Positions 1-64,000 of a stretch of DNA of 64,000 nt are shown piece by piece. Source of the DNA: Bacteroidota bacterium (GTDB lineage: Bacteria > Bacteroidota > Bacteroidia > JABDFU01); contig JABDFG010000001.1 of the NCBI GenBank assembly GCA_013286655.1, positions 25,459-89,458 of the forward strand, given 5' to 3'. Numbering within the stretch: position 1 is the stretch's first letter; the number at the start of each line of letters is the position of its first letter. The notes under the pieces were generated by a model. The model searched no databases and was not told the DNA's origin. It worked only from the letters and a program-made list of their open reading frames with translations. A program made the position numbers and the translations under genes.

Positions 1-1286
1 AGAACCTGCCGTAGCAGTACCATGCTGAACCGTATTTAATCCGGCAATTGTAGAATCTATTGCAAATGTAATAGGAGAACCGGCCAGTGAGGTTATGTAA
101 GTCGAATCTGTGAAAATACTTAATCGTGTCATTCCTTTGGACGTTCTTTCAAGTCGAATATAATAGTTACTTATTGCTGAGCTAGCTGGGATACTTGTAG
201 GCGAAGTGGATACCACTGTACCTTTTTTGCCGTTGATGAAAAACACCCAATCATTAATATTGTTATCCGTGTTCACAGGGGATATTAGGCCCACTTCAAT
301 TCCATCCTGATCCGTCACCTGATAACTCATTGAGGCATCGTAATTAGACCAGTCAAGGTTTCCAGCAGTTAAAACGATAAGATCCGCTCCTACTCCATTA
401 CCTGTTGTATTAGGACTTGTTATAGAAAACCTAAACTCCGACTTAAAATAAGTATTGGAAAGAGTAGTTCCCAGACTTTTATATACCTTATCATAAGCTC
501 CATCATATGCATTTGTAAAATGACATTTTCCTGTATTGATAGATACTTCAGAACCAACGCTCGTCCAACCTGTCGTTTCTGAAAAACTATCTGTAAAAAT
601 AACCTCCTTGCATTTCGAAACAGGGGGCGCGCTATTATCACAAATAGCATCATTATCAATTGTTGCATTAAGACTCCTTGTCGAAGAACCTGCCGTAGCA
701 GTACCATGCTGAACCGTATTTAATCCGGCAATTGTAGAATCTATTGCAAATGTAATAGGAGAACCGGCCAGTGAGGTTATGTAAGTCGAATCTGTGAAAA
801 TACTTAATCGTGTCATTCCTTTGGACGTTCTTTCAAGTCGAATATAATAGTTACTTATTGCTGAGCTAGCTGGGATACTTGTAGGCGAAGTGGATACCAC
901 TGTACCTTTTTTGCCGTTGATGAAAAACACCCAATCATTAATATTGTTATCCGTGTTCACAGGGGATATTAGGCCCACTTCAATTCCATCCTGATCCGTC
1001 ACCTGATAACTCATTGAGGCATCGTAATTAGACCAGTCAAGGTTTCCAGCAGTTAAAACGATAAGATCCGCTCCTACTCCATTACCTGTTGTATTAGGAC
1101 TTGTTATAGAAAACCTAAACTCCGACTTAAAATAAGTATTGGAAAGAGTAGTTCCCAGACTTTTATATACCTTATCATAAGCTCCATCATATGCATTTGT
1201 AAAATGACATTTTCCTGTATTGATAGATACTTCAGAACCAACGCTCGTCCAACCTGTCGTTTCTGAAAAACTATCTGTAAAAATAA
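1..1286. repeat. 684-bp tandem DNA repeat inside the secreted protein gene
   Basis: Bases 1-602 reappear at 685-1286 with no difference I can see, a period of 684 bp (228 codons, in frame). Identity ends abruptly at 603/1287, where the second copy enters the N-terminal part of the protein. The repeat is cut by the window edge, so more copies may follow to the left. Lack of even synonymous differences suggests recent duplication or gene conversion; an assembly artefact is also possible. Confidence 0.9.
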
Positions 1287-1371
1287 TTTTATTACACTCA
1301 TTTACGTCCTGACCATAAGCCATATTTAAAAATCCTACAAACAGGAAAGCAATTAATTTCAACTTTTTCAT
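1..1371 (-). CDS. Secreted tandem-repeat protein (5' part, runs off the left edge)
   Basis: The reading frame is open from an ATG at 1371 down to base 1 with no stop, so 457 codons are visible and the C-terminus is missing. The ORF track omits it, probably because it has no stop in the window. The start MKKLKLIAFLFVGFLNMAYGQ is a clear Sec signal peptide. The mature part consists of ~228-residue units beginning VIFTDSFSETTGWTSVGSEV, rich in Ser/Thr/Asn with one or two Cys at the unit junctions. This composition fits a beta-sandwich (LamG or concanavalin-like) surface domain, which is inference. The first unit and the start of the second look identical at DNA level. A type IX secretion tail may lie beyond the edge but cannot be seen. 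No specific function is recognised. Confidence 0.8.
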   Translation of the reverse strand, partial: MKKLKLIAFLFVGFLNMAYGQDVNECNKIIFTDSFSETTGWTSVGSEVSINTGKCHFTNAYDGAYDKVYKSLGTTLSNTYFKSEFRFSITSPNTTGNGVGADLIVLTAGNLDWSNYDASMSYQVTDQDGIEVGLISPVNTDNNINDWVFFINGKKGTVVSTSPTSIPASSAISNYYIRLERTSKGMTRLSIFTDSTYITSLAGSPITFAIDSTIAGLNTVQHGTATAGSSTRSLNATIDNDAICDNSAPPVSKCKEVIFTDSFSETTGWTSVGSEVSINTGKCHFTNAYDGAYDKVYKSLGTTLSNTYFKSEFRFSITSPNTTGNGVGADLIVLTAGNLDWSNYDASMSYQVTDQDGIEVGLISPVNTDNNINDWVFFINGKKGTVVSTSPTSIPASSAISNYYIRLERTSKGMTRLSIFTDSTYITSLAGSPITFAIDSTIAGLNTVQHGTATAGS

Positions 1372-1403
1372 GTGTGTGAGTTTGAATTTTTGTTCGTTAC
1401 TAA

Positions 1404-1411
1404 CGAAGGTA
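1404..1411 (-). promoter_or_regulatory. Putative Bacteroidota -7 promoter element
   Basis: On the minus strand the sequence reads TACCTTCG, one base from the TAnnTTTG consensus, about 32 bases before the ATG at 1371. No clear TTTG -33 box is visible at the usual distance, so this is a motif match only. Confidence 0.35.
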
Positions 1412-1523
1412 TCGAAATATTTGCGTATTTTTCATTTTGCTAAAAAATTTCCACCATTTCTATTATAAAGCATCATAGAAGTGTAAAAGGAGAATTACGG
1501 ATATATAAATATGATAAACAAAA

Positions 1524-2396
1524 ATGGGGTTCGACAAGAGTTCTGTTAGGTTACTTCTCTACGCCAAGAAACACAAGGTTTCCTTTGATAGTGTTATTAC
1601 TATTGGGCGGCAAAAGCTGCTCTTGAAAAAGACTGTTTTAAAAAAAATACTGCAAGAATTTAATGTGCCTTTTTCTGATAATACTTTAGATTCCATTATA
1701 AATGCAAATGAAGGATACGCAGAGTCCTTACTGAAGTTATTTGGCGCAACAATTACGGATAGTCTTGATTTTTCTGATTATGAAGGAGCAAGTTTTATTC
1801 ACGATTTAAACAATATACTTCCTTCCAATTTAGAAAAAAAATATTCGCTTGTCATTGATGGAGGTTCATTGGAACACATATTCAATTTCCCTACCGCGAT
1901 TAAGAACTGCATGTCGATGATTAAAGTCGGAGGCCATTTTATTGGAATAACTCCCGTTAATAATTTAATGGGGCATGGCTTTTATCAGTTTACGCCTGAG
2001 TTATTTTACAGGATATTCTCGCCTGGTAATGGATTTCAAGTAGAGAAAATGCTAATTTTTGAAATTAAACGCAACCCTGTATTCTATGAAGTTGCCGACC
2101 CTGAATCTATTGCACAAAGAGTTATGTTGATTAATAATAATTATACTTATCTTTTTGTAATATCTAAACGAATAAGTGATTTGCCTATATTTTTATCCAA
2201 TCCTCAACAAAGTGATTACGTTACGATGTGGAAGGGAAGTAAGTATAATAAAAGAGAATACCGGATCAAAAAAATAATTCCAAAGAAATTAATATTGTTC
2301 GTCAGACCACTAATAAAAATGATTATGAATCGCCCTAAAAGGGGATTCAGTAAATTATTTTATAAAAAAGTAAATATAATAACACACAAGGATTAA
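1524..2396 (+). CDS. SAM-dependent methyltransferase-like protein
   Basis: A 290-residue protein whose middle resembles class I methyltransferases: YSLVIDGGSLEHIFNFPTAI (about residues 108-127) matches the acidic motif region, followed by MSMIKVGGHFIGITPVNN, the usual 'conditions of large-scale product' strand, and FYQFTPELFYRIF. The N-terminal glycine-rich SAM loop is not obvious, so cofactor binding is not assured. The basic C-terminus (RPLIKMIMNRPKRGFSKLFYKK) could touch the membrane. It is the first gene of a low-GC polysaccharide cluster, which suggests it modifies a surface sugar; this is inference. Confidence 0.7.
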   Translation: MGFDKSSVRLLLYAKKHKVSFDSVITIGRQKLLLKKTVLKKILQEFNVPFSDNTLDSIINANEGYAESLLKLFGATITDSLDFSDYEGASFIHDLNNILPSNLEKKYSLVIDGGSLEHIFNFPTAIKNCMSMIKVGGHFIGITPVNNLMGHGFYQFTPELFYRIFSPGNGFQVEKMLIFEIKRNPVFYEVADPESIAQRVMLINNNYTYLFVISKRISDLPIFLSNPQQSDYVTMWKGSKYNKREYRIKKIIPKKLILFVRPLIKMIMNRPKRGFSKLFYKKVNIITHKD

Positions 2397-2493
2397 TTTA
2401 TTTTGCATTAATTTTATTATATACAGGTATTGCAATGACATAGGGCTTTCGGTGACATTTTAATTGATCGTATCAATCGTTTACCTTTATTGC

Positions 2494-3672
2494 ATGAGAA
2501 TTTTAATTGTTTTACCAAACTTAGCGACCGGAGGTGCGGAAATTTTTGCCCTTCGTTTAGCAAAAGAGCTTTCAGCTAAAAACGAAACCTATGTTTATGA
2601 TTTAGCTTATCCTCTAACCGGTATTGATATCTCTTTAAAAAACAGAGAACTGCTTGAAGGAGTTCAATTAATAAAATTTTCACCCCCTTTTATTAACTTT
2701 TTCAATAGACTTTGGGTAAAATCTTCTTTGATCAGTAAATTGCTTTATGTTATTTTCTTATTTTTTCGAGGTAAGCAACTTGAAAAAATTGTTACAGAAA
2801 AAAAAATCGAAATTGTAAATACCCATTTAATTGCCGCAGATACCTTAGTGTCCCATTTTCTTAAAAAGGTCGTTCATATCATTACCTTACATGGAAGTTA
2901 TGAAGGTATAAACCACAAACACATTCGACGTAGAATAAAGACTCTTTCCAAAGCCAATGGCATTATATATACTGCTGATAAGAATCTAATTTTTATGGAT
3001 AAGTTTTCTTCCGAGATAAAAAATAGTGCACCTATAGTAAAAATATATAATGGGATGAAATTAACTAAACTATCCGACAAGAATTATAGGACGGAATGGA
3101 AGATACCAGAAGACGCTTTTGTTTTTATTATGGTTGCACGCCCCACCGAAACAAAAGGATGGCGGGAAGCTATTCGTGCTTTTGAATTACTCGTATGTAA
3201 AAATGCTTATTTTGTTTTAGTTGGAGATGGGCCTTATATTGAAGAACTAAAAACAGAAGTAAAAAGTAAAAATATCATATTTCATGGATACGGCTCCAAT
3301 CCTATAGACTTTTTGCTTTATGCAAATGTTGGTCTACTACCTACCTTTTATCCTCCAGAGAGTCTTCCAAATTCAGTCTCAGAATACCTGACATGTGGAT
3401 TACCTGTAATTTCAACAAATATGGGTGATATCAGGAAAATGATAGCGTATGAAGAAAAGCAGGCAGGATTTATTATCCCTTTTGATAGTTCTGGTCGAGC
3501 TTCAGTAACCGATTTAAATAATGCCATGAACATTTATCTTCAGGATGCGGAGCTATATCAGAGCCATAAAAAATTAAGCTTGTTAGCTGCACAAAAATTT
3601 GAAATGTCAAACTGCGTTAACAACTATCTTTCTTTTTACGGAAGTGTATTAAAGAAAAATGTTGGACGATGA
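2494..3672 (+). CDS. GT4 family glycosyltransferase
   Basis: The ORF track begins at a TTG (2464), but the ATG at 2494 gives MRILIVLPNLATGGAEIFAL, the standard GT-B/GT4 N-terminus with its glycine-rich acceptor loop, so I prefer it. The C-terminal half carries the nucleotide-sugar site: FIMVARPTETKGWREAIRAF, LVGDGPYIEEL, and the E-x7-E-like stretch YPPESLPNSVSEYLTCGLPV. It should transfer a sugar from a nucleotide donor to a lipid-linked glycan at the inner face of the cytoplasmic membrane. Its 3' end overlaps the flippase gene by 14 bases, indicating one transcript. Donor and acceptor cannot be told. Confidence 0.88.
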   Translation: MRILIVLPNLATGGAEIFALRLAKELSAKNETYVYDLAYPLTGIDISLKNRELLEGVQLIKFSPPFINFFNRLWVKSSLISKLLYVIFLFFRGKQLEKIVTEKKIEIVNTHLIAADTLVSHFLKKVVHIITLHGSYEGINHKHIRRRIKTLSKANGIIYTADKNLIFMDKFSSEIKNSAPIVKIYNGMKLTKLSDKNYRTEWKIPEDAFVFIMVARPTETKGWREAIRAFELLVCKNAYFVLVGDGPYIEELKTEVKSKNIIFHGYGSNPIDFLLYANVGLLPTFYPPESLPNSVSEYLTCGLPVISTNMGDIRKMIAYEEKQAGFIIPFDSSGRASVTDLNNAMNIYLQDAELYQSHKKLSLLAAQKFEMSNCVNNYLSFYGSVLKKNVGR

Positions 3673-5110
3673 TATTATGCTGAAATTTTTTTTCACTTCC
3701 ACTTTTCTTTACACCTTGGGAAGCCTATTCCCCACTCTGTCTGGATTGGTACTACTCTTTCCTTATACTCAAAATCTCAGCATTGGTGATTATGGAACCT
3801 TGGCAATTTTGATTTCCTTTACCCTTTTCATGCAGATAGTCATCAACTATGGAATCGATAATTACATAGCTATACATTATTTCAACTTCAACGACAACCC
3901 ACTACAGTTGAAAAGATTTATCAGTACAATGGCTATTTTCTTGCTATTTATTGGCGCCACAAGTATTGTACTTATGGCCTTAACCGGCAATTTATTACTT
4001 GGATATATTTTTAAAGACAAAGGAATCTCCTTTTTCCCCTATTGTTTTATGAGTGTGGCTACTGCCTTTTTTAATGTTCTATTTAAAACATATACAACTC
4101 TGCTTATCTATCTTCAAAAACCATTAAAGTTCTTTTTGTTTAATCTTGTTAATTTTATCGCCACGGTCTTACTTTCCTGGATATTACTTGATTTATATCC
4201 GCATACTTTGATAGGTCCTATGTGGGGACGATTATTATCCGGATTGGTCATCTTTCTGCTTTCACTTTCATTTTATATAAGGGAATATGGTATTGGTTTT
4301 GACAGAACCAAATTATCGGGTTTGCAAAAATTTTGTACTCCAATACTGGCATTTGGCCTGTTATCGTGGATTATTGCCTATATATTCAATTATATACTTA
4401 AAGGCACAGAAAACGTAGGGGTATTTGCATTTGCTATGCAATGCACTCTTCTTATAGAGTTTAGTCAAAATGGGCTGACTAGTGCAATTAATCCTAAAAT
4501 ATATCACTTATGGAAAGACCGTAGCTTAGTTAAAAGCACTCCGGAGGAGAACAAATATCACCATCTCTACACGCTGGTTACGATCTTGTTGATTTCTTTA
4601 AGTATCTTGCTCCTGCCCTTGTTTGTTCCATTATTTGTAAAAAAAACAGACTATTATTCCTCTTTCACTTACTTACCTTACTTGTGTGCTGGTTTTGCAT
4701 TCAGGGGACTTTACAACATATTTATCAATCCCATTTATTACTTCAAAAAAACGAATACGTTGCCACGAATGCTTTTTATTTCCGCCATTTTTCAAATCGT
4801 TTGCGGGATAGTTCTGATAAAATATTTTGGCATTTGGGGGGCTGTCTGGAGCAGCGTATTGGTTAAACCTATACAAGTTCTTCTCCTATGGCAAAGCAGC
4901 AGAAAATTATTTGCATTCAAATTCAATCTCTTCAAAATGATCTTTCTACCTATACTCTATGTAACAGGAGTTATCGTTATTTATCAGTTTCCCGGTTACT
5001 CCAATTCTATTATGCCGGGTATACTACAATTTCTGTTCGCTAGCCTGTTGATACTTATCGCATTCAAAAATGAACTTCATTCTATACCGCTTTTGTTTAA
5101 AAAAACATAA
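3659..5110 (+). CDS. Polysaccharide flippase (Wzx/MATE-like) membrane protein
   Basis: A 483-residue, strongly hydrophobic protein with roughly 12-14 membrane segments and few charged residues outside short loops. This fits the polysaccharide-biosynthesis flippase group of the MOP superfamily, which moves undecaprenyl-linked glycans across the inner membrane. The start is ATG 3659 (MLDDDIMLKFFF) or the in-frame ATG at 3677 six codons later; both leave the first helix whole. It sits between two glycosyltransferases, overlapping the first by 14 bases and abutting the second with no gap, as expected for a surface-glycan operon. Flippase function is a family-level call. Confidence 0.82.
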   Translation: MLDDDIMLKFFFTSTFLYTLGSLFPTLSGLVLLFPYTQNLSIGDYGTLAILISFTLFMQIVINYGIDNYIAIHYFNFNDNPLQLKRFISTMAIFLLFIGATSIVLMALTGNLLLGYIFKDKGISFFPYCFMSVATAFFNVLFKTYTTLLIYLQKPLKFFLFNLVNFIATVLLSWILLDLYPHTLIGPMWGRLLSGLVIFLLSLSFYIREYGIGFDRTKLSGLQKFCTPILAFGLLSWIIAYIFNYILKGTENVGVFAFAMQCTLLIEFSQNGLTSAINPKIYHLWKDRSLVKSTPEENKYHHLYTLVTILLISLSILLLPLFVPLFVKKTDYYSSFTYLPYLCAGFAFRGLYNIFINPIYYFKKTNTLPRMLFISAIFQIVCGIVLIKYFGIWGAVWSSVLVKPIQVLLLWQSSRKLFAFKFNLFKMIFLPILYVTGVIVIYQFPGYSNSIMPGILQFLFASLLILIAFKNELHSIPLLFKKT

Positions 5111-6169
5111 ATGACAAAGGTTCTGTACTTTTATGCCCTCCCCTCTACATTTATTAATAAAGACCTGGGATTTTTATCAGAAAAGTTTTCAGTACTTCCC
5201 TTTTCTTTTAGTCCACCTAAAAAACAACTATCCCTCATCTGGGTAATGAAAGAATTAGCTTTCATTCTTAGAAATTTTTCAAGTGCAAAGATTTACATAT
5301 GTCAGTTCGGAGGTTACCATTCTTTTTTGCCGGCTTTGATTGGAAAGGTGTTCAACAAACCTTGTTTAATAATTACCGGAGGTACCGATTGTGTTGCCCT
5401 TCCGTCCATAAATTATGGCAATTTTCGAAAATATTTTTTAGGTCTTTTTACCAAATGGTCGTATTCGCTTTGCTCCCACATTTCACCAGTCCACGAGAGC
5501 CTGATGCTGAATAACTATACCTACCAAAAAGATGACTATCCAAAACAAGGGATTCTATATTTCTGTCCTCAATTAAAAACACCGTATACGACCATTTACA
5601 ATGGCTATGACAGTTCCTTCTGGAAAAAAAACAAAGAAAAGAAAAAGAACGTTTTCACTACAGTGGTGGGGAGAATTAAAATGTCCTTTACTATTCCCCT
5701 AAAGGGAATTGATCTGATACTTGAAATAGCTCCTTTATTTCCGGAATGCGAATTTCGCCTTATAGGCATCCCTCCAGATTATAATTTAGGCGAAACCACC
5801 GGTAATATTGTAAAAATCCCTTTTAGTACTAACGATGAAATTCGTGACACATACAGTGAGTCGGAATTTTACCTTCAGTTATCCATGTCCGAAGGGTTTC
5901 CAAATGCCTTATCAGAAGCGATGCTCTGTGAATGCATACCAATCGTGAGCAATGTAGGTGCGATGCCATTCATTATTAATGATGGAGGATTTATTTTAAA
6001 CCATCGGGATAAAAATGAATTAACTGCTTTAATCCGGAAAGCACTGATCTGCGACAAAGCTACTCTTGCTCAAGGCGCCAGGTTGAGAATCGCAAAAAAC
6101 TTTCCCGATACGCTGCGAAAAAAAAATCTTACTGCTTTGATTGATCGCCTTATATCAGAAACACATTAA
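5111..6169 (+). CDS. GT4 family glycosyltransferase
   Basis: A 352-residue GT-B glycosyltransferase starting directly after the flippase stop codon. N-terminal features include MTKVLYFYALPS and the acceptor-side segment CLIITGGTDCVALPSINYGN. C-terminal donor-binding features are VVGRIKMSFTIPLKGIDLIL, ECEFRLIGIP, and SMSEGFPNALSEAMLCECIP, the E-x7-E motif of GT4. It is the last gene of the polysaccharide cluster. Substrate is unknown. The cluster is small and has no polymerase in this window, so it may be part of a larger set or make a short glycan. Confidence 0.87.
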   Translation: MTKVLYFYALPSTFINKDLGFLSEKFSVLPFSFSPPKKQLSLIWVMKELAFILRNFSSAKIYICQFGGYHSFLPALIGKVFNKPCLIITGGTDCVALPSINYGNFRKYFLGLFTKWSYSLCSHISPVHESLMLNNYTYQKDDYPKQGILYFCPQLKTPYTTIYNGYDSSFWKKNKEKKKNVFTTVVGRIKMSFTIPLKGIDLILEIAPLFPECEFRLIGIPPDYNLGETTGNIVKIPFSTNDEIRDTYSESEFYLQLSMSEGFPNALSEAMLCECIPIVSNVGAMPFIINDGGFILNHRDKNELTALIRKALICDKATLAQGARLRIAKNFPDTLRKKNLTALIDRLISETH

Positions 6170-6184
6170 TAATGTATTTCTTTT

Positions 6185-6192
6185 TATATTCG
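6185..6192 (+). promoter_or_regulatory. Putative -7 promoter element very close to a start codon
   Basis: TATATTCG lies five bases before the ATG at 6198. It matches TAnnTTTG with one change. If it is used, the addA-like mRNA would be nearly leaderless. Evidence is motif and position only. Confidence 0.3.
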
Positions 6193-6197
6193 GCTAA

Positions 6198-9100
6198 ATG
6201 AACTTCACCGTCTATAAATCTTCCGCAGGATCAGGCAAAACATTCACCCTGGTAAAGGAATACCTTAAGCTCGCCCTGGCGGATGAGCAAAAACCTCCGG
6301 AAAAATACCGTCACATTTTAGCCATTACTTTTACCAATAAGGCTGCGGCTGAAATGAAAGAACGGATTATCAGTGCGCTGAAGGACCTTTCTGAACCTGG
6401 AAATAACCCTGTTATCCTTAAAATACTACGGGATGAAACAGGGCTGGACGAAAACACGGTAAGAATTCGTGCGAAAGGAATATTACAAGCTATTTTGCAT
6501 AATTATGCTGACTTTGCCATTGGAACGATCGATAGCTTTGTTCACCGCATTGTACGCACATTTGCCTACGACCTCCGGCTGCCTGTTAATTTCGAAATCG
6601 AGATGGACAGTAATAAATTGTTAAAAGAGGTAATCGAGTTGCTCATTTCAAAAGCGGGTGTTGATGAACACCTTACCCGCGCACTCGTGGAGTTTACCGA
6701 ATCTAAAGCAGAAGAAGAGAAAAGCTGGCATATCGAAAAAGACCTTTTTGAATTCGCGAAGAATCTTTTAACCGAAGATGGGATTATTCACCTCGAACGT
6801 CTGAAAAACCTAAGCACGACCGATTTCCTGAGCATCCGTAAGGTCCTGAACGAAAGTATCCGGCAATTCGAAAGCAGCATTCAAAACATTGCTTCAGAAG
6901 CCATGCGACTAATTATAGAACAAGGACTGGAACATACCGCCTTCTATTACGGCAGAACTGGGATCAGTGCATGGTTTTCGAACCTTTCGGCAGCCAATTT
7001 TGACAAGTTAGAACCGAATTCCTACATCAAAAAAACCATTACTGAAAACAAATGGTTTACGGATAAAACTTCCGCTGCAGATCAGGCTAACATCGAAAAG
7101 ATCTCAGGAAAGCTTTCTGAAGCCTTTCATGCTATTCAACTGATTACAGAAAAACAACAGGCCTTGTATTGCCTCTTTAAACTCATCAATAAAAATATCT
7201 ATTCCCTGGCAGTGCTGAATGAAATTGAAAAATTACTGGAAGAACTAAAAAGACAAAATAACATTTTACACATTTCGGAATTCAACAAACTGATCTCGAG
7301 GATAGCTCTTTCTCAGCCGGTTCCTTTTATTTATGAACGTATTGGAGAAAAATACAATCATTATTTAATCGATGAATTTCAGGACACTTCCGTTATGCAA
7401 TGGCAAAATTTACTGCCTTTAATTGAAAACTCCTTAGCGGAAGGCCATTCCAGCATGCTGGTGGGTGATGGGAAACAAGCTATTTACCGCTGGAGAGGCG
7501 GAGAAGTAGAACAATTCTCCCAGCTACCAAACGTTTTTCTAAAAGAAAAAAATGAATTTGTCAGGGATCGTGAACAAACCCTGAAGCGCAATTTTAATGA
7601 AAAACAACTTAACAGGAACTTCCGGAGCAAAAAGGAGATTATTGAATTTAATAATTCTCTGTTTGCTACTTTAGCAAACAAACTGGACGAAAAGTATAAA
7701 AACATCTATAAAAATCTCGAGCAACTCGCAGACCAAACGAATACGGGTGGCTTTATCTCGCTTAATTTTATTCAAGAGTCGGAAAACGGAGACTTAGCAC
7801 AGTTGATCCTGGAACAAATTCATACGATCATTCTTCAATCCCAAGCTGACCGGTATCAGTTAAAAGACATTGCCATTCTTTGTCGTACCAACAAAACGGG
7901 AAGCATCATTGCGGAACACCTGATACAAAAGGGTATCAGCGTGCTATCTCCTGACTCCCTTCTTCTTAAAAATTCGAGAAAGGTTCAATTTATCGGTTCC
8001 TTATTGAATCATGTCAATCACCCTTTTAATGACATCAGCAAGGTTGAGATTTTGCAGTACCTGATCGAAAACAACAGAATTTCAGAAGATCTGCACAGCC
8101 TGATAAACAGTCTAAAGAACAAGCGCAGCAATGCATTTGCTCATTTATTAAGGCAGAACGGATTTGAGTTTAACCAGCTTCAGCTTATAAAACTACCGCT
8201 GTATGAGCTGGTAGAGCATTTGGTCAAAGTCTTTAAACTTGGGGAAACGGCGGATGCATTTGTCCAGTTTTTTATGGACGAGGTACTGGAATATAGCATC
8301 AGCAATAACAACAACCTTTCCGATTTTATAGAATGGTGGGAGGTCCGGAAAGAAAGTGCTTCTTTGAATGTACCAGGGGGAATAAATGCGGTCAGCATCA
8401 TGACCATTCATCGTTCTAAGGGCCTTGAGTTTCCGCTTGTTATCCTCCCGAATACGAGTTCGAAGTCCAATAGCCGGGGTAATCTCTGGGTTGATTTAAA
8501 ACATGGGGAAGTGCCTTCTTTGGAATCCGTTCTGCTCCCTTTGAGCAAAGAAATGGAGAAAACCAAGTATGCGGACCTCTATCTGGAAGAAAAAAACAAA
8601 TCCCTGCTGGATGACATCAACCTGCTGTATGTTGCACTTACAAGGCCAGAGGAGCGCCTATATATATTGAGCCCTGTGCCTTCACAAAAACCGGAAAATC
8701 TGGGTTCACTATCCGATATGCTATGTCATTATTTACAAACTCAACATATCTGGAATGATCATCAGAGTGTGTATGAGTTTGGAGTCATGGCAAAACATCC
8801 AGCTAAAAAAGAAGAAATCAGTACAACGGTCAAATTGAAAAAATTTCTATCATGCGATTGGCGTTCCCTATTGAAAATACGCGCGGATGCACCAGAAGCC
8901 TGGGGCCTGGAAGAATATACCAGCAAAAAAGATTTTGGCCTGATCGTACATGCCATTTTATCAAAAGTGAGACTAGCTTCTGATCTTGCACCTGTTCTTA
9001 CGCAGTTTTTAAATGACGGGATTATTGACGTACCTGAAAAAGAACAATTATTACCTAAACTTAAAAGCATACTTGAACACGAACAAATTCGCAATTTTTA

Positions 9101-9344
9101 TAAAGAAGGAAGTATGATTAAAACGGAAACTTCGATTATTCTGCCAAACGGAGAAAGTTTCCGGCCCGACCGGGTTGTCATTTCGAGGAATCTGGCGACT
9201 ATTATTGATTACAAGACGGGAGTAAAAAAGGACGAGCACATTAAACAAATTAAAAAATACGCCGAGTTAATAAGCCGGATGGGCTATCCTGATGTGGAAC
9301 AATATTTAGTTTATATAGATGATGAAAGTATTTTGAAGGTTTAG
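6198..9344 (+). CDS. addA: AddA/RecB-like UvrD-family helicase-nuclease
   Basis: A 1048-residue SF1 helicase with all hallmark motifs in order: Walker A SSAGSGKTFTLVKEY (residues ~8-22), ITFTNKAAAEMKERI, Walker B LIDEFQDTS (~389), GDGKQAIYRWRGGE, LNRNFRSKKE, MTIHRSKGLEFPLVIL (~733) and LLYVALTRPEERLYI. The C-terminus holds a PD-(D/E)XK nuclease: FRPDRVV (~988), IIDYKTG (~1003), then QIKKYA. This is the AddA layout for double-strand-end resection before RecA loading. The usual partner gene addB is not next to it here; upstream is a glycosyltransferase and downstream an insertion sequence. It may therefore act with an AddB encoded elsewhere. The symbol is by architecture. Confidence 0.88.
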   Translation: MNFTVYKSSAGSGKTFTLVKEYLKLALADEQKPPEKYRHILAITFTNKAAAEMKERIISALKDLSEPGNNPVILKILRDETGLDENTVRIRAKGILQAILHNYADFAIGTIDSFVHRIVRTFAYDLRLPVNFEIEMDSNKLLKEVIELLISKAGVDEHLTRALVEFTESKAEEEKSWHIEKDLFEFAKNLLTEDGIIHLERLKNLSTTDFLSIRKVLNESIRQFESSIQNIASEAMRLIIEQGLEHTAFYYGRTGISAWFSNLSAANFDKLEPNSYIKKTITENKWFTDKTSAADQANIEKISGKLSEAFHAIQLITEKQQALYCLFKLINKNIYSLAVLNEIEKLLEELKRQNNILHISEFNKLISRIALSQPVPFIYERIGEKYNHYLIDEFQDTSVMQWQNLLPLIENSLAEGHSSMLVGDGKQAIYRWRGGEVEQFSQLPNVFLKEKNEFVRDREQTLKRNFNEKQLNRNFRSKKEIIEFNNSLFATLANKLDEKYKNIYKNLEQLADQTNTGGFISLNFIQESENGDLAQLILEQIHTIILQSQADRYQLKDIAILCRTNKTGSIIAEHLIQKGISVLSPDSLLLKNSRKVQFIGSLLNHVNHPFNDISKVEILQYLIENNRISEDLHSLINSLKNKRSNAFAHLLRQNGFEFNQLQLIKLPLYELVEHLVKVFKLGETADAFVQFFMDEVLEYSISNNNNLSDFIEWWEVRKESASLNVPGGINAVSIMTIHRSKGLEFPLVILPNTSSKSNSRGNLWVDLKHGEVPSLESVLLPLSKEMEKTKYADLYLEEKNKSLLDDINLLYVALTRPEERLYILSPVPSQKPENLGSLSDMLCHYLQTQHIWNDHQSVYEFGVMAKHPAKKEEISTTVKLKKFLSCDWRSLLKIRADAPEAWGLEEYTSKKDFGLIVHAILSKVRLASDLAPVLTQFLNDGIIDVPEKEQLLPKLKSILEHEQIRNFYKEGSMIKTETSIILPNGESFRPDRVVISRNLATIIDYKTGVKKDEHIKQIKKYAELISRMGYPDVEQYLVYIDDESILKV

Positions 9345-9355
9345 TTTAATTATTA

Positions 9356-9375
9356 TAGGGTCTTCTCTAAATTCA
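9356..9375 (+). repeat. Left terminal inverted repeat of the IS
   Basis: TAGGGTCTTCTCTAAATTCA. It pairs with the complement of 11028-11048 over about 19 positions with one indel. Confidence 0.8.
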
Positions 9376-9422
9376 GAGCCCTTTATTGACAAGTATTTTG
9401 TTGATAAAAGCATAAAAAAATA

Positions 9423-9458
9423 GCCCCGAAATTGCCATAAAATGGACAAATTCGGGGC
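9423..9458 (+). promoter_or_regulatory. Stem-loop around the first transposase ATG
   Basis: GCCCCGAA at 9423-9430 is complementary to TTCGGGGC at 9451-9458, giving an 8-bp GC-rich stem whose 20-base loop contains the ATG at 9442. In many IS elements such structures mute translation from outside transcripts. Here that role is inference. The more likely transposase start is the ATG at 9502, so the stem would lie in the leader. Confidence 0.45.
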
Positions 9459-10856
9459 ATTCCATTTAGAAATTTTCCGTGGAAAGAAACTTCTAAGAAC
9501 TATGCAAAATTATCAAAAAACACTATCCCTTTTTGACGAAGCGACTCAAAAGAGCCTTCTGTTTTCAACATTTTTTCAAACGGATTTAGGCAAGCTTTAT
9601 CAGGCTCTTCCAATATCGGAGTTGGCAGCTCAAATCCCATCGCCCAGGTATGAGCAAAGCTGTCTGGGTCGTAAGCCCTGGTTTACCGTTGAAGGAGGCA
9701 TTGGTCTGATGATTCTTAAGAACTATTTGGGGTTAAGTGATCGGATGCTTATTAGCGGCTTAATACGGATTGGGCCCTTCAGCTCTTTTGCGGTATTGAC
9801 CTAAAGACCCGGCAGATCAAGGATAAAAACATTGTGTCTGATTGGCGTTGTTATCTTGGAAGGCATCTTGATTTTAAAAAGATGCAGCTTGTGCTTGCAA
9901 AACATTGGAAGCCATACATGAAAGAAACTCATGTGAGTATGGCAGATGCCACTGTTTACGAAAGCCGCATTACTTATCCAACGGACATCAAACTATTGTG
10001 GACAAGTGCCCATTGGCTTTATCAGCGCATCGTAGAGGTTTGCAAAGAGGTGAAGGTAAGACGTCCCCGTATTCGTTACCAAAGACAACGGGAACGTTGC
10101 CTTGCCTTCCAGCGCAGGCGCAAAAAGAGTCGCAGGAAAGAAAAGCGTATGCGCAAAGGAATGATATGCTTCATTACCCGATTGCTGGAACGTTTAGAAC
10201 AGCTATTGGAAACCCATGGAGACCATCTGTTGAATAAAAGGCAACAGCAGCGCCTGAAAACGATTCGAGCACTCTATTACCAGCAGCGCCAACGGGTAAC
10301 GGATCCCCAATCAAAGATTGAGAATCGTATCGTTAGCCTTCACAGGCCTTATGTTCGACCCATAGTCAGAGGCAAAGAAGTAAAGCCGGTGGAGTTCGGG
10401 GCAAAGGTTCACCTGCTGCAAGTGGATGGCATTAATTTTATTGAACACTTAAGCTATGATGCCTACAATGAAGGAACCCGCTTAAAAAGCGCGATCTGGA
10501 TGCACAGAGATTTGTTCGGAGCCTGTCACCAGTTTGCTGCCGATAAGATCTATGCAACTAATGAAAACCGAAAATACTGCACCCGGCAGAAGATTGCAAC
10601 CTGTTTTGTTCCCAAAGGAAAGCAAGGAGCGCATGAGCAGCAAAGTCGTGCACTGAGGGTGGAATTGGGAAGGCAGAGAGGAACAGTCCTTGAAGGAAGT
10701 TTTGGAAACGAAAAGAATCATTATATGCTCAATAAAATCAAAGCCCGCAGAAAGGACACTGAAATCCTCTGGATTTTCTTCGGCATCATTACCTGTAACG
10801 CCGTTCAGATAAGCCGACGAAAGGCCAGAGGAAAGCCAGTTAGCATGGCAGCTTAA
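9442..10856 (+). pseudogene. Transposase gene broken by a one-base deletion near 9753
   Basis: Two reading frames together make one DDE transposase. The first (9442-9804) reads normally to LGLSDRMLIS and then turns into nonsense before a stop. The downstream frame, read back from the track's 9834 start, gives RLNTDWALQLFCGIDLKTRQ without a break. Restoring one G between 9753 and 9754 would turn ATT-AGC-GGC into ATT-GAG-CGG and rejoin MLI-E-RLNTDWALQLF, so a single deletion explains it. The DDE-type acidic residues appear in ADATVYESR, ADKIYATNENR and GSFGNEKNHY. The probable native start is ATG 9502 (MQNYQKTLSLFDEATQKS). A basic insertion lies around KKSRRKEKRMRKG. No slippery run is present at the shift, arguing against programmed frameshifting. 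Confidence 0.85.
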
Positions 10857-10980
10857 AAAGCTTCTAAACTAAAACAGAAAAATCGATCAGACGGAAATGA
10901 TATTGCCTGCAAAGTTCAAAATTCTAGCAGTATTAATATTTTTGTCTCCGTTATTAACAAGGTCTCTATTGACATCATAA

Positions 10981-11017
10981 AAAGAGAGCCAACAGAACCT
11001 GTTGACTCTCTTTTTTT
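10981..11017 (+). terminator. Intrinsic terminator at the 3' end of the IS
   Basis: A stem of AAAGAGAG plus CAACAG pairs with CTGTTG plus CTCTCTTT, with one internal mismatch and a three-base loop, followed by a run of seven T. It lies between the transposase stop and the right inverted repeat. Confidence 0.8.
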
Positions 11018-11027
11018 ATTCCTCTTT

Positions 11028-11048
11028 TGAATTTAGGGGAAGACCCTA
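11028..11048 (-). repeat. Right terminal inverted repeat of the IS
   Basis: Read on the minus strand it begins TAGGGTCTTCCCCTAAATTCA, matching the left repeat with a substitution and one extra base. Confidence 0.8.
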
Positions 11049-11118
11049 CTATATCATCCCTTCATCAAAAAACGTTAATATCCGTTTTCTTCAGTGTTCA
11101 CATGATAATAAACATCAA

Positions 11119-11856
11119 TTATAACTTAACCCCAATTCTGCCTGTATAATCAATTGTATTAAGTAATAAAGGTATTTTGGTTTCAGCAATGTATTCCTCA
11201 ATAGCTTTTCTCGCTCCCTGCCAGTATCCATAGTCATCAACTATAAGCACTCCCCCCTTTTCTAAATGTGGAAACAAATAATTCATCTCAGCTTTTGTAG
11301 ATTCATACCAATCCGTATCCAAACGTAACAAGGCTATTTTATTATTAATCGGATATTTTGAGAGAGTATCCTCTACCATGCCTTTTACATATTTAATATT
11401 GGTTAAAGGATACCCGGTTTTTTTCATGTTATTTTCAACAGTCGAAAGTTCAACCTTAAACCAATTGAAATTGAATTTTTTATTGAAACTGTCCATGGTT
11501 CCTTTGGCTGCAGCACCTTTAAAATCAATGTCTATATCAGTTGGCTCACTCATGCCTTCAAAAGTATCGAATAAAATAATTTGCCTGTCCTTACAGTCAT
11601 ATTTTTTTAATGTTTTTGCAATTAACATGCAACTACCACCACGCCAAACACCACATTCAATAAAATCACCTTGAATATTATTTTTGAGGATATACTCCAC
11701 TGATTTATATAGGGCATGCATACGTTCTATACTCGTACATGTATATTCTTTGCAGTCCTCATAAATGTCTAAAAAGTCTTTGCTGTAAAGATTAGGAGGT
11801 GTCAAAACAAGATCATACCCAAATCTGTTTAACAATTTCAAAATTTTTTTCTTCAT
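11119..11856 (-). CDS. TylF/MycF-family O-methyltransferase
   Basis: A 245-residue protein with the TylF signature layout: a helical N-terminus, FIECGVWRGGSCMLIAKTL (SAM loop, residues ~72-90), IILFDTFEGMSEPT, LLRLDTDWYESTKAEMNYLF with the metal-binding DTD, and GGVLIVDDYGYWQGARKAIE. Family members methylate sugar hydroxyls in a Mg2+-dependent way, for example in macrolide or surface glycans. In this window it may serve the polysaccharide cluster at 1524-6169, from which it is separated by the helicase gene and the IS. That link is inference. It is transcribed alone, divergently from the M13 peptidase. Confidence 0.85.
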   Translation of the reverse strand: MKKKILKLLNRFGYDLVLTPPNLYSKDFLDIYEDCKEYTCTSIERMHALYKSVEYILKNNIQGDFIECGVWRGGSCMLIAKTLKKYDCKDRQIILFDTFEGMSEPTDIDIDFKGAAAKGTMDSFNKKFNFNWFKVELSTVENNMKKTGYPLTNIKYVKGMVEDTLSKYPINNKIALLRLDTDWYESTKAEMNYLFPHLEKGGVLIVDDYGYWQGARKAIEEYIAETKIPLLLNTIDYTGRIGVKL

Positions 11857-11920
11857 TACTCAATTTTTAGCGTTCCACAACTATAAACATGACACGGATT
11901 CCCATAATATTAATCCAAGC

Positions 11921-11944
11921 TATAAGCATCAAATTATGCTTATA
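11921..11944. repeat. Inverted repeat in the TylF upstream region
   Basis: TATAAGCAT, six bases, ATGCTTATA: a perfect 9-bp inverted repeat between the two divergent genes. It could be an operator or an RNA hairpin in the methyltransferase leader. Confidence 0.6.
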
Positions 11945-11956
11945 AAAAGCGGGATT

Positions 11957-11964
11957 CGAAAGTA
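11957..11964 (-). promoter_or_regulatory. Putative -7 element for the TylF-type gene
   Basis: The minus strand reads TACTTTCG, one base from TAnnTTTG, about 100 bases before the start codon. The leader would include the 11921-11944 inverted repeat. Motif evidence only. Confidence 0.3.
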
Positions 11965-11989
11965 ATATATTTACAACTATTAGTCAACA

Positions 11990-12022
11990 AATGTGGTGAA
12001 TAATTTCATTATTCACCACATT
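11990..12022. repeat. Perfect 15-bp inverted repeat with 3-base loop
   Basis: AATGTGGTGAATAAT, TTC, ATTATTCACCACATT. The two arms are exact complements. It sits in the divergent region between the methyltransferase and the M13 peptidase, 14 bases before a promoter-like TAATTTCG. There is no T-run after it, so it is more like an operator or cruciform than a terminator. Confidence 0.8.
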
Positions 12023-12035
12023 CCAATAAAAACGT

Positions 12036-12043
12036 TAATTTCG
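12036..12043 (+). promoter_or_regulatory. Putative -7 promoter element of the M13 peptidase
   Basis: TAATTTCG, one base from TAnnTTTG, 20 bases before the ATG at 12064. Confidence 0.4.
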
Positions 12044-12063
12044 CTGATCCTACTAGAAACACT

Positions 12064-14118
12064 ATGAAAAAAATCATTTTCACTTTGTCAATTGGCGCAT
12101 TGCTGTTCGCTTCCTGCGGAAACCCTAACAGCCAATCAAAAGAAACTACCATGACAGCTAATCACTCCGTCAATCTGGCAAACTTTGATACAACCATTGT
12201 CCCGGCAGATAATTTTTACCAGTATGTGAATGGAAACTGGGCAAAAAACAACCCGGTACCTGCGACAGAAGCCAGCTGGACCAATTTCAACATCATCCAT
12301 GATACTAATTTGCACAATCTTCAGACACTTTTGGAAGATGCCTCAAAAGGAAAAAGCGAACCCAATAGCATTAAGCAAAAAGTGGGCGACTTCTACTCTA
12401 TGGCCATTGATTCCGCAAAATTAAACCAGGAAGGCCTTCAGCCATTAGCAGATGAATTTAAACAGATAGCTGCGATCAAGTCTACAGCTGAACTACCTGC
12501 TGTTATAGCCCATTTCCATACGATAGGCGTAAGGCCTTTATTCGACATATACATCGGTGCGGATTCCAAAGCCAGCACTCAAAACATTACGACTTTAAAT
12601 CAGGGTGGATTGGGTTTGCCGGATATGGATTATTACCTGAGCAAAGACCCTGCTGTCAATAAAATCCGTGAACAATACATTTCCCATATAAGCAATATGT
12701 TCCGGTTAATGGGAGAATCAGAGCAACAGGCCTCTGTTATCGCTCAAAAAATATTCGAACTTGAAAAACAGTTGGCTAAAGAATCGATGACCAGGGTACA
12801 ATTACGCGATATAGAGGCTCAATATAATAAAAAGGCATTGAAAGACTTTGTTGGATCCGCCCCCAACTTTAACTGGATGAATTATTTCAAAGCATTGGGT
12901 ATTGATGCAAAGGTTGACACCCTTATCATTAGCCAGCCAAAATTCTTTGCCCAGTTAAATAACAGCGTGAAATCCGTGTCCATTGAAGATTGGAAAAATT
13001 ACCTGCGATGGAACCTCATTAACGCTTCTGCAGGCAAGCTAAGTGATCCTTTTGTGCAGGAAAGTTTCAACTTCTATGGCACCGTTCTGAGCGGATCTAA
13101 AAAGCTTAAACCAAGATGGAAAAGAGCCGTCCAACAAGCGGACGCTTCACTAGGGGACCTTTTGGGCCAATTATATGTAGAAAAATACTTTAGCCCGGAT
13201 GCCAAAAAGAAGGTAAATGAGATGGTTGATAACCTGACGGAATCGTTTAAAGTTCGGATCAAAACCCGTGACTGGATGAGCGATGAAACCAAAAAAGAAG
13301 CTCAGCAGAAGCTGGAAACGGTTATGCGAAAACTTGCTTACCCTGACAAATGGCGGGACTATTCTTCTCTTGAGATCAAAAGAGACGCGTATGTATTGAA
13401 CTTTTTCCGGGCGAATACGACAGATTTTAAGTACATGACCGATAAGCTTGGAAAGCCTGTTGATAAAACGGAATGGGGTATGACGACTCCAACCGTGAAT
13501 GCCTATTATAATCCCTCTTATAATGAAATTGTATTCCCCGCGGGCATTATGCAAATGCCTTTTTTCGACCCGAATGCGGACGATGCTGTTAACTACGGAG
13601 CTATAGGAGCCGTAATAGGTCATGAACTTACTCATGGCTTTGATGACCAGGGATCCCAATACAATGCTGCCGGCAACCTGAAGAACTGGTGGACGAAAGA
13701 AGATAGCCTTAAATTCAAGGAAAAAACCAATAAAGTTGTTGATCAATTCAACCACTTCGCCGTGCTCGACACCTTGCATATCAATGGACAACTGACATTG
13801 GGAGAAAATATTGCCGACCTGGGAGGATTAACGATTGCCTATTATGCTTATCAAAAATCACTGGAAGGCAAGCCTGCTCCTGAAAAAATCGATGGGTTTA
13901 CCGGAAATCAACGTTTTTTCATCTCCTGGGCTCAGGGCTGGAGGGGAAATATGCGCCCGGAATATCTAAAACAATTGCTTAAAACGAATCCTCATTCTCC
14001 AAATGTAGCCCGTGTTATGGCACCTCTTTCCAATATGAAAGAGTTCTATATGGCCTTTAACGTGAAGGAAGGAAACGCGATGTTCAGAGCAGAAAAGGAC
14101 AGACCAGAGATCTGGTAA
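12064..14118 (+). CDS. M13 family (neprilysin/PepO-like) zinc metallopeptidase, lipoprotein
   Basis: A 684-residue protein. The N-terminus MKKIIFTLSIGALLFASCGNP has a lipobox (FASC), so it is probably lipid-anchored in the envelope. The zinc site is VIGHELTHGFDDQG (HExxH, residues ~518-522) with the third ligand in GENIADLGGL (~579). The N-terminal M13 domain begins NFYQYVNGNWAKNNPVPATE, and the substrate-binding NAYYNPSYNEIVFPAGI is also typical. M13 enzymes cut peptides of limited size; here they may degrade exported or foreign peptides outside the cytoplasm. The length matches the family. It stands alone, preceded by a strong palindrome and promoter-like motif. Confidence 0.93.
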   Translation: MKKIIFTLSIGALLFASCGNPNSQSKETTMTANHSVNLANFDTTIVPADNFYQYVNGNWAKNNPVPATEASWTNFNIIHDTNLHNLQTLLEDASKGKSEPNSIKQKVGDFYSMAIDSAKLNQEGLQPLADEFKQIAAIKSTAELPAVIAHFHTIGVRPLFDIYIGADSKASTQNITTLNQGGLGLPDMDYYLSKDPAVNKIREQYISHISNMFRLMGESEQQASVIAQKIFELEKQLAKESMTRVQLRDIEAQYNKKALKDFVGSAPNFNWMNYFKALGIDAKVDTLIISQPKFFAQLNNSVKSVSIEDWKNYLRWNLINASAGKLSDPFVQESFNFYGTVLSGSKKLKPRWKRAVQQADASLGDLLGQLYVEKYFSPDAKKKVNEMVDNLTESFKVRIKTRDWMSDETKKEAQQKLETVMRKLAYPDKWRDYSSLEIKRDAYVLNFFRANTTDFKYMTDKLGKPVDKTEWGMTTPTVNAYYNPSYNEIVFPAGIMQMPFFDPNADDAVNYGAIGAVIGHELTHGFDDQGSQYNAAGNLKNWWTKEDSLKFKEKTNKVVDQFNHFAVLDTLHINGQLTLGENIADLGGLTIAYYAYQKSLEGKPAPEKIDGFTGNQRFFISWAQGWRGNMRPEYLKQLLKTNPHSPNVARVMAPLSNMKEFYMAFNVKEGNAMFRAEKDRPEIW

Positions 14119-14180
14119 GAAAGTTAACAGCGATTAGCCAATAGTAATTCTCTTCCTGTTACCATGCCGTAAATTCAAAA

Positions 14181-14242
14181 AACTTTGAACTTTGAACTTT
14201 GAACTTTGAACTTTAAACTTTAAACTTTGAACTTTAAACTTC
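14181..14242. repeat. Heptanucleotide tandem repeat (AACTTTG/A)
   Basis: About nine consecutive 7-base units: four AACTTTG, then mixed AACTTTA and AACTTTG, ending AACTTCG. It lies between the M13 peptidase stop and the end of tatA, which point toward each other. A 7-base unit can change copy number by slippage. No coding role is apparent. Confidence 0.9.
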
Positions 14243-14243
14243 G

Positions 14244-14465
14244 CTACTCACTCTTTTCCTTCTCCTCTTCCAACTCCTTCTTTACAGAATGTGCGCTGTT
14301 CTCGATCTCGCGCTGGATGCCCTGGGTGGCATCTTTAAACTCCCGGAGACCTTTACCTAAACCTCTCGCCAGTGTAGGAATACTTTTAGAACCAAAGAAA
14401 AGGATAATGACCAGTACAATTACGGCCATTTCCCCTTCTCCCATGTTCAGAAATAAAAGACTCAT
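14244..14465 (-). CDS. tatA: Twin-arginine translocase subunit TatA/TatE
   Basis: A 73-residue protein with one N-terminal membrane helix (MAVIVLVIILFFGSKSIPTLA), the hinge and amphipathic helix ARGLGKGLREFKDATQGIQ, and a charged tail ending EEEKEKSE. The FGSK-x-PxLARGLGKGLREF pattern identifies TatA/TatE, the pore-forming part that exports folded proteins with RR signals. Its ATG is two bases beyond the secDF stop, so both are probably on one mRNA. A possible client in the window is the DUF1501 protein, which starts MNRRNFIKQ. Confidence 0.93.
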   Translation of the reverse strand: MSLLFLNMGEGEMAVIVLVIILFFGSKSIPTLARGLGKGLREFKDATQGIQREIENSAHSVKKELEEEKEKSE

Positions 14466-14467
14466 CT

Positions 14468-17400
14468 TTATTTAGTTTCCACCTGTTTACGATCGAAATC
14501 GATAACGATCGGTGTTGCGATACAAATGGATGAATAGGTACCGATGACAATCCCTATTAAGAGTGCAAAAGAGAAGCCTTTGATCGTTTCTCCTCCAAAA
14601 AGGAAGATGGATAACAATACAAAGAAGATCGTCAGTGAGGTGAGGATAGTACGGCTTAATGTACTATTCAATGCATAATTGATCACACTGTTCTTTTCTT
14701 CTCCTGAAATATCCGCTTTGTTCTTCTCCGTGAGGTATTCCCGGATCCTGTCAAATACCACCACCGTATCTGTCATCGAATAACTCATAACTGTCAAAAT
14801 AGCCGCGATGAACTGCTGGTCGATCTCCAATGAGAACGGCAATAAGCCATCAAAAATTGTATAGCAGGATAAAACCACCAGGACGTCATGGAACAGCGCC
14901 ACAACCGCACCCAGGCCGTACTGCCATTTTTTGAAACGTATAAAGATGAAAATAAACATGATCAGGCAGGAGAACAATACCGCCCAGACGGCCTTGGTCT
15001 TGATATCACGTGATACCGTCTCCCCCACTTTAATAATGCTCATGATCTCATATTTGGCATTCAGCTTATTCAATCCTTCCTTCAGTTTATCTTCTACTTT
15101 CGATTCCGAATTAAAATCATTGTCATCGATCATATAAGCAGTGGTTATCTTCATCTGCGAACCACCTTCTCCATACGTTTTTACTTCCGGTGCGCTGCCA
15201 AAAACTCCGGTTAATGCATCGCGCACCTTTTGGGTTTCGTTTTCTTCTGCAAAACGAACTACGTAAGTACGTCCACCTTTAAAGTCAACGCCCAGGTTAA
15301 ATCCATTGTGTTTAAAGTAAAAAATAATTCCCAAAAGAATAATACTTCCGGAAAACACATAGTACAATTTACGTTTGCTTACAAAGTCAACCTTTATATT
15401 TTTAAAGGCATTGGCCGAAAATTTATTTGAGAAGGAGATTTCTGATTTGCCTTTCAATAATCCTTCAAATACTAAACGTGTAATAAATATAGCAGAGAAC
15501 AAAGAGGTAAGAATACCTATGATCAATGTTGTAGCAAAACCCTGGATAGGACCGGTACCAAATAAGTAAAGAATGACACCCAGCAATAAAGTGGTAACGT
15601 TCGAGTCAATAATGGAGGACATGGCATTATTAAAACCTTCCTTGATGGCGAGACCTGTGCCTTTGCCACTCAATAACTCTTCCCGGATCCGTTCAAAAAT
15701 AAGGATGTTCGCATCTACTGACATACCAATCGTTAGAACGATACCAGCTATACCCGGTAATGTTAATACAGCGCCCATAGAAGCCAGAATACCCATCACA
15801 AAGAACACGTTCGCAAACAAAGCGATATCGGCTACCCAGCCAGCCTTGTTGTAATAGAAGCCCATAAAAACCAGTACCAATAATAAAGCGATTACAAAGG
15901 ATACCAGCCCGGAATGAATCGCCTCCTGACCCAAAGTAGGACCAACGGTTTCTTCCGCCACAATACGCGCCGGCGCAGGAAGTTTACCGGCTTTCAGCAC
16001 ATTGATCAGGTCATCCGCTTCTTTAACACTGAAATCACCCGTGATGGTAGAAGATCCACCGGCAATCTCACCTTGAACTGTTGGGAAGGAATACACACTG
16101 TTGTCCAGTACGATTGCAATACTCTTTCCGATATTTTCCTTGGTCAGGCGCTTCCAGATCTGGGCCGCTTCCGAAGTCATGCTCATGGCAATCTGAGGCG
16201 TCCCCGAACCTTTTTGTTCAAATTGTTTACGTGCATCCGTTATGATATCGCCCGATAAGGGGGCCTTTCCATCCCGGCTGTTGACCTTTATTGCAATCAA
16301 CTGCATCGTCGTTCCTTCCTTATCGATCGCTTTGAACTTCCATAAAAATTTAGCTTTAGGAGGTAATATCTTCCTGATTTTTTCATTTCTCAGGTAGGAA
16401 TCCACTTTACCGGTATCACTCACATTCGCATACCCCACAACTGGACCCTCTGCCATATAATATTGCTGTGTTTTGGGATCCTGGTTAAGAGAGGGACGAA
16501 AAATAGCAAACAAAGGATTCTCCTTTGCCATACGCTGCATGGAAGTATCATTGGCAGATTTAGCCGTATTCGGCTTAGTTGAATCCGTTTTACTTTTCAA
16601 TTGCTGTGTAAGGGACTCTTTCTTTGCTGTATCTGTTTTAACAGCTGCCGTCTGAGAAGCCTTAATTTTCGTAGTGTCTGGTCCTTTGGCCTTAGCGATG
16701 CTATCATTCGAGGGCTTCAAAGAGTCACCTGTCATTATTTCTTTTAAACGCTTATTGGCTTTTTCAAGTAGCGGGTAGATATCTTTGTTGTCAAAGGTTT
16801 CCCAGAACTCCAGGTTAGCAGTTCCCTGCAAGAGTTTCCGTACACGTTCTTTATCCTTTACTCCTGGCAACTCAACCAGAATACGTCCCGAACTTTCCAA
16901 TCGCTGAATATTGGGTTGTGTTACTCCAAACTTGTCAATACGGGCGCGTAGGGTTTTTTCGGAAGTCTCAATGGCTTCCTGAACCCGTTCTTTTATAAAG
17001 CTCAAAACCTTTTCATCACTGCTGTTATAATCAATTTTCCCCTTTAATTCAATCGTCTGAAAATTTCCAGCCAGGCGGGCATTAGGGTCAATTTTTTTGA
17101 AGTTTTCTCCAAAAAGCGTTACAAAATCTTTGTCAGATTTACCCAGTTGTTTCTGTGCATCAGACAAAGCCTGATTAAAGGTTTTATCCGGACTGTTATT
17201 GGACATCTGACGAATGATATCAGCTACAGATATTTCCAGTGTCACGTTCATACCCCCCCGTAAATCAAGTCCCAGGTTAATTTCGTGTTCTTTACAATCT
17301 TCATAGGTAAACCTGGTTATACCGATGTTATAAACCGGTTTCTTTTTAAGCGAATCCAGGTACAGATTTTCATGCGCGGTAAATAGCGAATCAAGTATAA

Positions 17401-17593
17401 AACGAACCTTTGTTTCATCAGACCCAGCGCGGGCCTTGGCCATTTTAACAATATCCGAACGATCCACATACTGCTGGGCGAACACTTTCGCATCTTTTTC
17501 AACCCCGTTCGTCACGTAGGTAAACAATAAGTAATAAACACAGGCCAGTGCAAGTAAAATGGCAAATAACCTGATAGCTCCTTTATTCTGCAT
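14468..17593 (-). CDS. secDF: Fused protein translocase SecDF
   Basis: A 1041-residue fusion of SecD and SecF, the proton-driven accessory complex that helps pull proteins out through SecYEG. The SecD half has an N-terminal helix, the signature NLGLDLRGGMNVTLEI (~residue 106) and the domain ending in six helices around EEVGPTLGQEAIHSGLV-type sequence. The SecF half begins around residue 700 with NLGVDFKGGRTYVVRF (~768) and ends in a second helix set. A Ser/Thr/Lys-rich insert (~290-350, e.g. TAAVKTDTAKKESLTQQLKS) lies in the periplasmic part and is common in Bacteroidota forms. It is followed by tatA two bases later. Confidence 0.95.
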   Translation of the reverse strand: MQNKGAIRLFAILLALACVYYLLFTYVTNGVEKDAKVFAQQYVDRSDIVKMAKARAGSDETKVRFILDSLFTAHENLYLDSLKKKPVYNIGITRFTYEDCKEHEINLGLDLRGGMNVTLEISVADIIRQMSNNSPDKTFNQALSDAQKQLGKSDKDFVTLFGENFKKIDPNARLAGNFQTIELKGKIDYNSSDEKVLSFIKERVQEAIETSEKTLRARIDKFGVTQPNIQRLESSGRILVELPGVKDKERVRKLLQGTANLEFWETFDNKDIYPLLEKANKRLKEIMTGDSLKPSNDSIAKAKGPDTTKIKASQTAAVKTDTAKKESLTQQLKSKTDSTKPNTAKSANDTSMQRMAKENPLFAIFRPSLNQDPKTQQYYMAEGPVVGYANVSDTGKVDSYLRNEKIRKILPPKAKFLWKFKAIDKEGTTMQLIAIKVNSRDGKAPLSGDIITDARKQFEQKGSGTPQIAMSMTSEAAQIWKRLTKENIGKSIAIVLDNSVYSFPTVQGEIAGGSSTITGDFSVKEADDLINVLKAGKLPAPARIVAEETVGPTLGQEAIHSGLVSFVIALLLVLVFMGFYYNKAGWVADIALFANVFFVMGILASMGAVLTLPGIAGIVLTIGMSVDANILIFERIREELLSGKGTGLAIKEGFNNAMSSIIDSNVTTLLLGVILYLFGTGPIQGFATTLIIGILTSLFSAIFITRLVFEGLLKGKSEISFSNKFSANAFKNIKVDFVSKRKLYYVFSGSIILLGIIFYFKHNGFNLGVDFKGGRTYVVRFAEENETQKVRDALTGVFGSAPEVKTYGEGGSQMKITTAYMIDDNDFNSESKVEDKLKEGLNKLNAKYEIMSIIKVGETVSRDIKTKAVWAVLFSCLIMFIFIFIRFKKWQYGLGAVVALFHDVLVVLSCYTIFDGLLPFSLEIDQQFIAAILTVMSYSMTDTVVVFDRIREYLTEKNKADISGEEKNSVINYALNSTLSRTILTSLTIFFVLLSIFLFGGETIKGFSFALLIGIVIGTYSSICIATPIVIDFDRKQVETK

Positions 17594-17650
17594 AATTTTC
17601 TAAATTGGGTGACAAACGTACATGATTTTATACTAAAATCCAAGGTCTAG

Positions 17651-17681
17651 TTTGGACTTTCATTTTTTTTTACGATATTTG
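17651..17681 (+). promoter_or_regulatory. Putative sigma-70-type Bacteroidota promoter of rpsP
   Basis: TTTG at 17651-17654, exactly 19 bases, then GATATTTG at 17674-17681. This matches the TTTG-N19-TAnnTTTG architecture with one change, 30 bases before the rpsP start. It is the best promoter match I found in the window. Confidence 0.6.
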
Positions 17682-17711
17682 CATCCCTTTTAAATAAAAC
17701 TTAAAAAAACA

Positions 17712-18257
17712 ATGCCAGCAAAAATCAGATTAACCAGACATGGAAAAAAAGACAAAGTGTTTTTTCACTTGGTCGTAGCCGATGGTCGTGCACCTCGCGA
17801 TGGAAAATTCATTGAAAAATTAGGTACTTACAATCCGGGAACAAATCCTGCTACAGTCGATTTCGACTTCGAAAGAGCACTCTACTGGATACAAAGGGGT
17901 GTACAACCCACCGACACTGCAAAATCCATTCTCTCACACAAGGGTGTGATGTACAAAGATCATCTTTTACGGGGGGTTGCTAAAAAAGCCCTGACCCTCG
18001 AACAGGCCGAAGCAAAATTCAGCAAATGGCTGGCCGACAAAACTGCCAAAAACGAAAATAAGGTCAGCAGTCTCAGCGATTCCAAACAGGCTGCCTACCG
18101 CAAAGCTGTGGAAACAGAAGCTGCAGCTAAAGAAGCCCGGGCCGCAAAAATTGCTGCAAAAATAGCCGCCGCAACGGCTGCTGCTGTTGTTGAAGCCCCT
18201 GTTACAGAAGCTCCAGCTGCGGAAGTGCAACCGGAAGGCGAGACTCCTCAGGCATAA
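17712..18257 (+). CDS. rpsP: 30S ribosomal protein S16
   Basis: The first ~85 residues are canonical S16: [41 protein letters not shown] and the [12 protein letters not shown] region. The protein is 181 residues, about twice the bacterial minimum. The extra part is a charged, Ala-rich tail ([19 protein letters not shown], then [16 protein letters not shown]), a known feature of Bacteroidota S16. rimM starts three bases after the stop, the common rpsP-rimM pairing, so ribosome assembly genes are co-transcribed. Confidence 0.96.
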
Positions 18258-18259
18258 AA

Positions 18260-18787
18260 TTGGACAAAAAAGCTTGTTTTAAGCTGGGTTATATCGGTAA
18301 GACGCACGGTATAAAAGGTGAACTTACGCTTATTACTGATATAAAGCAGGACTCTTTTTTCAAAAAACTGGAATCTGTTTTTGTTGAAATAGACCATCAG
18401 CTCGTTCCTTTCTTCATAACCTCCGCAACTTACAAGAGCAAACATGTGTTAGTTAAATTTGATGGGATCGATACCATTGAACAGGCGGCTCTGCTTAAGA
18501 ACTCCTCCGCTTATCTTCCTCTTTCCTTTTTGCCAAAACCTGATAAAACTTCTTTTCATTTCCGGGATATCATCGGATTTCAGGTAATTGACCTTATTAA
18601 AGGTCAGATTGGCATACTGGAAGCTGTTTTAGAATTTCCTCAGCAAAATGTACTTCAAATAATAAGTGCTGACAAAACCGAATTGCTTATTCCAGCCAGG
18701 TTGGAATTTGTCACTAAAATAGATTCTGCTAACAAATGTCTTGAACTAAATACACCCGAGGGTTTGCTCGATGTCTATCTCAAATAG
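18260..18787 (+). CDS. rimM: Ribosome maturation factor RimM
   Basis: A 175-residue RimM. The N-terminal beta-barrel begins [20 protein letters not shown], and the C-terminal PRC-barrel part has [13 protein letters not shown] and [14 protein letters not shown], the typical 'iPa...fv..id' ending. It helps mature the 30S subunit head with S19. The start is TTG at 18260, two bases after rpsP; no ATG upstream is possible without overlapping rpsP, and the TTG places the conserved motif at the usual distance from the N-terminus. Confidence 0.92.
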
Positions 18788-18798
18788 ATTAAAATTGT

Positions 18799-18806
18799 TA
18801 CCTTCG
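18799..18806 (+). promoter_or_regulatory. Putative -7 promoter element of ndk
   Basis: TACCTTCG followed by CAGCC, one base from TAnnTTTG, 18 bases before the ndk ATG. Confidence 0.4.
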
Positions 18807-18824
18807 CAGCCAAATAAAAAAACT

Positions 18825-19244
18825 ATGGCAACCAACAGAACCTTTACGATGATCAAGCCCGATGCGGTAGCCAACAACCACATTGGCCCTATTTTGGCTA
18901 AGATAAACGAAGCTCAATTCAGAATAGTAGCGCTGAAATACACTCAATTAAGCCGGGAAACTATCGGACAATTTTATGCAGTACATAAAGAGCGCTCTTT
19001 TTATGGCGAATTGGTTGACTACATGTCATCCGGCCCTATCGTTGCCGTAATCCTGGAGAAAGACAACGCAGTAGCTGATTTCAGAAAACTGATCGGGGCC
19101 ACGGATCCCGCTAAAGCAGAACCGGGCACAATACGGGCTTTATTTGCAAAATCGATTGCTGCAAATGCCATACACGGATCCGACAGCGATGAGAATGCGA
19201 AAATTGAAGGAAACTTCTTTTTCTCGATGCTGGAACGATTCTGA
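18825..19244 (+). CDS. ndk: Nucleoside diphosphate kinase
   Basis: The ORF track begins at 18771, but ATG 18825 gives [20 protein letters not shown], the exact NDK N-terminus, and 139 residues, the normal length. The active-site histidine is in [15 protein letters not shown] (~residue 114), and RPSERF-type contacts appear as [17 protein letters not shown]. The enzyme equalises the nucleoside triphosphate pools by transferring phosphate through a histidine intermediate. It follows rimM by 37 bases and has its own promoter-like motif. Confidence 0.96.
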
Positions 19245-19270
19245 AATTTCAAGCGACTCTGAAACTTCAT

Positions 19271-20128
19271 GTGATAAATACCGGTTTTTTCAAGCTAGAT
19301 GGGGGCGCCATGTTTGGAGTGGTACCCAAATCCATCTGGAGCAAGACCAATATTCCGGATTCAAATAATATGTGTACCTGGGCCATGAGGTGTTTACTCA
19401 TTGAGGACGGCAAGCGCCTGATCCTTATTGATACAGGCATTGGAAATAAACAAACTGAAAAATTTTTAAGTTTTTATTCCCTTCACGGTGATCAGACACT
19501 GGAGAAGTCTTTGATGGAAAAAGGATTTACACGGGATGACATTACGGATGTTTTTCTAACACATCTGCATTTTGATCATTGTGGGGGAAGTATTCAATGG
19601 AATGATTCCCGAAGCGGGTACGAACCGGCTTTTAAGAATGCTACTTATTGGAGTAATGCTCAGCACTGGGAATGGGCCACAAAACCAAATGCACGGGAGA
19701 AAGCAAGTTTCTTACAGGAGAATATCCTGCCAATCCAGGAAAGTGGCCAGCTTAAATTTATCGCTGTTAATACGAGTGATCAGCGGCAACCTGTGAATGA
19801 ATTGGGTATTGATTTTTCCATTCTGGTCACCCGGGGACATACAGATGCAATGATGATACCCCATCTGCGTTACAGAGATCAAACAGTTGTTTACATGGCC
19901 GATCTGCTTCCTTCGGCAGGACATATTCCCCTCCCCTACCTGATGGCTTATGACACGCGTCCTCTTTTGACATTGAAAGAAAAGGAATCCTTTATGACAG
20001 AAGCCGCGCAAAACAAGTATGTTTTATTTTTCGAACATGACCCTATCCATGAATGCTGTACTGTCCAACAAACCGAAAAAGGAATACGTCTTGAACAAAC
20101 ACATTCTCTCCAGGAACTTTTCAATTAA
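19271..20128 (+). CDS. MBL-fold metallo-hydrolase
   Basis: A metallo-beta-lactamase-fold protein with the zinc motif LTHLHFDHCGGS (HxHxDH), a later histidine in VTRGHTDAMMIPH, aspartate in VYMADLLPSAGH, and a final histidine in FEHDP. The substrate cannot be inferred; lactonase-like or other hydrolase roles are possible. The start is uncertain. GTG 19271 is the track choice (VINTGFFKLDGG). The frame continues upstream as CTG-AAA-CTT-CAT, and close homologues of this type usually begin near MKLHVINTG, so CTG 19259 could be the real initiator. There is no in-frame ATG before it. Confidence 0.82.
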   Translation: MINTGFFKLDGGAMFGVVPKSIWSKTNIPDSNNMCTWAMRCLLIEDGKRLILIDTGIGNKQTEKFLSFYSLHGDQTLEKSLMEKGFTRDDITDVFLTHLHFDHCGGSIQWNDSRSGYEPAFKNATYWSNAQHWEWATKPNAREKASFLQENILPIQESGQLKFIAVNTSDQRQPVNELGIDFSILVTRGHTDAMMIPHLRYRDQTVVYMADLLPSAGHIPLPYLMAYDTRPLLTLKEKESFMTEAAQNKYVLFFEHDPIHECCTVQQTEKGIRLEQTHSLQELFN

Positions 20129-20139
20129 AATTAAATTGT

Positions 20140-20147
20140 TAAATTTG
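20140..20147 (+). promoter_or_regulatory. Putative -7 promoter element of hppA
   Basis: TAAATTTG followed by CAGCC, a full match to TAnnTTTG, 50 bases before the pyrophosphatase ATG. A -33 box is weak. Confidence 0.5.
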
Positions 20148-20197
20148 CAGCCTTAATTTAGCGAAAACAGCTAACCAACGAACTGAAAATCAATTTT

Positions 20198-22558
20198 ATG
20201 AACGAGAATATCATTTACTTAATACCAGCTTTAGGAATAGTTGGATTATTAGTTATGGCAGTGAAATCAGCCTGGGTCAGTAAACAGGATGCCGGTGACG
20301 CCAATATGCAGGAGCTTGCTGGTTATATTGCCAATGGCGCCATTGCCTTCCTGAAAGCGGAATGGAAAATTTTAAGCTATTTCGCGGTTATCACCGCCAT
20401 TTTGCTGGCTTGGTCAGGAACCGCCGTTGGAAGTGCGGAGCATCCCGTCCATTCTTCTCCTGTCATCGCAATCGCCTTTTTAATCGGAGCCGTATTTTCT
20501 GCTACAGCCGGATACATCGGGATGAAGGTTGCTACAAAGGCAAACGTACGCACAACACAAGCCGCCAGAACATCACTGGCTCAGGCGCTGAAAGTATCCT
20601 TCACCGGAGGAAGTGTTATGGGGCTCGGTGTTGCAGGACTTGCCGTATTCGGGCTCGGTTCCCTGTTTATCATTTTCTTTAAAACTTTTGTTCCGGCAGG
20701 CCAAGCTATCACCGGAGAAGGGATGAAAAGAGCCATTGAAGTACTGGCAGGCTTTTCGCTCGGCGCTGAAAGTATTGCACTTTTTGCCCGTGTTGGAGGC
20801 GGTATTTACACAAAAGCAGCAGACGTAGGAGCTGATCTGGTTGGTAAGGTGGAAGCCGGCATACCGGAAGATGACGTTCGCAACCCTGCGACCATTGCAG
20901 ATAACGTAGGCGATAATGTCGGTGATGTCGCCGGAATGGGTGCTGATTTATTTGGTTCGTATGTGGCTACTATGCTGGCCACAATGGTACTGGGACAGGA
21001 AATAGATGCAAGTGCGGATAAGTTCGGAGGCTTATCTCCTATACTCCTTCCAATGGTAATAGCTGGTCTGGGAATTATCTTCTCGATCATAGGAACCTTC
21101 TTTGTTCGGATTTCAAAAGAAACAGACAGCGTTCAAAAAGCGCTCAATATGGGTAACTGGTCTTCTATCGTGTTCACCGCCATTGCATCCTTCTTTTTGG
21201 TAAAATGGATGTTACCCGAACACCTCTCTATTCGCGGATGTGCAGAATTTACCTCTATGGATGTTTTCTATGCAATCATGGTTGGCCTGGTCGTAGGAAC
21301 CCTCATGAGTATTATTACGGAATATTATACAGCTATGGGCAAACGTCCGGTTAATTCCATCATTCAACGGTCTTCAACCGGGCATGCTACCAATATTATC
21401 GGAGGTCTGGCGGTAGGTATGGAATCCACGGTGATGCCAACCATCGTCTTGGCAGCCGGTATCATTCTGTCTTATCACTTTGCAAATTTATACGGAGTAG
21501 CTATTGCAGCAGCAGGAATGATGGCAACAACGGCTATGCAATTAGCAATTGACGCGTTTGGCCCGATTGCTGATAACGCAGGAGGCATTGCAGAAATGAG
21601 CGGTTTACCCAAAGAAGTCCGTCAGCGGACCGACAACCTGGACGCTGTTGGAAATACAACAGCCGCGACGGGTAAGGGGTTTGCAATCGCTTCCGCTGCG
21701 TTAACTTCACTGGCCCTTTTTGCTGCATTCGTAGGAATCGCCGGAATTTCCCACATTGATATTTACAAAGCGCCTGTTTTGGCAGGCTTATTTATAGGGG
21801 GCATGATTCCTTTTATCTTTTCTTCCTTGGCGATCGCTGCTGTTGGACGTGCAGCCATGGCTATGGTACAGGAAGTACGCAGACAATTCCGTGAAATACC
21901 GGGTATCATGGAATACAAAGCAAAACCTGAATATGAAAAATGTGTGGCTATTTCTACCACGGCATCCATCAAAGAAATGATTGCTCCCGGAGCTATTGCA
22001 TTAATTGTTCCTGTTATTGTTGGTTTTACATTTGGTCCGGAAGTTTTGGGCGGACTATTAGCGGGAGTGACAGTATCCGGTGTGTTGATGGGTATGTTTC
22101 AAAGCAATGCAGGTGGCGCATGGGATAATGCAAAAAAATCATTTGAAAAAGGTGTTGATATTGACGGGCAGGTATATTACAAAGGTTCAGAACCACATAA
22201 AGCATCTGTTACAGGAGATACCGTAGGTGATCCATTCAAGGATACTTCTGGCCCTTCTATGAACATTCTGATTAAGCTGATGAGTATTGTTTCCCTGGTG
22301 ATAGCGCCTCATATCGCCGGAATCGGCAGCGACACGGAAGCAGCGGCCAAATGTGAAATCAAAAAAGAATGTTGCACGGGTATGACAAACACAGAAACCA
22401 AGACATCCTGCTCATCCGCTAATAAGTGTGAAATGAAATGCGACATGAACAAGGTTGTAACACTTACGAAGGAAGAATGTTCAGCCTATTGCGACTCTAT
22501 GAAATGTACTCCGGAAGAAAAAGCAATCTGCCTGAAGCATGCAGGCATGGCAAAGTGA
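20198..22558 (+). CDS. hppA: Membrane-bound ion-translocating pyrophosphatase
   Basis: A 786-residue, ~16-helix membrane pyrophosphatase that couples PPi hydrolysis to H+ and/or Na+ export. The catalytic region reads [20 protein letters not shown] and then [20 protein letters not shown] (~residues 225-245). The segment [10 protein letters not shown] (~484) has Ala where K+-independent enzymes have Lys, so a K+-dependent enzyme is expected. The pumped ion cannot be fixed by eye. Unusual is a soluble C-terminal tail after about residue 716 with ten Cys in ~70 residues (e.g. [26 protein letters not shown]), which ordinary family members lack. Confidence 0.94.
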
Positions 22559-22583
22559 GAAAAATTGGAGCTTTTAGCTGTAT

Positions 22584-23213
22584 TTAAAACAACCCATTTA
22601 TAACAGAGTCGACCTTGGTAATCACCTTTCCAAGGTCTTCTTTTTTCTCTGAAAAATTATTTTCATCTACATCAATAATCAAGAGCTTGCTATTCTTTTT
22701 GTATTGAACTTCATACTCTGAAACCCATGCTTCATAGCGTTCGTTCAGACGTTTCAGATAATCGATACGAATGGCCGTTTCGTAATCCCGGCCGCGCTTT
22801 TGAATATTGTTAACCAAAGTTGGCACAGAAGCACGCAGGTAGACCAGTACATCAGGAGGGCTGATCAGGGACTCCATCAATTTAAAAAGTTGCAGGTAAC
22901 TTTCAAAGTCACGGGTTGTCATCAGACCCATTGAATGCAGATTAGGTGCGAAGATGTACGCATCTTCGTAAATCGTCCTGTCCTGGATCACGGTCTTTTT
23001 ATTTTTTCTGAGTTCTAAAACTTTACTGAAACGATTTTGCAAAAAGAAGACCTGCAGATTAAATGACCAGCGTTGCATATCTTCATAAAAATCATTTAAA
23101 TAGGGATTATCATCAGCATCCTCGTAATGGGGCAGCCAGCTGTAATGTTTAGCTAAAAGCGTGGTTAACGTTGTTTTTCCTGATCCGATATTTCCTGCTA
23201 TAGCTACATGCAT
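22584..23213 (-). CDS. Deoxynucleoside kinase
   Basis: A 209-residue kinase of the dNK family: P-loop MHVAIAGNIGSGKTTLTTLL, then YEDADDNPYLNDFYEDMQRW, QVFFLQNRF, and the lid-side QDRTIYEDAYIFA. It phosphorylates a deoxynucleoside (dAdo/dGuo or dCyd) for dNTP salvage; base preference cannot be told. It is the last gene of a minus-strand set after rsgA and the MazG-like gene, all closely spaced. Confidence 0.88.
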   Translation of the reverse strand: MHVAIAGNIGSGKTTLTTLLAKHYSWLPHYEDADDNPYLNDFYEDMQRWSFNLQVFFLQNRFSKVLELRKNKKTVIQDRTIYEDAYIFAPNLHSMGLMTTRDFESYLQLFKLMESLISPPDVLVYLRASVPTLVNNIQKRGRDYETAIRIDYLKRLNERYEAWVSEYEVQYKKNSKLLIIDVDENNFSEKKEDLGKVITKVDSVINGLF

Positions 23214-23270
23214 TGCGAATGGATTATAAATTTAATAAGGTGACTAAAAATACAAAAAAATTTGTTTTGC

Positions 23271-23603
23271 TTAACTGGATGTAAGTTTATTGTTACGCTT
23301 GTGCCGCGTCTTATCGCGTTTCGTTTTTTTATGTAGATTATTTTTTAATGCTTTCTCAAGGTCTATCCCGGTCTGATTCGCCAGGCATATTACTACAAAC
23401 AAGACATCCGCGAGTTCATCCTCCAGCTGTTTATCTTTATCCGATTTCTTAAAACTCTGATCGCCATACCTGCGCGCTATAATGCGCGCCACCTCTCCTA
23501 CTTCTTCCGTAAGAATAGCCATATTCGTGAGTTCGGAAAAATACCGAACACCGTATTCTTTTATCCATTTATCAATTTTTTTTTGTGCTTCTTTCAGTGT
23601 CAT
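23271..23603 (-). CDS. MazG-like nucleotide pyrophosphohydrolase
   Basis: A 110-residue all-alpha NTP-PPase. The metal-binding helices are seen in MAILTEEVGEVARIIARRYG (ExxE) and QLEDELADVLFVVICLANQTG (ExxD). These small enzymes hydrolyse nucleoside triphosphates to monophosphate and PPi, cleaning the nucleotide pool. The last ~18 residues are very basic (HKKTKRDKTRHKRNNK). It sits four bases after rsgA and 57 bases before the deoxynucleoside kinase in the same direction. Confidence 0.86.
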   Translation of the reverse strand: MTLKEAQKKIDKWIKEYGVRYFSELTNMAILTEEVGEVARIIARRYGDQSFKKSDKDKQLEDELADVLFVVICLANQTGIDLEKALKNNLHKKTKRDKTRHKRNNKLTSS

Positions 23604-23607
23604 CGAT

Positions 23608-24534
23608 TCAATATTTTACCTGAAGTTCGGTTCCGTTCATTATTCCCAAATAAGTATCATAACGAGACTCCGCTATTTCCCCCCTTGCGACCCCTTCTTT
23701 GACAGCACACTGCAATTCATTCACATGCAAACAGGAATTGTATTTACACTTATTAAACAGCGCCCGCATTTCCGGAAAAAAATGAGAAAGCTCTTCTCTT
23801 TTCATATCAAACATTCCCAATTCCTTAATACCAGGAGTATCAATCACGGCACCACCACTTGACAACTCAAACAATTCAGCAGAAGTCGTTGTATGGGTTC
23901 CTTTTGAGTGGGCTTCGGACAGGTTTCCCGTTCTTTGCTTTAACAAAAGATCCAAAGCGTTTATCAGTGAGGATTTTCCTACTCCCGAATGCCCTGAAAG
24001 TAAATTGGTTTTGCCACTCATTTTTTTTTTTAATTGTTCAATTCCCTGACCCTTGAGAGCCGAAACTTCATAACAGGGATAACCAATCTTTTCATACAGG
24101 TTTTTCAATCTGAGGAGCTCCTGCAATTCGTCAGGATCATACCTGTCAACTTTGCTGAACAGGATGCTCGCGGGTATCCCATATGCCTCTGCAATGACCA
24201 GGAAACGATCCATAAATCCTGTTGAAGTCCTTGGCATAGCAATCGTGGCCACTAAAAAAGCCTGATCCATATTGGAGGCAATGATATGTGATTGCTTGGA
24301 AAGATTAGTAGACCTCCGTATAATATAATTTCTTCTTGGTTCCAATCCATAGATTACACCTTTGTTACTTTCCGCTTCCAGTTCATAATCAACGATATCT
24401 CCTACGACAACCGGATTGGTATTTTTAGAACCTTCCATCCGGAATTTCCCTTTGATCCGGCATTCCACCAGAACAGCATCTCCACCCCTCACACTATACC
24501 AGCTGCCTGTTGATTTTGTAACCAATCCCTTCAT
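23608..24534 (-). CDS. rsgA: Ribosome small-subunit GTPase RsgA
   Basis: A 308-residue circularly permuted GTPase: an OB-fold N-terminus (MKGLVTKSTGSWYSVRGGDA), G4-like LFSKVDRYD, then G1 LLSGHSGVGKSSLINAL and G3 VIDTPGIKELGMF. The zinc motif CKYNSCLHVNELQC (C-x4-C-x-H-x5-C) follows. It checks late 30S assembly and releases with GTP hydrolysis. It heads the minus-strand operon with the MazG-like gene and the deoxynucleoside kinase. The length fits the family. Confidence 0.95.
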   Translation of the reverse strand: MKGLVTKSTGSWYSVRGGDAVLVECRIKGKFRMEGSKNTNPVVVGDIVDYELEAESNKGVIYGLEPRRNYIIRRSTNLSKQSHIIASNMDQAFLVATIAMPRTSTGFMDRFLVIAEAYGIPASILFSKVDRYDPDELQELLRLKNLYEKIGYPCYEVSALKGQGIEQLKKKMSGKTNLLSGHSGVGKSSLINALDLLLKQRTGNLSEAHSKGTHTTTSAELFELSSGGAVIDTPGIKELGMFDMKREELSHFFPEMRALFNKCKYNSCLHVNELQCAVKEGVARGEIAESRYDTYLGIMNGTELQVKY

Positions 24535-24587
24535 AATACTGTAAAGTTATCATTACCTTGCTTACTATTTTAAAAGGTATTAACTTT

Positions 24588-24595
24588 TACCTTTG
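24588..24595 (+). promoter_or_regulatory. Putative -7 promoter element of gldA
   Basis: TACCTTTG, a full match to TAnnTTTG, 16 bases before the gldA ATG. Confidence 0.5.
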
Positions 24596-24611
24596 GTAAA
24601 CAATCGGAATT

Positions 24612-25535
24612 ATGTCCATAAAAGTAAACACAGTCAGCAAAATATACGGCACTCAAAAAGCCCTGAACAATGTATCATTCGAAATAAAAACCGGTGAAAT
24701 TGTCGGTTTTCTCGGCCCTAACGGAGCCGGGAAGTCGACCATGATGAAAATACTCACCTGTTTCATTCCGCAAACGACCGGAACGGCATTTGTTTGTAAT
24801 CACAACATTGCAGAAGAAAGCATCGAAGTACGGAAGTGTGTCGGTTACTTAGCCGAACATAACCCCCTTTACCAGGATATGTATGTGAAAGAATACCTGG
24901 AATTTATTGCGGGACTCCATCCCGATAAAATTTCACGTAAAGAGATACCTTCCCGTATAAAAAAAATGATCGAGATTACAGGGCTTGAAATTGAACAAAA
25001 GAAAAAAATCGGAGCTCTCTCCAAAGGTTACCGGCAACGCGTTGGCCTGGCACAGGCGCTTCTGCATGATCCACAGGTATTAATTCTGGATGAACCAACA
25101 ACCGGTCTTGATCCCAATCAACTGACAGAAATCCGTTCGCTTATCAAAGAAGTGGGAAAAGAAAAAACAGTGATGCTTTCCACCCATATTATGCAGGAAG
25201 TCGATGCAATATGCGATCGTGTTATTATCATTAACAAAGGTGAAATTGTAGCGGACGATACAACCCGGAATATTCAAAAAACAAAAGGGAACAAGCAAAT
25301 CATTATCGTGGAGTTTGATAAAAGCACCTCTCAACAAGAACTCCTTTTAATTCAGAATGTAACGTCCGCCACCAATATAAAGGAAAACACCTGGCAATTA
25401 GTTGCCAATTCGGAACAGGACGTTCGTCCTGAAATTTTCCAGTATGCCGTCAGAAACAACTTAGCCGTACTTACCCTTCATAAAGAGGAAGAAAAACTGG
25501 AGGATATTTTCAAAGAACTAACAGTAAAAAAATAG
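24612..25535 (+). CDS. gldA: ABC transporter ATPase, GldA-type
   Basis: A 307-residue ABC ATPase: Walker A GFLGPNGAGKSTMMKIL, Q-loop near VGYLAEHNPLYQDM, signature LSKGYRQRVGLAQAL, Walker B VLILDEPTTGLDPNQ and switch LSTHIMQEVD. The sequence and length match GldA, the ATPase linked to gliding motility in Bacteroidota; such ATPases pair with GldF/GldG membrane subunits. Neither subunit is in this window, and the gene stands alone before tRNA-Pro. A generic ABC-2-type export ATPase is the alternative. Confidence 0.83.
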   Translation: MSIKVNTVSKIYGTQKALNNVSFEIKTGEIVGFLGPNGAGKSTMMKILTCFIPQTTGTAFVCNHNIAEESIEVRKCVGYLAEHNPLYQDMYVKEYLEFIAGLHPDKISRKEIPSRIKKMIEITGLEIEQKKKIGALSKGYRQRVGLAQALLHDPQVLILDEPTTGLDPNQLTEIRSLIKEVGKEKTVMLSTHIMQEVDAICDRVIIINKGEIVADDTTRNIQKTKGNKQIIIVEFDKSTSQQELLLIQNVTSATNIKENTWQLVANSEQDVRPEIFQYAVRNNLAVLTLHKEEEKLEDIFKELTVKK

Positions 25536-25569
25536 ATCGAATCGCCTCTTATTTGTAATCAAAAAACAA

Positions 25570-25577
25570 TAACTTTG
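25570..25577 (+). promoter_or_regulatory. Putative -7 promoter element of tRNA-Pro
   Basis: TAACTTTG, a full match to TAnnTTTG, 34 bases before the mature tRNA 5' end. Confidence 0.45.
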
Positions 25578-25611
25578 CCGCCTTACTAAACTTCCTTCAC
25601 AGGAATTTTAA

Positions 25612-25685
25612 CGGGATGTAGCGTAGCCTGGTATCGCGCCAGCATGGGGTGCTGGAGGTCGTGGGTTCAAATCCCGCCATCCCGA
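25612..25685 (+). tRNA. tRNA-Pro (anticodon GGG)
   Basis: The acceptor arms CGGGATG and CATCCCG pair fully, followed by discriminator A. The anticodon arm CCAGC-ATGGGGT-GCTGG gives anticodon GGG with U33 and G37, and the T arm reads GTGGGTTCAAATCCCGC. The 74-base gene has no encoded CCA. It decodes CCC and CCU. An intrinsic terminator follows within five bases. Confidence 0.95.
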
Positions 25686-25689
25686 CATT

Positions 25690-25730
25690 AGAAAAGCCCC
25701 TAATTTATTCAATCAGGGGCTTTTCTGTTT
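25690..25730 (+). terminator. Intrinsic terminator after tRNA-Pro
   Basis: AGAAAAGCCCCT (25690-25701) pairs exactly with AGGGGCTTTTCT (25715-25726) around a 13-base loop; the 3' arm holds TTTT, followed by GTTT. It separates the tRNA from the hip locus. Confidence 0.85.
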
Positions 25731-25858
25731 CTATAGTCACCTTCTTCAGTCACTTCTGTTGGTTTTCTTCATACATACTTTTCTCAAACTCATTTATTTT
25801 GGTACCTGCAGTTCTCAATATTTTTTTCCTCTGAGGGTTACTGAAAATCATTTAACAC

Positions 25859-25875
25859 TATACTATTTTTGTATG
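25859..25875 (+). promoter_or_regulatory. Operator-like palindrome O1 of the hip locus
   Basis: TATAC-TATTTTT-GTATG. Same half-sites as the two boxes at 25899 and 25939, with one mismatch in the last base. The spacer overlaps a TATTTTTG promoter-like motif. Probably bound by the HipB-like protein (inference). Confidence 0.65.
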
Positions 25876-25898
25876 TTTTATATTAAAATTAGAATATT

Positions 25899-25915
25899 TA
25901 TACTATATTTGTATA
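25899..25915 (+). promoter_or_regulatory. Operator-like palindrome O2 of the hip locus
   Basis: TATAC-TATATTT-GTATA, a perfect 5-bp inverted repeat, exactly 40 bases after O1. It overlaps TATATTTG at 25904-25911, a full match to the -7 motif, so binding here would block transcription start. Confidence 0.7.
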
Positions 25916-25938
25916 TTTTAAATAAATAATTTACATAT

Positions 25939-25955
25939 TATACAATATTAGTATA
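25939..25955 (+). promoter_or_regulatory. Operator-like palindrome O3 of the hip locus
   Basis: TATAC-AATATTA-GTATA, a perfect 5-bp inverted repeat, exactly 40 bases after O2 and touching the hipB ATG at 25956. Confidence 0.7.
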
Positions 25956-26399
25956 ATGAAAGAGATAACTAATATAGCAGCTTTTGTTAAATACAACCGA
26001 GAGAAACTGAAACTTACCCAAGAGCGATTAGCGGAGATGGCTGGTGTAGGTATTCACTTTATCCGTGATCTGGAACAAGGTCGTTCAGCGTTACGTCTTG
26101 ATAAAGTTAATCAGGTATTAAATATGTTCGGACATCAATTAGCAACAACAACAAACAAGATCGATCCTTATAAGCTTTGGTTTAGCTATTTAGGGCAACC
26201 CGTTAAAATAACCCAAAAGGGAAACCAGGAATTTTATGGTTTTCTTATAAAAGAAATAAGAGATTCAAAAAGTGAAATTGTTGCATGGAGACTCGTGCCT
26301 AACCCTGACGCAATAGAATGGCAAAAAAAGCCAAATGATGATTTAACTACAGTCATTCAACACGCTGATATTATAGGAATTGAATTGCAAAAAAGATGA
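25956..26399 (+). CDS. HipB-like XRE-family antitoxin/repressor
   Basis: A 147-residue protein. Residues ~8-60 form an XRE helix-turn-helix: KLTQERLAEMAGVGIHFIRD, then LEQGRSALRLDKVNQVLNMF, closely matching HipB/Y4mF-type repressors. Unlike E. coli HipB (88 residues), about 75 residues follow (KLWFSYLGQPVKITQKGNQE to the end), with a beta-rich look and no family I recognise. It should repress its own operon by binding the TATAC-N7-GTATA boxes just upstream. The next gene overlaps it by four bases (ATGA), so the three genes form one operon. Confidence 0.85.
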   Translation: MKEITNIAAFVKYNREKLKLTQERLAEMAGVGIHFIRDLEQGRSALRLDKVNQVLNMFGHQLATTTNKIDPYKLWFSYLGQPVKITQKGNQEFYGFLIKEIRDSKSEIVAWRLVPNPDAIEWQKKPNDDLTTVIQHADIIGIELQKR

Positions 26400-26713
26400 A
26401 ACGAGGTAAAGTAATTATAAGTAATACTGTTGTCGGTCATGTTTGGCAGGACGAAAATGGATATTGGTTTAAATACACAGATGAGTATTATAATAATCCA
26501 ATTCATGGCCCGGTAAGCCAAACATTGCCGGTTGAAGTACAAACCCACAACGACAAAAGATCGATGATTCCTTTTTTTGACGGACTAATACCGGAAGGAT
26601 GGTTATTCGACATTGCAATTGATAATTGGAAGATCAACGAAAAAGACAGAATGGAATTATTGTTAACAGTATGTAAAGATTGCATAGGTGCAGTAAGTAT
26701 CGAAAGAGAATAA
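26396..26713 (+). CDS. HipS-like protein (HipA N1 domain alone)
   Basis: A 105-residue protein equal to the N-terminal subdomain of HipA: a short beta-sheet start (KVIISNTVVGHVWQDENGYW), FKYTDEYYNNPIHGPVSQTLP, the hallmark IPFFDGLIPEGWLFD (~58-72) and the end CKDCIGAVSIE. In two-gene hipBA systems this domain is fused to the kinase. Here it is a separate gene, as in E. coli O127 hipBST, where HipS is the antitoxin that blocks HipT with a tryptophan; W69 in the PEGW motif is a candidate counterpart. It overlaps hipB by four bases and hipT follows after one base. Confidence 0.84.
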   Translation: MKRGKVIISNTVVGHVWQDENGYWFKYTDEYYNNPIHGPVSQTLPVEVQTHNDKRSMIPFFDGLIPEGWLFDIAIDNWKINEKDRMELLLTVCKDCIGAVSIERE

Positions 26714-26714
26714 A

Positions 26715-27674
26715 ATGAAAACTAAAACAAATAAATGCTTATACTGCTATGAAGATTTGAAAGAAAATGAAATGGATTTTCATTCAAAATGCAGTAAAAA
26801 ATTCTTCGGCATAGCAACTCCACCAACTCTCTCTTTAACAAAAGAAGAATTAAATAAGATGGCAAGAGAGATTATTAAAAGAAGTGTTACAATACCTGGT
26901 GTGCAACCCAAACTTTCATTGAGTCTCAAAAAAAATTCTACCGATCCGAAAAAATCAAGACTTACTATAGTTGGTCTTTGGGGGGAATACATTTTAAAAC
27001 CCCAATCAGACCGCTATGAATGTATGCCCGAAAATGAAGATTTAGTAATGCATTTGGCAGAAAAAGCAGGAATAAATACTGCCCGCCACACTTTATTAAG
27101 AACGGAGTCCGGGCAATTAGTATATGTCACAAAAAGATTTGATAGAGTTGATAAAAAAAAGGCACCAATGGAAGACTTTTGTCAACTCGCCGGCAAATTA
27201 AGTGCAGATAAATACAAAAGCACCATAGAGGCTGCAGGTTTATTGATATCAAAATATTCATCTCCTTCTTCAAAAACAACTGATCTGATTACTTTTTTTG
27301 ATATTGCTATTTTCTCCTTTTTAGTTGGTAATTCAGATATGCACTTAAAGAATTTTTCAATCATAAAAGATGAAGAAAACCAATACAAGTTGTCTCCGGC
27401 ATACGACTTAATGTCAACCAACCTGGCGATGCCATCCGACAAGGAAGAAGTAGCACTCAGTCTTCATAAAAAGAAACACAGATTAAGTAGATATGACTTT
27501 GTTTCGTTTGGAAAACATATAGGATTAACAGATACTCTGATACAAAAAGCTCTTGACAAATATGATAAAGAAATGCTGAATGAATTTGAAAAATTTACTT
27601 CAATCAGCTTTCTGCCGGATGATTTAAAAGATAAATTTATTTCATTAATGAAATCCCGCTTCAAAATATTATAG
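26715..27674 (+). CDS. HipT-like Ser/Thr kinase toxin
   Basis: A 319-residue HipA-type kinase without the N1 domain. In order: a Cys/His cluster CLYC-x11-HSKC (residues 8-26) resembling a small zinc site; the Gly-rich loop RSVTIPGVQPKLS with possible phospho-acceptors S57 and T59; the ATP-lysine in WGEYILKP (~95); VTKRFDR; catalytic GNSDMHLKN (D208); and metal-binding LSPAYDLMS (D231). E. coli HipT has S57/S59, D210 and D233 in the same places (known family data). Such kinases inactivate aminoacyl-tRNA synthetases (GltX for HipA, TrpS for HipT); the target here is unknown. All kinase residues are present, so it looks functional. Confidence 0.86.
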   Translation: MKTKTNKCLYCYEDLKENEMDFHSKCSKKFFGIATPPTLSLTKEELNKMAREIIKRSVTIPGVQPKLSLSLKKNSTDPKKSRLTIVGLWGEYILKPQSDRYECMPENEDLVMHLAEKAGINTARHTLLRTESGQLVYVTKRFDRVDKKKAPMEDFCQLAGKLSADKYKSTIEAAGLLISKYSSPSSKTTDLITFFDIAIFSFLVGNSDMHLKNFSIIKDEENQYKLSPAYDLMSTNLAMPSDKEEVALSLHKKKHRLSRYDFVSFGKHIGLTDTLIQKALDKYDKEMLNEFEKFTSISFLPDDLKDKFISLMKSRFKIL

Positions 27675-27731
27675 TCATTTAGTTTTGCTTCTTAGACCTG
27701 TCAAACAATACCATCTTTTTACCCATAAAAG

Positions 27732-27814
27732 CTTATATTGGAAAATATTTTCCAAAAACCACATTATAATGGAATAAACTTGATTTTAGAGCGAATTTTG
27801 TGATTATAATGGAA
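27732..27814. repeat. Short direct repeats and palindrome after the hip locus
   Basis: ATTATAATGGAA occurs at 27763-27774 and 27803-27814, 40 bases apart, with a related CTTATATTGGAA at 27732. The last overlaps a perfect 18-bp palindrome TTGGAAAATATTTTCCAA (27738-27755). The stretch lies between hipT and a terminator, with no ORF of note. Confidence 0.6.
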
Positions 27815-27866
27815 AAAATCACATGCTTATACGGAGGGGAAATTGAAAATTGTCCCTGTATAAAGA

Positions 27867-27904
27867 ACAAGAAACACCTTCTCTAAAAGGTGTTTCTTGT
27901 TTTA
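27867..27904. terminator. Intrinsic terminator between hipT and the YciE/YciF-like gene
   Basis: ACAAGAAACACCTT pairs exactly with AAGGTGTTTCTTGT around a six-base loop and is followed by TTTT on the plus strand. The genes on both sides point toward it, so it may work both ways. Confidence 0.8.
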
Positions 27905-27933
27905 GTTCCAAAACTATTTTCACACGGTTAATC

Positions 27934-28491
27934 TTACATCTGTTCTGATTCAACTTCAACCGCTTCCAGATTGATCGTCGATTCTGCAATCTCCGTCAGC
28001 TTTTCATCGGCTGATTTTTCCTGATCAAGAATTTCTTCTAATAGATTGCGGATTTCCGTTAATCCTAAAATCTGAGCAAACGTGCAAAGGCTGCCATAGG
28101 ATGCTATTTCGTAATGCTCTACTTTTTGTCCGGCAGAAATAATTCCTGCATCACACATGGCCCCTTTATCACAGTTTTTCATGATTTCTTCCGCCTCCTT
28201 AATCAGACCGTCCATGGCTTCACACTTTTTAGCCTGGGCTTTTTTGTTTAACAGCTCGAACACCTGTTCTACCTTTTGAACATGTCCTTCCGTCTCCTCC
28301 AGGTGATTTTCGATCGCTTCAATCAACTCATCGGAGGTGGCATTTTTAATCATTTTAGGCAGCGCTTTTGTAAGCGCTTTTTCAGCCCAGTACATGTCTT
28401 TTAATTCGTCCTCGAATAATTTCCTTAAACTGGATTCCTCCATAGCATATTCTGGCGATTTTTTTTTGGATGATCTATCCGTTGTTTTCAT
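27934..28491 (-). CDS. YciE/YciF-like ferritin-fold protein (DUF892)
   Basis: A 185-residue, highly acidic, all-helical protein. The pattern LRKLFEDELKDMYWAEKALTKALPKM, then EAIENHLEETEGHVQKVEQVFEL, and YEIASYGSLCTFAQILG matches the DUF892/YciF ferritin-like family, which forms four-helix bundles with a putative di-metal site. Expression in relatives is often tied to stress, but its reaction is not known. It has four Cys around residues 90-120 (KKCEAMD, KNCDKGAMCD). It is transcribed alone toward the hip locus. Confidence 0.88.
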   Translation of the reverse strand: MKTTDRSSKKKSPEYAMEESSLRKLFEDELKDMYWAEKALTKALPKMIKNATSDELIEAIENHLEETEGHVQKVEQVFELLNKKAQAKKCEAMDGLIKEAEEIMKNCDKGAMCDAGIISAGQKVEHYEIASYGSLCTFAQILGLTEIRNLLEEILDQEKSADEKLTEIAESTINLEAVEVESEQM

Positions 28492-28673
28492 AGCGTCGTT
28501 TTTAAAAATTTAGTTTAGATTAAAACTTTGTTCAGTGATTATCAAATCATATACCAATGTTGAACTTTTGCCAGTACATTGCCTCATTAAAAAGGGGGGT
28601 ATTTCAACTGGGAATTAATTTTCCGGGCAGGGGGAAAATTCACACCAAAATTCAGGAATGAAGGATAAAGTAT

Positions 28674-28681
28674 TAACTTCG
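28674..28681 (+). promoter_or_regulatory. Putative -7 promoter element favouring the start at 28688
   Basis: TAACTTCG, one base from TAnnTTTG, lies after the track's ATG (28658) but six bases before the in-frame ATG at 28688. If real, translation must begin at 28688. Confidence 0.35.
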
Positions 28682-28687
28682 TCCTTC

Positions 28688-31012
28688 ATGTTTAAAAAAA
28701 CATATTGGCAGTACCACTGGCTGCTCTTATTATCAGTTAGTTACGGAAGCTTAATTGCTCAAAAAGACCCCCAGGCCTACCGCGCTTTTTTTGAAGAGGG
28801 AAATAAATTATTTCTTGAAAAAAATTATACAGACGCCCTTAACAATTTTTTGAGTGCCTTTCACCTCGATTCCAGTAACGCCAACATTCGATATAAATTA
28901 GGAATGGCTTACTTATATTCTCCCAACCAAAAAAACAAGGCCATCAATTATCTGGAAAAAGCAAGCAAAAATACCACGGAGCATTACAGTGAATATGAAG
29001 CCAGAGAAACGCATGCTCCTTTGATGGTGCATTTTTATCTGGGCATTGCTTACCAGTTAAATTATGAGTTTGAAAAAGCCATCGCAAAATTTCAATATTG
29101 CTCGGATATTTTTAAAGACAAAAAACTGCCTTCAGATATTAAGTTACACATGGATCAGTGCAACACAGGTATTCAATTGATGAAAAATAAAATCGATGTA
29201 AAAATAGAGAACCTGGGGCCGAATTTCAATACCAGCTACCCTGAATATTGCCCGGTCATTAATGCAGATGAATCAACACTGATTTTTACATCCAGACGTC
29301 CTGGAGGCCTTACAGATGATAAAGCGCCAGACGGCCAGTACTTTGAGGACATTTACATAAGTTATAAAGCTGCGGATGGCAATTGGTCCAAACCCAAATT
29401 GATCAGCCGGTTTATCAATACGGAAGAAAATGATGCGGCTATAGGCCTATCAGCAGATGGACACCAGCTTTTCGTTTTTTCGCCGGAAAATGGGGGAGAC
29501 ATTCTCTACAGCAATTTTGACGGGGGAGGCTGGAGTGTTCCCCTGCCGGTAGGATCAGATATCAACTCTAAATATTGGGAAACACATGCCTGCATTTCCG
29601 CAGACAACCAAACCCTTTATTTTGTAAGCGACCGTCCTGGGGGGTATGGAGGCCGTGATATTTACAAATGTGTCAAACTTCCGAATGGCAACTGGAGTTT
29701 AGCAACCAACCTCGGACCAACCATCAATACCCCTTACGATGAGGACGGTCCATTTATTCATCCTGACGGCGTTACACTTTTTTACAGCAGCAATGGTCCA
29801 GCCAGCATGGGAGGATTTGATATTTTCTATTCCACAAAAACCGAAACTTCCGGTAAAAAAAATAATGGCGTAAAATGGTCCAGACCCGCCAATCTTGGGT
29901 ATCCTATCAATACCACCGGAGATGATATTTATTATGTGCTTTCAACCGACGGTACAAGAGCTTATTTTTCTTCCGAAAGGGAAGGGAGCATTGGGGAAAA
30001 GGATCTTTTTAAAATGACTCTCAGCTCAACGGTCGTTAATCCGACCGCCTTAATGATCGGCTTCTTAACCTTTGACGGGAGTGCCTCAAAAATTCCCAGA
30101 GATGTACATATAACTGCCAGAGATGGAGAAACAGACGAACTCATACAAGACATACGACCCAATCCAAAAACCGGCAAATACCTGATGGTACTTAGTCCCG
30201 GTACAAGCGGCAAGACGTACAACATTAAATTAGAAGCGGAAGGGTATTTTCCGGTCAGCGAACAACTAAAAATCGAACCAGGTTCCTCTTACCAGGAATT
30301 GAAAAGGGAAATCCGGCTAAAACTCATTAACCTGGAAACTAAAAGATCAGGGGACGTCTCTTTAACAGGAATTGTAAGAGGTTCTGATGGCAAACCGATA
30401 AGCGATGCAAAAGTAATTGTAAAGGACAATAGTACCGGGGAAATTGTAAAGACCTATCAGACATTAAACGATTCAGGCCTTTATTACGCCTCTCTTCAAA
30501 CAGGAAAAAATTACAACGTATCTTTTGAGACCAGTGGCTTCTTATTTCACTCTGAAAACATAGACATACCTGCCCAATCTGATTTTTCTGTTATAAAAAG
30601 AGATGTGCAAATCGAAAAAGTAACCGCCGGATCAACCATAGTTTTGAAGAATGTATTTTTTGAAACAGGCAGAGCCACCTTAACCAAAGAATCAAAGATA
30701 GAACTGGAAAAGCTGTATGACATGTTAACACAAAATGCCCTGCTTCGGGTTGAAATATCCGGCCATACGGACAATGCGGGAACAGAAAGCGTTAACCTTC
30801 GTTTATCACAAGAGCGTGCTCAATCTGTTGTAGATTACCTTGTAAAAAACAAAAGAACATATTATGTTGCGCCTTTTTATTATAAGGGAGTGGATAAAAA
30901 AAGACTTGTACCTTTGGGATATGGTTCAACCAAACCAGTAATGGGTAATGATACGCCAGAGGGCAGGCGTATGAATCGTCGTGTTGAAATGAAAATCATC
31001 AGTATAAAATGA
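28688..31012 (+). CDS. TPR / PD40 beta-propeller / OmpA-domain envelope protein (PorE-like layout)
   Basis: I prefer ATG 28688 (MFKKTYWQYHWLLLLSVSYG) because it puts the signal peptide at the N-terminus; the track start is ten codons earlier. Order of parts: TPR-like helices (~residues 40-170), a PD40/WD40-like propeller with repeated SADGHQLFVFSPENGG- and YFVSDRPGGYGGRDIY-type blades (~200-450), two carboxypeptidase-regulatory-like beta domains (~460-640), and a C-terminal OmpA peptidoglycan-binding domain (VEISGHTDNAGTESVNLRLS, then GRRMNRRVEMKI). This is the layout of PorE, an outer-membrane part of the type IX secretion system, but many paralogues share it. It overlaps the next gene by four bases. 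Confidence 0.88.
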   Translation: MFKKTYWQYHWLLLLSVSYGSLIAQKDPQAYRAFFEEGNKLFLEKNYTDALNNFLSAFHLDSSNANIRYKLGMAYLYSPNQKNKAINYLEKASKNTTEHYSEYEARETHAPLMVHFYLGIAYQLNYEFEKAIAKFQYCSDIFKDKKLPSDIKLHMDQCNTGIQLMKNKIDVKIENLGPNFNTSYPEYCPVINADESTLIFTSRRPGGLTDDKAPDGQYFEDIYISYKAADGNWSKPKLISRFINTEENDAAIGLSADGHQLFVFSPENGGDILYSNFDGGGWSVPLPVGSDINSKYWETHACISADNQTLYFVSDRPGGYGGRDIYKCVKLPNGNWSLATNLGPTINTPYDEDGPFIHPDGVTLFYSSNGPASMGGFDIFYSTKTETSGKKNNGVKWSRPANLGYPINTTGDDIYYVLSTDGTRAYFSSEREGSIGEKDLFKMTLSSTVVNPTALMIGFLTFDGSASKIPRDVHITARDGETDELIQDIRPNPKTGKYLMVLSPGTSGKTYNIKLEAEGYFPVSEQLKIEPGSSYQELKREIRLKLINLETKRSGDVSLTGIVRGSDGKPISDAKVIVKDNSTGEIVKTYQTLNDSGLYYASLQTGKNYNVSFETSGFLFHSENIDIPAQSDFSVIKRDVQIEKVTAGSTIVLKNVFFETGRATLTKESKIELEKLYDMLTQNALLRVEISGHTDNAGTESVNLRLSQERAQSVVDYLVKNKRTYYVAPFYYKGVDKKRLVPLGYGSTKPVMGNDTPEGRRMNRRVEMKIISIK

Positions 31013-32583
31013 GGGTCTTCGTCTTGAAAACAATTCCATTGATTTCACTGTTCGTTTTGTTCTATGGTTTTGCCTATTCACAAAAATCCTCTTCGAGATT
31101 TATAGACCCACGGGAGGCAGAAGAACATTTTGATCATAAAAATTACCTGGCTGCAATGCGTGTATATAAAGAATTGCTCAAACGAGACCCCGATGATGCT
31201 GATTATAATTACAAAGTAGCGCTTTGTTATTTAAATACCAACCTGGATAAAACTCAGGCTATTCCATACCTTGAAAAGATTGTAAAAAAAGGCAAGGTCG
31301 ACACGGAGGTTTGGTTCCATCTCGGTCAGGCCTACCAATATGCCAACCGCTTTGATGACGCGATTAAGGCTTATTCCACCTTCAAAGAAAAGTCATCCAG
31401 AAGAGATATTGAAAGGGCCGAACGGGCTATTGAAACCTGCTATAACGGGAAACAATTTGTAAAATTCCCACTGGATGTAACTTTTGAAAATCTTGGTAAG
31501 GATGTAAATTCAGAATATGCAGACTATCATCCCTTTGCTACATTGAATGAGTCTTTTATGGTATTTACAAGCAGGAGAAAGGGCGGAAAAAGCAATTCAC
31601 TGGAAATGGATGGGCTCTATCCTTCTGATATTTACATGACGACCGTAAAAGAAGGTAATTGGATTAAAGCGACTAATATCGGATCTCCGGTGAATACCTC
31701 TTTTGACGAACAAGCCGTTGGACTTTCTCCGGATGGCTCAAGTATGACCGTATACCTGGACCACATTGATAGCCTTGGCAATATTTATATATCGAAATTT
31801 TTGAATGGAAAATTTCAAAAACTTTCCAAATTAAACAGCAATGTAAATTCCGGCTTCGAAACCTCCGGATCCGTTAGTGTCGATGGGGAAATGATACTTT
31901 TCGCAAGCGAACGTTCAGGAGGAATGGGAGGTACCGACCTGTACATGGCTAAAAAATTACCGAATGGACAATGGGCGATTCCCCAAAATCTTGGCAAAAC
32001 AATTAACACCGTTTACAACGAAGATTTTCCTCATCTTTCGGAAGATGGAAAGACACTTTATTTTGCATCACAAGGTCATTCCAGTATGGGAGGATTCGAT
32101 ATTTTCAAATCTGTTTATACGGAAGAAACGAATACCTGGTCGGAACCGCAAAACCTGGGATACCCCATCAATACGACCGATGACAATTATACCATCTCCT
32201 TCACCGAGAATGAGCGGGTTGCGTACGTAGCTGCGGTAAGACCGGGAGGTATGGGGGACCTGGATATCTGGCGTATTCGCTTTAATAATACAGAGCAACG
32301 GATGACATTCGTCTCCGGACGTGTAAGTTCAACCGACAGTACTCAAAATACGATGGAAGCGATTATCACTGCAACGGATGTATCAAAAAAAGACCAGCTA
32401 CCTTTTACTTACACCCCTATCCCATCGAGCGGGAAATACATCATGGCACTCAGTCCAGGAAAATATACACTAACCATTGAAAGCACTGGTCATACTACTT
32501 ACACAGAAACCATCACCATACTGGATAAAGGTTCTTTCCAGCCAGAAATTAAAAAAGACTTTATTCTCATAAAAAATAAATAA
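31009..32583 (+). CDS. TPR / PD40 propeller protein without OmpA domain
   Basis: A 524-residue secreted protein with a signal peptide (IPLISLFVLFYGFAYSQ), TPR-like repeats (AAMRVYKELLKRDPDDADYN, CYLNTNLDKTQAIPYLEKIV) and PD40 blades (LFASERSGGMGGTDLYMAKK, TLYFASQGHSSMGGFDIFKS). It ends with a carboxypeptidase-regulatory-like domain (ALSPGKYTLTIESTGHTTY). It lacks the OmpA part of its upstream neighbour and so would not bind peptidoglycan by that route. The next gene is a close paralogue; both sit in one operon with the OmpA-containing protein. Function is unknown, probably envelope structure. Confidence 0.84.
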   Translation: MRVFVLKTIPLISLFVLFYGFAYSQKSSSRFIDPREAEEHFDHKNYLAAMRVYKELLKRDPDDADYNYKVALCYLNTNLDKTQAIPYLEKIVKKGKVDTEVWFHLGQAYQYANRFDDAIKAYSTFKEKSSRRDIERAERAIETCYNGKQFVKFPLDVTFENLGKDVNSEYADYHPFATLNESFMVFTSRRKGGKSNSLEMDGLYPSDIYMTTVKEGNWIKATNIGSPVNTSFDEQAVGLSPDGSSMTVYLDHIDSLGNIYISKFLNGKFQKLSKLNSNVNSGFETSGSVSVDGEMILFASERSGGMGGTDLYMAKKLPNGQWAIPQNLGKTINTVYNEDFPHLSEDGKTLYFASQGHSSMGGFDIFKSVYTEETNTWSEPQNLGYPINTTDDNYTISFTENERVAYVAAVRPGGMGDLDIWRIRFNNTEQRMTFVSGRVSSTDSTQNTMEAIITATDVSKKDQLPFTYTPIPSSGKYIMALSPGKYTLTIESTGHTTYTETITILDKGSFQPEIKKDFILIKNK

Positions 32584-32589
32584 AGCCAT

Positions 32590-34161
32590 ATGAAATTTAA
32601 GCAACGGCGTTATGGTTTAAACTGTTTCATTTTTTTGTTTCTGCTGCTGAACATGTCCAGTGCCCAAAACCGGAAGCCGGTTAATCCGGATATTGCAAAA
32701 GAACTTTTTTCCAGACATAATTATGTCCAGGCTCTTCCCATGTACAAAGAACTTGTCAAACAGCAGCCTAAAAGCATTGAATACAATTTAAAAACAGCCA
32801 TCTGTTACCTGAACACCTCCATTAACAAAGCTGCTGCAGTTCCTTACCTTGAGTTTATTTGTGCACTGCCCAAAAAAGAGGAGGAGGACCAGTTCAACCT
32901 CGGGAAAGCCTATCAATATGCCTACCGGTTTGATGAAGCCATTGTCGCTTATGAAAAATGTACGAAGACGGCCAAAGGAAATCTGCTCTTGCAAGCCGAA
33001 CGACAGATCGAAACCTGCAACAATGCCAAAGAACTCATCAAGTACCCTCTGGATGTTGTCTTTATTAACCTGGGGAAACAAATCAATACAGAATTTCCGG
33101 ATTACAATCCTTTAATTCCATCTGACGAATCATTTCTGGTATTTACTACCCGGAGACCTAAAGGCTCCGGAATGCAGCCAGAAATGGATGGTTATTATCC
33201 TTCCGATATTTTGATTTCAGTACCCAAAGACGGAGTCTGGCAAAAACCAAAGGACATTGGGACCCAGATCAATACCCCACTTGATGAACAAGCCGTAGAT
33301 CTGACTCCTGATGGAAAAGTAATGGTTGTTTACCTGGATCACATTGACTCCGTTGGAAATATATATTATTCCGAAAATAACAAAAACCAGTTTTCAAAAC
33401 TGGTAAAATTTAATTCGAATGTCAATTCCGCATTTGAAACTTCGGGTTCTATTTCGAGCAGTCGCGATCTGCTCGTTTTTGCCAGCAAACGTGCGGATGG
33501 TTACGGAGAGACTGATCTGTATATGATGAAAAAATTACCCAATGGAGATTGGGCCTTGCCTCAGATTTTAGGGAACCAGATAAATACTAAATATAAAGAA
33601 GATTACCCGCACATTGGGCCGGACGGCAAAACTCTGTATTTTGCTTCACAGGGACATTCTTCCATGGGCGGCTTCGATATCTTCAAGTCCATCTATTCAG
33701 AGGAATCTAATACCTGGTCTTCCCCGGAGAATCTTGGTTACCCGATTAACAGCCCCGATGACGAACTCAGCATCTCCTTTACGGGTGATAGCTGTTACGG
33801 CTATCTTTCTTCTTCAAGAGACGGAGGATTTGGGGATCTTGATCTCTATAAGGTAAAGTTTAACAAAGAAAATATCCGGTATTGCATTGTGAGCGGTTAT
33901 GTCACAACAGCCGACACGATGGGCCCCTATATAAAAAAGCAAATCGTTGCGATACGGACAGACACCAAACAGCTACAAAAATTCACACCGGTTAAAAACA
34001 GCGGTAAATATGTCATGGCACTTAACCCGGGTAAATATACCCTGACGGTTAAAGCAGACGGATATGAAGATTTCAATTTCCTCATGACCATTGTGGATGT
34101 TCCCTTTCAACCGGAAATAAAACAGGACTTTCAATTAACCAAAAAAACAATTCCTAACTAA
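32590..34161 (+). CDS. TPR / PD40 propeller protein, paralogue of the preceding gene
   Basis: A 523-residue copy of the same design: signal peptide (GLNCFIFLFLLLNMSSAQ), TPR (LPMYKELVKQQPKSIEYNLK), PD40 blades (LVFASKRADGYGETDLYMMK, TLYFASQGHSSMGGFDIFKS) and a last beta domain (ALNPGKYTLTVKADGYEDF). The blade TLYFASQGHSSMGGFDIFKS is identical in both paralogues, while other parts differ widely, which indicates an old tandem duplication under selection. It also lacks an OmpA domain. It starts six bases after the previous stop. Confidence 0.84.
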   Translation: MKFKQRRYGLNCFIFLFLLLNMSSAQNRKPVNPDIAKELFSRHNYVQALPMYKELVKQQPKSIEYNLKTAICYLNTSINKAAAVPYLEFICALPKKEEEDQFNLGKAYQYAYRFDEAIVAYEKCTKTAKGNLLLQAERQIETCNNAKELIKYPLDVVFINLGKQINTEFPDYNPLIPSDESFLVFTTRRPKGSGMQPEMDGYYPSDILISVPKDGVWQKPKDIGTQINTPLDEQAVDLTPDGKVMVVYLDHIDSVGNIYYSENNKNQFSKLVKFNSNVNSAFETSGSISSSRDLLVFASKRADGYGETDLYMMKKLPNGDWALPQILGNQINTKYKEDYPHIGPDGKTLYFASQGHSSMGGFDIFKSIYSEESNTWSSPENLGYPINSPDDELSISFTGDSCYGYLSSSRDGGFGDLDLYKVKFNKENIRYCIVSGYVTTADTMGPYIKKQIVAIRTDTKQLQKFTPVKNSGKYVMALNPGKYTLTVKADGYEDFNFLMTIVDVPFQPEIKQDFQLTKKTIPN

Positions 34162-34166
34162 ATTTC

Positions 34167-34937
34167 GTGCAGCTAAACTTAACCCGCCCACTCGCCTTCT
34201 TTGATCTTGAAACAACCGGAGTAAATGTCGGTTCCGACCGGATCGTGGAACTAGCTATCCTGAAAGTCAATCCGGATGGATCCAAAGATCTTAAAACCAA
34301 ACGGATCAACCCGCTCATTCCAATACCTGAACAAGCCAGCCTGATACATGGCATCAAGAACCTGGATGTTAAAGATTCCCCTTCCTTTAAAGAAGTCGCA
34401 CATGAGCTGAACCTTTTTCTGGAAGGTTGTGATCTTGCAGGGTATAATTCAAACAGATTTGACATTCCCTTACTTGTAGAGGAATTCCTGCGGGCTGAAA
34501 TCGATTTTGATTTAAAAGGACGCAAATTTATTGACGTACAAACTATTTTTCACAAAAAAGAACAACGCACGCTTTCTGCAGCCTTCCGGTTTTACTGCCA
34601 GAAGGACCTGGAACGGGCACACAGTGCAGAAGCCGATACAATAGCTACCCAGGAAATACTCGAAGCACAGCTCGATAAATACCCTGACTTAAAAAATGAC
34701 ATGTCTTTTCTACACGAATATTCAACCCAAACTTCCAATGTCGATCTGGCGGGAAGGATCGTTTATAATAAAGAAAAAATAGAAGTTTTTAATTTCGGCA
34801 AACATACGGGCAAACCGGTAGAGGTTGTTTTTCAAACGGAGCCATCCTATTACAAATGGATGATGGACGGTGATTTCCCCCTTTACACCAAGAAAATTAT
34901 CACCCAGATTCGTTTACGTATACTTAATAACAAATGA
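34167..34937 (+). CDS. DnaQ-like 3'-5' exonuclease
   Basis: A 256-residue DEDD exonuclease: motif I ARPLAFFDLETTGVN-type (FFDLETTG), motif II LAGYNSNRFDIPLL, motif III HSAEADTIATQEIL (the H-x4-D form). A C-terminal part, FNFGKHTGKPVEVVFQTEPSYYKWMM, resembles the extra module of exonuclease X-like proteins. It could be an epsilon proofreading subunit or a repair exonuclease. The start is GTG at 34167, five bases after the PD40 gene. It overlaps the FAH-family gene by four bases. Confidence 0.87.
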   Translation: MQLNLTRPLAFFDLETTGVNVGSDRIVELAILKVNPDGSKDLKTKRINPLIPIPEQASLIHGIKNLDVKDSPSFKEVAHELNLFLEGCDLAGYNSNRFDIPLLVEEFLRAEIDFDLKGRKFIDVQTIFHKKEQRTLSAAFRFYCQKDLERAHSAEADTIATQEILEAQLDKYPDLKNDMSFLHEYSTQTSNVDLAGRIVYNKEKIEVFNFGKHTGKPVEVVFQTEPSYYKWMMDGDFPLYTKKIITQIRLRILNNK

Positions 34938-35545
34938 AAATCCTGTGCATTGGTCAGAATTACGCAAAACACAATTCGGAAATGAAATCCGAAACTCCAG
35001 CGGAGCCCGTATTCTTTATGAAACCAGATACAGCCCTCTTAACAGAAGGTAAACCCTTTTATTACCCCGATTTTTCAAAAGAAATCCACCACGAAGTAGA
35101 ACTGGTATTAAAAATTTCAAAAAACGGCAAACACATTGATCCTGATTTGGCAAAGAATTACTACGAAGAAATTGGAGTTGGAATTGACTTTACAGCCCGT
35201 GACCTTCAATCCCGGTGCAAAGAAAAAGGGTTACCCTGGGAAAAAGCCAAAGCATTTGATGGCTCAGCTCCTGTCGGGAAATTTGTTTCAAAAAAAGAAT
35301 TTTCTGACTTAACGAATCTGTCTTTTCAACTTAAGCTGAACAACGCGATCGTTCAAAAAGGAAATACGAAAGACCTGTTATTTTCTTTTGATACCATTAT
35401 TGCCTATTTATCCACATTTATTACCCTACGGACAGGAGATCTTATTTTTACGGGAACTCCGGAGGGCGTTGGGCCAGTCAAAATAGGCGATCAGCTGGAA
35501 GCTTTTATAGAAAACAAATCTCTTTTGCGTTTTGACGTTAAATAA
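34934..35545 (+). CDS. Fumarylacetoacetate hydrolase (FAH) family protein
   Basis: A 203-residue FAH-fold enzyme of the short FAHD1-like kind. Metal-binding acidic residues lie in HHEVELVLKISKNGKHID; GIDFTARDLQSRCKEKGLPW and FTGTPEGVGPVKIGDQL are conserved family stretches. Members hydrolyse or decarboxylate acylpyruvates, oxaloacetate or related 2-oxo acids. The exact reaction is not readable. Its 3' end overlaps the convergent DUF1501 gene by eight bases. Confidence 0.88.
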   Translation: MKILCIGQNYAKHNSEMKSETPAEPVFFMKPDTALLTEGKPFYYPDFSKEIHHEVELVLKISKNGKHIDPDLAKNYYEEIGVGIDFTARDLQSRCKEKGLPWEKAKAFDGSAPVGKFVSKKEFSDLTNLSFQLKLNNAIVQKGNTKDLLFSFDTIIAYLSTFITLRTGDLIFTGTPEGVGPVKIGDQLEAFIENKSLLRFDVK

Positions 35546-36731
35546 AATCCAGTTTTCCGAAATTTTTATTCATCACTTTTTTACTTTCCACCTGCAGCCA
35601 CTTTTCTAAAATGCTTGCATAAATACTCCGGAAATCAATTTGATAGTTCAGGTCTCCTCCATCCAGATTAGAAAGATCAGGGCCCTCATTCAAAACTCCC
35701 TTTTTATTAAGTGCACCTGAAAAAACAAAAACAGAGCTGGCGGTACCATGATCCGTTCCATTACTGGCATTCTGCTCTACCCTACGGCCAAATTCAGAAA
35801 AGGTCATCATTAAGGTATCATCCCAGGCATCATTCTTTTTAAGGTCTTTTATAAATGCAGCAACTCCTTCAGCATATTCTTTCAAAAGTTTTTCCTGTTT
35901 ATTCTTCTGATTGACATGTGTATCAAAACCACCTAAGGATACATAATATACCTTTGCAGGAAGGCCGCTGTTAATAAAGGTCGCAATCGTTTTCAGTTGC
36001 CGTGCAAATTCCGTATTGGGATAATCGGCCGTATTTTTATATGTTTTTGAGGTTTGATAAATATAATCCGCAGAAGAAGACGTCTCAATCATTGTTTTAT
36101 ACAAATAGCCTAAATTATCATCGTTTAGATTCTTTCCATCCATCCGTGAAACGACATCCTTGAAAAATGGTTCGCGCGTCGTATCATAAAGTTGCCTGGC
36201 ATCTTTTACAGCCAGTGCCTTTTTATGTTGCCCTTTCATCGCCAGGGAAAGGCTGTCGTCTACCTCTATTGCAGCATATCCATTTTGACAACCTGTACAA
36301 TTAGCATCCAGGTACCGCCCAATCCAGCCGGTAGACAAATATTCATTCGAATCACTTGCCGTATGCCAGATATCAAGCGAACGAAAATGGGAACGGTCCG
36401 GGTTGGGATACCCTACGCTATTAATGATGCTCATCCAGCCCTGATCAACTATTTCCTGTAAGGGTTGCAGCGCAGGATTAAAACCAAGTTCATCGTTCAG
36501 TCGCAGAATACTGCTTTTAGGTACAGACAGTCCAGGTCTTTTCTGATAATAGATATCATTATTGAATGGAACGATGGTGTTCAATCCATCGTTCCCTCCG
36601 GAAAGCTGAATAATCACCAGTCGTTTATTCCCCGGAATTTCAGCTTCTAACTCAAATGATTTGAGAAAAGAAGGAACTAACAACATTCCTGTCGCAAGAC
36701 TTGATTGCTTTATGAAGTTACGTCTGTTCAT
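35538..36731 (-). CDS. DUF1501 family protein with Tat signal
   Basis: A 397-residue protein. MNRRNFIKQSSLATGMLLVP is a twin-arginine signal, so it is exported folded. The body resembles the alkaline-phosphatase/sulfatase-like fold of DUF1501: LVIIQLSGGNDGLNTIVPFN, SLGGFDTHVNQKNKQEKLL, MTFSEFGRRVEQNASNGTDHG. The D/H residues in FDTH and TDHG would bind metal. It follows the DUF1800 gene by 18 bases, the usual pairing in Bacteroidota and Planctomycetes. The activity of the pair is unknown. Confidence 0.9.
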   Translation of the reverse strand: MNRRNFIKQSSLATGMLLVPSFLKSFELEAEIPGNKRLVIIQLSGGNDGLNTIVPFNNDIYYQKRPGLSVPKSSILRLNDELGFNPALQPLQEIVDQGWMSIINSVGYPNPDRSHFRSLDIWHTASDSNEYLSTGWIGRYLDANCTGCQNGYAAIEVDDSLSLAMKGQHKKALAVKDARQLYDTTREPFFKDVVSRMDGKNLNDDNLGYLYKTMIETSSSADYIYQTSKTYKNTADYPNTEFARQLKTIATFINSGLPAKVYYVSLGGFDTHVNQKNKQEKLLKEYAEGVAAFIKDLKKNDAWDDTLMMTFSEFGRRVEQNASNGTDHGTASSVFVFSGALNKKGVLNEGPDLSNLDGGDLNYQIDFRSIYASILEKWLQVESKKVMNKNFGKLDFI

Positions 36732-36749
36732 TCCGCGCTCCCCTTTAAA

Positions 36750-38147
36750 TTAACACAGTTGATACTCTGGCAAAGAAAGAAGTTCCAATGCCGCACTTTT
36801 TATAGTACCATTTCCTGGTTCCGAAATCAGATCAAGTATTTCTTTCGGAGGTTCTCGTTGGAGCAGGAAGTCTGCCAATTGAGCCTTTGTCATATCTTTT
36901 GGAACATCCGCTTCAAATTTTTCCCAACTCGCAATGGCTTTTACTTTCCTCTGTACCTTGCTTTGTACTTTTAGCTCTTCCTGCGACTTCAGCATTTTAT
37001 ATTCTTCCGGTTCTTCTTTCTCCGCCAAGGCTATAATCCCATTATTCAATACGATTGAAGGTAATTTCAGCCGGAGCATTAAAGAAGAGGAATCTATCCA
37101 GTTTTTACCACCAGCCCAGCCACTTACATTAGGAGGAGCAAACAATTGCTGCCCTAAAAGTTTCTGAATATAAATTAATACATTGGGGTCTTCGTATTTC
37201 ACTCCAAAAGAACGGTTCAAACCGACCAATAGTTCGATGGGAGATTTTATTTTAACGCCAATATTTTTTTTATCGTAAAACCATTCGGAGGTGAGGATAG
37301 TTTTCATCAAAGCAGCAATATCATACCCTGATTCATAGAATGAATCTGTTAATGTATTAACACACCCTTCGTCTGGTTCATCATTTACAAAAAAACGATA
37401 CGCTTTTGAACAGATAAAATGAGCGCAGGTCTTTTGCTGAAGTAGTATGTCAAGTATATCCTCCCCATTAAAATTGCCCGTTTTGCCAAAAAATGTTTTT
37501 TCTCCACTATCATGTCTTTCCGGGTGGAATTCAAAATCTCCTTTTTTATCAAAACCCCAGCCCGTAAATGCTCTGGCTGATTCTTTTATATCCTGTTCGG
37601 TATAATTTCCCCGTCCCAACGTAAATAATTCCATTAATTCTCTTGCAAAATTTTCATTGGGATGCTTTTTCCGGTTTTGCTGATTATTCAAAAAGTCAAG
37701 CATAGCGGCACTTTTAGAAACCTGCAATAAGAGGTCTTTAAATTTTCCGAGGGCATATTGGCGCTGAATATTATTTAAATCCTGTGTAAAGACAGGATTA
37801 AGAGATCGGCAGGCAAAATGTCCATGCCAAAACAAGGTCATTTTCTCCCGAAACACAGCATCCGTTTCTGTCAGCTGCGACAACCACATTACATTTAATT
37901 CCTTATCATATTTAAGCGATTCGGCAGCTATTTCCGACTTTCTTTCGGCAGAAAGATCCTTATAATCCTCCGAAGGCAGCGTGCTCTTATCGACCAAAGA
38001 TAAAGGGTATATACTTGCTGCATTCTGAAAAATCAAATCGACATGTTTTTCAAGGGTTAAGCTGGAATTATACGTTTGGTATCCTGAACCGAAACCGGCT
38101 CTTAGATAAAGATGCTGAATTTGCTTTTGTTTACTAACACCAGTCAT
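36750..38147 (-). CDS. DUF1800 family protein
   Basis: The track starts at 38204, but the ATG at 38147 gives MTGVSKQKQIQHLYLRAGFG, the typical N-terminus of this family, so the first 19 residues are dropped. Conserved stretches: MTLFWHGHFACR, NPNENFARELMELFTLGRGN-like KHPNENFARELMELFTLG, ARAFTGWGF, and PPNVSGWAGGKNWIDSSSL. There is no obvious signal peptide with this start. It is always found next to DUF1501 proteins, as here, and probably acts with it; function is unknown. Confidence 0.88.
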   Translation of the reverse strand: MTGVSKQKQIQHLYLRAGFGSGYQTYNSSLTLEKHVDLIFQNAASIYPLSLVDKSTLPSEDYKDLSAERKSEIAAESLKYDKELNVMWLSQLTETDAVFREKMTLFWHGHFACRSLNPVFTQDLNNIQRQYALGKFKDLLLQVSKSAAMLDFLNNQQNRKKHPNENFARELMELFTLGRGNYTEQDIKESARAFTGWGFDKKGDFEFHPERHDSGEKTFFGKTGNFNGEDILDILLQQKTCAHFICSKAYRFFVNDEPDEGCVNTLTDSFYESGYDIAALMKTILTSEWFYDKKNIGVKIKSPIELLVGLNRSFGVKYEDPNVLIYIQKLLGQQLFAPPNVSGWAGGKNWIDSSSLMLRLKLPSIVLNNGIIALAEKEEPEEYKMLKSQEELKVQSKVQRKVKAIASWEKFEADVPKDMTKAQLADFLLQREPPKEILDLISEPGNGTIKSAALELLSLPEYQLC

Positions 38148-38266
38148 TGGGAATCCTTTTCTGTTCGACTTAAAATCTGGGGAATGGTTTAATATCAAGA
38201 GCAAAAAAAGCTAAATTAGTGTCTTCATTAATTTATCCTAATTATTGACGTATTTTAAATAATGTT

Positions 38267-40705
38267 ATGGCTCCGGCAGGAAAAAACAAAAACAGCGAAA
38301 CCAAAGAAGAGTTATCTTTTGAACAATTCAAAAAGGTTGTATTGGAGGATTACCGCGTTGCCAATGAAAGCCGGGAGGCTAGTTTAACCGGACGCAAAGA
38401 AGTACTTACCGGAAAGGCAAAATTCGGAATTTTCGGAGATGGCAAAGAAATAGCTCAGGTAGCTATGGCAAAAGTGTTTCGGGAAGGGGATTTCCGTTCG
38501 GGTTATTACCGCGATCAAACCTTTATGTTTTCTACAGGTACATTGACTTTACAGGAATGGTTTGCCGGCCTCTATGCCCATACGGATCCGGATGTTGAGC
38601 CGATGAGCGCCGGCCGGCAAATGGGGGGACACTTCGGTACACGCAGCCTGAATCCGGATGGCAGCTGGAAAGACCTGATGAAAATAAAAAACTCCTCCTC
38701 TGATATTTCTCCAACCGGAAGCCAGATGCCGCGATTGCTTGGGCTTGCCATGGCATCAAAATATTACAGGATAAATACTGATTTGCAAGGTGCTTCCTTT
38801 CAGAAATTCTCCGGCAAAGGGAATGAAGTAGCTTTCGGAACCATCGGTGACGCGAGTACATCGGAAGGAATTTTTTGGGAAACGATCAATGCAGCAGGTG
38901 TTATGCAGGTACCTATGCTGGTATCCGTATGGGATGATGGCCACGGCATTTCCGTTCCTAAAAAGTACCAGACGACTAAGGAAAGTATATCCGAAATTCT
39001 GAAAGGTTTCCAGCGGGATGAATACGAAAAAGGATATGAGATCTTTAAAACAAAAGGCTGGGATTACGCTCACCTGTGTGAAACATACGAAAAAGCTATT
39101 AAGGTTTGCAGGGATGAACATATTCCGGTTCTGATACATGTGGAAGAAATGACTCAACCACAGGGCCATAGCACTTCCGGCTCACACGAACGTTATAAAT
39201 CACAGGATCGCCTGGAATGGGAACAGGAATTCGATCCCATCAAAAAAATGCGCGAATGGATACTGGAGAGCGCCATCTCTACAGAAGAGGAACTTATCCG
39301 GATTGAGAATAGCGCAAAGGAAGCTGTAAAGGAAGCGAAAAAAAGGGCCTGGGATAACTATCTTGATCCGATTAAAACAGAGGTTCGCGAAGTATGTTCC
39401 TTGCTGGAGGGAATCGCAGCTGAAAGCAGCAATGCTGAATCCATTGAAAAAATCAAGTCGGAATTGTCTTCCATTCGTGAACCCGTTCGCAAAGATGTTA
39501 TCACAAACGTAAAAAAAGCTTTGCGTTTAACCGTCCGTGAAAAAAATCATGCTAAACAAAAACTTGTTGACTGGCTTAAACAATCGGGAATAGCAAACTA
39601 CGATCGCTACAATTCTTATTTATACAGTGAATCTACCTCATCTGCACTTGCGGTTCCGCTTAATCCGGTGAAATACGGAACGGAGGAAAAACAGCTGGAC
39701 GGGCGGGAGCTTTTAAGGGAAAATTTTGATGTGATCCTTTCCAGGTATCCGGAAGTCTTAATCTTCGGAGAAGACTCCGGAAAAATTGGTGGTGTTAATC
39801 AAGGGCTGGAAGGTTTACAAAAAAAATACGGTGAACACCGGGTATTTGATACGGGCATACGGGAAGCCACTATTCTTGGCCAGGCCATCGGAATGGCAAT
39901 GCGGGGGCTTCGTCCGATCGCAGAAATTCAATACCTCGATTATTTACTATACGCTTTGCAGGTCATGAGCGATGACCTGGCTACGCTTCAATACCGTACA
40001 AAGGGAGGACAAAAGGCGCCCGTGATTATTCGTACCAGAGGGCATCGGCTGGAAGGTGTCTGGCACAGCGGCTCCCCAATGGGAATGGCTATCAATTCAC
40101 TGCGCGGAATCTATATCTGCGTGCCCCGTAATATGACCCAGGCAGCTGGCTTTTATAACACCTTACTTCAATCGGACGAACCGGGAATAATTATTGAACC
40201 CTTAAACGCTTACCGCCTGAAAGAAAGGACTCCAACTAATTTTGGGGAATTCCTGATACCTCTGGGTATTCCTGAAATTATCCGGCAAGGGAGTGATGTT
40301 ACCCTGGTGACCTATGGTTCTTGTTGCCGGATCGCACTAGAGGCGTCAAAATTCCTGGAAGCAGCCGGAATTTCTCTGGAAATTATTGATGTGCAAACCT
40401 TATTACCTTTCGATGTTCATCATTCCATTGTTGAATCCATCAAAAAAACAAACCGGGTTGTATTTCTTGATGAAGATGTGCCCGGAGGAGCGAGTGCTTA
40501 TATGTTGCAAAAAACACTGGAAAATCAGGGCGCTTATCAGTACCTGGATTCCGCCCCACGGACCCTGACCGCCAAGGATCATCGTCCGGCATACAGCAGT
40601 GATGGTGACTATTTCAGTAAACCAAGTGCCGATGATGTGTTTGATACGGTATATAGCCTGATGCGGGAAACTGACCCCGGAAAATTTCCTGGAATATACG
40701 CATGA
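38267..40705 (+). CDS. 2-oxoacid dehydrogenase E1, alpha-beta fusion (branched-chain type)
   Basis: An 812-residue thiamine-diphosphate enzyme. The alpha part (residues ~30-400) has GYYRDQTFMF and the ThDP motif GDASTSEGIFWETINAAGVM; the beta part (~470-800) has EVLIFGEDSGKIGGVNQGLE, QYLDYLLYALQVMSDDLATL and VIIRTRGHRLEGVWHSGSPM. It feeds acyl groups to an E2 lipoyl protein, most likely from branched-chain 2-oxoacids; pyruvate is less likely. E2 and E3 genes are not in the window. It overlaps murQ by four bases, an unexpected operon partner. Confidence 0.9.
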   Translation: MAPAGKNKNSETKEELSFEQFKKVVLEDYRVANESREASLTGRKEVLTGKAKFGIFGDGKEIAQVAMAKVFREGDFRSGYYRDQTFMFSTGTLTLQEWFAGLYAHTDPDVEPMSAGRQMGGHFGTRSLNPDGSWKDLMKIKNSSSDISPTGSQMPRLLGLAMASKYYRINTDLQGASFQKFSGKGNEVAFGTIGDASTSEGIFWETINAAGVMQVPMLVSVWDDGHGISVPKKYQTTKESISEILKGFQRDEYEKGYEIFKTKGWDYAHLCETYEKAIKVCRDEHIPVLIHVEEMTQPQGHSTSGSHERYKSQDRLEWEQEFDPIKKMREWILESAISTEEELIRIENSAKEAVKEAKKRAWDNYLDPIKTEVREVCSLLEGIAAESSNAESIEKIKSELSSIREPVRKDVITNVKKALRLTVREKNHAKQKLVDWLKQSGIANYDRYNSYLYSESTSSALAVPLNPVKYGTEEKQLDGRELLRENFDVILSRYPEVLIFGEDSGKIGGVNQGLEGLQKKYGEHRVFDTGIREATILGQAIGMAMRGLRPIAEIQYLDYLLYALQVMSDDLATLQYRTKGGQKAPVIIRTRGHRLEGVWHSGSPMGMAINSLRGIYICVPRNMTQAAGFYNTLLQSDEPGIIIEPLNAYRLKERTPTNFGEFLIPLGIPEIIRQGSDVTLVTYGSCCRIALEASKFLEAAGISLEIIDVQTLLPFDVHHSIVESIKKTNRVVFLDEDVPGGASAYMLQKTLENQGAYQYLDSAPRTLTAKDHRPAYSSDGDYFSKPSADDVFDTVYSLMRETDPGKFPGIYA

Positions 40706-41505
40706 AGCGCATCACGGAACAAGACTCCAGGTATACCCACCTTGAAAAAATGAAGGTGAAGGATCTATTGATCAACATCAATCAAGAGGATAAATCCGTC
40801 CCCTTTGCCATTGAAAAAGTGATTTCTGATATCGAAAAGCTGATAAATGCGATCGTCCGGCAAATGAAAAAAGGAGGTCGTCTTTTTTACATCGGTGCGG
40901 GCACAAGCGGACGTCTGGGAATTGTAGACGCTTCCGAATGTCCTCCTACCTATGGTGTCCCTCAGGGCCTGGTGATCGGTTTAATTGCAGGCGGGGATAA
41001 AGCCATCCGGAAATCAGTGGAATTTGCAGAAGACGATGCAGAACAAGGCTGGAAGGACCTTCAGAAATACAAAATAAATAAAAAGGATCTGGTCATCGGC
41101 ATCGCCGCATCCGGAACAACCCCTTATGTTGTCGGGGCATTAAAAAAGTGCAATGCAAGGAGTATCAGCACCGGCTGTATCACCTGTAATCCTCAAAGCC
41201 CTGTTGCAGATCAGGCAAAATACCCCGTCATTGTTATTGTGGGTCCTGAATTTGTAACGGGCAGTACCCGTATGAAAGCGGGTACTGCACAAAAATTGGT
41301 ATTGAATATGATCTCTACCTCTGTTATGATAAAACTCGGCAGGGTACGCGGTAATAAAATGGTCGATATGCTTTTAAGCAATCACAAACTGGTTGATCGT
41401 GGCACCAATATGATTATGAACGAGTTAGGTCTGGATTACAAGAGCGCCTATCAATTGTTATCAAAACACAAAAACGTTCGCAAAGCCATTGACTCCTTTT
41501 CTTAA
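40702..41505 (+). CDS. murQ: N-acetylmuramic acid 6-phosphate etherase
   Basis: A 267-residue SIS-domain protein. It begins ITEQDSRYTHLEKMKVKDLL, the MurQ start, and has LFYIGAGTSGRLGIVDASEC, PPTYGVPQGLVIGLIAGGDK and EFVTGSTRMKAGTAQKLVLN, all diagnostic. It splits the lactyl ether of MurNAc-6-P to GlcNAc-6-P in recycling of peptidoglycan sugars. The protein is slightly short for the family because the C-terminal helix domain ends early. Translation is likely coupled to the upstream E1 gene (ATGA overlap). Confidence 0.95.
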   Translation: MKRITEQDSRYTHLEKMKVKDLLININQEDKSVPFAIEKVISDIEKLINAIVRQMKKGGRLFYIGAGTSGRLGIVDASECPPTYGVPQGLVIGLIAGGDKAIRKSVEFAEDDAEQGWKDLQKYKINKKDLVIGIAASGTTPYVVGALKKCNARSISTGCITCNPQSPVADQAKYPVIVIVGPEFVTGSTRMKAGTAQKLVLNMISTSVMIKLGRVRGNKMVDMLLSNHKLVDRGTNMIMNELGLDYKSAYQLLSKHKNVRKAIDSFS

Positions 41506-41546
41506 CTTTGTTATCTTCTTGATTTTTTTATCAAAAAAAAAAACAC

Positions 41547-43184
41547 ATGTCCAAAGGATTTTTCAACATTCCGGCAGCAATAAATGAACCCATAAAAAAT
41601 TATGCTCCCGGCTCTCAGGAACGTAAAGAATTGAAGGCCATGCTCCATCAATTACGCTCCGAAACAAAGGACATACCGATGTACATTGATGGAAAGGAAG
41701 TACGCACCGGAAAAAAAATGCGTTTGGCTCCCCCACATGATCACAAACATACACTTGGCCATTATCATGCCGGTGATAAATTGCATATAAAAAGTGCCAT
41801 TAAAGCTGCTCTTTCTGCAAAAAAGAATTGGGAAAAATTACCCTGGGAGCAACGTGCTTCAATTTTTCTGAAAGCGGCCGACCTGATTGCAGGCCCCTAT
41901 CGGGCTAAATTGAATGCGGCAACAATGCTGGGTCAATCAAAAAATGTCTACCAGGCGGAGATTGATTCTGCTTGTGAAATCATAGACTTCCTCCGCTTTA
42001 ATGTACAATACATGAGCGAAATTTACAAACAACAGCCACTTTCTGTTTCGGGTTCTGGTGTTTGGAACAGGCTTGAACAAAGGCCCTTGGAAGGATTTAT
42101 TTTCGCCCTTACTCCTTTTAATTTTACGGCCATCGCGGGTAATCTGCCCAGCTCCTGTGCTATGATGGGTAATGTTGTTGTATGGAAACCCTCCAACAGC
42201 GCCATTTATTCTGCGGATGTTCTCATGGAAGTTTTCAGGAAGGCCGGTTTACCTGCAGGCGTTATCAACCTGGTGTATGTGTCGGGACAGGAAGCGGGAG
42301 ACGTCATTTTTTCTCACCCTGATTTTGCCGGCATTCATTTTACAGGTTCTACAGAAGTATTCCGGAACGTCTGGAAAACAATTGGTAATAATATTAATAA
42401 CTACAAATCATATCCCCGGATTGTGGGCGAAACAGGGGGTAAAGATTTCATCATCGCACATCCTTCAGCTGACCTTAAGGTTTTAACAACCGCATTAAGC
42501 CGGGGCGCCTTTGAATACCAGGGACAAAAATGCTCGGCAGCATCCAGGGCTTATATTCCAAAAAGTATCTGGCCGGAGGTTAAAAAACTGCTTCTTGCAG
42601 ACATCGCATCTTTTAAAATGGGTCCGACGGAGGATTTTACCAATTTCATCAATGCGGTCATCGATGAAAAATCTTTTGACAAAATTGCAGGCTTTATTGA
42701 TACTGCCAGGAAGGACAAAAAAGTGGAGATCATCGCAGGAGGACATTACAACAAATCCAAAGGTTATTTTATCGAACCTACCGTGCTGCTGACAAAAGAC
42801 CCCTATTATGTTACGATGCGCGAAGAGATTTTTGGTCCCGTACTTACCATCTATGTTTACGAGGATAAAAAATTTGAACAAACACTGGACATCATAAATA
42901 AAACTTCCAACTATGCTTTAACCGGTTCTATTATTTCCCAGGACCGTTATGCAATTGAAACGGCTGCAAAAAAACTGAGTCAGTCTGCAGGTAATTTTTA
43001 CATCAATGATAAGTGTACCGGAGCCGTGGTGGGACAACAACCTTTTGGCGGAGCCCGGGGTTCGGGAACCAATGACAAAGCGGGATCCATGATCAACCTA
43101 TTACGTTGGGTTTCTCCAAGAACGATCAAGGAGTCTTTTGTGCCTCCTACCGACTACCGTTATCCTTTTTTACAAAAAGACTAG
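41547..43184 (+). CDS. pruA: L-glutamate gamma-semialdehyde dehydrogenase
   Basis: A 545-residue aldehyde dehydrogenase of the single-function P5CDH type. The catalytic Cys is in YQGQKCSAASRAYIP, the general base Glu in IVGETGGKDF, and NAD-binding FALTPFNFTAIAGNLP and IHFTGSTEVF are present. The ending FGGARGSGTNDKAGSMINLL is typical for PruA. It oxidises glutamate semialdehyde (from proline or ornithine) to glutamate. No proline dehydrogenase is adjacent. An arginase-family gene elsewhere in the window could supply ornithine to the same route. Confidence 0.94.
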   Translation: MSKGFFNIPAAINEPIKNYAPGSQERKELKAMLHQLRSETKDIPMYIDGKEVRTGKKMRLAPPHDHKHTLGHYHAGDKLHIKSAIKAALSAKKNWEKLPWEQRASIFLKAADLIAGPYRAKLNAATMLGQSKNVYQAEIDSACEIIDFLRFNVQYMSEIYKQQPLSVSGSGVWNRLEQRPLEGFIFALTPFNFTAIAGNLPSSCAMMGNVVVWKPSNSAIYSADVLMEVFRKAGLPAGVINLVYVSGQEAGDVIFSHPDFAGIHFTGSTEVFRNVWKTIGNNINNYKSYPRIVGETGGKDFIIAHPSADLKVLTTALSRGAFEYQGQKCSAASRAYIPKSIWPEVKKLLLADIASFKMGPTEDFTNFINAVIDEKSFDKIAGFIDTARKDKKVEIIAGGHYNKSKGYFIEPTVLLTKDPYYVTMREEIFGPVLTIYVYEDKKFEQTLDIINKTSNYALTGSIISQDRYAIETAAKKLSQSAGNFYINDKCTGAVVGQQPFGGARGSGTNDKAGSMINLLRWVSPRTIKESFVPPTDYRYPFLQKD

Positions 43185-43192
43185 TTCATACG

Positions 43193-43687
43193 ATGAAAAT
43201 CTTATCCGGCCTTTTTGTTTTTTTTCCAATGCTGTTATCAGCACAGGCAGCTTTTACAGGAATTACCGTTGTGGAAAAAAGCCATGGGCTTTATGAGGTT
43301 GAAATAGCCGGTAAAGTAAAAGCGGAAAATACGCTAACCCAAACTTCCAATTATGTCAGCAAAGAAAAATTATTGCTTACGACGGATACGGTAGTAGCCG
43401 ATATCGGCAAAACATTTGGAATGGAGTTTAGTATTAACACTGCCAGTACCGTGATCATTCCTTTAAAATTCGTATGGGAATTCCCAAGACCCATGAAAAA
43501 CCCCTTTAATGGAAAAATATACAAAACATCGGAAATTGAAGAAATAGTTCAAACGAATCAACCTAACTTTCATAGTTATTCCCTCGAATACGATTACGAG
43601 TTTGTGGAAGGTTTGTGGGGCTTCAAGATCTATTATAACAACGTGGAAATCTACAAACACTATTTCTGGGTAATGTTGCCTTTATAA
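43193..43687 (+). CDS. Exported protein of unknown function
   Basis: The ORF track starts inside pruA at 43106; the ATG at 43193 gives the signal peptide MKILSGLFVFFPMLLSAQ and a 164-residue protein, so it is preferred. The mature part looks beta-rich (FTGITVVEKSHGLYEVEIAG, FSINTASTVIIPLKFVWEFP, LWGFKIYYNNVEIYKHYFW) with no Cys. I do not recognise a family. It starts eight bases after pruA and may share its mRNA. Confidence 0.75.
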   Translation: MKILSGLFVFFPMLLSAQAAFTGITVVEKSHGLYEVEIAGKVKAENTLTQTSNYVSKEKLLLTTDTVVADIGKTFGMEFSINTASTVIIPLKFVWEFPRPMKNPFNGKIYKTSEIEEIVQTNQPNFHSYSLEYDYEFVEGLWGFKIYYNNVEIYKHYFWVMLPL

Positions 43688-43720
43688 TTTTATTAAACCT
43701 AAAACTTAAACCAAATTCTT

Positions 43721-44368
43721 ATGAAATTTTTCATTGACACGGCTAACCTGGCACAGATAAAGGAAGCACAAGACATGGGCGTACTGGATGGCGTTACTAC
43801 CAATCCCTCTTTGATGGCGAAAGAAGGTATCAAAGGCGAATCCAACATTTTAAAACACTATGTTGATATCTGCAACATTGTTACAGGAGATGTTAGTGCA
43901 GAAGTTATTTCAACGGATTTTGAAGGCATTGTGAAAGAAGGAGAAGCCCTTGCTAAACTGCATAAACAAATTGTCGTAAAAGTTCCCATGATCAAAGAAG
44001 GTATTAAGGCCATAAAATATTTTACAAACAAAGGCATTCGTACTAATTGCACGCTGGTCTTTTCAGCTGGACAGGCATTGTTAGCTGCCAAAGCCGGCGC
44101 TACTTACGTATCTCCATTTATCGGACGACTGGATGATGTGTCTACGGACGGCTTATCCCTGATAGAAGATATTCGCATCATTTATGACAATTATGGCTAC
44201 CAAACACAAATACTCGCCGCTTCTGTACGTCATCCCATGCACATACTTGATTGCGCTAAAATTGGCGCCGATGTGGCTACCTGTCCTCTCAGTGTCATCC
44301 TGGCATTATTAAAACATCCTTTAACGGACTCAGGGCTTGCACAATTTTTAGCCGATGCAAAAAAATAA
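43721..44368 (+). CDS. fsa: Fructose-6-phosphate aldolase / small transaldolase
   Basis: A 215-residue transaldolase-family barrel: [32 protein letters not shown], Schiff-base Lys in [35 protein letters not shown], and [21 protein letters not shown]. The length and MKFFIDTA start are typical for the FSA/TalC class. In Bacteroidota these proteins often act as transaldolase in the pentose phosphate pathway, so aldolase versus transaldolase activity is open. Confidence 0.92.
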
Positions 44369-44397
44369 ATCCTTAATCCTAATTATTCACAATCTTT

Positions 44398-44435
44398 CTT
44401 TTATTTTCATTGGAGTTCATGAATGCTTCGCATTT
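44398..44435. repeat. Dispersed 37-38-bp intergenic repeat, copy 1
   Basis: CTTTTATTTTCATTGGAGTTCATGAATGCTTCGCATTT-type sequence. It shares all but one substitution and one indel with 51514-51550. It contains a small hairpin AATGC-TTC-GCATT. Confidence 0.75.
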
Positions 44436-44473
44436 CCCAAATCCCAAATCCTTAATCCCAATTCCCTAATTCC

Positions 44474-45097
44474 TTGCTACTACACATCCATCCGAAAAAT
44501 CCTAATCCACGTGAACTGAAACAGGTGGTTGAATGCCTGCGGGATGGCGGTGTAATCATCTACCCTACGGATACCGTTTACGGAATGGGCTGTGATATTT
44601 ACAAACAAAAATCGATTGAGCGCATCGCACAAATCAAAGGTATTCGTTCCGAAAAGGCGAATTTTTCTATTATTTGCCAGGACCTGAGCCATTTATCTGA
44701 TTTCTGCAAACCACTGGAAAATCGCGTCTATAAGGTTATGCGCAAGACACTCCCCGGCCCATTCACCTTCATTTTAGAAGCCAACTCCAATGTTCCAAAA
44801 ATTTTCAAAGCCAGAAAAAAAACAATCGGTATTCGCATCCCCAATAATAACATTCCATTAGCGATTGTATCACACCTGGGAAACCCAATTGTGAATACCT
44901 CAGTTCATGATGAAGACCAACTGATAGCATACACAACTGATCCTGGATTAATACATGACAAATACAAAAACCTGGTAGACATTGTCATTGACGGAGGCCC
45001 TGGAGGAATGGAACCCTCCACAGTACTTGACTGCTCGGGAACTGATTTTGAAATTATCCGGCAGGGTGCAGGAAACACGGAGGGTATTGTACTATAA
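44474..45097 (+). CDS. Sua5/YciO/YrdC-family protein (threonylcarbamoyl-AMP synthase-like)
   Basis: A 207-residue YrdC-fold protein: GGVIIYPTDTVYGMGCDIYK, KGIRSEKANFSIICQDLSHL, LPGPFTFILEANSNVPKIFK, TIGIRIPNNNIPLAIV and STVLDCSGTDFEIIRQGAGN. It fits the YciO branch best. True TsaC/Sua5 makes threonylcarbamoyl-AMP for the t6A base of tRNA; YciO proteins have a related but less certain activity. The start is TTG at 44474 (MLLHIHPKNPNPRE after formyl-Met decoding); no ATG lies between it and the conserved core. Confidence 0.88.
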   Translation: MLLHIHPKNPNPRELKQVVECLRDGGVIIYPTDTVYGMGCDIYKQKSIERIAQIKGIRSEKANFSIICQDLSHLSDFCKPLENRVYKVMRKTLPGPFTFILEANSNVPKIFKARKKTIGIRIPNNNIPLAIVSHLGNPIVNTSVHDEDQLIAYTTDPGLIHDKYKNLVDIVIDGGPGGMEPSTVLDCSGTDFEIIRQGAGNTEGIVL

Positions 45098-45108
45098 AAC
45101 GAAGATCC

Positions 45109-47055
45109 TTATTTGGCGATAACCTTGAATTCGGTACGTCTGTTTTTTTGCATATGCTCCGGTGTATCATTAGGTGCAACCGGCTTTGTGTCCCCGTATC
45201 CTTTGTAACTTAAACGCTCTTTAGGAATTCCGTTCGTCACTAAAAACTCATACACCGATTTTGCCCTGTTCTGAGAAAGTAAAACATTCGCTTTTTTATC
45301 ACCGGAATTGTCGGTATGTCCGCCTAATTCGATCCGGAGTGTTTTATTGGCAGTTAAAAAGGTGATCAGTTTTTGCAATTCTGTTTTTGATTCTTCTTTC
45401 AGATCAAATTTACCTGTTTCAAAAAATATATTTTTCAGTTCCACCGTGAGTCCAGTATCAATAGCTTGCAGCGGCACATCCATTAAAAATGGTTTTGAAA
45501 TCCCCTTGACCTCTTTTAACGAATAATTTTCCGAATAAAACAAATAGCCTGATTTGGATACATTTAATGCATAGTTCTTATCTGTTGGAAGGCAAAGCAA
45601 AAACTCTCCGTTACCCGGGTTCGATTCTGATTCAACAATTACTTTAGACGTTTCCAGATCAATCAATTCAAAAGCTGCAGCCAAAGGTTTCTTTGATCGA
45701 CTATCGTATACCTTTCCTTTTAAGTACGTAATTTTACCCGGCCTTGCCCCTTCGTACAGGTCAAAATGATAGATATCCAGTCCCCCATATCCCCCCGGTC
45801 GGTCGGAAGAAAAATAGGCCACATTACCCGAGCCGGATACCAGTAAGCTATTTTCATCACCAAAGGTATTAATGGGATAACCCAGATTGACAGGGTCACC
45901 CCAGTTTCCCTGATCATCCTTACGGACCACATATATATCCGATCCCCCCATTCCGACCCTGCCGTTGGAGGCGAAATACAATGTTTTTGTATCCGGATGG
46001 ATATAAGGAGATTCCTCCTTCCCTGGCGTATTTATTTTATTTCCCATATTAACAGGTGCTCCCCAGGACCCATCTGCATTTAAGGTACTTTGCCAGATAT
46101 CCGCATCGCCTTGTCCGCCAGGACGGTTGCTGAGGAAATAAAGTGTTTTGCCATCTGAAGAAAAACTAGGCTGGGATTCCCAGTATTTCGTGTTGATTGG
46201 CGCTCCTAAATTTACAGGTCTGCTCCATCGATCACCGGTCTTCCGGGAAACATAGATATCACAGTTTCCCTTTCCATCCGGCCGGTCACATCCCGTAAAA
46301 ATTAAAAACTGTCCGTCCGCCGAGAGAGCCGGAGCGCCCTCATTTAAGGGAGTATTGATGGGAGGGCCAATATTCATGGCTTCTGACCAATCCTGACCTT
46401 GTCGTTTACTCAGGTAAAAATCCTCCTGTGATCGCGCACCACTCTCCGTACGGGCACTCCTGGTAAATAAAAAAACCTGATCATCCGCAGTAATCGCAGG
46501 ATAATATTCAAAATCAGGGCTGTTAACCGATGCACCCATATTATGCGGCTCAAAAGGAACTGGGTGTTGAAGCTCTTGAATAGAAAACTCACAACTCCGG
46601 ATCATTAAGTCAGCTTCCCCATCCATCTTGTGACTAACCGATTTTGCGCCCATATATCTTTCCAGGTGAGCTTTGGCATCTGCATAATGTCCGAGCTTAA
46701 GTTCCACTTTACCTGCATAAAAAAAATTATTGGGATAAAAATCCGGATTTATTAAAAATGTTTTCTTGTATTGCTCTATTGCCCTTTCAAATTGGGCATC
46801 GTAAGCATACAACTCCGCAAGTAAAGCATGTGCCTCTATAAAATTGCTATCCTTTTCAAGGGCTCTTTTTAGCACTTCTATTGCCTTTTCAGGATATTGA
46901 TCCGCATATTTCTGAGCTTCTTCATATAATTTAATGGCTTTGCTACCCTTAATTGAATACACAACCGGCTGGGCAATCATCCGAACGATGGAAAATGGCA
47001 GCACCAGTATATAAATCAAAAAAACCACTTTTCGTAAACTTTCGTATTTTCCCAT
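45109..47055 (-). CDS. TPR / PD40 propeller / OmpA-domain envelope protein
   Basis: A 648-residue protein with an N-terminal hydrophobic segment (VVFLIYILVLPFSIVRMIAQ), TPR-like repeats (AIEVLKRALEKDSNFIEAHA, RAIEQYKKTFLINPDFYPNN), PD40 blades (LYFLSNRPGGQGDADIWQST, VAYFSSDRPGGYGGLDIYHF), one carboxypeptidase-regulatory-like domain (~residues 450-520) and an OmpA domain (IELGGHTDNSGDKKANVLLS, KNRRTEFKVIAK). It is the fourth PD40 protein in the window and has the same order as the 28688 gene with one fewer beta domain. Likely bound to peptidoglycan from the outer membrane side. It is followed on the same strand after queE. Confidence 0.88.
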   Translation of the reverse strand: MGKYESLRKVVFLIYILVLPFSIVRMIAQPVVYSIKGSKAIKLYEEAQKYADQYPEKAIEVLKRALEKDSNFIEAHALLAELYAYDAQFERAIEQYKKTFLINPDFYPNNFFYAGKVELKLGHYADAKAHLERYMGAKSVSHKMDGEADLMIRSCEFSIQELQHPVPFEPHNMGASVNSPDFEYYPAITADDQVFLFTRSARTESGARSQEDFYLSKRQGQDWSEAMNIGPPINTPLNEGAPALSADGQFLIFTGCDRPDGKGNCDIYVSRKTGDRWSRPVNLGAPINTKYWESQPSFSSDGKTLYFLSNRPGGQGDADIWQSTLNADGSWGAPVNMGNKINTPGKEESPYIHPDTKTLYFASNGRVGMGGSDIYVVRKDDQGNWGDPVNLGYPINTFGDENSLLVSGSGNVAYFSSDRPGGYGGLDIYHFDLYEGARPGKITYLKGKVYDSRSKKPLAAAFELIDLETSKVIVESESNPGNGEFLLCLPTDKNYALNVSKSGYLFYSENYSLKEVKGISKPFLMDVPLQAIDTGLTVELKNIFFETGKFDLKEESKTELQKLITFLTANKTLRIELGGHTDNSGDKKANVLLSQNRAKSVYEFLVTNGIPKERLSYKGYGDTKPVAPNDTPEHMQKNRRTEFKVIAK

Positions 47056-47066
47056 CCTGCTAATTG

Positions 47067-47693
47067 TTAAGGTATTCCCATATACTTATGTGTTTGCAAA
47101 GAAACATTCCATTTAGGATTGTTCATTACATAATCGATTATTTGTGGCATTATTTCATCCCGCCTACTCCATTCAGGCTGGAGGTATAATTTACAAGAAA
47201 CACCTACCTGTGCCGCGTTCTTCTCCCCCCATTTAAAATCATCTCTGTTGTGTACAATTACCTTCAATTCATTTGCCCTTGAAAAAATACCCGGAAGAGG
47301 TCTCGCTGTCTTTTTGGGAGACAAACAGATCCAGTTCCAGTCTCCGGTGAGAGGATATGCTCCGGACGTTTCAATAAACGTTTCTATCCCGCTCTTTTTA
47401 AGCTCCTGTGTAAGGTAATCGAGGTTATACATACTGGGCTCTCCTCCTGTAACAACTACGGCCCGGGAAACACTTTTTTTCACATGTTCAACAATATCAT
47501 CTGTTTTAGTAAGCGGATGAAGCGAGGCATCCCAGCTTTCTTTTACATCACACCAGTGACACCCCACATCGCAACCTCCTACACGAATAAAATAGGCCGC
47601 CTTACCGGAATGGTAGCCTTCACCCTGAATGGTATAAAATTCTTCCATTAAAGGAAGTTCTAATCCTCTCTCCAGTAAATCCGATTTTTCCAT
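47067..47693 (-). CDS. queE: 7-carboxy-7-deazaguanine synthase
   Basis: A 208-residue radical SAM enzyme: EFYTIQGEGYHSGKAAYFIR, cluster motif GGCDVGCHWCDVKESWD (C-x3-C-x2-C), VVTGGEPSMYNLDYLTQELK and IETFIETSGAYPLTG. These match QueE, which contracts the pterin ring to make 7-carboxy-7-deazaguanine, a precursor of queuosine. Other queuosine genes are not in the window. It lies 11 bases upstream of the PD40/OmpA gene on the same strand. Confidence 0.93.
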   Translation of the reverse strand: MEKSDLLERGLELPLMEEFYTIQGEGYHSGKAAYFIRVGGCDVGCHWCDVKESWDASLHPLTKTDDIVEHVKKSVSRAVVVTGGEPSMYNLDYLTQELKKSGIETFIETSGAYPLTGDWNWICLSPKKTARPLPGIFSRANELKVIVHNRDDFKWGEKNAAQVGVSCKLYLQPEWSRRDEIMPQIIDYVMNNPKWNVSLQTHKYMGIP

Positions 47694-47743
47694 GTGCAGG
47701 TATAGGCTCTAAAAAAGCCCTTCTTTTCTAACGTTAAAGTTAA

Positions 47744-47751
47744 TACTTTTG
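47744..47751 (+). promoter_or_regulatory. Putative -7 promoter element of the M16 peptidase
   Basis: TACTTTTG, a full match to TAnnTTTG, 30 bases before the preferred ATG at 47782. It overlaps the TTG chosen as start by the ORF track, which argues against that start. Confidence 0.45.
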
Positions 47752-47781
47752 ATCCCTTTCACCACCTCAATTACTTTGAAA

Positions 47782-50583
47782 ATGAACTATCTTTTAATCT
47801 TAGCGTTAACAATCACGACGCTTGCCCATAGCCTTGCCCAAACTCCTATCTGGATAACTCCTGTACCAATTGATTCAACCGTTCGTACGGGAAAATTATC
47901 CAATGGACTCACCTATTATATCAAGAAAAATGGAAAACCGGAAAAACGCGCTGAACTACGGCTTGTTGTAAATGCCGGTTCTAATTATGAGAATGATAAC
48001 CAGCAGGGCTTGGCTCATTTTGTTGAACACATGGCATTCAATGGAACAGAACATTTTAAAAAGAATGAATTAGTTAATTATCTTGAATCTGTTGGAACAA
48101 AATTCGGAGCTCATCTGAATGCTTATACCAGCTTTGATGAAACGGTCTACATGCTTCAATTACCTACTGATTCGGAAAAGATATTCAGGAAAGGTTTTCT
48201 TGTTCTGGAAGACTGGGCTCACAATCTGAGTTTTGACGATCAGGAGATAGAAAAAGAAAGGGGTGTTGTGATTTCAGAACGCAGGAACGGACTTGGCGCA
48301 AATGAACGTATGAATCAAAAGACACTGCCTGTTATTTATAAAGACTCCCGGTACGCAGAAAGGTTACCTATCGGCAAATTGGAAATACTTGAAAACTGCA
48401 AGCATGAAACCTTAAAACAATTTTATACCGATTGGTACCGGCCTGACCTGATGGCGATTATTGCTGTCGGTGATTTTGATGTAGATCAGGTGGAAAAAAT
48501 AATAAAGGAGCAATTTTCAACTATTCCTTCAAAAGAAAATCCGCGTCCCGTCCAACATTTTGAAGTTCCGGGAAACAACCAATTACTTATTGCAAAAGCT
48601 ACGGATAAGGAAGCATCCTCCACGATCGTAGAAGTTCTTTACAAAACACCTTATGAAAAAACGAGCACCTTGCTGGATTACCGCAGAAAATTAGTTTACG
48701 CACTTTACAACGGTATGATGAATGAGCGCCTGAGCGAACTTCAGCAACAAACCAATCCTCCCTTTTCCTATGCATCCATGAACTACGGAGCTCTTACACG
48801 TACGAAAAACATGTATTCTGGTTTTGCAGTTGTGCCAGAGAAGGGCATTGAACGGGGCTTGGAAACGCTTATTACGGAGAATCACCGGGTAAAACTATTT
48901 GGATTTTCTGATACCGAACTGGAACGCCAGAAAAAAAACCTTTTACGGGCTATGGAAAAACAATACAATGAACGTGACAAAACAGAATCAAGAAGTTTAG
49001 TCAACAATTATGTAAATAACTTTCTAAAAAATGATCCGGCACCTTCAATTGACTTTAAATATGACTTTTATAAAAAATATTTGCCCGGAATTACAATTGC
49101 GGATATCGATGAACTTGCCCGAAAATGGGTATCCGATGATGGAAAAGACATGGTTGTTGTGATAGAAGCTCCCGATAAACCGGAAGTCAACATCCCCTCA
49201 GATGAAAAAATCAAATCCATGTTAAGCAGCGTTATAAAAAAGGAACTTAAGCCTTATGAGGACAAGGCCACTGATAAGCCCTTAATGGCAACAAAACCAG
49301 TTACGGGTAAGGTGACGAGTGAGCAAGGGATAAAAGAACTGGGAATTACGGAGTGGCATTTATCAAATGGAGTAAAAGTAGTATTGAAACCAACGGACTT
49401 CAAGAACGACGAATTGCTTTTTAATGCAAGCAGTCCGGGAGGAAGCTCGTTGGTTAGTGATAAAGATGATATGTCTGCTTCTTTTGCTGCGAGTATTGTA
49501 GACGAATCGGGAATTGCTGACCTGGATAATATTACGTTGACCAAGATGCTGGCCGGCAAATTGGTTTCCGTTTCGCCCTCTATCAGTGAATTAAGAGAGG
49601 GTTTTAACGGAAGTTGCTCCCCCGCTGATCTTGAAACAGCACTTCAGTTGATTCATCTGTATTTCACGGATCCCCGCAAAGATGAAAAGGCATTTGCTTC
49701 TATGATGGAACGCTACAAAGGTTTTATTGAAAATCAGAAATCCAATCCTGAAAATGCCTTTAGAGATACCATCCAGGTAACAATGGCCCAGCATAATTAC
49801 CGGAGCAGACCATTTACATTGGAAAGTCTAAAGGAGATTGATTTGAACAGAGCCTTTGAAATCTACAAGGACCGCTTTGCCGATGCAGACGATTTTACCT
49901 TTTTCTTCGTAGGTAACTTTAAAACCGAAGAAATAAAACCGCTGATTGAACTCTATTTGGGCAGCCTCCCATCGACAGGAAGAAAGGAAACATGGAAAGA
50001 TTTGCATAACCGGTATCCGAAAGGTGTTATTAAAAAAACTGTTAAGCGGGGGATTGAGCCGAAAAGCTCCGTTCATATTGAATACTCCGGAACCTGCGAC
50101 TATAACCGCCAAAACAGGCTGACATACAATGCACTTATCAAATTGCTAAACATTAAACTGAGAGAAGTTTTGCGCGAAGATAAAGGTGGAACCTATGGTG
50201 TATCTGTTTATGGTTCGCTCAACCATTATCCGGTGCAGGATTATGAATTGTCTATTTCCTTTGGCTGCGATCCTAAAAATGTAAAGGACCTGAGTAAAGC
50301 AGCCTTTGAAGTATTGAAAAAAATCAAAAAAGATGGGGTTGATGATCCGGATCTGGTCAAGATCAAAGAAACCTTCCGGCGCGAATATGAAATTAATTTT
50401 AAGGAAAACAGGTTCTGGTTATCTGCTATAAGCAATAACTATTATGATGATGAGAATATCCTGGACATCGCGAATCTACCCAAAATGGCGGCTGCTATTA
50501 CTTCGGATGATCTGAAGAACGCAGCCAGCAAATACCTGAATCAAAGAAATTATGCCCGATTTTTGCTGATGCCGGAGAAATAG
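47782..50583 (+). CDS. M16 family zinc peptidase (two-domain, exported)
   Basis: ATG 47782 is preferred over the track's TTG because it yields the signal peptide [20 protein letters not shown]. The 933-residue protein has the inverted zinc motif [17 protein letters not shown] (HxxEH, ~residue 78) with the downstream Glu in [16 protein letters not shown], and a second inactive-type M16 half ([20 protein letters not shown] onward). The layout is that of periplasmic PqqL/pitrilysin-like peptidases. It should degrade peptides in the periplasm. Its 3' end overlaps folD on the other strand by 34 bases. Confidence 0.93.
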
Positions 50584-51440
50584 GATTTTAAAGTGTTCTT
50601 CATTAATGAAACGATGGTCATGGGTCCAACACCTCCGGGAACAGGAGTAATGTAAGAACATTTAGGCGCCACTTCGTCGAATTTAACATCTCCAAAAAGC
50701 TTGTATCCGTTTTTAGAAAGTGCGGAAGGCAAACGGGTAATACCTACATCAATAACTACCGCTCCCTCCTTTACCATATCGGAAGTAATAAAATTGGCCT
50801 TACCTAAGGCAACAATTAAAATATCGGCTGCAGACGTTATTTCCCGGAGGTTTTCCGTTTTACTGTGTGCCAGGGTAACGGTACAATTTCCCGGATAAGC
50901 ATTTCGCGCCATTAAGATGCTTATAGGTGAACCAACGATATGACTCCGACCGACAACAACGCAATGTCTGCCATTTGTTTCAATTTCATAACGCTCCAGT
51001 AACTGCAGTATACCGTATGGAGTGGCGGGCAAATAAGTCGGCATGTCAAGCACCATACGGCCCAGGTTGGCCGGATGGAAACCATCTACATCCTTTAGTG
51101 GACTGATGGCCTCAATTATATTCTGTTGAGAAATATGCCCGGGCAAAGGCAGTTGGACAATAAATCCATCAATCCTTTCATCCCTGTTTAATTTCCCTAC
51201 TTCCTCCAATAATTCTTTTTCAGACAGTGTTTCCGGTAAACGGATAAGTGTTGAATGAAAACCCACCCTTTCGCAAGCCTTTACTTTCCCATTTACATAC
51301 GTTTCACTTGCTCCATCATTGCCAACAAGAATAGCTGCCAGATGAGGAACCCTTTCACCGCTTGACCGGATTTTGTTAACCTCGCCGGTCATCTCTGACA
51401 AAATTTCTTCTGCTATTTTTTTGCCTTCAATGAGTTTCAA
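50550..51440 (-). CDS. folD: Bifunctional methylene-THF dehydrogenase/methenyl-THF cyclohydrolase
   Basis: A 296-residue Fol[21 protein letters not shown] with the catalytic Lys, [56 protein letters not shown] and [20 protein letters not shown]. It interconverts 5,10-methylene- and 10-formyl-tetrahydrofolate with NADP+. The gene ends inside the last codons of the convergent M16 peptidase. Confidence 0.96.
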
Positions 51441-51513
51441 GGGAAAGAATTATGTTTATCGAATTATTAGGTCATTAAAATTAACATATCCTCAATTGGC
51501 TCATTACTCACTT

Positions 51514-51550
51514 CTTTTATTTTTATTGAGTTCATGAATGCTTCGCATTT
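51514..51550. repeat. Dispersed 37-38-bp intergenic repeat, copy 2
   Basis: CTTTTATTTTTATTGAGTTCATGAATGCTTCGCATTT-type sequence next to the ffh stop. Matches 44398-44435 apart from one substitution and one missing G. Confidence 0.75.
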
Positions 51551-51560
51551 GGCTAATTAC

Positions 51561-52898
51561 TTACTTGATTCCCATATTCTTCATCTGTCCCATCATCTTC
51601 ATCCTATTCTTTTTATCACCCATCATCTTCATCATTTTTCGCGTTTCGTCAAACTGTTTAATAAGCTTATTGACTTCCGTAACGGAAGTTCCGCTGCCGC
51701 CGGCTATTCGTTGCCGCCGGCTACCAGTAAGCGATTCGGGGTGTTCCCGTTCAAAGGGAGTCATAGAAGAAATAATCGCCTCCAATCCCTTAAATGCATC
51801 CTCCTTTATATCCACATCTTTCATTGCCTTTCCAACACCCGGAATCATACTTACCAGATCCTTCATGTTACCCATCTTCTTGATTTGCTGAAGCTGACCT
51901 ATAAAATCATTAAAATCAAATTGATTTTTTGCAATTTTTTTATGTAGTTTCTTGGCTTCCTCTTCATTAAATTGCTCCTGGGCACGCTCAACTAGTGTAA
52001 CAACGTCACCCATACCCAGAATACGGTCGGCCATACGCTGAGGATGAAACACATCCATCGCATCCATCTTTTCACCGGTACCTACAAATTTGATTGGCTT
52101 ATTAACCACCGATCTTATGGAAAGAGCGGCTCCCCCACGGGTATCGCCATCCAACTTTGTCAGAACGACACCATCAAAATCCAGGCGATCATTAAACGCT
52201 TTAGCTGTATTGACAGCGTCCTGACCGGTCATCGCATCTACAACGAATAAGATTTCATCCGGATGGATGGCTTTTTTAACGGCCTGCAACTCCTCCATCA
52301 TTTGTTCATCCACCGCCAGGCGGCCTGCTGTATCAATGATAACGACAGAATTTCCATTTTCCTTTGCCTGAAGGATCCCTGATTTGGCAATCGATACGAT
52401 ATCCTTAGAGGAGCGATCAGAAAAAACCTCAACGCCCAGTTGTTCTCCCAAAACATGCAATTGATCAATAGCGGCAGGACGATAAACATCACAGGCCACC
52501 AACAGTGGTTTTTTACCTCTTTTGTTCTTCAAATGACCGGCAAGCTTCCCCGAAAAAGTAGTCTTACCCGAACCCTGTAAACCACTCATTAATATAATCG
52601 TAGGGCTGCTCGAAAGTTTTATATCTGTCATCTCCCCACCCATCAGTAAAGTGAGTTCATCGTGCGTAATTTTGGTCAACAGCTGACCGGGAGAAATAGA
52701 TGTCAGCACATTTTGTCCCAGCGCCTTTTCCTTTACCGTATCCGTAAATTGCTTAGCAACTTTATAGTTCACGTCCGCGTCCAGAAGGGCCTTACGTATT
52801 TCCTTAATAGTTTCCGATACATTTACTTCGGTGATTTTCCCCTGACCCTTTAAAAGCTTAAAAGCCCTGTCTATTTTATCACTTAAACTCTCGAACAT
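51561..52898 (-). CDS. ffh: Signal recognition particle protein Ffh
   Basis: A 445-residue SRP54: N domain MFESLSDKIDRAFKLLKGQG, G domain with MSGLQGSGKTTFSGKLAGHL, VACDVYRPAAIDQL, IDTAGRLAVDEQMM and TKLDGDTRGGAALS, and a Met-rich M domain (MKDLVSMIPGVGKAM, ending MKMMGDKKNRMKMMGQMKNMG). It binds signal sequences as they leave the ribosome and, with FtsY, delivers them to SecYEG. The 4.5S RNA gene was not found in this window. Confidence 0.96.
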   Translation of the reverse strand: MFESLSDKIDRAFKLLKGQGKITEVNVSETIKEIRKALLDADVNYKVAKQFTDTVKEKALGQNVLTSISPGQLLTKITHDELTLLMGGEMTDIKLSSSPTIILMSGLQGSGKTTFSGKLAGHLKNKRGKKPLLVACDVYRPAAIDQLHVLGEQLGVEVFSDRSSKDIVSIAKSGILQAKENGNSVVIIDTAGRLAVDEQMMEELQAVKKAIHPDEILFVVDAMTGQDAVNTAKAFNDRLDFDGVVLTKLDGDTRGGAALSIRSVVNKPIKFVGTGEKMDAMDVFHPQRMADRILGMGDVVTLVERAQEQFNEEEAKKLHKKIAKNQFDFNDFIGQLQQIKKMGNMKDLVSMIPGVGKAMKDVDIKEDAFKGLEAIISSMTPFEREHPESLTGSRRQRIAGGSGTSVTEVNKLIKQFDETRKMMKMMGDKKNRMKMMGQMKNMGIK

Positions 52899-52977
52899 TT
52901 TATTTTTTTTAGATAAGTAAATTTAAAAAAAATTGAGCGGCTATTTAAATTTATTCCCATATTTATATTCATTCGAT

Positions 52978-52985
52978 TACCTTCG
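52978..52985 (+). promoter_or_regulatory. Putative -7 promoter element of the acyltransferase
   Basis: TACCTTCG, one base from TAnnTTTG, five bases before the ATG at 52991; a very short leader is implied. Confidence 0.4.
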
Positions 52986-52990
52986 TAAGA

Positions 52991-53866
52991 ATGAACCGGA
53001 TTAGTTATTACCTGACTCAGCCCTTTATTTACCTGATTTCACTTTGCCCCTTTTTTTTATTGTATGGCATTTCGGATATTACATTTCTGTTAGTATACTA
53101 TGTAATTGGCTATCGGAAAAAAATCGTTTACGAAAACCTCCGGAATTCATTTCCTGACAAATCCGAAAAAGAGATCAAGCATATCCAACTGAATTATTAC
53201 AGGTATTTGTGTGATCTGGGCCTGGAAACACTCAAAACGTTGACGATAAGCAGGGAAAAATCGCTAAAACACTGTTATCTTACACCGGAGACCGTCGATC
53301 TGTTCAATCGTTATTACACGGAAAACAAAAGTGTCATCATTGTGCTTGGTCATTTGGGAAACTGGGAATGGGCGGGTAACGCTTTTTCGCTTCAGTGCAA
53401 ACATCAATTGTACGTGATTTACCACCCTTTTACGAATCCCTTATTTGACAAGTTGATTATAAAAACCCGGACTCGTTTTGGCACTCAATTGATTCCCATG
53501 AAAGATACTTTCCGGCAAATGACAAAAAACAAAACAGTCTGTTCTGCTACAGCCTTTATTGCCGACCAAACGCCCTCTCCGGAAAATGCCCATTGGACAA
53601 CCTTTCTGAACCAGGAAACGGCCGTATTCAAAGGCACTGAGTTGATGGCTAACCGCTTTAATTACCCGGTCATTTTCATCCAGGTTGAACGTGTGAGGAG
53701 AGGTTATTATGCGGTAAAGGCAGAAGCTCAAACTGAACACCCAGCCGATACCGCCCGGGGATATATTTCCGAATGGCACACACAGGTGCTCGAAAAATGC
53801 ATAAACCTGAAACCTGAAACCTGGCTCTGGTCACATCGGAGATGGAAACATAAAAAGCCGGCTTAA
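52991..53866 (+). CDS. LpxL/HtrB-like lipid acyltransferase
   Basis: A 291-residue protein of the lysophospholipid/lipid A late acyltransferase group. An N-terminal hydrophobic segment (YLISLCPFFLLYGISDITFL) anchors it; the active-site motif is VLGHLGNWEWAG (H-x4-E form), and the substrate site TAFIADQTPSPENAHWTTFL and KGTELMANRFNYPVIF follow. It probably adds a secondary acyl chain to lipid A or a related lipid at the inner membrane. The ending ETWLWSHRRWKHKKP is typical. Confidence 0.9.
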   Translation: MNRISYYLTQPFIYLISLCPFFLLYGISDITFLLVYYVIGYRKKIVYENLRNSFPDKSEKEIKHIQLNYYRYLCDLGLETLKTLTISREKSLKHCYLTPETVDLFNRYYTENKSVIIVLGHLGNWEWAGNAFSLQCKHQLYVIYHPFTNPLFDKLIIKTRTRFGTQLIPMKDTFRQMTKNKTVCSATAFIADQTPSPENAHWTTFLNQETAVFKGTELMANRFNYPVIFIQVERVRRGYYAVKAEAQTEHPADTARGYISEWHTQVLEKCINLKPETWLWSHRRWKHKKPA

Positions 53867-53928
53867 AAATAAACCCAACAAGATAAATTTTGAACAACTT
53901 CTAAAGGATTTCCTAGTTTTATTTTTTT

Positions 53929-53936
53929 TACCTTTG
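53929..53936 (+). promoter_or_regulatory. Putative -7 promoter element of the desaturase
   Basis: TACCTTTG followed by CAATT, a full match to TAnnTTTG, 23 bases before the ATG at 53960. Confidence 0.5.
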
Positions 53937-53959
53937 CAATTATTTATTACTGAAATAAA

Positions 53960-54946
53960 ATGTTAGAAGGCAAAGACCTGATAATAGCAACCAAACCATT
54001 TGGAAAAGAGAATCGTTTCTTAAGTTGGTTCCATACCTTTGTTGCATTCTTTCTGCTGACCGGCGTCTTGGTTGCCGCTGCCGTAGCACCCTTTCTTATT
54101 ATGCGGATAATAGCCAGTATTTTGGCGGGCTTTGTATTTGTCCGGCTGTTCGTTATCTATCATGACTATCAGCATAAATCAATTCTTCAAAAATCAATCG
54201 TTGCCAAGGTCATTATGTATGTATATGGGCTCTATTCCCTGGCCCCTGCCAGCATCTGGAAACGTTCGCATGATTATCACCACAAGCATAATTCCAAATT
54301 GTTCAGCGCAAACATTGGATCTTTTCCGATCATGACCAAACAGAAATTCTTGAATAGCTCAGTGAAAGACCGGCGCGAATACTTAATGAGCCGGCATCCG
54401 ATAACCATTATGCTCGGATTTTTCTCCATGTTTCTGATTGGGATGTGCGTCAATTCGTTCCGGAGCAACCCAAGAAAACATTTCGATTCATTAATTGCAA
54501 TCGTCCTTCATGTTGGAGTAGCTGCCCTTCTTTTTATTTATTTTGGCTGGCAGGTATGGTTTTTTGTTTGGTTCCTGCCCTTTCTGATTGCTTTTGCCAT
54601 AGGCGCCTACCTTTTTTATGCACAACACAATTTTCCCGGCGTAAAATTCAAAGACAATACGGAATGGGCTTACGAAACAGCCGCTCTTGAATCCTCCAGT
54701 TATATGAAAATGAAAGCTTTTATGCGTTGGTGCACTGCGAACATCGGCTATCACCATGTGCATCATTTAAATTCACGTATCCCTTTTTACCGTTTGCCCG
54801 AAGCCATGGCTAAAATACCGGAGTTACAGCATCCGAAAGTAACTTCTTTTAATATCCGGGATATCATTGCTTGTTTTAAGCTAAAATTGTGGGATCCTGA
54901 AATACAACAAATGATCGGCCTGGATTCGCTAACCCTCACTACTTAA
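53960..54946 (+). CDS. Fatty acid desaturase
   Basis: A 328-residue membrane di-iron enzyme with the three histidine boxes: VIYHDYQHKS (H-x3-H), KRSHDYHHKHN (HDYHH) and YHHVHHLNSRIP (HxxHH). About four to six membrane helices separate them. It introduces a double bond into fatty acyl chains or modifies a related lipid, often in membrane fluidity control. It follows the lipid acyltransferase in the same direction with its own promoter-like motif, so both shape envelope lipids. Position specificity cannot be told. Confidence 0.9.
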   Translation: MLEGKDLIIATKPFGKENRFLSWFHTFVAFFLLTGVLVAAAVAPFLIMRIIASILAGFVFVRLFVIYHDYQHKSILQKSIVAKVIMYVYGLYSLAPASIWKRSHDYHHKHNSKLFSANIGSFPIMTKQKFLNSSVKDRREYLMSRHPITIMLGFFSMFLIGMCVNSFRSNPRKHFDSLIAIVLHVGVAALLFIYFGWQVWFFVWFLPFLIAFAIGAYLFYAQHNFPGVKFKDNTEWAYETAALESSSYMKMKAFMRWCTANIGYHHVHHLNSRIPFYRLPEAMAKIPELQHPKVTSFNIRDIIACFKLKLWDPEIQQMIGLDSLTLTT

Positions 54947-54972
54947 TGAATACGATCACGGCCTTAAGGGCA

Positions 54973-56781
54973 TCACATCTGTTCGGGAACCTCTATTCCC
55001 ATTAATTTCATAGCTGATTGGATTACCTCCGCCACTTTACCCGAAAGCGCTAAACGGAAATTACGCAGGTGTTCATTTTCTTCTTTTAGAATGGTGATCT
55101 CCTGATAAAATTGATTATACTCTTTCGCCAATTCATAAACATAATTCGCAATAACTCCAGGATTGAGCTCCCGGCCAGCTTCTTTTACCGCTGCAGGGAA
55201 ATCATAAATCAGTTTAATCAGTTCCTTTTCTTTTTGTTGGAGTACGAGATCCGGTGCCGGATACCAGGTATTAGTTAATTCCGCATTAACCTTTCGTATA
55301 ATGGACTTAATCCGTGCATAGGTATATTGTATGAATGGACCGGTATTTCCATTAAAATCAATACTCTCCTTAGGGTTAAAAAGCATCTTTTTCTTTGGAT
55401 CAACTTTGAGAATAAAATACTTAAGCGCAGCAAGACCAATTGTTCTGTAGAGATCCTGAGCTTCTTTTGGATCAGAATGTACCGTTTTTCCCAACTCTCT
55501 GGTCATATCCTCCGCCGTATCTATCATTATTTTTATCAGGTCATCCGCATCTACAACAGTTCCTTCCCTGGATTTCATTTTGCCATCCGGCAGTTCGACC
55601 ATTCCATAAGATAAGTGAAAACAATCATTAGCCCAGGTGTAACCCAATTTTCGGAGTATGAGAAACAATATCTTAAAATGATAATCCTGCTCATTACCCA
55701 CTGTATAGATTACCTTGTTCAATTCCGGAAATTCCTTAAAACGTTCAACTGCAGTACCCAGGTCCTGCGTAATGTATACAGAGGTCCCGTCAGAGCGCAA
55801 CAAGACTTTTTCATCCAGCCCATCTTTGGAAAGATCAATCCGGACAGAACCGTCTTCCTTCTTAAAGAAAACTTGTTTATTCAATCCTTCCTCAACCAGC
55901 GCTTTACCTAACAAATAAGTATTCGACTCATAATACGTTTTATCAAAATGAACCCCCAGCATTTTATATGTTTCCTCAAAACCTTTATAAACCCAATTAT
56001 TCATGGTTCGCCATAACTCTAGAACTTCCTTGTCTCCATCTTCCCATTTGCGAAGCAATTCATTCACTTCCTGCATCAATACCGATCTTTTAACGGCTTC
56101 TTCTTTTTCCAAACCCTTATTCACCAGCTGTTCAGTTTCCACTTTCAACTGCCGGTCAAACTCCACATAATATTTACCAACCAGGTGATCCCCCTTTTTA
56201 CAGGCTGGATCTAAGCTTGTTTCCGGTTTTTCTCCATTTCCCCACTTTTTCCAGGCAAGCATTGATTTGCAAATGTGAATTCCACGATCGTTCACTAGGT
56301 TTGCCTTAATTACCTTGTTTCCATTGGCTTTTAGAATTTCTGCAATTGAAAAACCCAACAGATTATTACGGATATGCCCCAGGTGAAGTGGTTTATTGGT
56401 GTTAGGTGAGGAATATTCAACCATAACCGTTGAAGATGAATCCCCAACAGGAGTATAGGCATAAGTAGCATTTTTTGCCATTTCGCCGAAGTAATTGAGC
56501 CAATAGGCCGGGGAAACTACCAGGTTCAAAAAGCCTTTAACCACATTGAAGCTTTCTACTTCCGGGGTATTCGATTCTAAATAAGTTCCTATTTGTCTCG
56601 CCGTTTCTTCCGGCGATTTCCCGGAAAGCTTCATAAAAGGGAAAACTACCAGGGTCAGATCACCTTCAAACTCTTTATTCGTCTTTTGAAAAACAATACT
56701 CTTTGTATCAATACGCACTTTATAAAGCAATTGAATTGCATCAACTACATTATTTGTAAGCAATTCTTCCAGTTTTATCAT
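54973..56781 (-). CDS. argS: Arginyl-tRNA synthetase
   Basis: The track starts at 56841 inside the arginase gene; ATG 56781, seven bases after the arginase stop, gives MIKLEELLTNNVVDAIQLLY, a normal ArgS start, and a 602-residue protein. The class I signature is SSPNTNKPLHLGHIRNNLLG (HxGH-type), and the C-terminal anticodon-binding domain starts around FIQYTYARIKSIIRK and ends MKLMGIEVPEQM. DGKMKSREGTVV replaces the KMSK loop, as commonly seen in this enzyme. It forms an operon with the arginase-family gene. Confidence 0.95.
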   Translation of the reverse strand: MIKLEELLTNNVVDAIQLLYKVRIDTKSIVFQKTNKEFEGDLTLVVFPFMKLSGKSPEETARQIGTYLESNTPEVESFNVVKGFLNLVVSPAYWLNYFGEMAKNATYAYTPVGDSSSTVMVEYSSPNTNKPLHLGHIRNNLLGFSIAEILKANGNKVIKANLVNDRGIHICKSMLAWKKWGNGEKPETSLDPACKKGDHLVGKYYVEFDRQLKVETEQLVNKGLEKEEAVKRSVLMQEVNELLRKWEDGDKEVLELWRTMNNWVYKGFEETYKMLGVHFDKTYYESNTYLLGKALVEEGLNKQVFFKKEDGSVRIDLSKDGLDEKVLLRSDGTSVYITQDLGTAVERFKEFPELNKVIYTVGNEQDYHFKILFLILRKLGYTWANDCFHLSYGMVELPDGKMKSREGTVVDADDLIKIMIDTAEDMTRELGKTVHSDPKEAQDLYRTIGLAALKYFILKVDPKKKMLFNPKESIDFNGNTGPFIQYTYARIKSIIRKVNAELTNTWYPAPDLVLQQKEKELIKLIYDFPAAVKEAGRELNPGVIANYVYELAKEYNQFYQEITILKEENEHLRNFRLALSGKVAEVIQSAMKLMGIEVPEQM

Positions 56782-56788
56782 TTCCGTT

Positions 56789-57742
56789 CTAAAAATCGTT
56801 GGTAATTTGATTTGTTGCTTTATATAAGATCTCAAATGCATTCTCTGCCATTAGATTCTCCCGATCCAAAGTGGGATTGATTTCAACCATTTCAAAGCAA
56901 CAGACCTTTTTGCTTCTGAGCAGATAATAGATCAGGTTTCCTGCTTCCTTTTCACTTATTCCACTCGGAGCCGGGGTGCCTGTCCCCTTGGAAATGCCAG
57001 AATCCATACTGTCCACGTCAAATGAAACGTAAATCAGGTCACACTGGTCCAGGTAGTTAAGTGACTCAATGGAGGTCCGTTCTACCGCCTTCCGCCTTAT
57101 TTCAGGAAGGCTAAATGCTCGCATTTTATTCCTTCGGATAATCTGGTCTTCCTGGGGTTCCAGGTCACGCAAAGCAATAAAAACAACATCCGAATAGTTC
57201 ACTTTGGGACAAATACCTCCCAGGTTTTTAAGTTTATTCCAATAGTCGATCGTTTCTTCGTCCGGTTTATTGACAGCCTGCTCCATATTATCCTCCCCCA
57301 AAAGAGCCGCAAGCACCATACCATGCATATTACCGGACGGTGTAGTATAGGGTGAATGAAGATCGGCATGCGCATCAATCCAGATGAGTCCGATGCGCTT
57401 ATGAGGAAAGGCCATTTTGATGCCGGTTACTGTTCCTGCAGCCGAGCTATGATCCCCTGCCAGTACAATTGGAAAGTTACGATGGTCACTAAAAGCCTTA
57501 GAAACTTCTTTTGAAACGCGGTCACAAACGGTCAAAACACCTTTTATCCGCTTGGCATAGTCATGAATCACCGGTTCCAGTAACAAGCGATTTTCATTAG
57601 GGACTTCTATGGATTTATGCTTTTTAAAGAACGAACTTCCAAAATCCAGAGCGGCAATTTTAATCGCGTCTATACCCATACTTGCTCCCCTGGTGCCAGC
57701 TCCGATTTCAGACTTTACTTCAATCAGTTTAACCGTTTTCAT
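56789..57742 (-). CDS. Arginase/agmatinase family ureohydrolase
   Basis: A 317-residue binuclear manganese hydrolase: PIVLAGDHSSAAGTVTGIKM (GDHS), GLIWIDAHADLHSPYTTPSG (DAHAD) and YVSFDVDSMDSGISKGTGTP (SFDVDxxD). SGNMHGM and the ending IVEINP-like CFEMVEINPTLDREN fit arginase closely. It would release urea from arginine or agmatine. An arginine decarboxylase gene starts 94 bases away on the other strand and would supply agmatine, so agmatinase activity is a real alternative. argS follows in the same operon. Confidence 0.88.
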   Translation of the reverse strand: MKTVKLIEVKSEIGAGTRGASMGIDAIKIAALDFGSSFFKKHKSIEVPNENRLLLEPVIHDYAKRIKGVLTVCDRVSKEVSKAFSDHRNFPIVLAGDHSSAAGTVTGIKMAFPHKRIGLIWIDAHADLHSPYTTPSGNMHGMVLAALLGEDNMEQAVNKPDEETIDYWNKLKNLGGICPKVNYSDVVFIALRDLEPQEDQIIRRNKMRAFSLPEIRRKAVERTSIESLNYLDQCDLIYVSFDVDSMDSGISKGTGTPAPSGISEKEAGNLIYYLLRSKKVCCFEMVEINPTLDRENLMAENAFEILYKATNQITNDF

Positions 57743-57836
57743 GAAACTAAAAAAATTTAATTTTCTATAAATTCCTTAAAAGTATTTAGTTACTTTGTAT
57801 ATAATTAGTCAATCCAACTCACTTACTTAATATCAA

Positions 57837-59231
57837 ATGAAGAACAAGTACAGCGATCTGATCCACCAGACCTTCAACTTTCCGCAGGAAGGTTTTTCCG
57901 TTAAAGACAACTTGCTTCATTTTAATGAAATACCTATTATGGATATTATCAAACAATATGGTACTCCACTTAAAATAACCTACCTCCCAAAGATCAGCTC
58001 ACACATACAAAAAGCAAAACGGCTGTTCAATGTAGCGATGGCCAAATCCGACTATAAAGGTAGCTATACTTACTGTTATTGTACGAAAAGTTCCCATTTT
58101 TCTTTCATCCTGGAAGAAGTTCTCAAAAACGATGTTCACCTGGAAACGTCTTCTGCGTTTGACATTCCCATCGTTCGGGAGGTCTACAAAAAAGGATTGA
58201 TATCCAAGGATACGTTTATTGTATGCAATGGTTATAAGCGCGAAAATTACCAGCAATATATTTCGGAACTCATCAATGAAGACTTCAATGTAATACCAGT
58301 ACTGGATAATAAAAGCGAAATCGATTATTATAAAAAACATGTAAAAAACAAGACTAAACTTGGGATTCGGATTGCAGCGGAGGAGGAACCGTCCTATCAG
58401 TTTTACACTTCCCGTCTGGGCATCCGTTATAAAGAAATCGTTGAATATTACAAAGAGCATATAAAGGGTAATCCTAAGTTTGAACTCAAAATGCTTCATT
58501 TTTTTATTAATACCGGTATAAAAGACTCTATCTATTATTGGACGGAACTTGCCAAATGCATGAAGGTATATGCCGATCTTAAAAAAATATGTCCTGAGCT
58601 TGACTCACTCAATATTGGCGGAGGCATGCCCATACGGACATCCCTGAACTTTGACTATGACTATGAATACATCATTGAAGAAATTATTTCCCAGATTAAA
58701 ACTTATTGTAAGCAACACAAAGTAAAAGAGCCCAATATTTTCACTGAATTCGGCTCATTTACCGTTGGTGAAAGTGGTGCAGCCATTTATTCCGTATTGG
58801 ATCAAAAGAACCAGAATGATCGTGAAAAATGGTACATGATCGACAGTTCCTTTATTACGACACTTCCCGACACCTGGGGCATTAATCAGCGTTTTGTACT
58901 ACTGGCCATCAATCACTGGGACCGGGAATACCAGCGGGTGAATTTAGGCGGACTGACCTGTGATAGTATGGATTATTATAATACGGAAGCTCATGCAAAC
59001 CAGGTGTTTTTGCCAAAACTTGACAGGGAAACGGAAGAACCTTTATATGTTGGATTTTTTCATACAGGTGCTTACCAGGAATCCTTGAGTGGTTATGGAG
59101 GAATACAGCATTGCCTTATCCCCGCCCCTAAACACGTCATTATTTCAAAAGATGAAAATGGGGAACTATCTACCCGAATGTTTGCCAAAGAACAGAGTTT
59201 TAAATCAATGCTTAAAACGCTGGGGTATTAA
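57837..59231 (+). CDS. Arginine decarboxylase (PLP fold III type)
   Basis: A 464-residue alanine-racemase-fold decarboxylase. The PLP-binding Lys is in GSYTYCYCTKSSHFSFILEE (YCTKSS), then VHLETSSAFDIPIVREV, HFFINTGIKDSIYYW, LNIGGGMPIRTSLNFDYDYE, FTEFGSFTVGESGAAIY and GGLTCDSMDYYN. This matches the Bacteroidota arginine decarboxylases of about 460 residues, shorter than E. coli SpeA (~660). It makes agmatine for polyamines. It is divergent from the arginase-argS operon. Other basic amino acid decarboxylases of the fold cannot be fully excluded. Confidence 0.87.
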   Translation: MKNKYSDLIHQTFNFPQEGFSVKDNLLHFNEIPIMDIIKQYGTPLKITYLPKISSHIQKAKRLFNVAMAKSDYKGSYTYCYCTKSSHFSFILEEVLKNDVHLETSSAFDIPIVREVYKKGLISKDTFIVCNGYKRENYQQYISELINEDFNVIPVLDNKSEIDYYKKHVKNKTKLGIRIAAEEEPSYQFYTSRLGIRYKEIVEYYKEHIKGNPKFELKMLHFFINTGIKDSIYYWTELAKCMKVYADLKKICPELDSLNIGGGMPIRTSLNFDYDYEYIIEEIISQIKTYCKQHKVKEPNIFTEFGSFTVGESGAAIYSVLDQKNQNDREKWYMIDSSFITTLPDTWGINQRFVLLAINHWDREYQRVNLGGLTCDSMDYYNTEAHANQVFLPKLDRETEEPLYVGFFHTGAYQESLSGYGGIQHCLIPAPKHVIISKDENGELSTRMFAKEQSFKSMLKTLGY

Positions 59232-59258
59232 GAAGTAAATAACTATTTTTGGAACGTA

Positions 59259-59978
59259 TTGTCTAATTTCAATTTAGGATTTGTGTGGATATTTATTGCT
59301 AAGCATTTAAAAATCAGCCTGATTTGTTTAATTTTTATTCCCATTTTATGGGGCTGTAAAGGTGGGACATCGAATGGAAAAGCTATTTCCGAAGGCATTA
59401 TTGAGTTCGAAGCAGCAGCTGTAGACCCCAATAACCCTATGGCAGATCTGGCACCCAGTAAGATGGTGGAAAAATTTAAAGATCACAAAATAGTTTACGA
59501 AATGAGTGCCGGAATGGGACTCATGAATATGTCGATCGTTTCAGATTACGGCAATAAAACGGTAACCCAGTTAATCAAACTTCTCAATACTAAACGTACC
59601 GCCATAACTAACGCTGATGAAATTCAGAAGGAAATAGCCAATTCAAAAATGAAAATTCAAAAGACAAATGAAACCAAAGTCATTGTCGGATACAAATGCA
59701 AAAGAGCTATAATAAGTTATGAAAATGACTCACATCCACCATTCGATGTGTATTATACCGATGAAATGGAAGTTGAAAAGCCTAACTGGAGCAATGGGTA
59801 TAACGAAATCGATGGTGTATTGATGGAGTTTCAATTGAAACGTTATGGCCTGGAACTACGTTTCACTGCCCGCAAGGTTACTAAATCAACCATCGAGGAC
59901 AGTGACTTTGAAACCCCCGGAGATTATAAAGTAATTTCCCAAAAAGAGCTCGAAGACCTGTTTGCAGGTATGCAATAA
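59259..59978 (+). CDS. Lipoprotein of unknown function (possibly DUF4412-like)
   Basis: A 239-residue protein with a long hydrophobic leader ending in a lipobox, LKISLICLIFIPILWGCKGG, so it is a probable lipoprotein. The start is TTG at 59259; no ATG lies before the leader, and GTG 59283 is an alternative. The mature part (IVYEMSAGMGLMNMSIVSDY, KVIVGYKCKRAIISYENDSH, FDVYYTDEMEVEKPNWSNGY) resembles the DUF4412 style of beta-rich exported proteins, a weak call. It lies between arginine decarboxylase and ftsK. Confidence 0.7.
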   Translation: MSNFNLGFVWIFIAKHLKISLICLIFIPILWGCKGGTSNGKAISEGIIEFEAAAVDPNNPMADLAPSKMVEKFKDHKIVYEMSAGMGLMNMSIVSDYGNKTVTQLIKLLNTKRTAITNADEIQKEIANSKMKIQKTNETKVIVGYKCKRAIISYENDSHPPFDVYYTDEMEVEKPNWSNGYNEIDGVLMEFQLKRYGLELRFTARKVTKSTIEDSDFETPGDYKVISQKELEDLFAGMQ

Positions 59979-60044
59979 TCTCTTTTCCACAACACTAAGT
60001 GTATAAGTTTTTCGTTTATAGTATCAGAGCGGACTGCCATTAAA

Positions 60045-60052
60045 TAACTTTG
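60045..60052 (+). promoter_or_regulatory. Putative -7 promoter element of ftsK
   Basis: TAACTTTG, a full match to TAnnTTTG, 20 bases before the ATG at 60073. Confidence 0.5.
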
Positions 60053-60072
60053 GTAGCAGTTAATGCAGTCAA

Positions 60073-62661
60073 ATGGCCGAACGTAAGCGAAACGAGCTGA
60101 AGAATACTATCAAAGATCCGGATACTGAATTGGAAATTGTTGCTCATAAAGAAGAGAAACTGTCCGAAGACGTTCCTTCTGAGTGGTCTGTTTCCTCAAC
60201 TAAAGAGAAAGTTGAAAAAACACCAAGGGCTGAAAAAGCACAGAAAACGGAGAAAAAAGAACCTAAAGAAAAGAAAAAAACGAAAACAACCCTTACGGAA
60301 CGATTTGAGGGTGCCTTTTCCTTTATTTATGAAGAACGGTTCCAGAAAATCACAGGATTAACCTTCCTGTTACTAACAGCTTATCTTTTTATTGCCTTTA
60401 CCTCTTTTCTATTCACCTGGCAAACAGACTATGACAAAGTGGTGGGAACCCTCGGAATGCTATTTTCACCGGAGGTTAAGGTAGACAATTGGTTGGGAAA
60501 AATAGGGGCTTTAACGGCGCATTTATTTATTCACAAATGGTTTGGCTTAGCCTCTTTTGCATTTGTACTTATTGGACTCATAACGGGTGTTCGCATTTTA
60601 TTCAAAGTTTCCTTATTGCCTCTGGGGAAAACGTATCGTTTTTCTTTTTTTGCTTTAATCTGGTTGTCGATAAGCCTTGGATATTTTTTCACCAGTAACT
60701 ATTTCTATTTTGGTGGTGGATTTGGCTATACCATGAGCAATTGGCTGAATGGCATACTGGGCTTTATCGGAACGGGATTCCTGCTTGGGTTTTCGTTCCT
60801 CATGTTTCTGGTATTAGCTTTTAATGTAACGTTCGACCTTTTTACAAAAAAGCCATTAACGCAAATGCCGGTATCTGAGTTAGTATCCGATGGTCAAATT
60901 ATTGAGCCTATTCTGAATGTTCAACCTTTGACACAAGATAAAGATCAAGATGAACCGGAAGTAAAACCGGTTAACTCCTTCAAATCGGAAAAAGAAGAAG
61001 AAAAAACAGAAGAGGAAGCGAACAAGACTGAACTAATCAAAACATCAGAAACGGGAGATGTCCCATTTACGATTATAGAAAAAGCAGAAGAGCCGGGCGA
61101 AGAAAGCCCCCCATCTGAATCTCTGCCTTTTGGGGAATATGACCCTACGCTCGACTTGTCCAGTTATCAAATGCCTCATCTGGATCTTTTGGAACAATAT
61201 TCCATCAGCAAAGAAAGCAGTGTGAATGCAGAAGAACTGAATGCCAACAAAGACCGGATTGTCAGCACACTGAATAATTATGGCATACAAATAGATAAAA
61301 TAAAAGCGACGATCGGCCCCACGGTTACGCTCTACGAAATTATTCCTGCAGCAGGTGTACGGATATCAAAAATCAAGAACCTGGAAGATGATATTGCGCT
61401 GAGCCTTTCCGCACTCGGTATACGGATCATCGCACCTATACCCGGTAAAGGAACCATTGGGATAGAAGTCCCGAATCTCAGCCCTGAAATGGTGGCGATG
61501 AGAACAATTCTCGCTTCGGAAAAATTTCAGAACTCCACCATGGAACTGCCGATTGCACTGGGCAAAACGATCTCCAACGAAACCTTTATTGCCGATTTAG
61601 CTAAAATGCCCCATCTCCTGATGGCTGGAGCGACCGGACAAGGCAAATCGGTTGGACTAAATGCCATCCTTGTTTCCCTGCTTTATAAAAAACATCCTTC
61701 CCAAATAAAATTTGTGTTGGTTGATCCGAAAAAAGTTGAACTTACCCTTTTCAACAAAATTGAGCGCCATTTCCTGGCGAAACTTCCGGATACAGAGGAA
61801 GCTATTATCACAGATACGAAGAAGGTTATTCATACGCTTAACTCACTGTGCATTGAAATGGATCAACGGTATGACCTGTTGAAGGATGCACAGGTGCGCA
61901 ACTTGAAGGAATATAATGTCAAATTCATTTCGCGCAAGTTGAATCCCAATAACGGACACAAATTTTTACCGTATATTATATTAGTTGTCGATGAATTTGC
62001 GGATCTAATTATGACCGCAGGAAAAGAAGTGGAGACCCCCATTGCGAGGCTGGCACAACTTGCCCGGGCTATTGGAATTCACCTGATTATTGCAACACAA
62101 CGTCCGTCCGTCAATATCATAACCGGTACAATAAAAGCGAACTTTCCTGCACGCATTGCGTTCCGGGTAACCTCCAAAATTGATTCCCGTACAATTCTTG
62201 ATTCAGGGGGCGCTGAACAATTAATCGGGCGGGGCGACATGCTGCTATCTACCGGAAATGATCTGATCCGGATACAATGTGCATTTGTTGATACACCTGA
62301 GGTAGAAAAGATTACGGAATTCATTGGTTCGCAGCGCAGCTATCCCGAAGCATTTAAATTGCCGGAATACATCGATGAAAATGCCGAATCGGGTTCAACT
62401 GAACTTGATCCATCCGAACGGGACTCCTTCTTCGCAGATGCCGCACGCATTATTGTTCAGCATCAGCAAGGTTCAGCCTCTTTGCTGCAAAGGCGTCTGA
62501 AACTAGGTTATAACCGGGCCGGCCGCATCGTTGACCAATTGGAGGCTGCAGGCATTATCGGCCCCTTCGAAGGAAGCAAAGCCAGAGAAGTTCTTGTCAA
62601 GGACTTGATGAGTCTGGAACAGTTATTGAACAATACGTCCAAAAACACAACACAACTATGA
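60073..62661 (+). CDS. ftsK: DNA translocase FtsK
   Basis: An 862-residue FtsK/SpoIIIE protein. A Lys/Glu-rich cytoplasmic N-terminus (TPRAEKAQKTEKKEPKEKKK) precedes about four membrane helices (~residues 90-260), an acidic linker (~275-365), and the motor: Walker A LLMAGATGQGKSVGLNA (~515), Walker B ILVVDEFADLIMTAG, then IATQRPSVNIITGTIKANFP. A winged-helix gamma domain (ASLLQRRLKLGYNRAGRIVD) closes it and would read KOPS-like sites. It pumps chromosome DNA at the septum. It overlaps the LolA-like gene by four bases. Confidence 0.95.
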   Translation: MAERKRNELKNTIKDPDTELEIVAHKEEKLSEDVPSEWSVSSTKEKVEKTPRAEKAQKTEKKEPKEKKKTKTTLTERFEGAFSFIYEERFQKITGLTFLLLTAYLFIAFTSFLFTWQTDYDKVVGTLGMLFSPEVKVDNWLGKIGALTAHLFIHKWFGLASFAFVLIGLITGVRILFKVSLLPLGKTYRFSFFALIWLSISLGYFFTSNYFYFGGGFGYTMSNWLNGILGFIGTGFLLGFSFLMFLVLAFNVTFDLFTKKPLTQMPVSELVSDGQIIEPILNVQPLTQDKDQDEPEVKPVNSFKSEKEEEKTEEEANKTELIKTSETGDVPFTIIEKAEEPGEESPPSESLPFGEYDPTLDLSSYQMPHLDLLEQYSISKESSVNAEELNANKDRIVSTLNNYGIQIDKIKATIGPTVTLYEIIPAAGVRISKIKNLEDDIALSLSALGIRIIAPIPGKGTIGIEVPNLSPEMVAMRTILASEKFQNSTMELPIALGKTISNETFIADLAKMPHLLMAGATGQGKSVGLNAILVSLLYKKHPSQIKFVLVDPKKVELTLFNKIERHFLAKLPDTEEAIITDTKKVIHTLNSLCIEMDQRYDLLKDAQVRNLKEYNVKFISRKLNPNNGHKFLPYIILVVDEFADLIMTAGKEVETPIARLAQLARAIGIHLIIATQRPSVNIITGTIKANFPARIAFRVTSKIDSRTILDSGGAEQLIGRGDMLLSTGNDLIRIQCAFVDTPEVEKITEFIGSQRSYPEAFKLPEYIDENAESGSTELDPSERDSFFADAARIIVQHQQGSASLLQRRLKLGYNRAGRIVDQLEAAGIIGPFEGSKAREVLVKDLMSLEQLLNNTSKNTTQL

Positions 62662-63314
62662 ACCGGCTACTTACGTTACTATTTGCTTTGCTAACGGCCC
62701 TTTCCTCTTTTTGTCAGACGAATGACACTCAGGACCCTAAAGCAAAAGCCATACTGGACGAACTAAGTTCCAAAACCAAAGCCTACACCTCCATCAAAGC
62801 CGAGTTTACGGTCGCCGTACAAGGAAAGGATAAAACCAAGAAACCGGATATACAAAAAGGAGCACTGCAGCTAAAAGGAAATAAATACAAATTGGAAATA
62901 AAAGGCCAGGAAATCACTTCAGATGGGAAAACTTCCTGGACATTTTTAAAAGACAATAACGAAGTGCAGGTGAATGATGCTGATCAGAATATGAGTGACG
63001 GCTTAAGTCCAACCACTCTTTTTACAATCTATGAAAAGGGCTATAAGTTCCGTTTCGAAAGTGAAACAGCCAGTTCTCAATCCATTAATCTTTACCCACT
63101 GAATCCGGACAAAAAGAAATTCCATACGCTTCTGTTGACAATTGACAAAGCAAAAAAACAAATTATTTCCTGTGCGGCATTAATGAAAGACGGAAGTCGA
63201 ATCGATTATACCCTGACTTCTTTTATAACAAACAGCCCTATGCCCGAAGGCATGTTTAATTTTGATCCCAAAGCACATCCCGGAGTCGAGGTTATTGATT
63301 TAAGAGACCATTAG
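62658..63314 (+). CDS. LolA-like outer-membrane lipoprotein carrier
   Basis: A 218-residue exported protein: signal peptide MNRLLTLLFALLTALSSFCQ, then AKAILDELSSKTKAYTSIKA, FTVAVQGKDKTKKPDIQKGA, LKGNKYKLEIKGQEITSDGK and TSWTFLKDNNEVQVND, matching the half-barrel LolA fold. It should ferry lipoproteins through the periplasm. It overlaps ftsK by four bases; a partial lipoprotein gene follows. Confidence 0.88.
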   Translation: MNRLLTLLFALLTALSSFCQTNDTQDPKAKAILDELSSKTKAYTSIKAEFTVAVQGKDKTKKPDIQKGALQLKGNKYKLEIKGQEITSDGKTSWTFLKDNNEVQVNDADQNMSDGLSPTTLFTIYEKGYKFRFESETASSQSINLYPLNPDKKKFHTLLLTIDKAKKQIISCAALMKDGSRIDYTLTSFITNSPMPEGMFNFDPKAHPGVEVIDLRDH

Positions 63315-63368
63315 CAGCAATGAGTGTTTTTTTTGTAGTTTAGTAGCTGAAAAGTAAACTTTAGCGTA

Positions 63369-64000
63369 ATGAAAAAACATATCCGCTCCAAAATTGTTAA
63401 GTATGCGATGTCCTTTCTCATAGGAAGTATCTTTATTTCCTGTACGGGAAACGAAACCAAAGAACGGGCAAGTGAGAACCAGACAAGCGATTCTACGCTT
63501 AAAAAAGAAAAGGAAGTAGAACAGGAGGTATCTTATAACCTCCCCTCCCCACTTCAAATTGTTTCTTTATTCAGAAAATCAGGATTGACTTTTCTGGAAG
63601 GTGTTACCAATACTCAAAAAGATCCTGCAAAATACACTTCAAATTTCAGCAAATCACTTAACCTGGGAGTTTATGCAGCCGATCTTGCATACTGTGTCTT
63701 AAATAAACAACGTCAGGAAGCAATGAATTATATGCAGGCATCTACCCAGCTTTCCAGCTCGCTGGGAATGACAAGTATTTTTGAGGAAGGAGCTTTCGTT
63801 AAACGATTTGAAAAAAACCTTACGAACGAAGATTCTTTGCGCACAATTATAGCCGAAGTTCAAATGGCGACGGATACTTACCTGGAGGATAACGAACAAC
63901 GGCAAATCTCAGCCATTGCGTTTTCGGGCGCATGGACGGAAGCTATGTACATTGGCTCAAAGGTTTTTGAAAAATCAAAAGAAAAAGGTCTGAATGATAA
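63369..64000 (+). CDS. Lipoprotein of unknown function (3' end beyond the window)
   Basis: An open frame from ATG 63369 to the right edge, 210 codons with no stop, missing from the ORF track. The N-terminus MKKHIRSKIVKYAMSFLIGS is followed by IFISCTGNETK, a lipobox, so it is a probable lipoprotein. The mature part is helical and charged (VSYNLPSPLQIVSLFRKSGL, LNLGVYAADLAYCVLNKQRQ, SAIAFSGAWTEAMYIGSKVF). I do not recognise the family. It lies 54 bases after the LolA-like gene. Confidence 0.75.
   Translation, partial: MKKHIRSKIVKYAMSFLIGSIFISCTGNETKERASENQTSDSTLKKEKEVEQEVSYNLPSPLQIVSLFRKSGLTFLEGVTNTQKDPAKYTSNFSKSLNLGVYAADLAYCVLNKQRQEAMNYMQASTQLSSSLGMTSIFEEGAFVKRFEKNLTNEDSLRTIIAEVQMATDTYLEDNEQRQISAIAFSGAWTEAMYIGSKVFEKSKEKGLND

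What the first reader, a model, noticed from the sequence alone, without database searches (positions are those of the whole stretch)
25859..27674. Tripartite HipB-HipS-HipT-like toxin-antitoxin locus in a Bacteroidota genome
Three tightly linked genes (4-base overlap, then 1-base gap) encode an XRE regulator, a stand-alone HipA N1 domain and a HipA-type kinase lacking that domain. This is the arrangement of E. coli O127 hipBST, in which the antitoxin role moved from HipB to HipS. All kinase residues are present, and the key positions (S57/T59, D208, D231) fall within two residues of those of E. coli HipT. The HipB here is much longer and the kinase has its own Cys/His cluster, so it may be a separate branch of the family with a different target.
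Basis: partly seen in the sequence, partly recalled or inferred. Interest (0 to 1): 0.75.

Follow-up and report, generated by a model that had tools for sequence, protein, structure and literature searches.

The report
Three-gene HipBST kinase toxin-antitoxin locus
A Bacteroidota bacterium carries a three-gene self-poisoning kinase module (HipBST) of an already described and, in this group, common kind; it belongs to a sub-branch whose DNA-binding protein carries an extra, uncharacterised domain, and the module sits beside a tRNA gene where related bacteria gain and lose DNA.

Summary
In detail: hipB (25956-26399), hipS (26396-26713) and hipT (26715-27674) form a hipBST operon, and all three proteins match their families. 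HipT is closer to Legionella HipT (171 bits) than to E. coli O127 HipT (56 bits), and HipBST-Lp homologs are already reported as widespread in Bacteroidota. A related HipT (E<=1e-30) occurs in 95 of 395 genomes of this class.

Corrections: the Gly-loop reads T59-I60-P61 at the E. coli S57/S59 positions, so "S57/T59" is misaligned by two residues. The Cys/His cluster is a trait of the whole Bacteroidota group, not of this kinase.

New here: (1) HipB's extra 80 residues are a conserved domain without database matches, found in 9 of 395 class genomes, always in hipBST, and marking one clade. (2) Three TATAC-N7-GTATR operators at exactly 40-bp steps; a 40-bp operator period recurs in 29 of 29 relatives tested. 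(3) Nineteen of 29 relatives have Ala at the usual autophosphorylation site. (4) The cassette occupies a tRNA-Pro site that is empty in two congeners; it is 97.5% identical to a congener's copy whose flanking genes are 72-74% identical.

HipS as antitoxin is inferred. Target unknown.

The parts
25859..25875 (+). operator O1 TATACTATTTTTGTATG
   Evidence: TATAC-N7-GTATR: 3 sites in the window, all here, 0.11 matches expected by chance in 64 kb
25899..25915 (+). operator O2 TATACTATATTTGTATA (palindromic arms)
   Evidence: exactly 40 bp after O1; contains TATATTTG
25904..25911 (+). Bacteroidota-type -7 box TAnnTTTG (TATATTTG) inside O2
   Evidence: TAnnTTTG lies upstream of hipB in 21 of 30 related loci, 1.1 expected after shuffling; the consensus itself is from own knowledge
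25939..25955 (+). operator O3 TATACAATATTAGTATA, abutting the hipB start codon
   Evidence: exactly 40 bp after O2; 40-bp period in 29 of 29 loci
25956..26399 (+). hipB: XRE/HTH autoregulator, 147 aa
   Evidence: TIGR03070 E 3e-22, PF01381; Legionella HipB 8ezt
26154..26399 (+). HipB C-terminal domain (residues 67-147), uncharacterised
   Evidence: no Pfam, PHROG or PDB match; conserved in 9 of 395 class genomes, always within hipBST
26396..26713 (+). hipS: stand-alone HipA N1 domain, predicted antitoxin, 105 aa
   Evidence: PF13657 E 1e-21, TIGR03071 E 4e-26; HipS structures 7vkb_B, 7ab3_B
26594..26602 (+). HipS E67-G68-W69, aligned to E. coli HipS Glu63/Trp65
   Evidence: alignment; PEGW in 28 of 29 group loci
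26715..27674 (+). hipT: HipA-like Ser/Thr kinase lacking N1, predicted toxin, 319 aa
   Evidence: PF07804 E 7e-48; 7vkb/8ezr E 5e-49
26736..26792 (+). HipT CxxC-x11-HxxC cluster (C8, C11, H23, C26), putative zinc knuckle
   Evidence: invariant in the group alignment
26889..26897 (+). P-loop T59-I60-P61, at the E. coli S57/S59 (Legionella S54/Q56) positions
   Evidence: alignments
27336..27407 (+). catalytic D208 (27336-27338) and Mg-binding D231 (27405-27407)
   Evidence: invariant SDMHLKN and AYDL motifs
25612..25686 (+). tRNA-Pro(GGG), border of the variable site (context)
   Evidence: ARAGORN; followed directly by the OmpA gene in G002 and G003

Best explanation
This is an intact type II toxin-antitoxin module of the HipBST kind, on the Legionella-HipT side of the family. 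[quoted passage not shown] HipS, the split-off N1 domain, binds the N-lobe and, through E67/W69, wedges that loop outward, keeping the kinase off. HipB is a DNA-binding dimer that represses the operon from three operators at 40-bp steps (one over the -7 box, one against the start codon) and presumably tethers HipT-HipS to the promoter. If HipS is lost, HipT phosphorylates an unknown target and stops growth. Shown here: genes, motifs, operators, clade and context. Inferred from characterised relatives: toxicity, neutralisation by HipS, operator binding. Unknown: the target and the role of HipB's extra C-terminal domain. The module is horizontally mobile cargo at a tRNA-Pro site.
For: Operon order and domains. 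HipT matches Legionella HipT at 5e-49 alone and 3e-79 as a profile, against E. coli HipT at 121 bits as a profile. Kinase residues are invariant. HipS carries the Glu and Trp that were shown in E. coli to enter the active site. Three operators, 0.11 expected by chance; the 40-bp period is the top lag over all relatives (13.5 against a median of 8.7) and exceeds each locus's own 95th percentile in 29 of 29. Legionella hipBST likewise has three evenly spaced operators that HipB binds, and HipS rather than HipB neutralises (PMC10653801). Occupied and empty sites in congeners and 97.45% against 72-74% identity.
Against: No function was tested. HipB here has an extra domain that could give it a neutralising role that short HipBs lack. 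The operators are AT-rich, and O1 is imperfect. Both AlphaFold runs were of low confidence (pLDDT 41 and 57).
Confidence: 0.85

Rival explanations
1. In this long-HipB branch the C-terminal domain of HipB takes part in neutralisation, so that HipB and HipS act as joint antitoxins, or the domain senses a signal that releases the kinase.
For: The domain is conserved over about 80 residues in eight lineages at 37-46% identity, occurs only in HipB of hipBST, and marks one supported clade (97/97). It therefore has a function tied to the module.
Against: No domain match of any kind and no reliable model. HipS in this branch keeps the Glu and the aromatic wedge residue, so its role looks unchanged.
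Confidence: 0.25
2. The module is a decaying or inactive remnant.
For: It lies in a variable site with another TA-like fragment in a congener and an operator-like relic downstream.
Against: All three frames are open, every catalytic residue is present, and the copy 97.45% identical in a congener is also intact in all three genes.
Confidence: 0.05
3. It is an anti-phage (abortive infection) or element-maintenance cassette rather than a persistence module.
For: Located at a tRNA-Pro site of gain and loss; an AbiEi-family gene lies beside it in the congener; five predicted viral contigs carry full hipBST.
Against: No defence-specific partner gene in the window; PADLOC gives only weak partial matches to a candidate defence kinase family, PDC-M03A. 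This is compatible with the best explanation, not an alternative mechanism.
Confidence: 0.35

Closest known systems
HipBST of Legionella pneumophila (lpg2368-2370; PMC10653801, PMC9325769)
   Same: Gene order, split HipA architecture, nearest HipT by sequence (171 bits), HTH HipB, three evenly spaced operators upstream; homologs already reported in Bacteroidota.
   Different: P-loop TIP instead of SVQ; HipT has a full CxxC..HxxC cluster; HipS has Trp69 (Legionella Ile); HipB has an extra 80-residue domain; operators at 40-bp steps rather than with 53-bp gaps.
HipBST of E. coli O127 (PMC6581861, PMC10627512)
   Same: Gene order and split architecture; HipS PEGW with the Trp shown to block the active site.
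   Different: HipT only 56 bits; SxS double phosphosite replaced by TIP; the E. coli target TrpS cannot be assumed.
HipBA of E. coli K-12
   Same: Kinase fold and XRE HipB.
   Different: N1 domain is fused in HipA; HipB is the antitoxin; operators are TATCC-N8-GGATA (own knowledge).
hipJS and hipIN/hipL families (PMC8262856)
   Same: Small kinase with a HipS-like partner.
   Different: Those have the partner downstream or fused, sometimes with a HIRAN domain; neither is so here.

Membership tests
HipBST | three adjacent genes hipB-hipS-hipT in one operon | tested here: met
   same order in every related locus with all three genes in its stretch
HipBST | kinase lacks N-subdomain 1 | tested here: met
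   HipT matches only HipA_C, no Couple_hipA
HipBST | stand-alone N1 protein (HipS) encoded immediately upstream of the kinase | tested here: met
   PF13657 E 1e-21; best PDB matches include HipS chains
HipBST | conserved kinase motifs (P-loop, catalytic Asp, Mg-binding Asp) | tested here: met
HipBST | Ser/Thr beside the Gly-rich loop that can be autophosphorylated | tested here: met
   T59 in the window; but Ala or Val in 20 of 29 close relatives
HipBST | HipS, not HipB, neutralises HipT | not testable with these tools
   needs growth assays; inferred only
HipBST | HipB binds operators upstream of the operon | tested here: inconclusive
   three palindromic sites at 40-bp steps found; binding not assayed
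E. coli-type HipBST subgroup | S-aliphatic-S loop and closest similarity to E. coli HipT | tested here: not met
   loop is TIP; 56 bits against 171 for Legionella HipT
Legionella-type HipBST subgroup | HipT nearest to Legionella HipT | tested here: met
   by score, single sequence and profile; no tree including the Legionella sequence was built
HipBST, E. coli target | phosphorylates TrpS | not testable with these tools
   needs phosphoproteomics or rescue; Legionella HipT was not rescued by TrpS (PMC10653801)
HipBA | N1 fused to the kinase in one HipA protein | tested here: not met
   separate ORFs

The most novel reading that the evidence does not exclude
The long-HipB branch is a mechanistically distinct HipBST in which HipB's C-terminal domain (tentatively a small beta-barrel) adds a second inhibitory contact or a signal or RNA input, and in which most group members (though not this one, which has Thr59) no longer use P-loop autophosphorylation as a switch.
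Probability: 0.15. Interest if true: 0.6.

Novelty: new variant of a known kind. Interest (0 to 1): 0.35.

Why it matters
HipBST was worked out in two Gammaproteobacteria. Bacteroidota hold many copies, apparently none tested as far as my limited literature search shows. This branch lets three points be tested: whether HipS alone is the antitoxin when HipB is larger, whether P-loop autophosphorylation matters at all (most relatives have Ala at that site), and what these kinases phosphorylate.

Tried and rejected
Structure: AlphaFold2 of HipB and of its C-terminal domain from single sequences gave pLDDT 41 and 57, so no fold search was made.

Hfq/Sm-like idea: the domain's pattern resembled Hfq by eye, but hhalign gave probability 1.3% and score 14.5, and 1 of 60 column-shuffled controls scored higher. 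Not claimed.

E. coli-type membership was rejected on scores and loop motif. The Cys/His cluster as a special feature of this kinase was rejected, since it is shared by the group. An att-site repeat of the tRNA 3' end inside the window was sought and not found. The phylum-wide profile search for the HipB domain found only the window, so the 9/395 figure applies to the class sample.

Full report
WHAT IS THERE. Three genes lie on the + strand: hipB 25956-26399 (147 aa), hipS 26396-26713 (105 aa) and hipT 26715-27674 (319 aa), with a 4-base overlap and a 1-base gap. HipB matches the couple_hipB antitoxin model (E 3e-22), HipS the HipA N-terminal domain (E 1e-21 and 4e-26), and HipT the HipA C-terminal kinase domain (E 7e-48) without an N-terminal domain of its own. 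This is the hipBST arrangement. It is the only HipA_C protein found in this 73%-complete genome.

WHICH BRANCH. Among solved structures HipT is closest to Legionella HipT (5e-49, 171 bits) and far from E. coli O127 HipT (56 bits). A profile of thirteen Bacteroidota relatives gives 270 against 121 bits. Lin et al. (PMC10653801) already reported that homologs of the Legionella system are widespread in Bacteroidota and neighbouring phyla. In a sample of 395 genomes of this class, 95 have a HipT relative at E <= 1e-30. A Bacteroidota hipBST is therefore not a discovery in itself.

KINASE. D208 and D231 and the flanking motifs are invariant. The window belongs to the T[IV][TP] loop class of Baerentsen et al. 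(PMC10627512). In 29 loci of the group the first site is Ala in 19, Val in 1, Thr in 7 and Ser in 2, so most members cannot autophosphorylate there; Zhen et al. reported that HipT binds ATP and acts independently of that phosphorylation (PMC9325769). The Cys/His cluster is C8-x2-C11-x11-H23-x2-C26, a putative zinc knuckle (inference). It is invariant in the group alignment and absent or partial in other Bacteroidota HipTs, so it marks the group rather than this kinase.

HipS. It carries PEGW (E67, W69), the Glu and Trp that in E. coli HipS enter the HipT active site, with the Trp needed for neutralisation (PMC10627512). The motif is PEGW in 28 of 29 group loci and PEGF in one. Legionella HipS has Ile at that position (alignment). 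This supports a wedge mechanism here, by homology only.

HipB. Residues 67-147 form a domain with no match in Pfam, PHROGs or the PDB. It was found in 9 of 395 class genomes, this one and a near-identical congener included, and each time in a full hipBST operon. A tree of HipS+HipT puts the long-HipB loci on one branch (97/97 support) among relatives whose HipB is only about 67-79 aa. The domain therefore appears to have been gained or lost once and kept. Its role is unknown. An Hfq-like fold was tested and not supported.

OPERATORS. Three sites TATAC-N7-GTATR lie at 25859, 25899 and 25939, exactly 40 bp apart, the last abutting the hipB start codon; 0.11 matches are expected by chance in the whole window. 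O2 contains a TAnnTTTG box. Across 29 group loci 40 bp is the best repeat lag (mean best match 13.5 of 18, median over lags 8.7), and every locus exceeds its own 95th percentile at lags 39-41, although the half-sites differ between subgroups (TATAC..GTATA, TATACCC..GGTATA, TATATG..CATATA). Loci of other HipT groups do not show this lag. Legionella hipBST also has three evenly spaced operators, with 53-bp gaps, and its HipB binds them (PMC10653801). So the layout is conserved in kind but with group-specific spacing.

GENOMIC SETTING. The cassette lies between tRNA-Pro(GGG) (25612-25686) and an OmpA/PD40 gene (28658). In congeners G002 and G003 the tRNA is followed within about 100 bp by that OmpA gene, i.e. 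an empty site. In G001 (JABDFU010000011.1) the site holds an AbiEi-family gene, hipBST and about 4 kb more. In G004 the tRNA is followed by a phage-type integrase fragment, and a copy of the tRNA 3' end precedes the OmpA gene on another contig, which suggests integration at this tRNA. The block 25841-27682 is 97.45% identical between G000 and G001, while the OmpA gene beside the site and the ABC-transporter gene (on another contig in G001) are 72% and 74% identical. hipBST is also lower in GC (33-36% against about 41% for most neighbouring genes). Recent horizontal transfer or recombination of the cassette is the simplest reading. Five predicted viral contigs carry complete short-HipB hipBST.

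MECHANISM AND LIMITS. By homology to two characterised systems, HipT is the toxin kinase, HipS holds its ATP loop outward, and HipB represses the operon from three operators. None of this was assayed, and the target is unknown; it is unknown for Legionella HipT as well, where TrpS, GltX and PheST did not rescue (PMC10653801).

VERDICT. A real hipBST of a published branch, with a distinct long-HipB sub-branch and a conserved 40-bp operator layout that I did not find described. The literature search covered open-licence papers only.

Noticed in passing
window 27738-27818: A palindrome TTGGAAAATATTTTCCAA and two copies of ATTATAATGGAA[TA]AAA exactly 40 bp apart (27763, 27803), running into a 25-codon ORF: looks like the operator array of a second, decayed toxin-antitoxin promoter just downstream of hipT.
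   Followed up: partly
L032:1749-2498 (JABDFU010000011.1): An AbiEi-family (PF09952) gene sits between tRNA-Pro and hipBST in the congener, absent from the window.
   Followed up: partly
L081:612-1495 and L082 (G004): Integrase fragment right after tRNA-Pro and a degenerate tRNA 3' end in front of the OmpA gene: signs of an element integrating at this tRNA.
   Followed up: partly
window 27934-28491: A DUF892 (PF05974) gene on the - strand lies inside the variable site, between hipT and the OmpA gene.
   Followed up: no
L043-L046, L050: Five IMG/VR predicted viral contigs carry complete hipBST with short HipB.
   Followed up: partly
L014-L019: Other Bacteroidota HipTs without the CxxC..HxxC cluster have SIS or SIQ loops, and their HipS has SEGV, PEGP and similar in place of PEGW: at least two further hipBST groups in the phylum.
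   Followed up: partly
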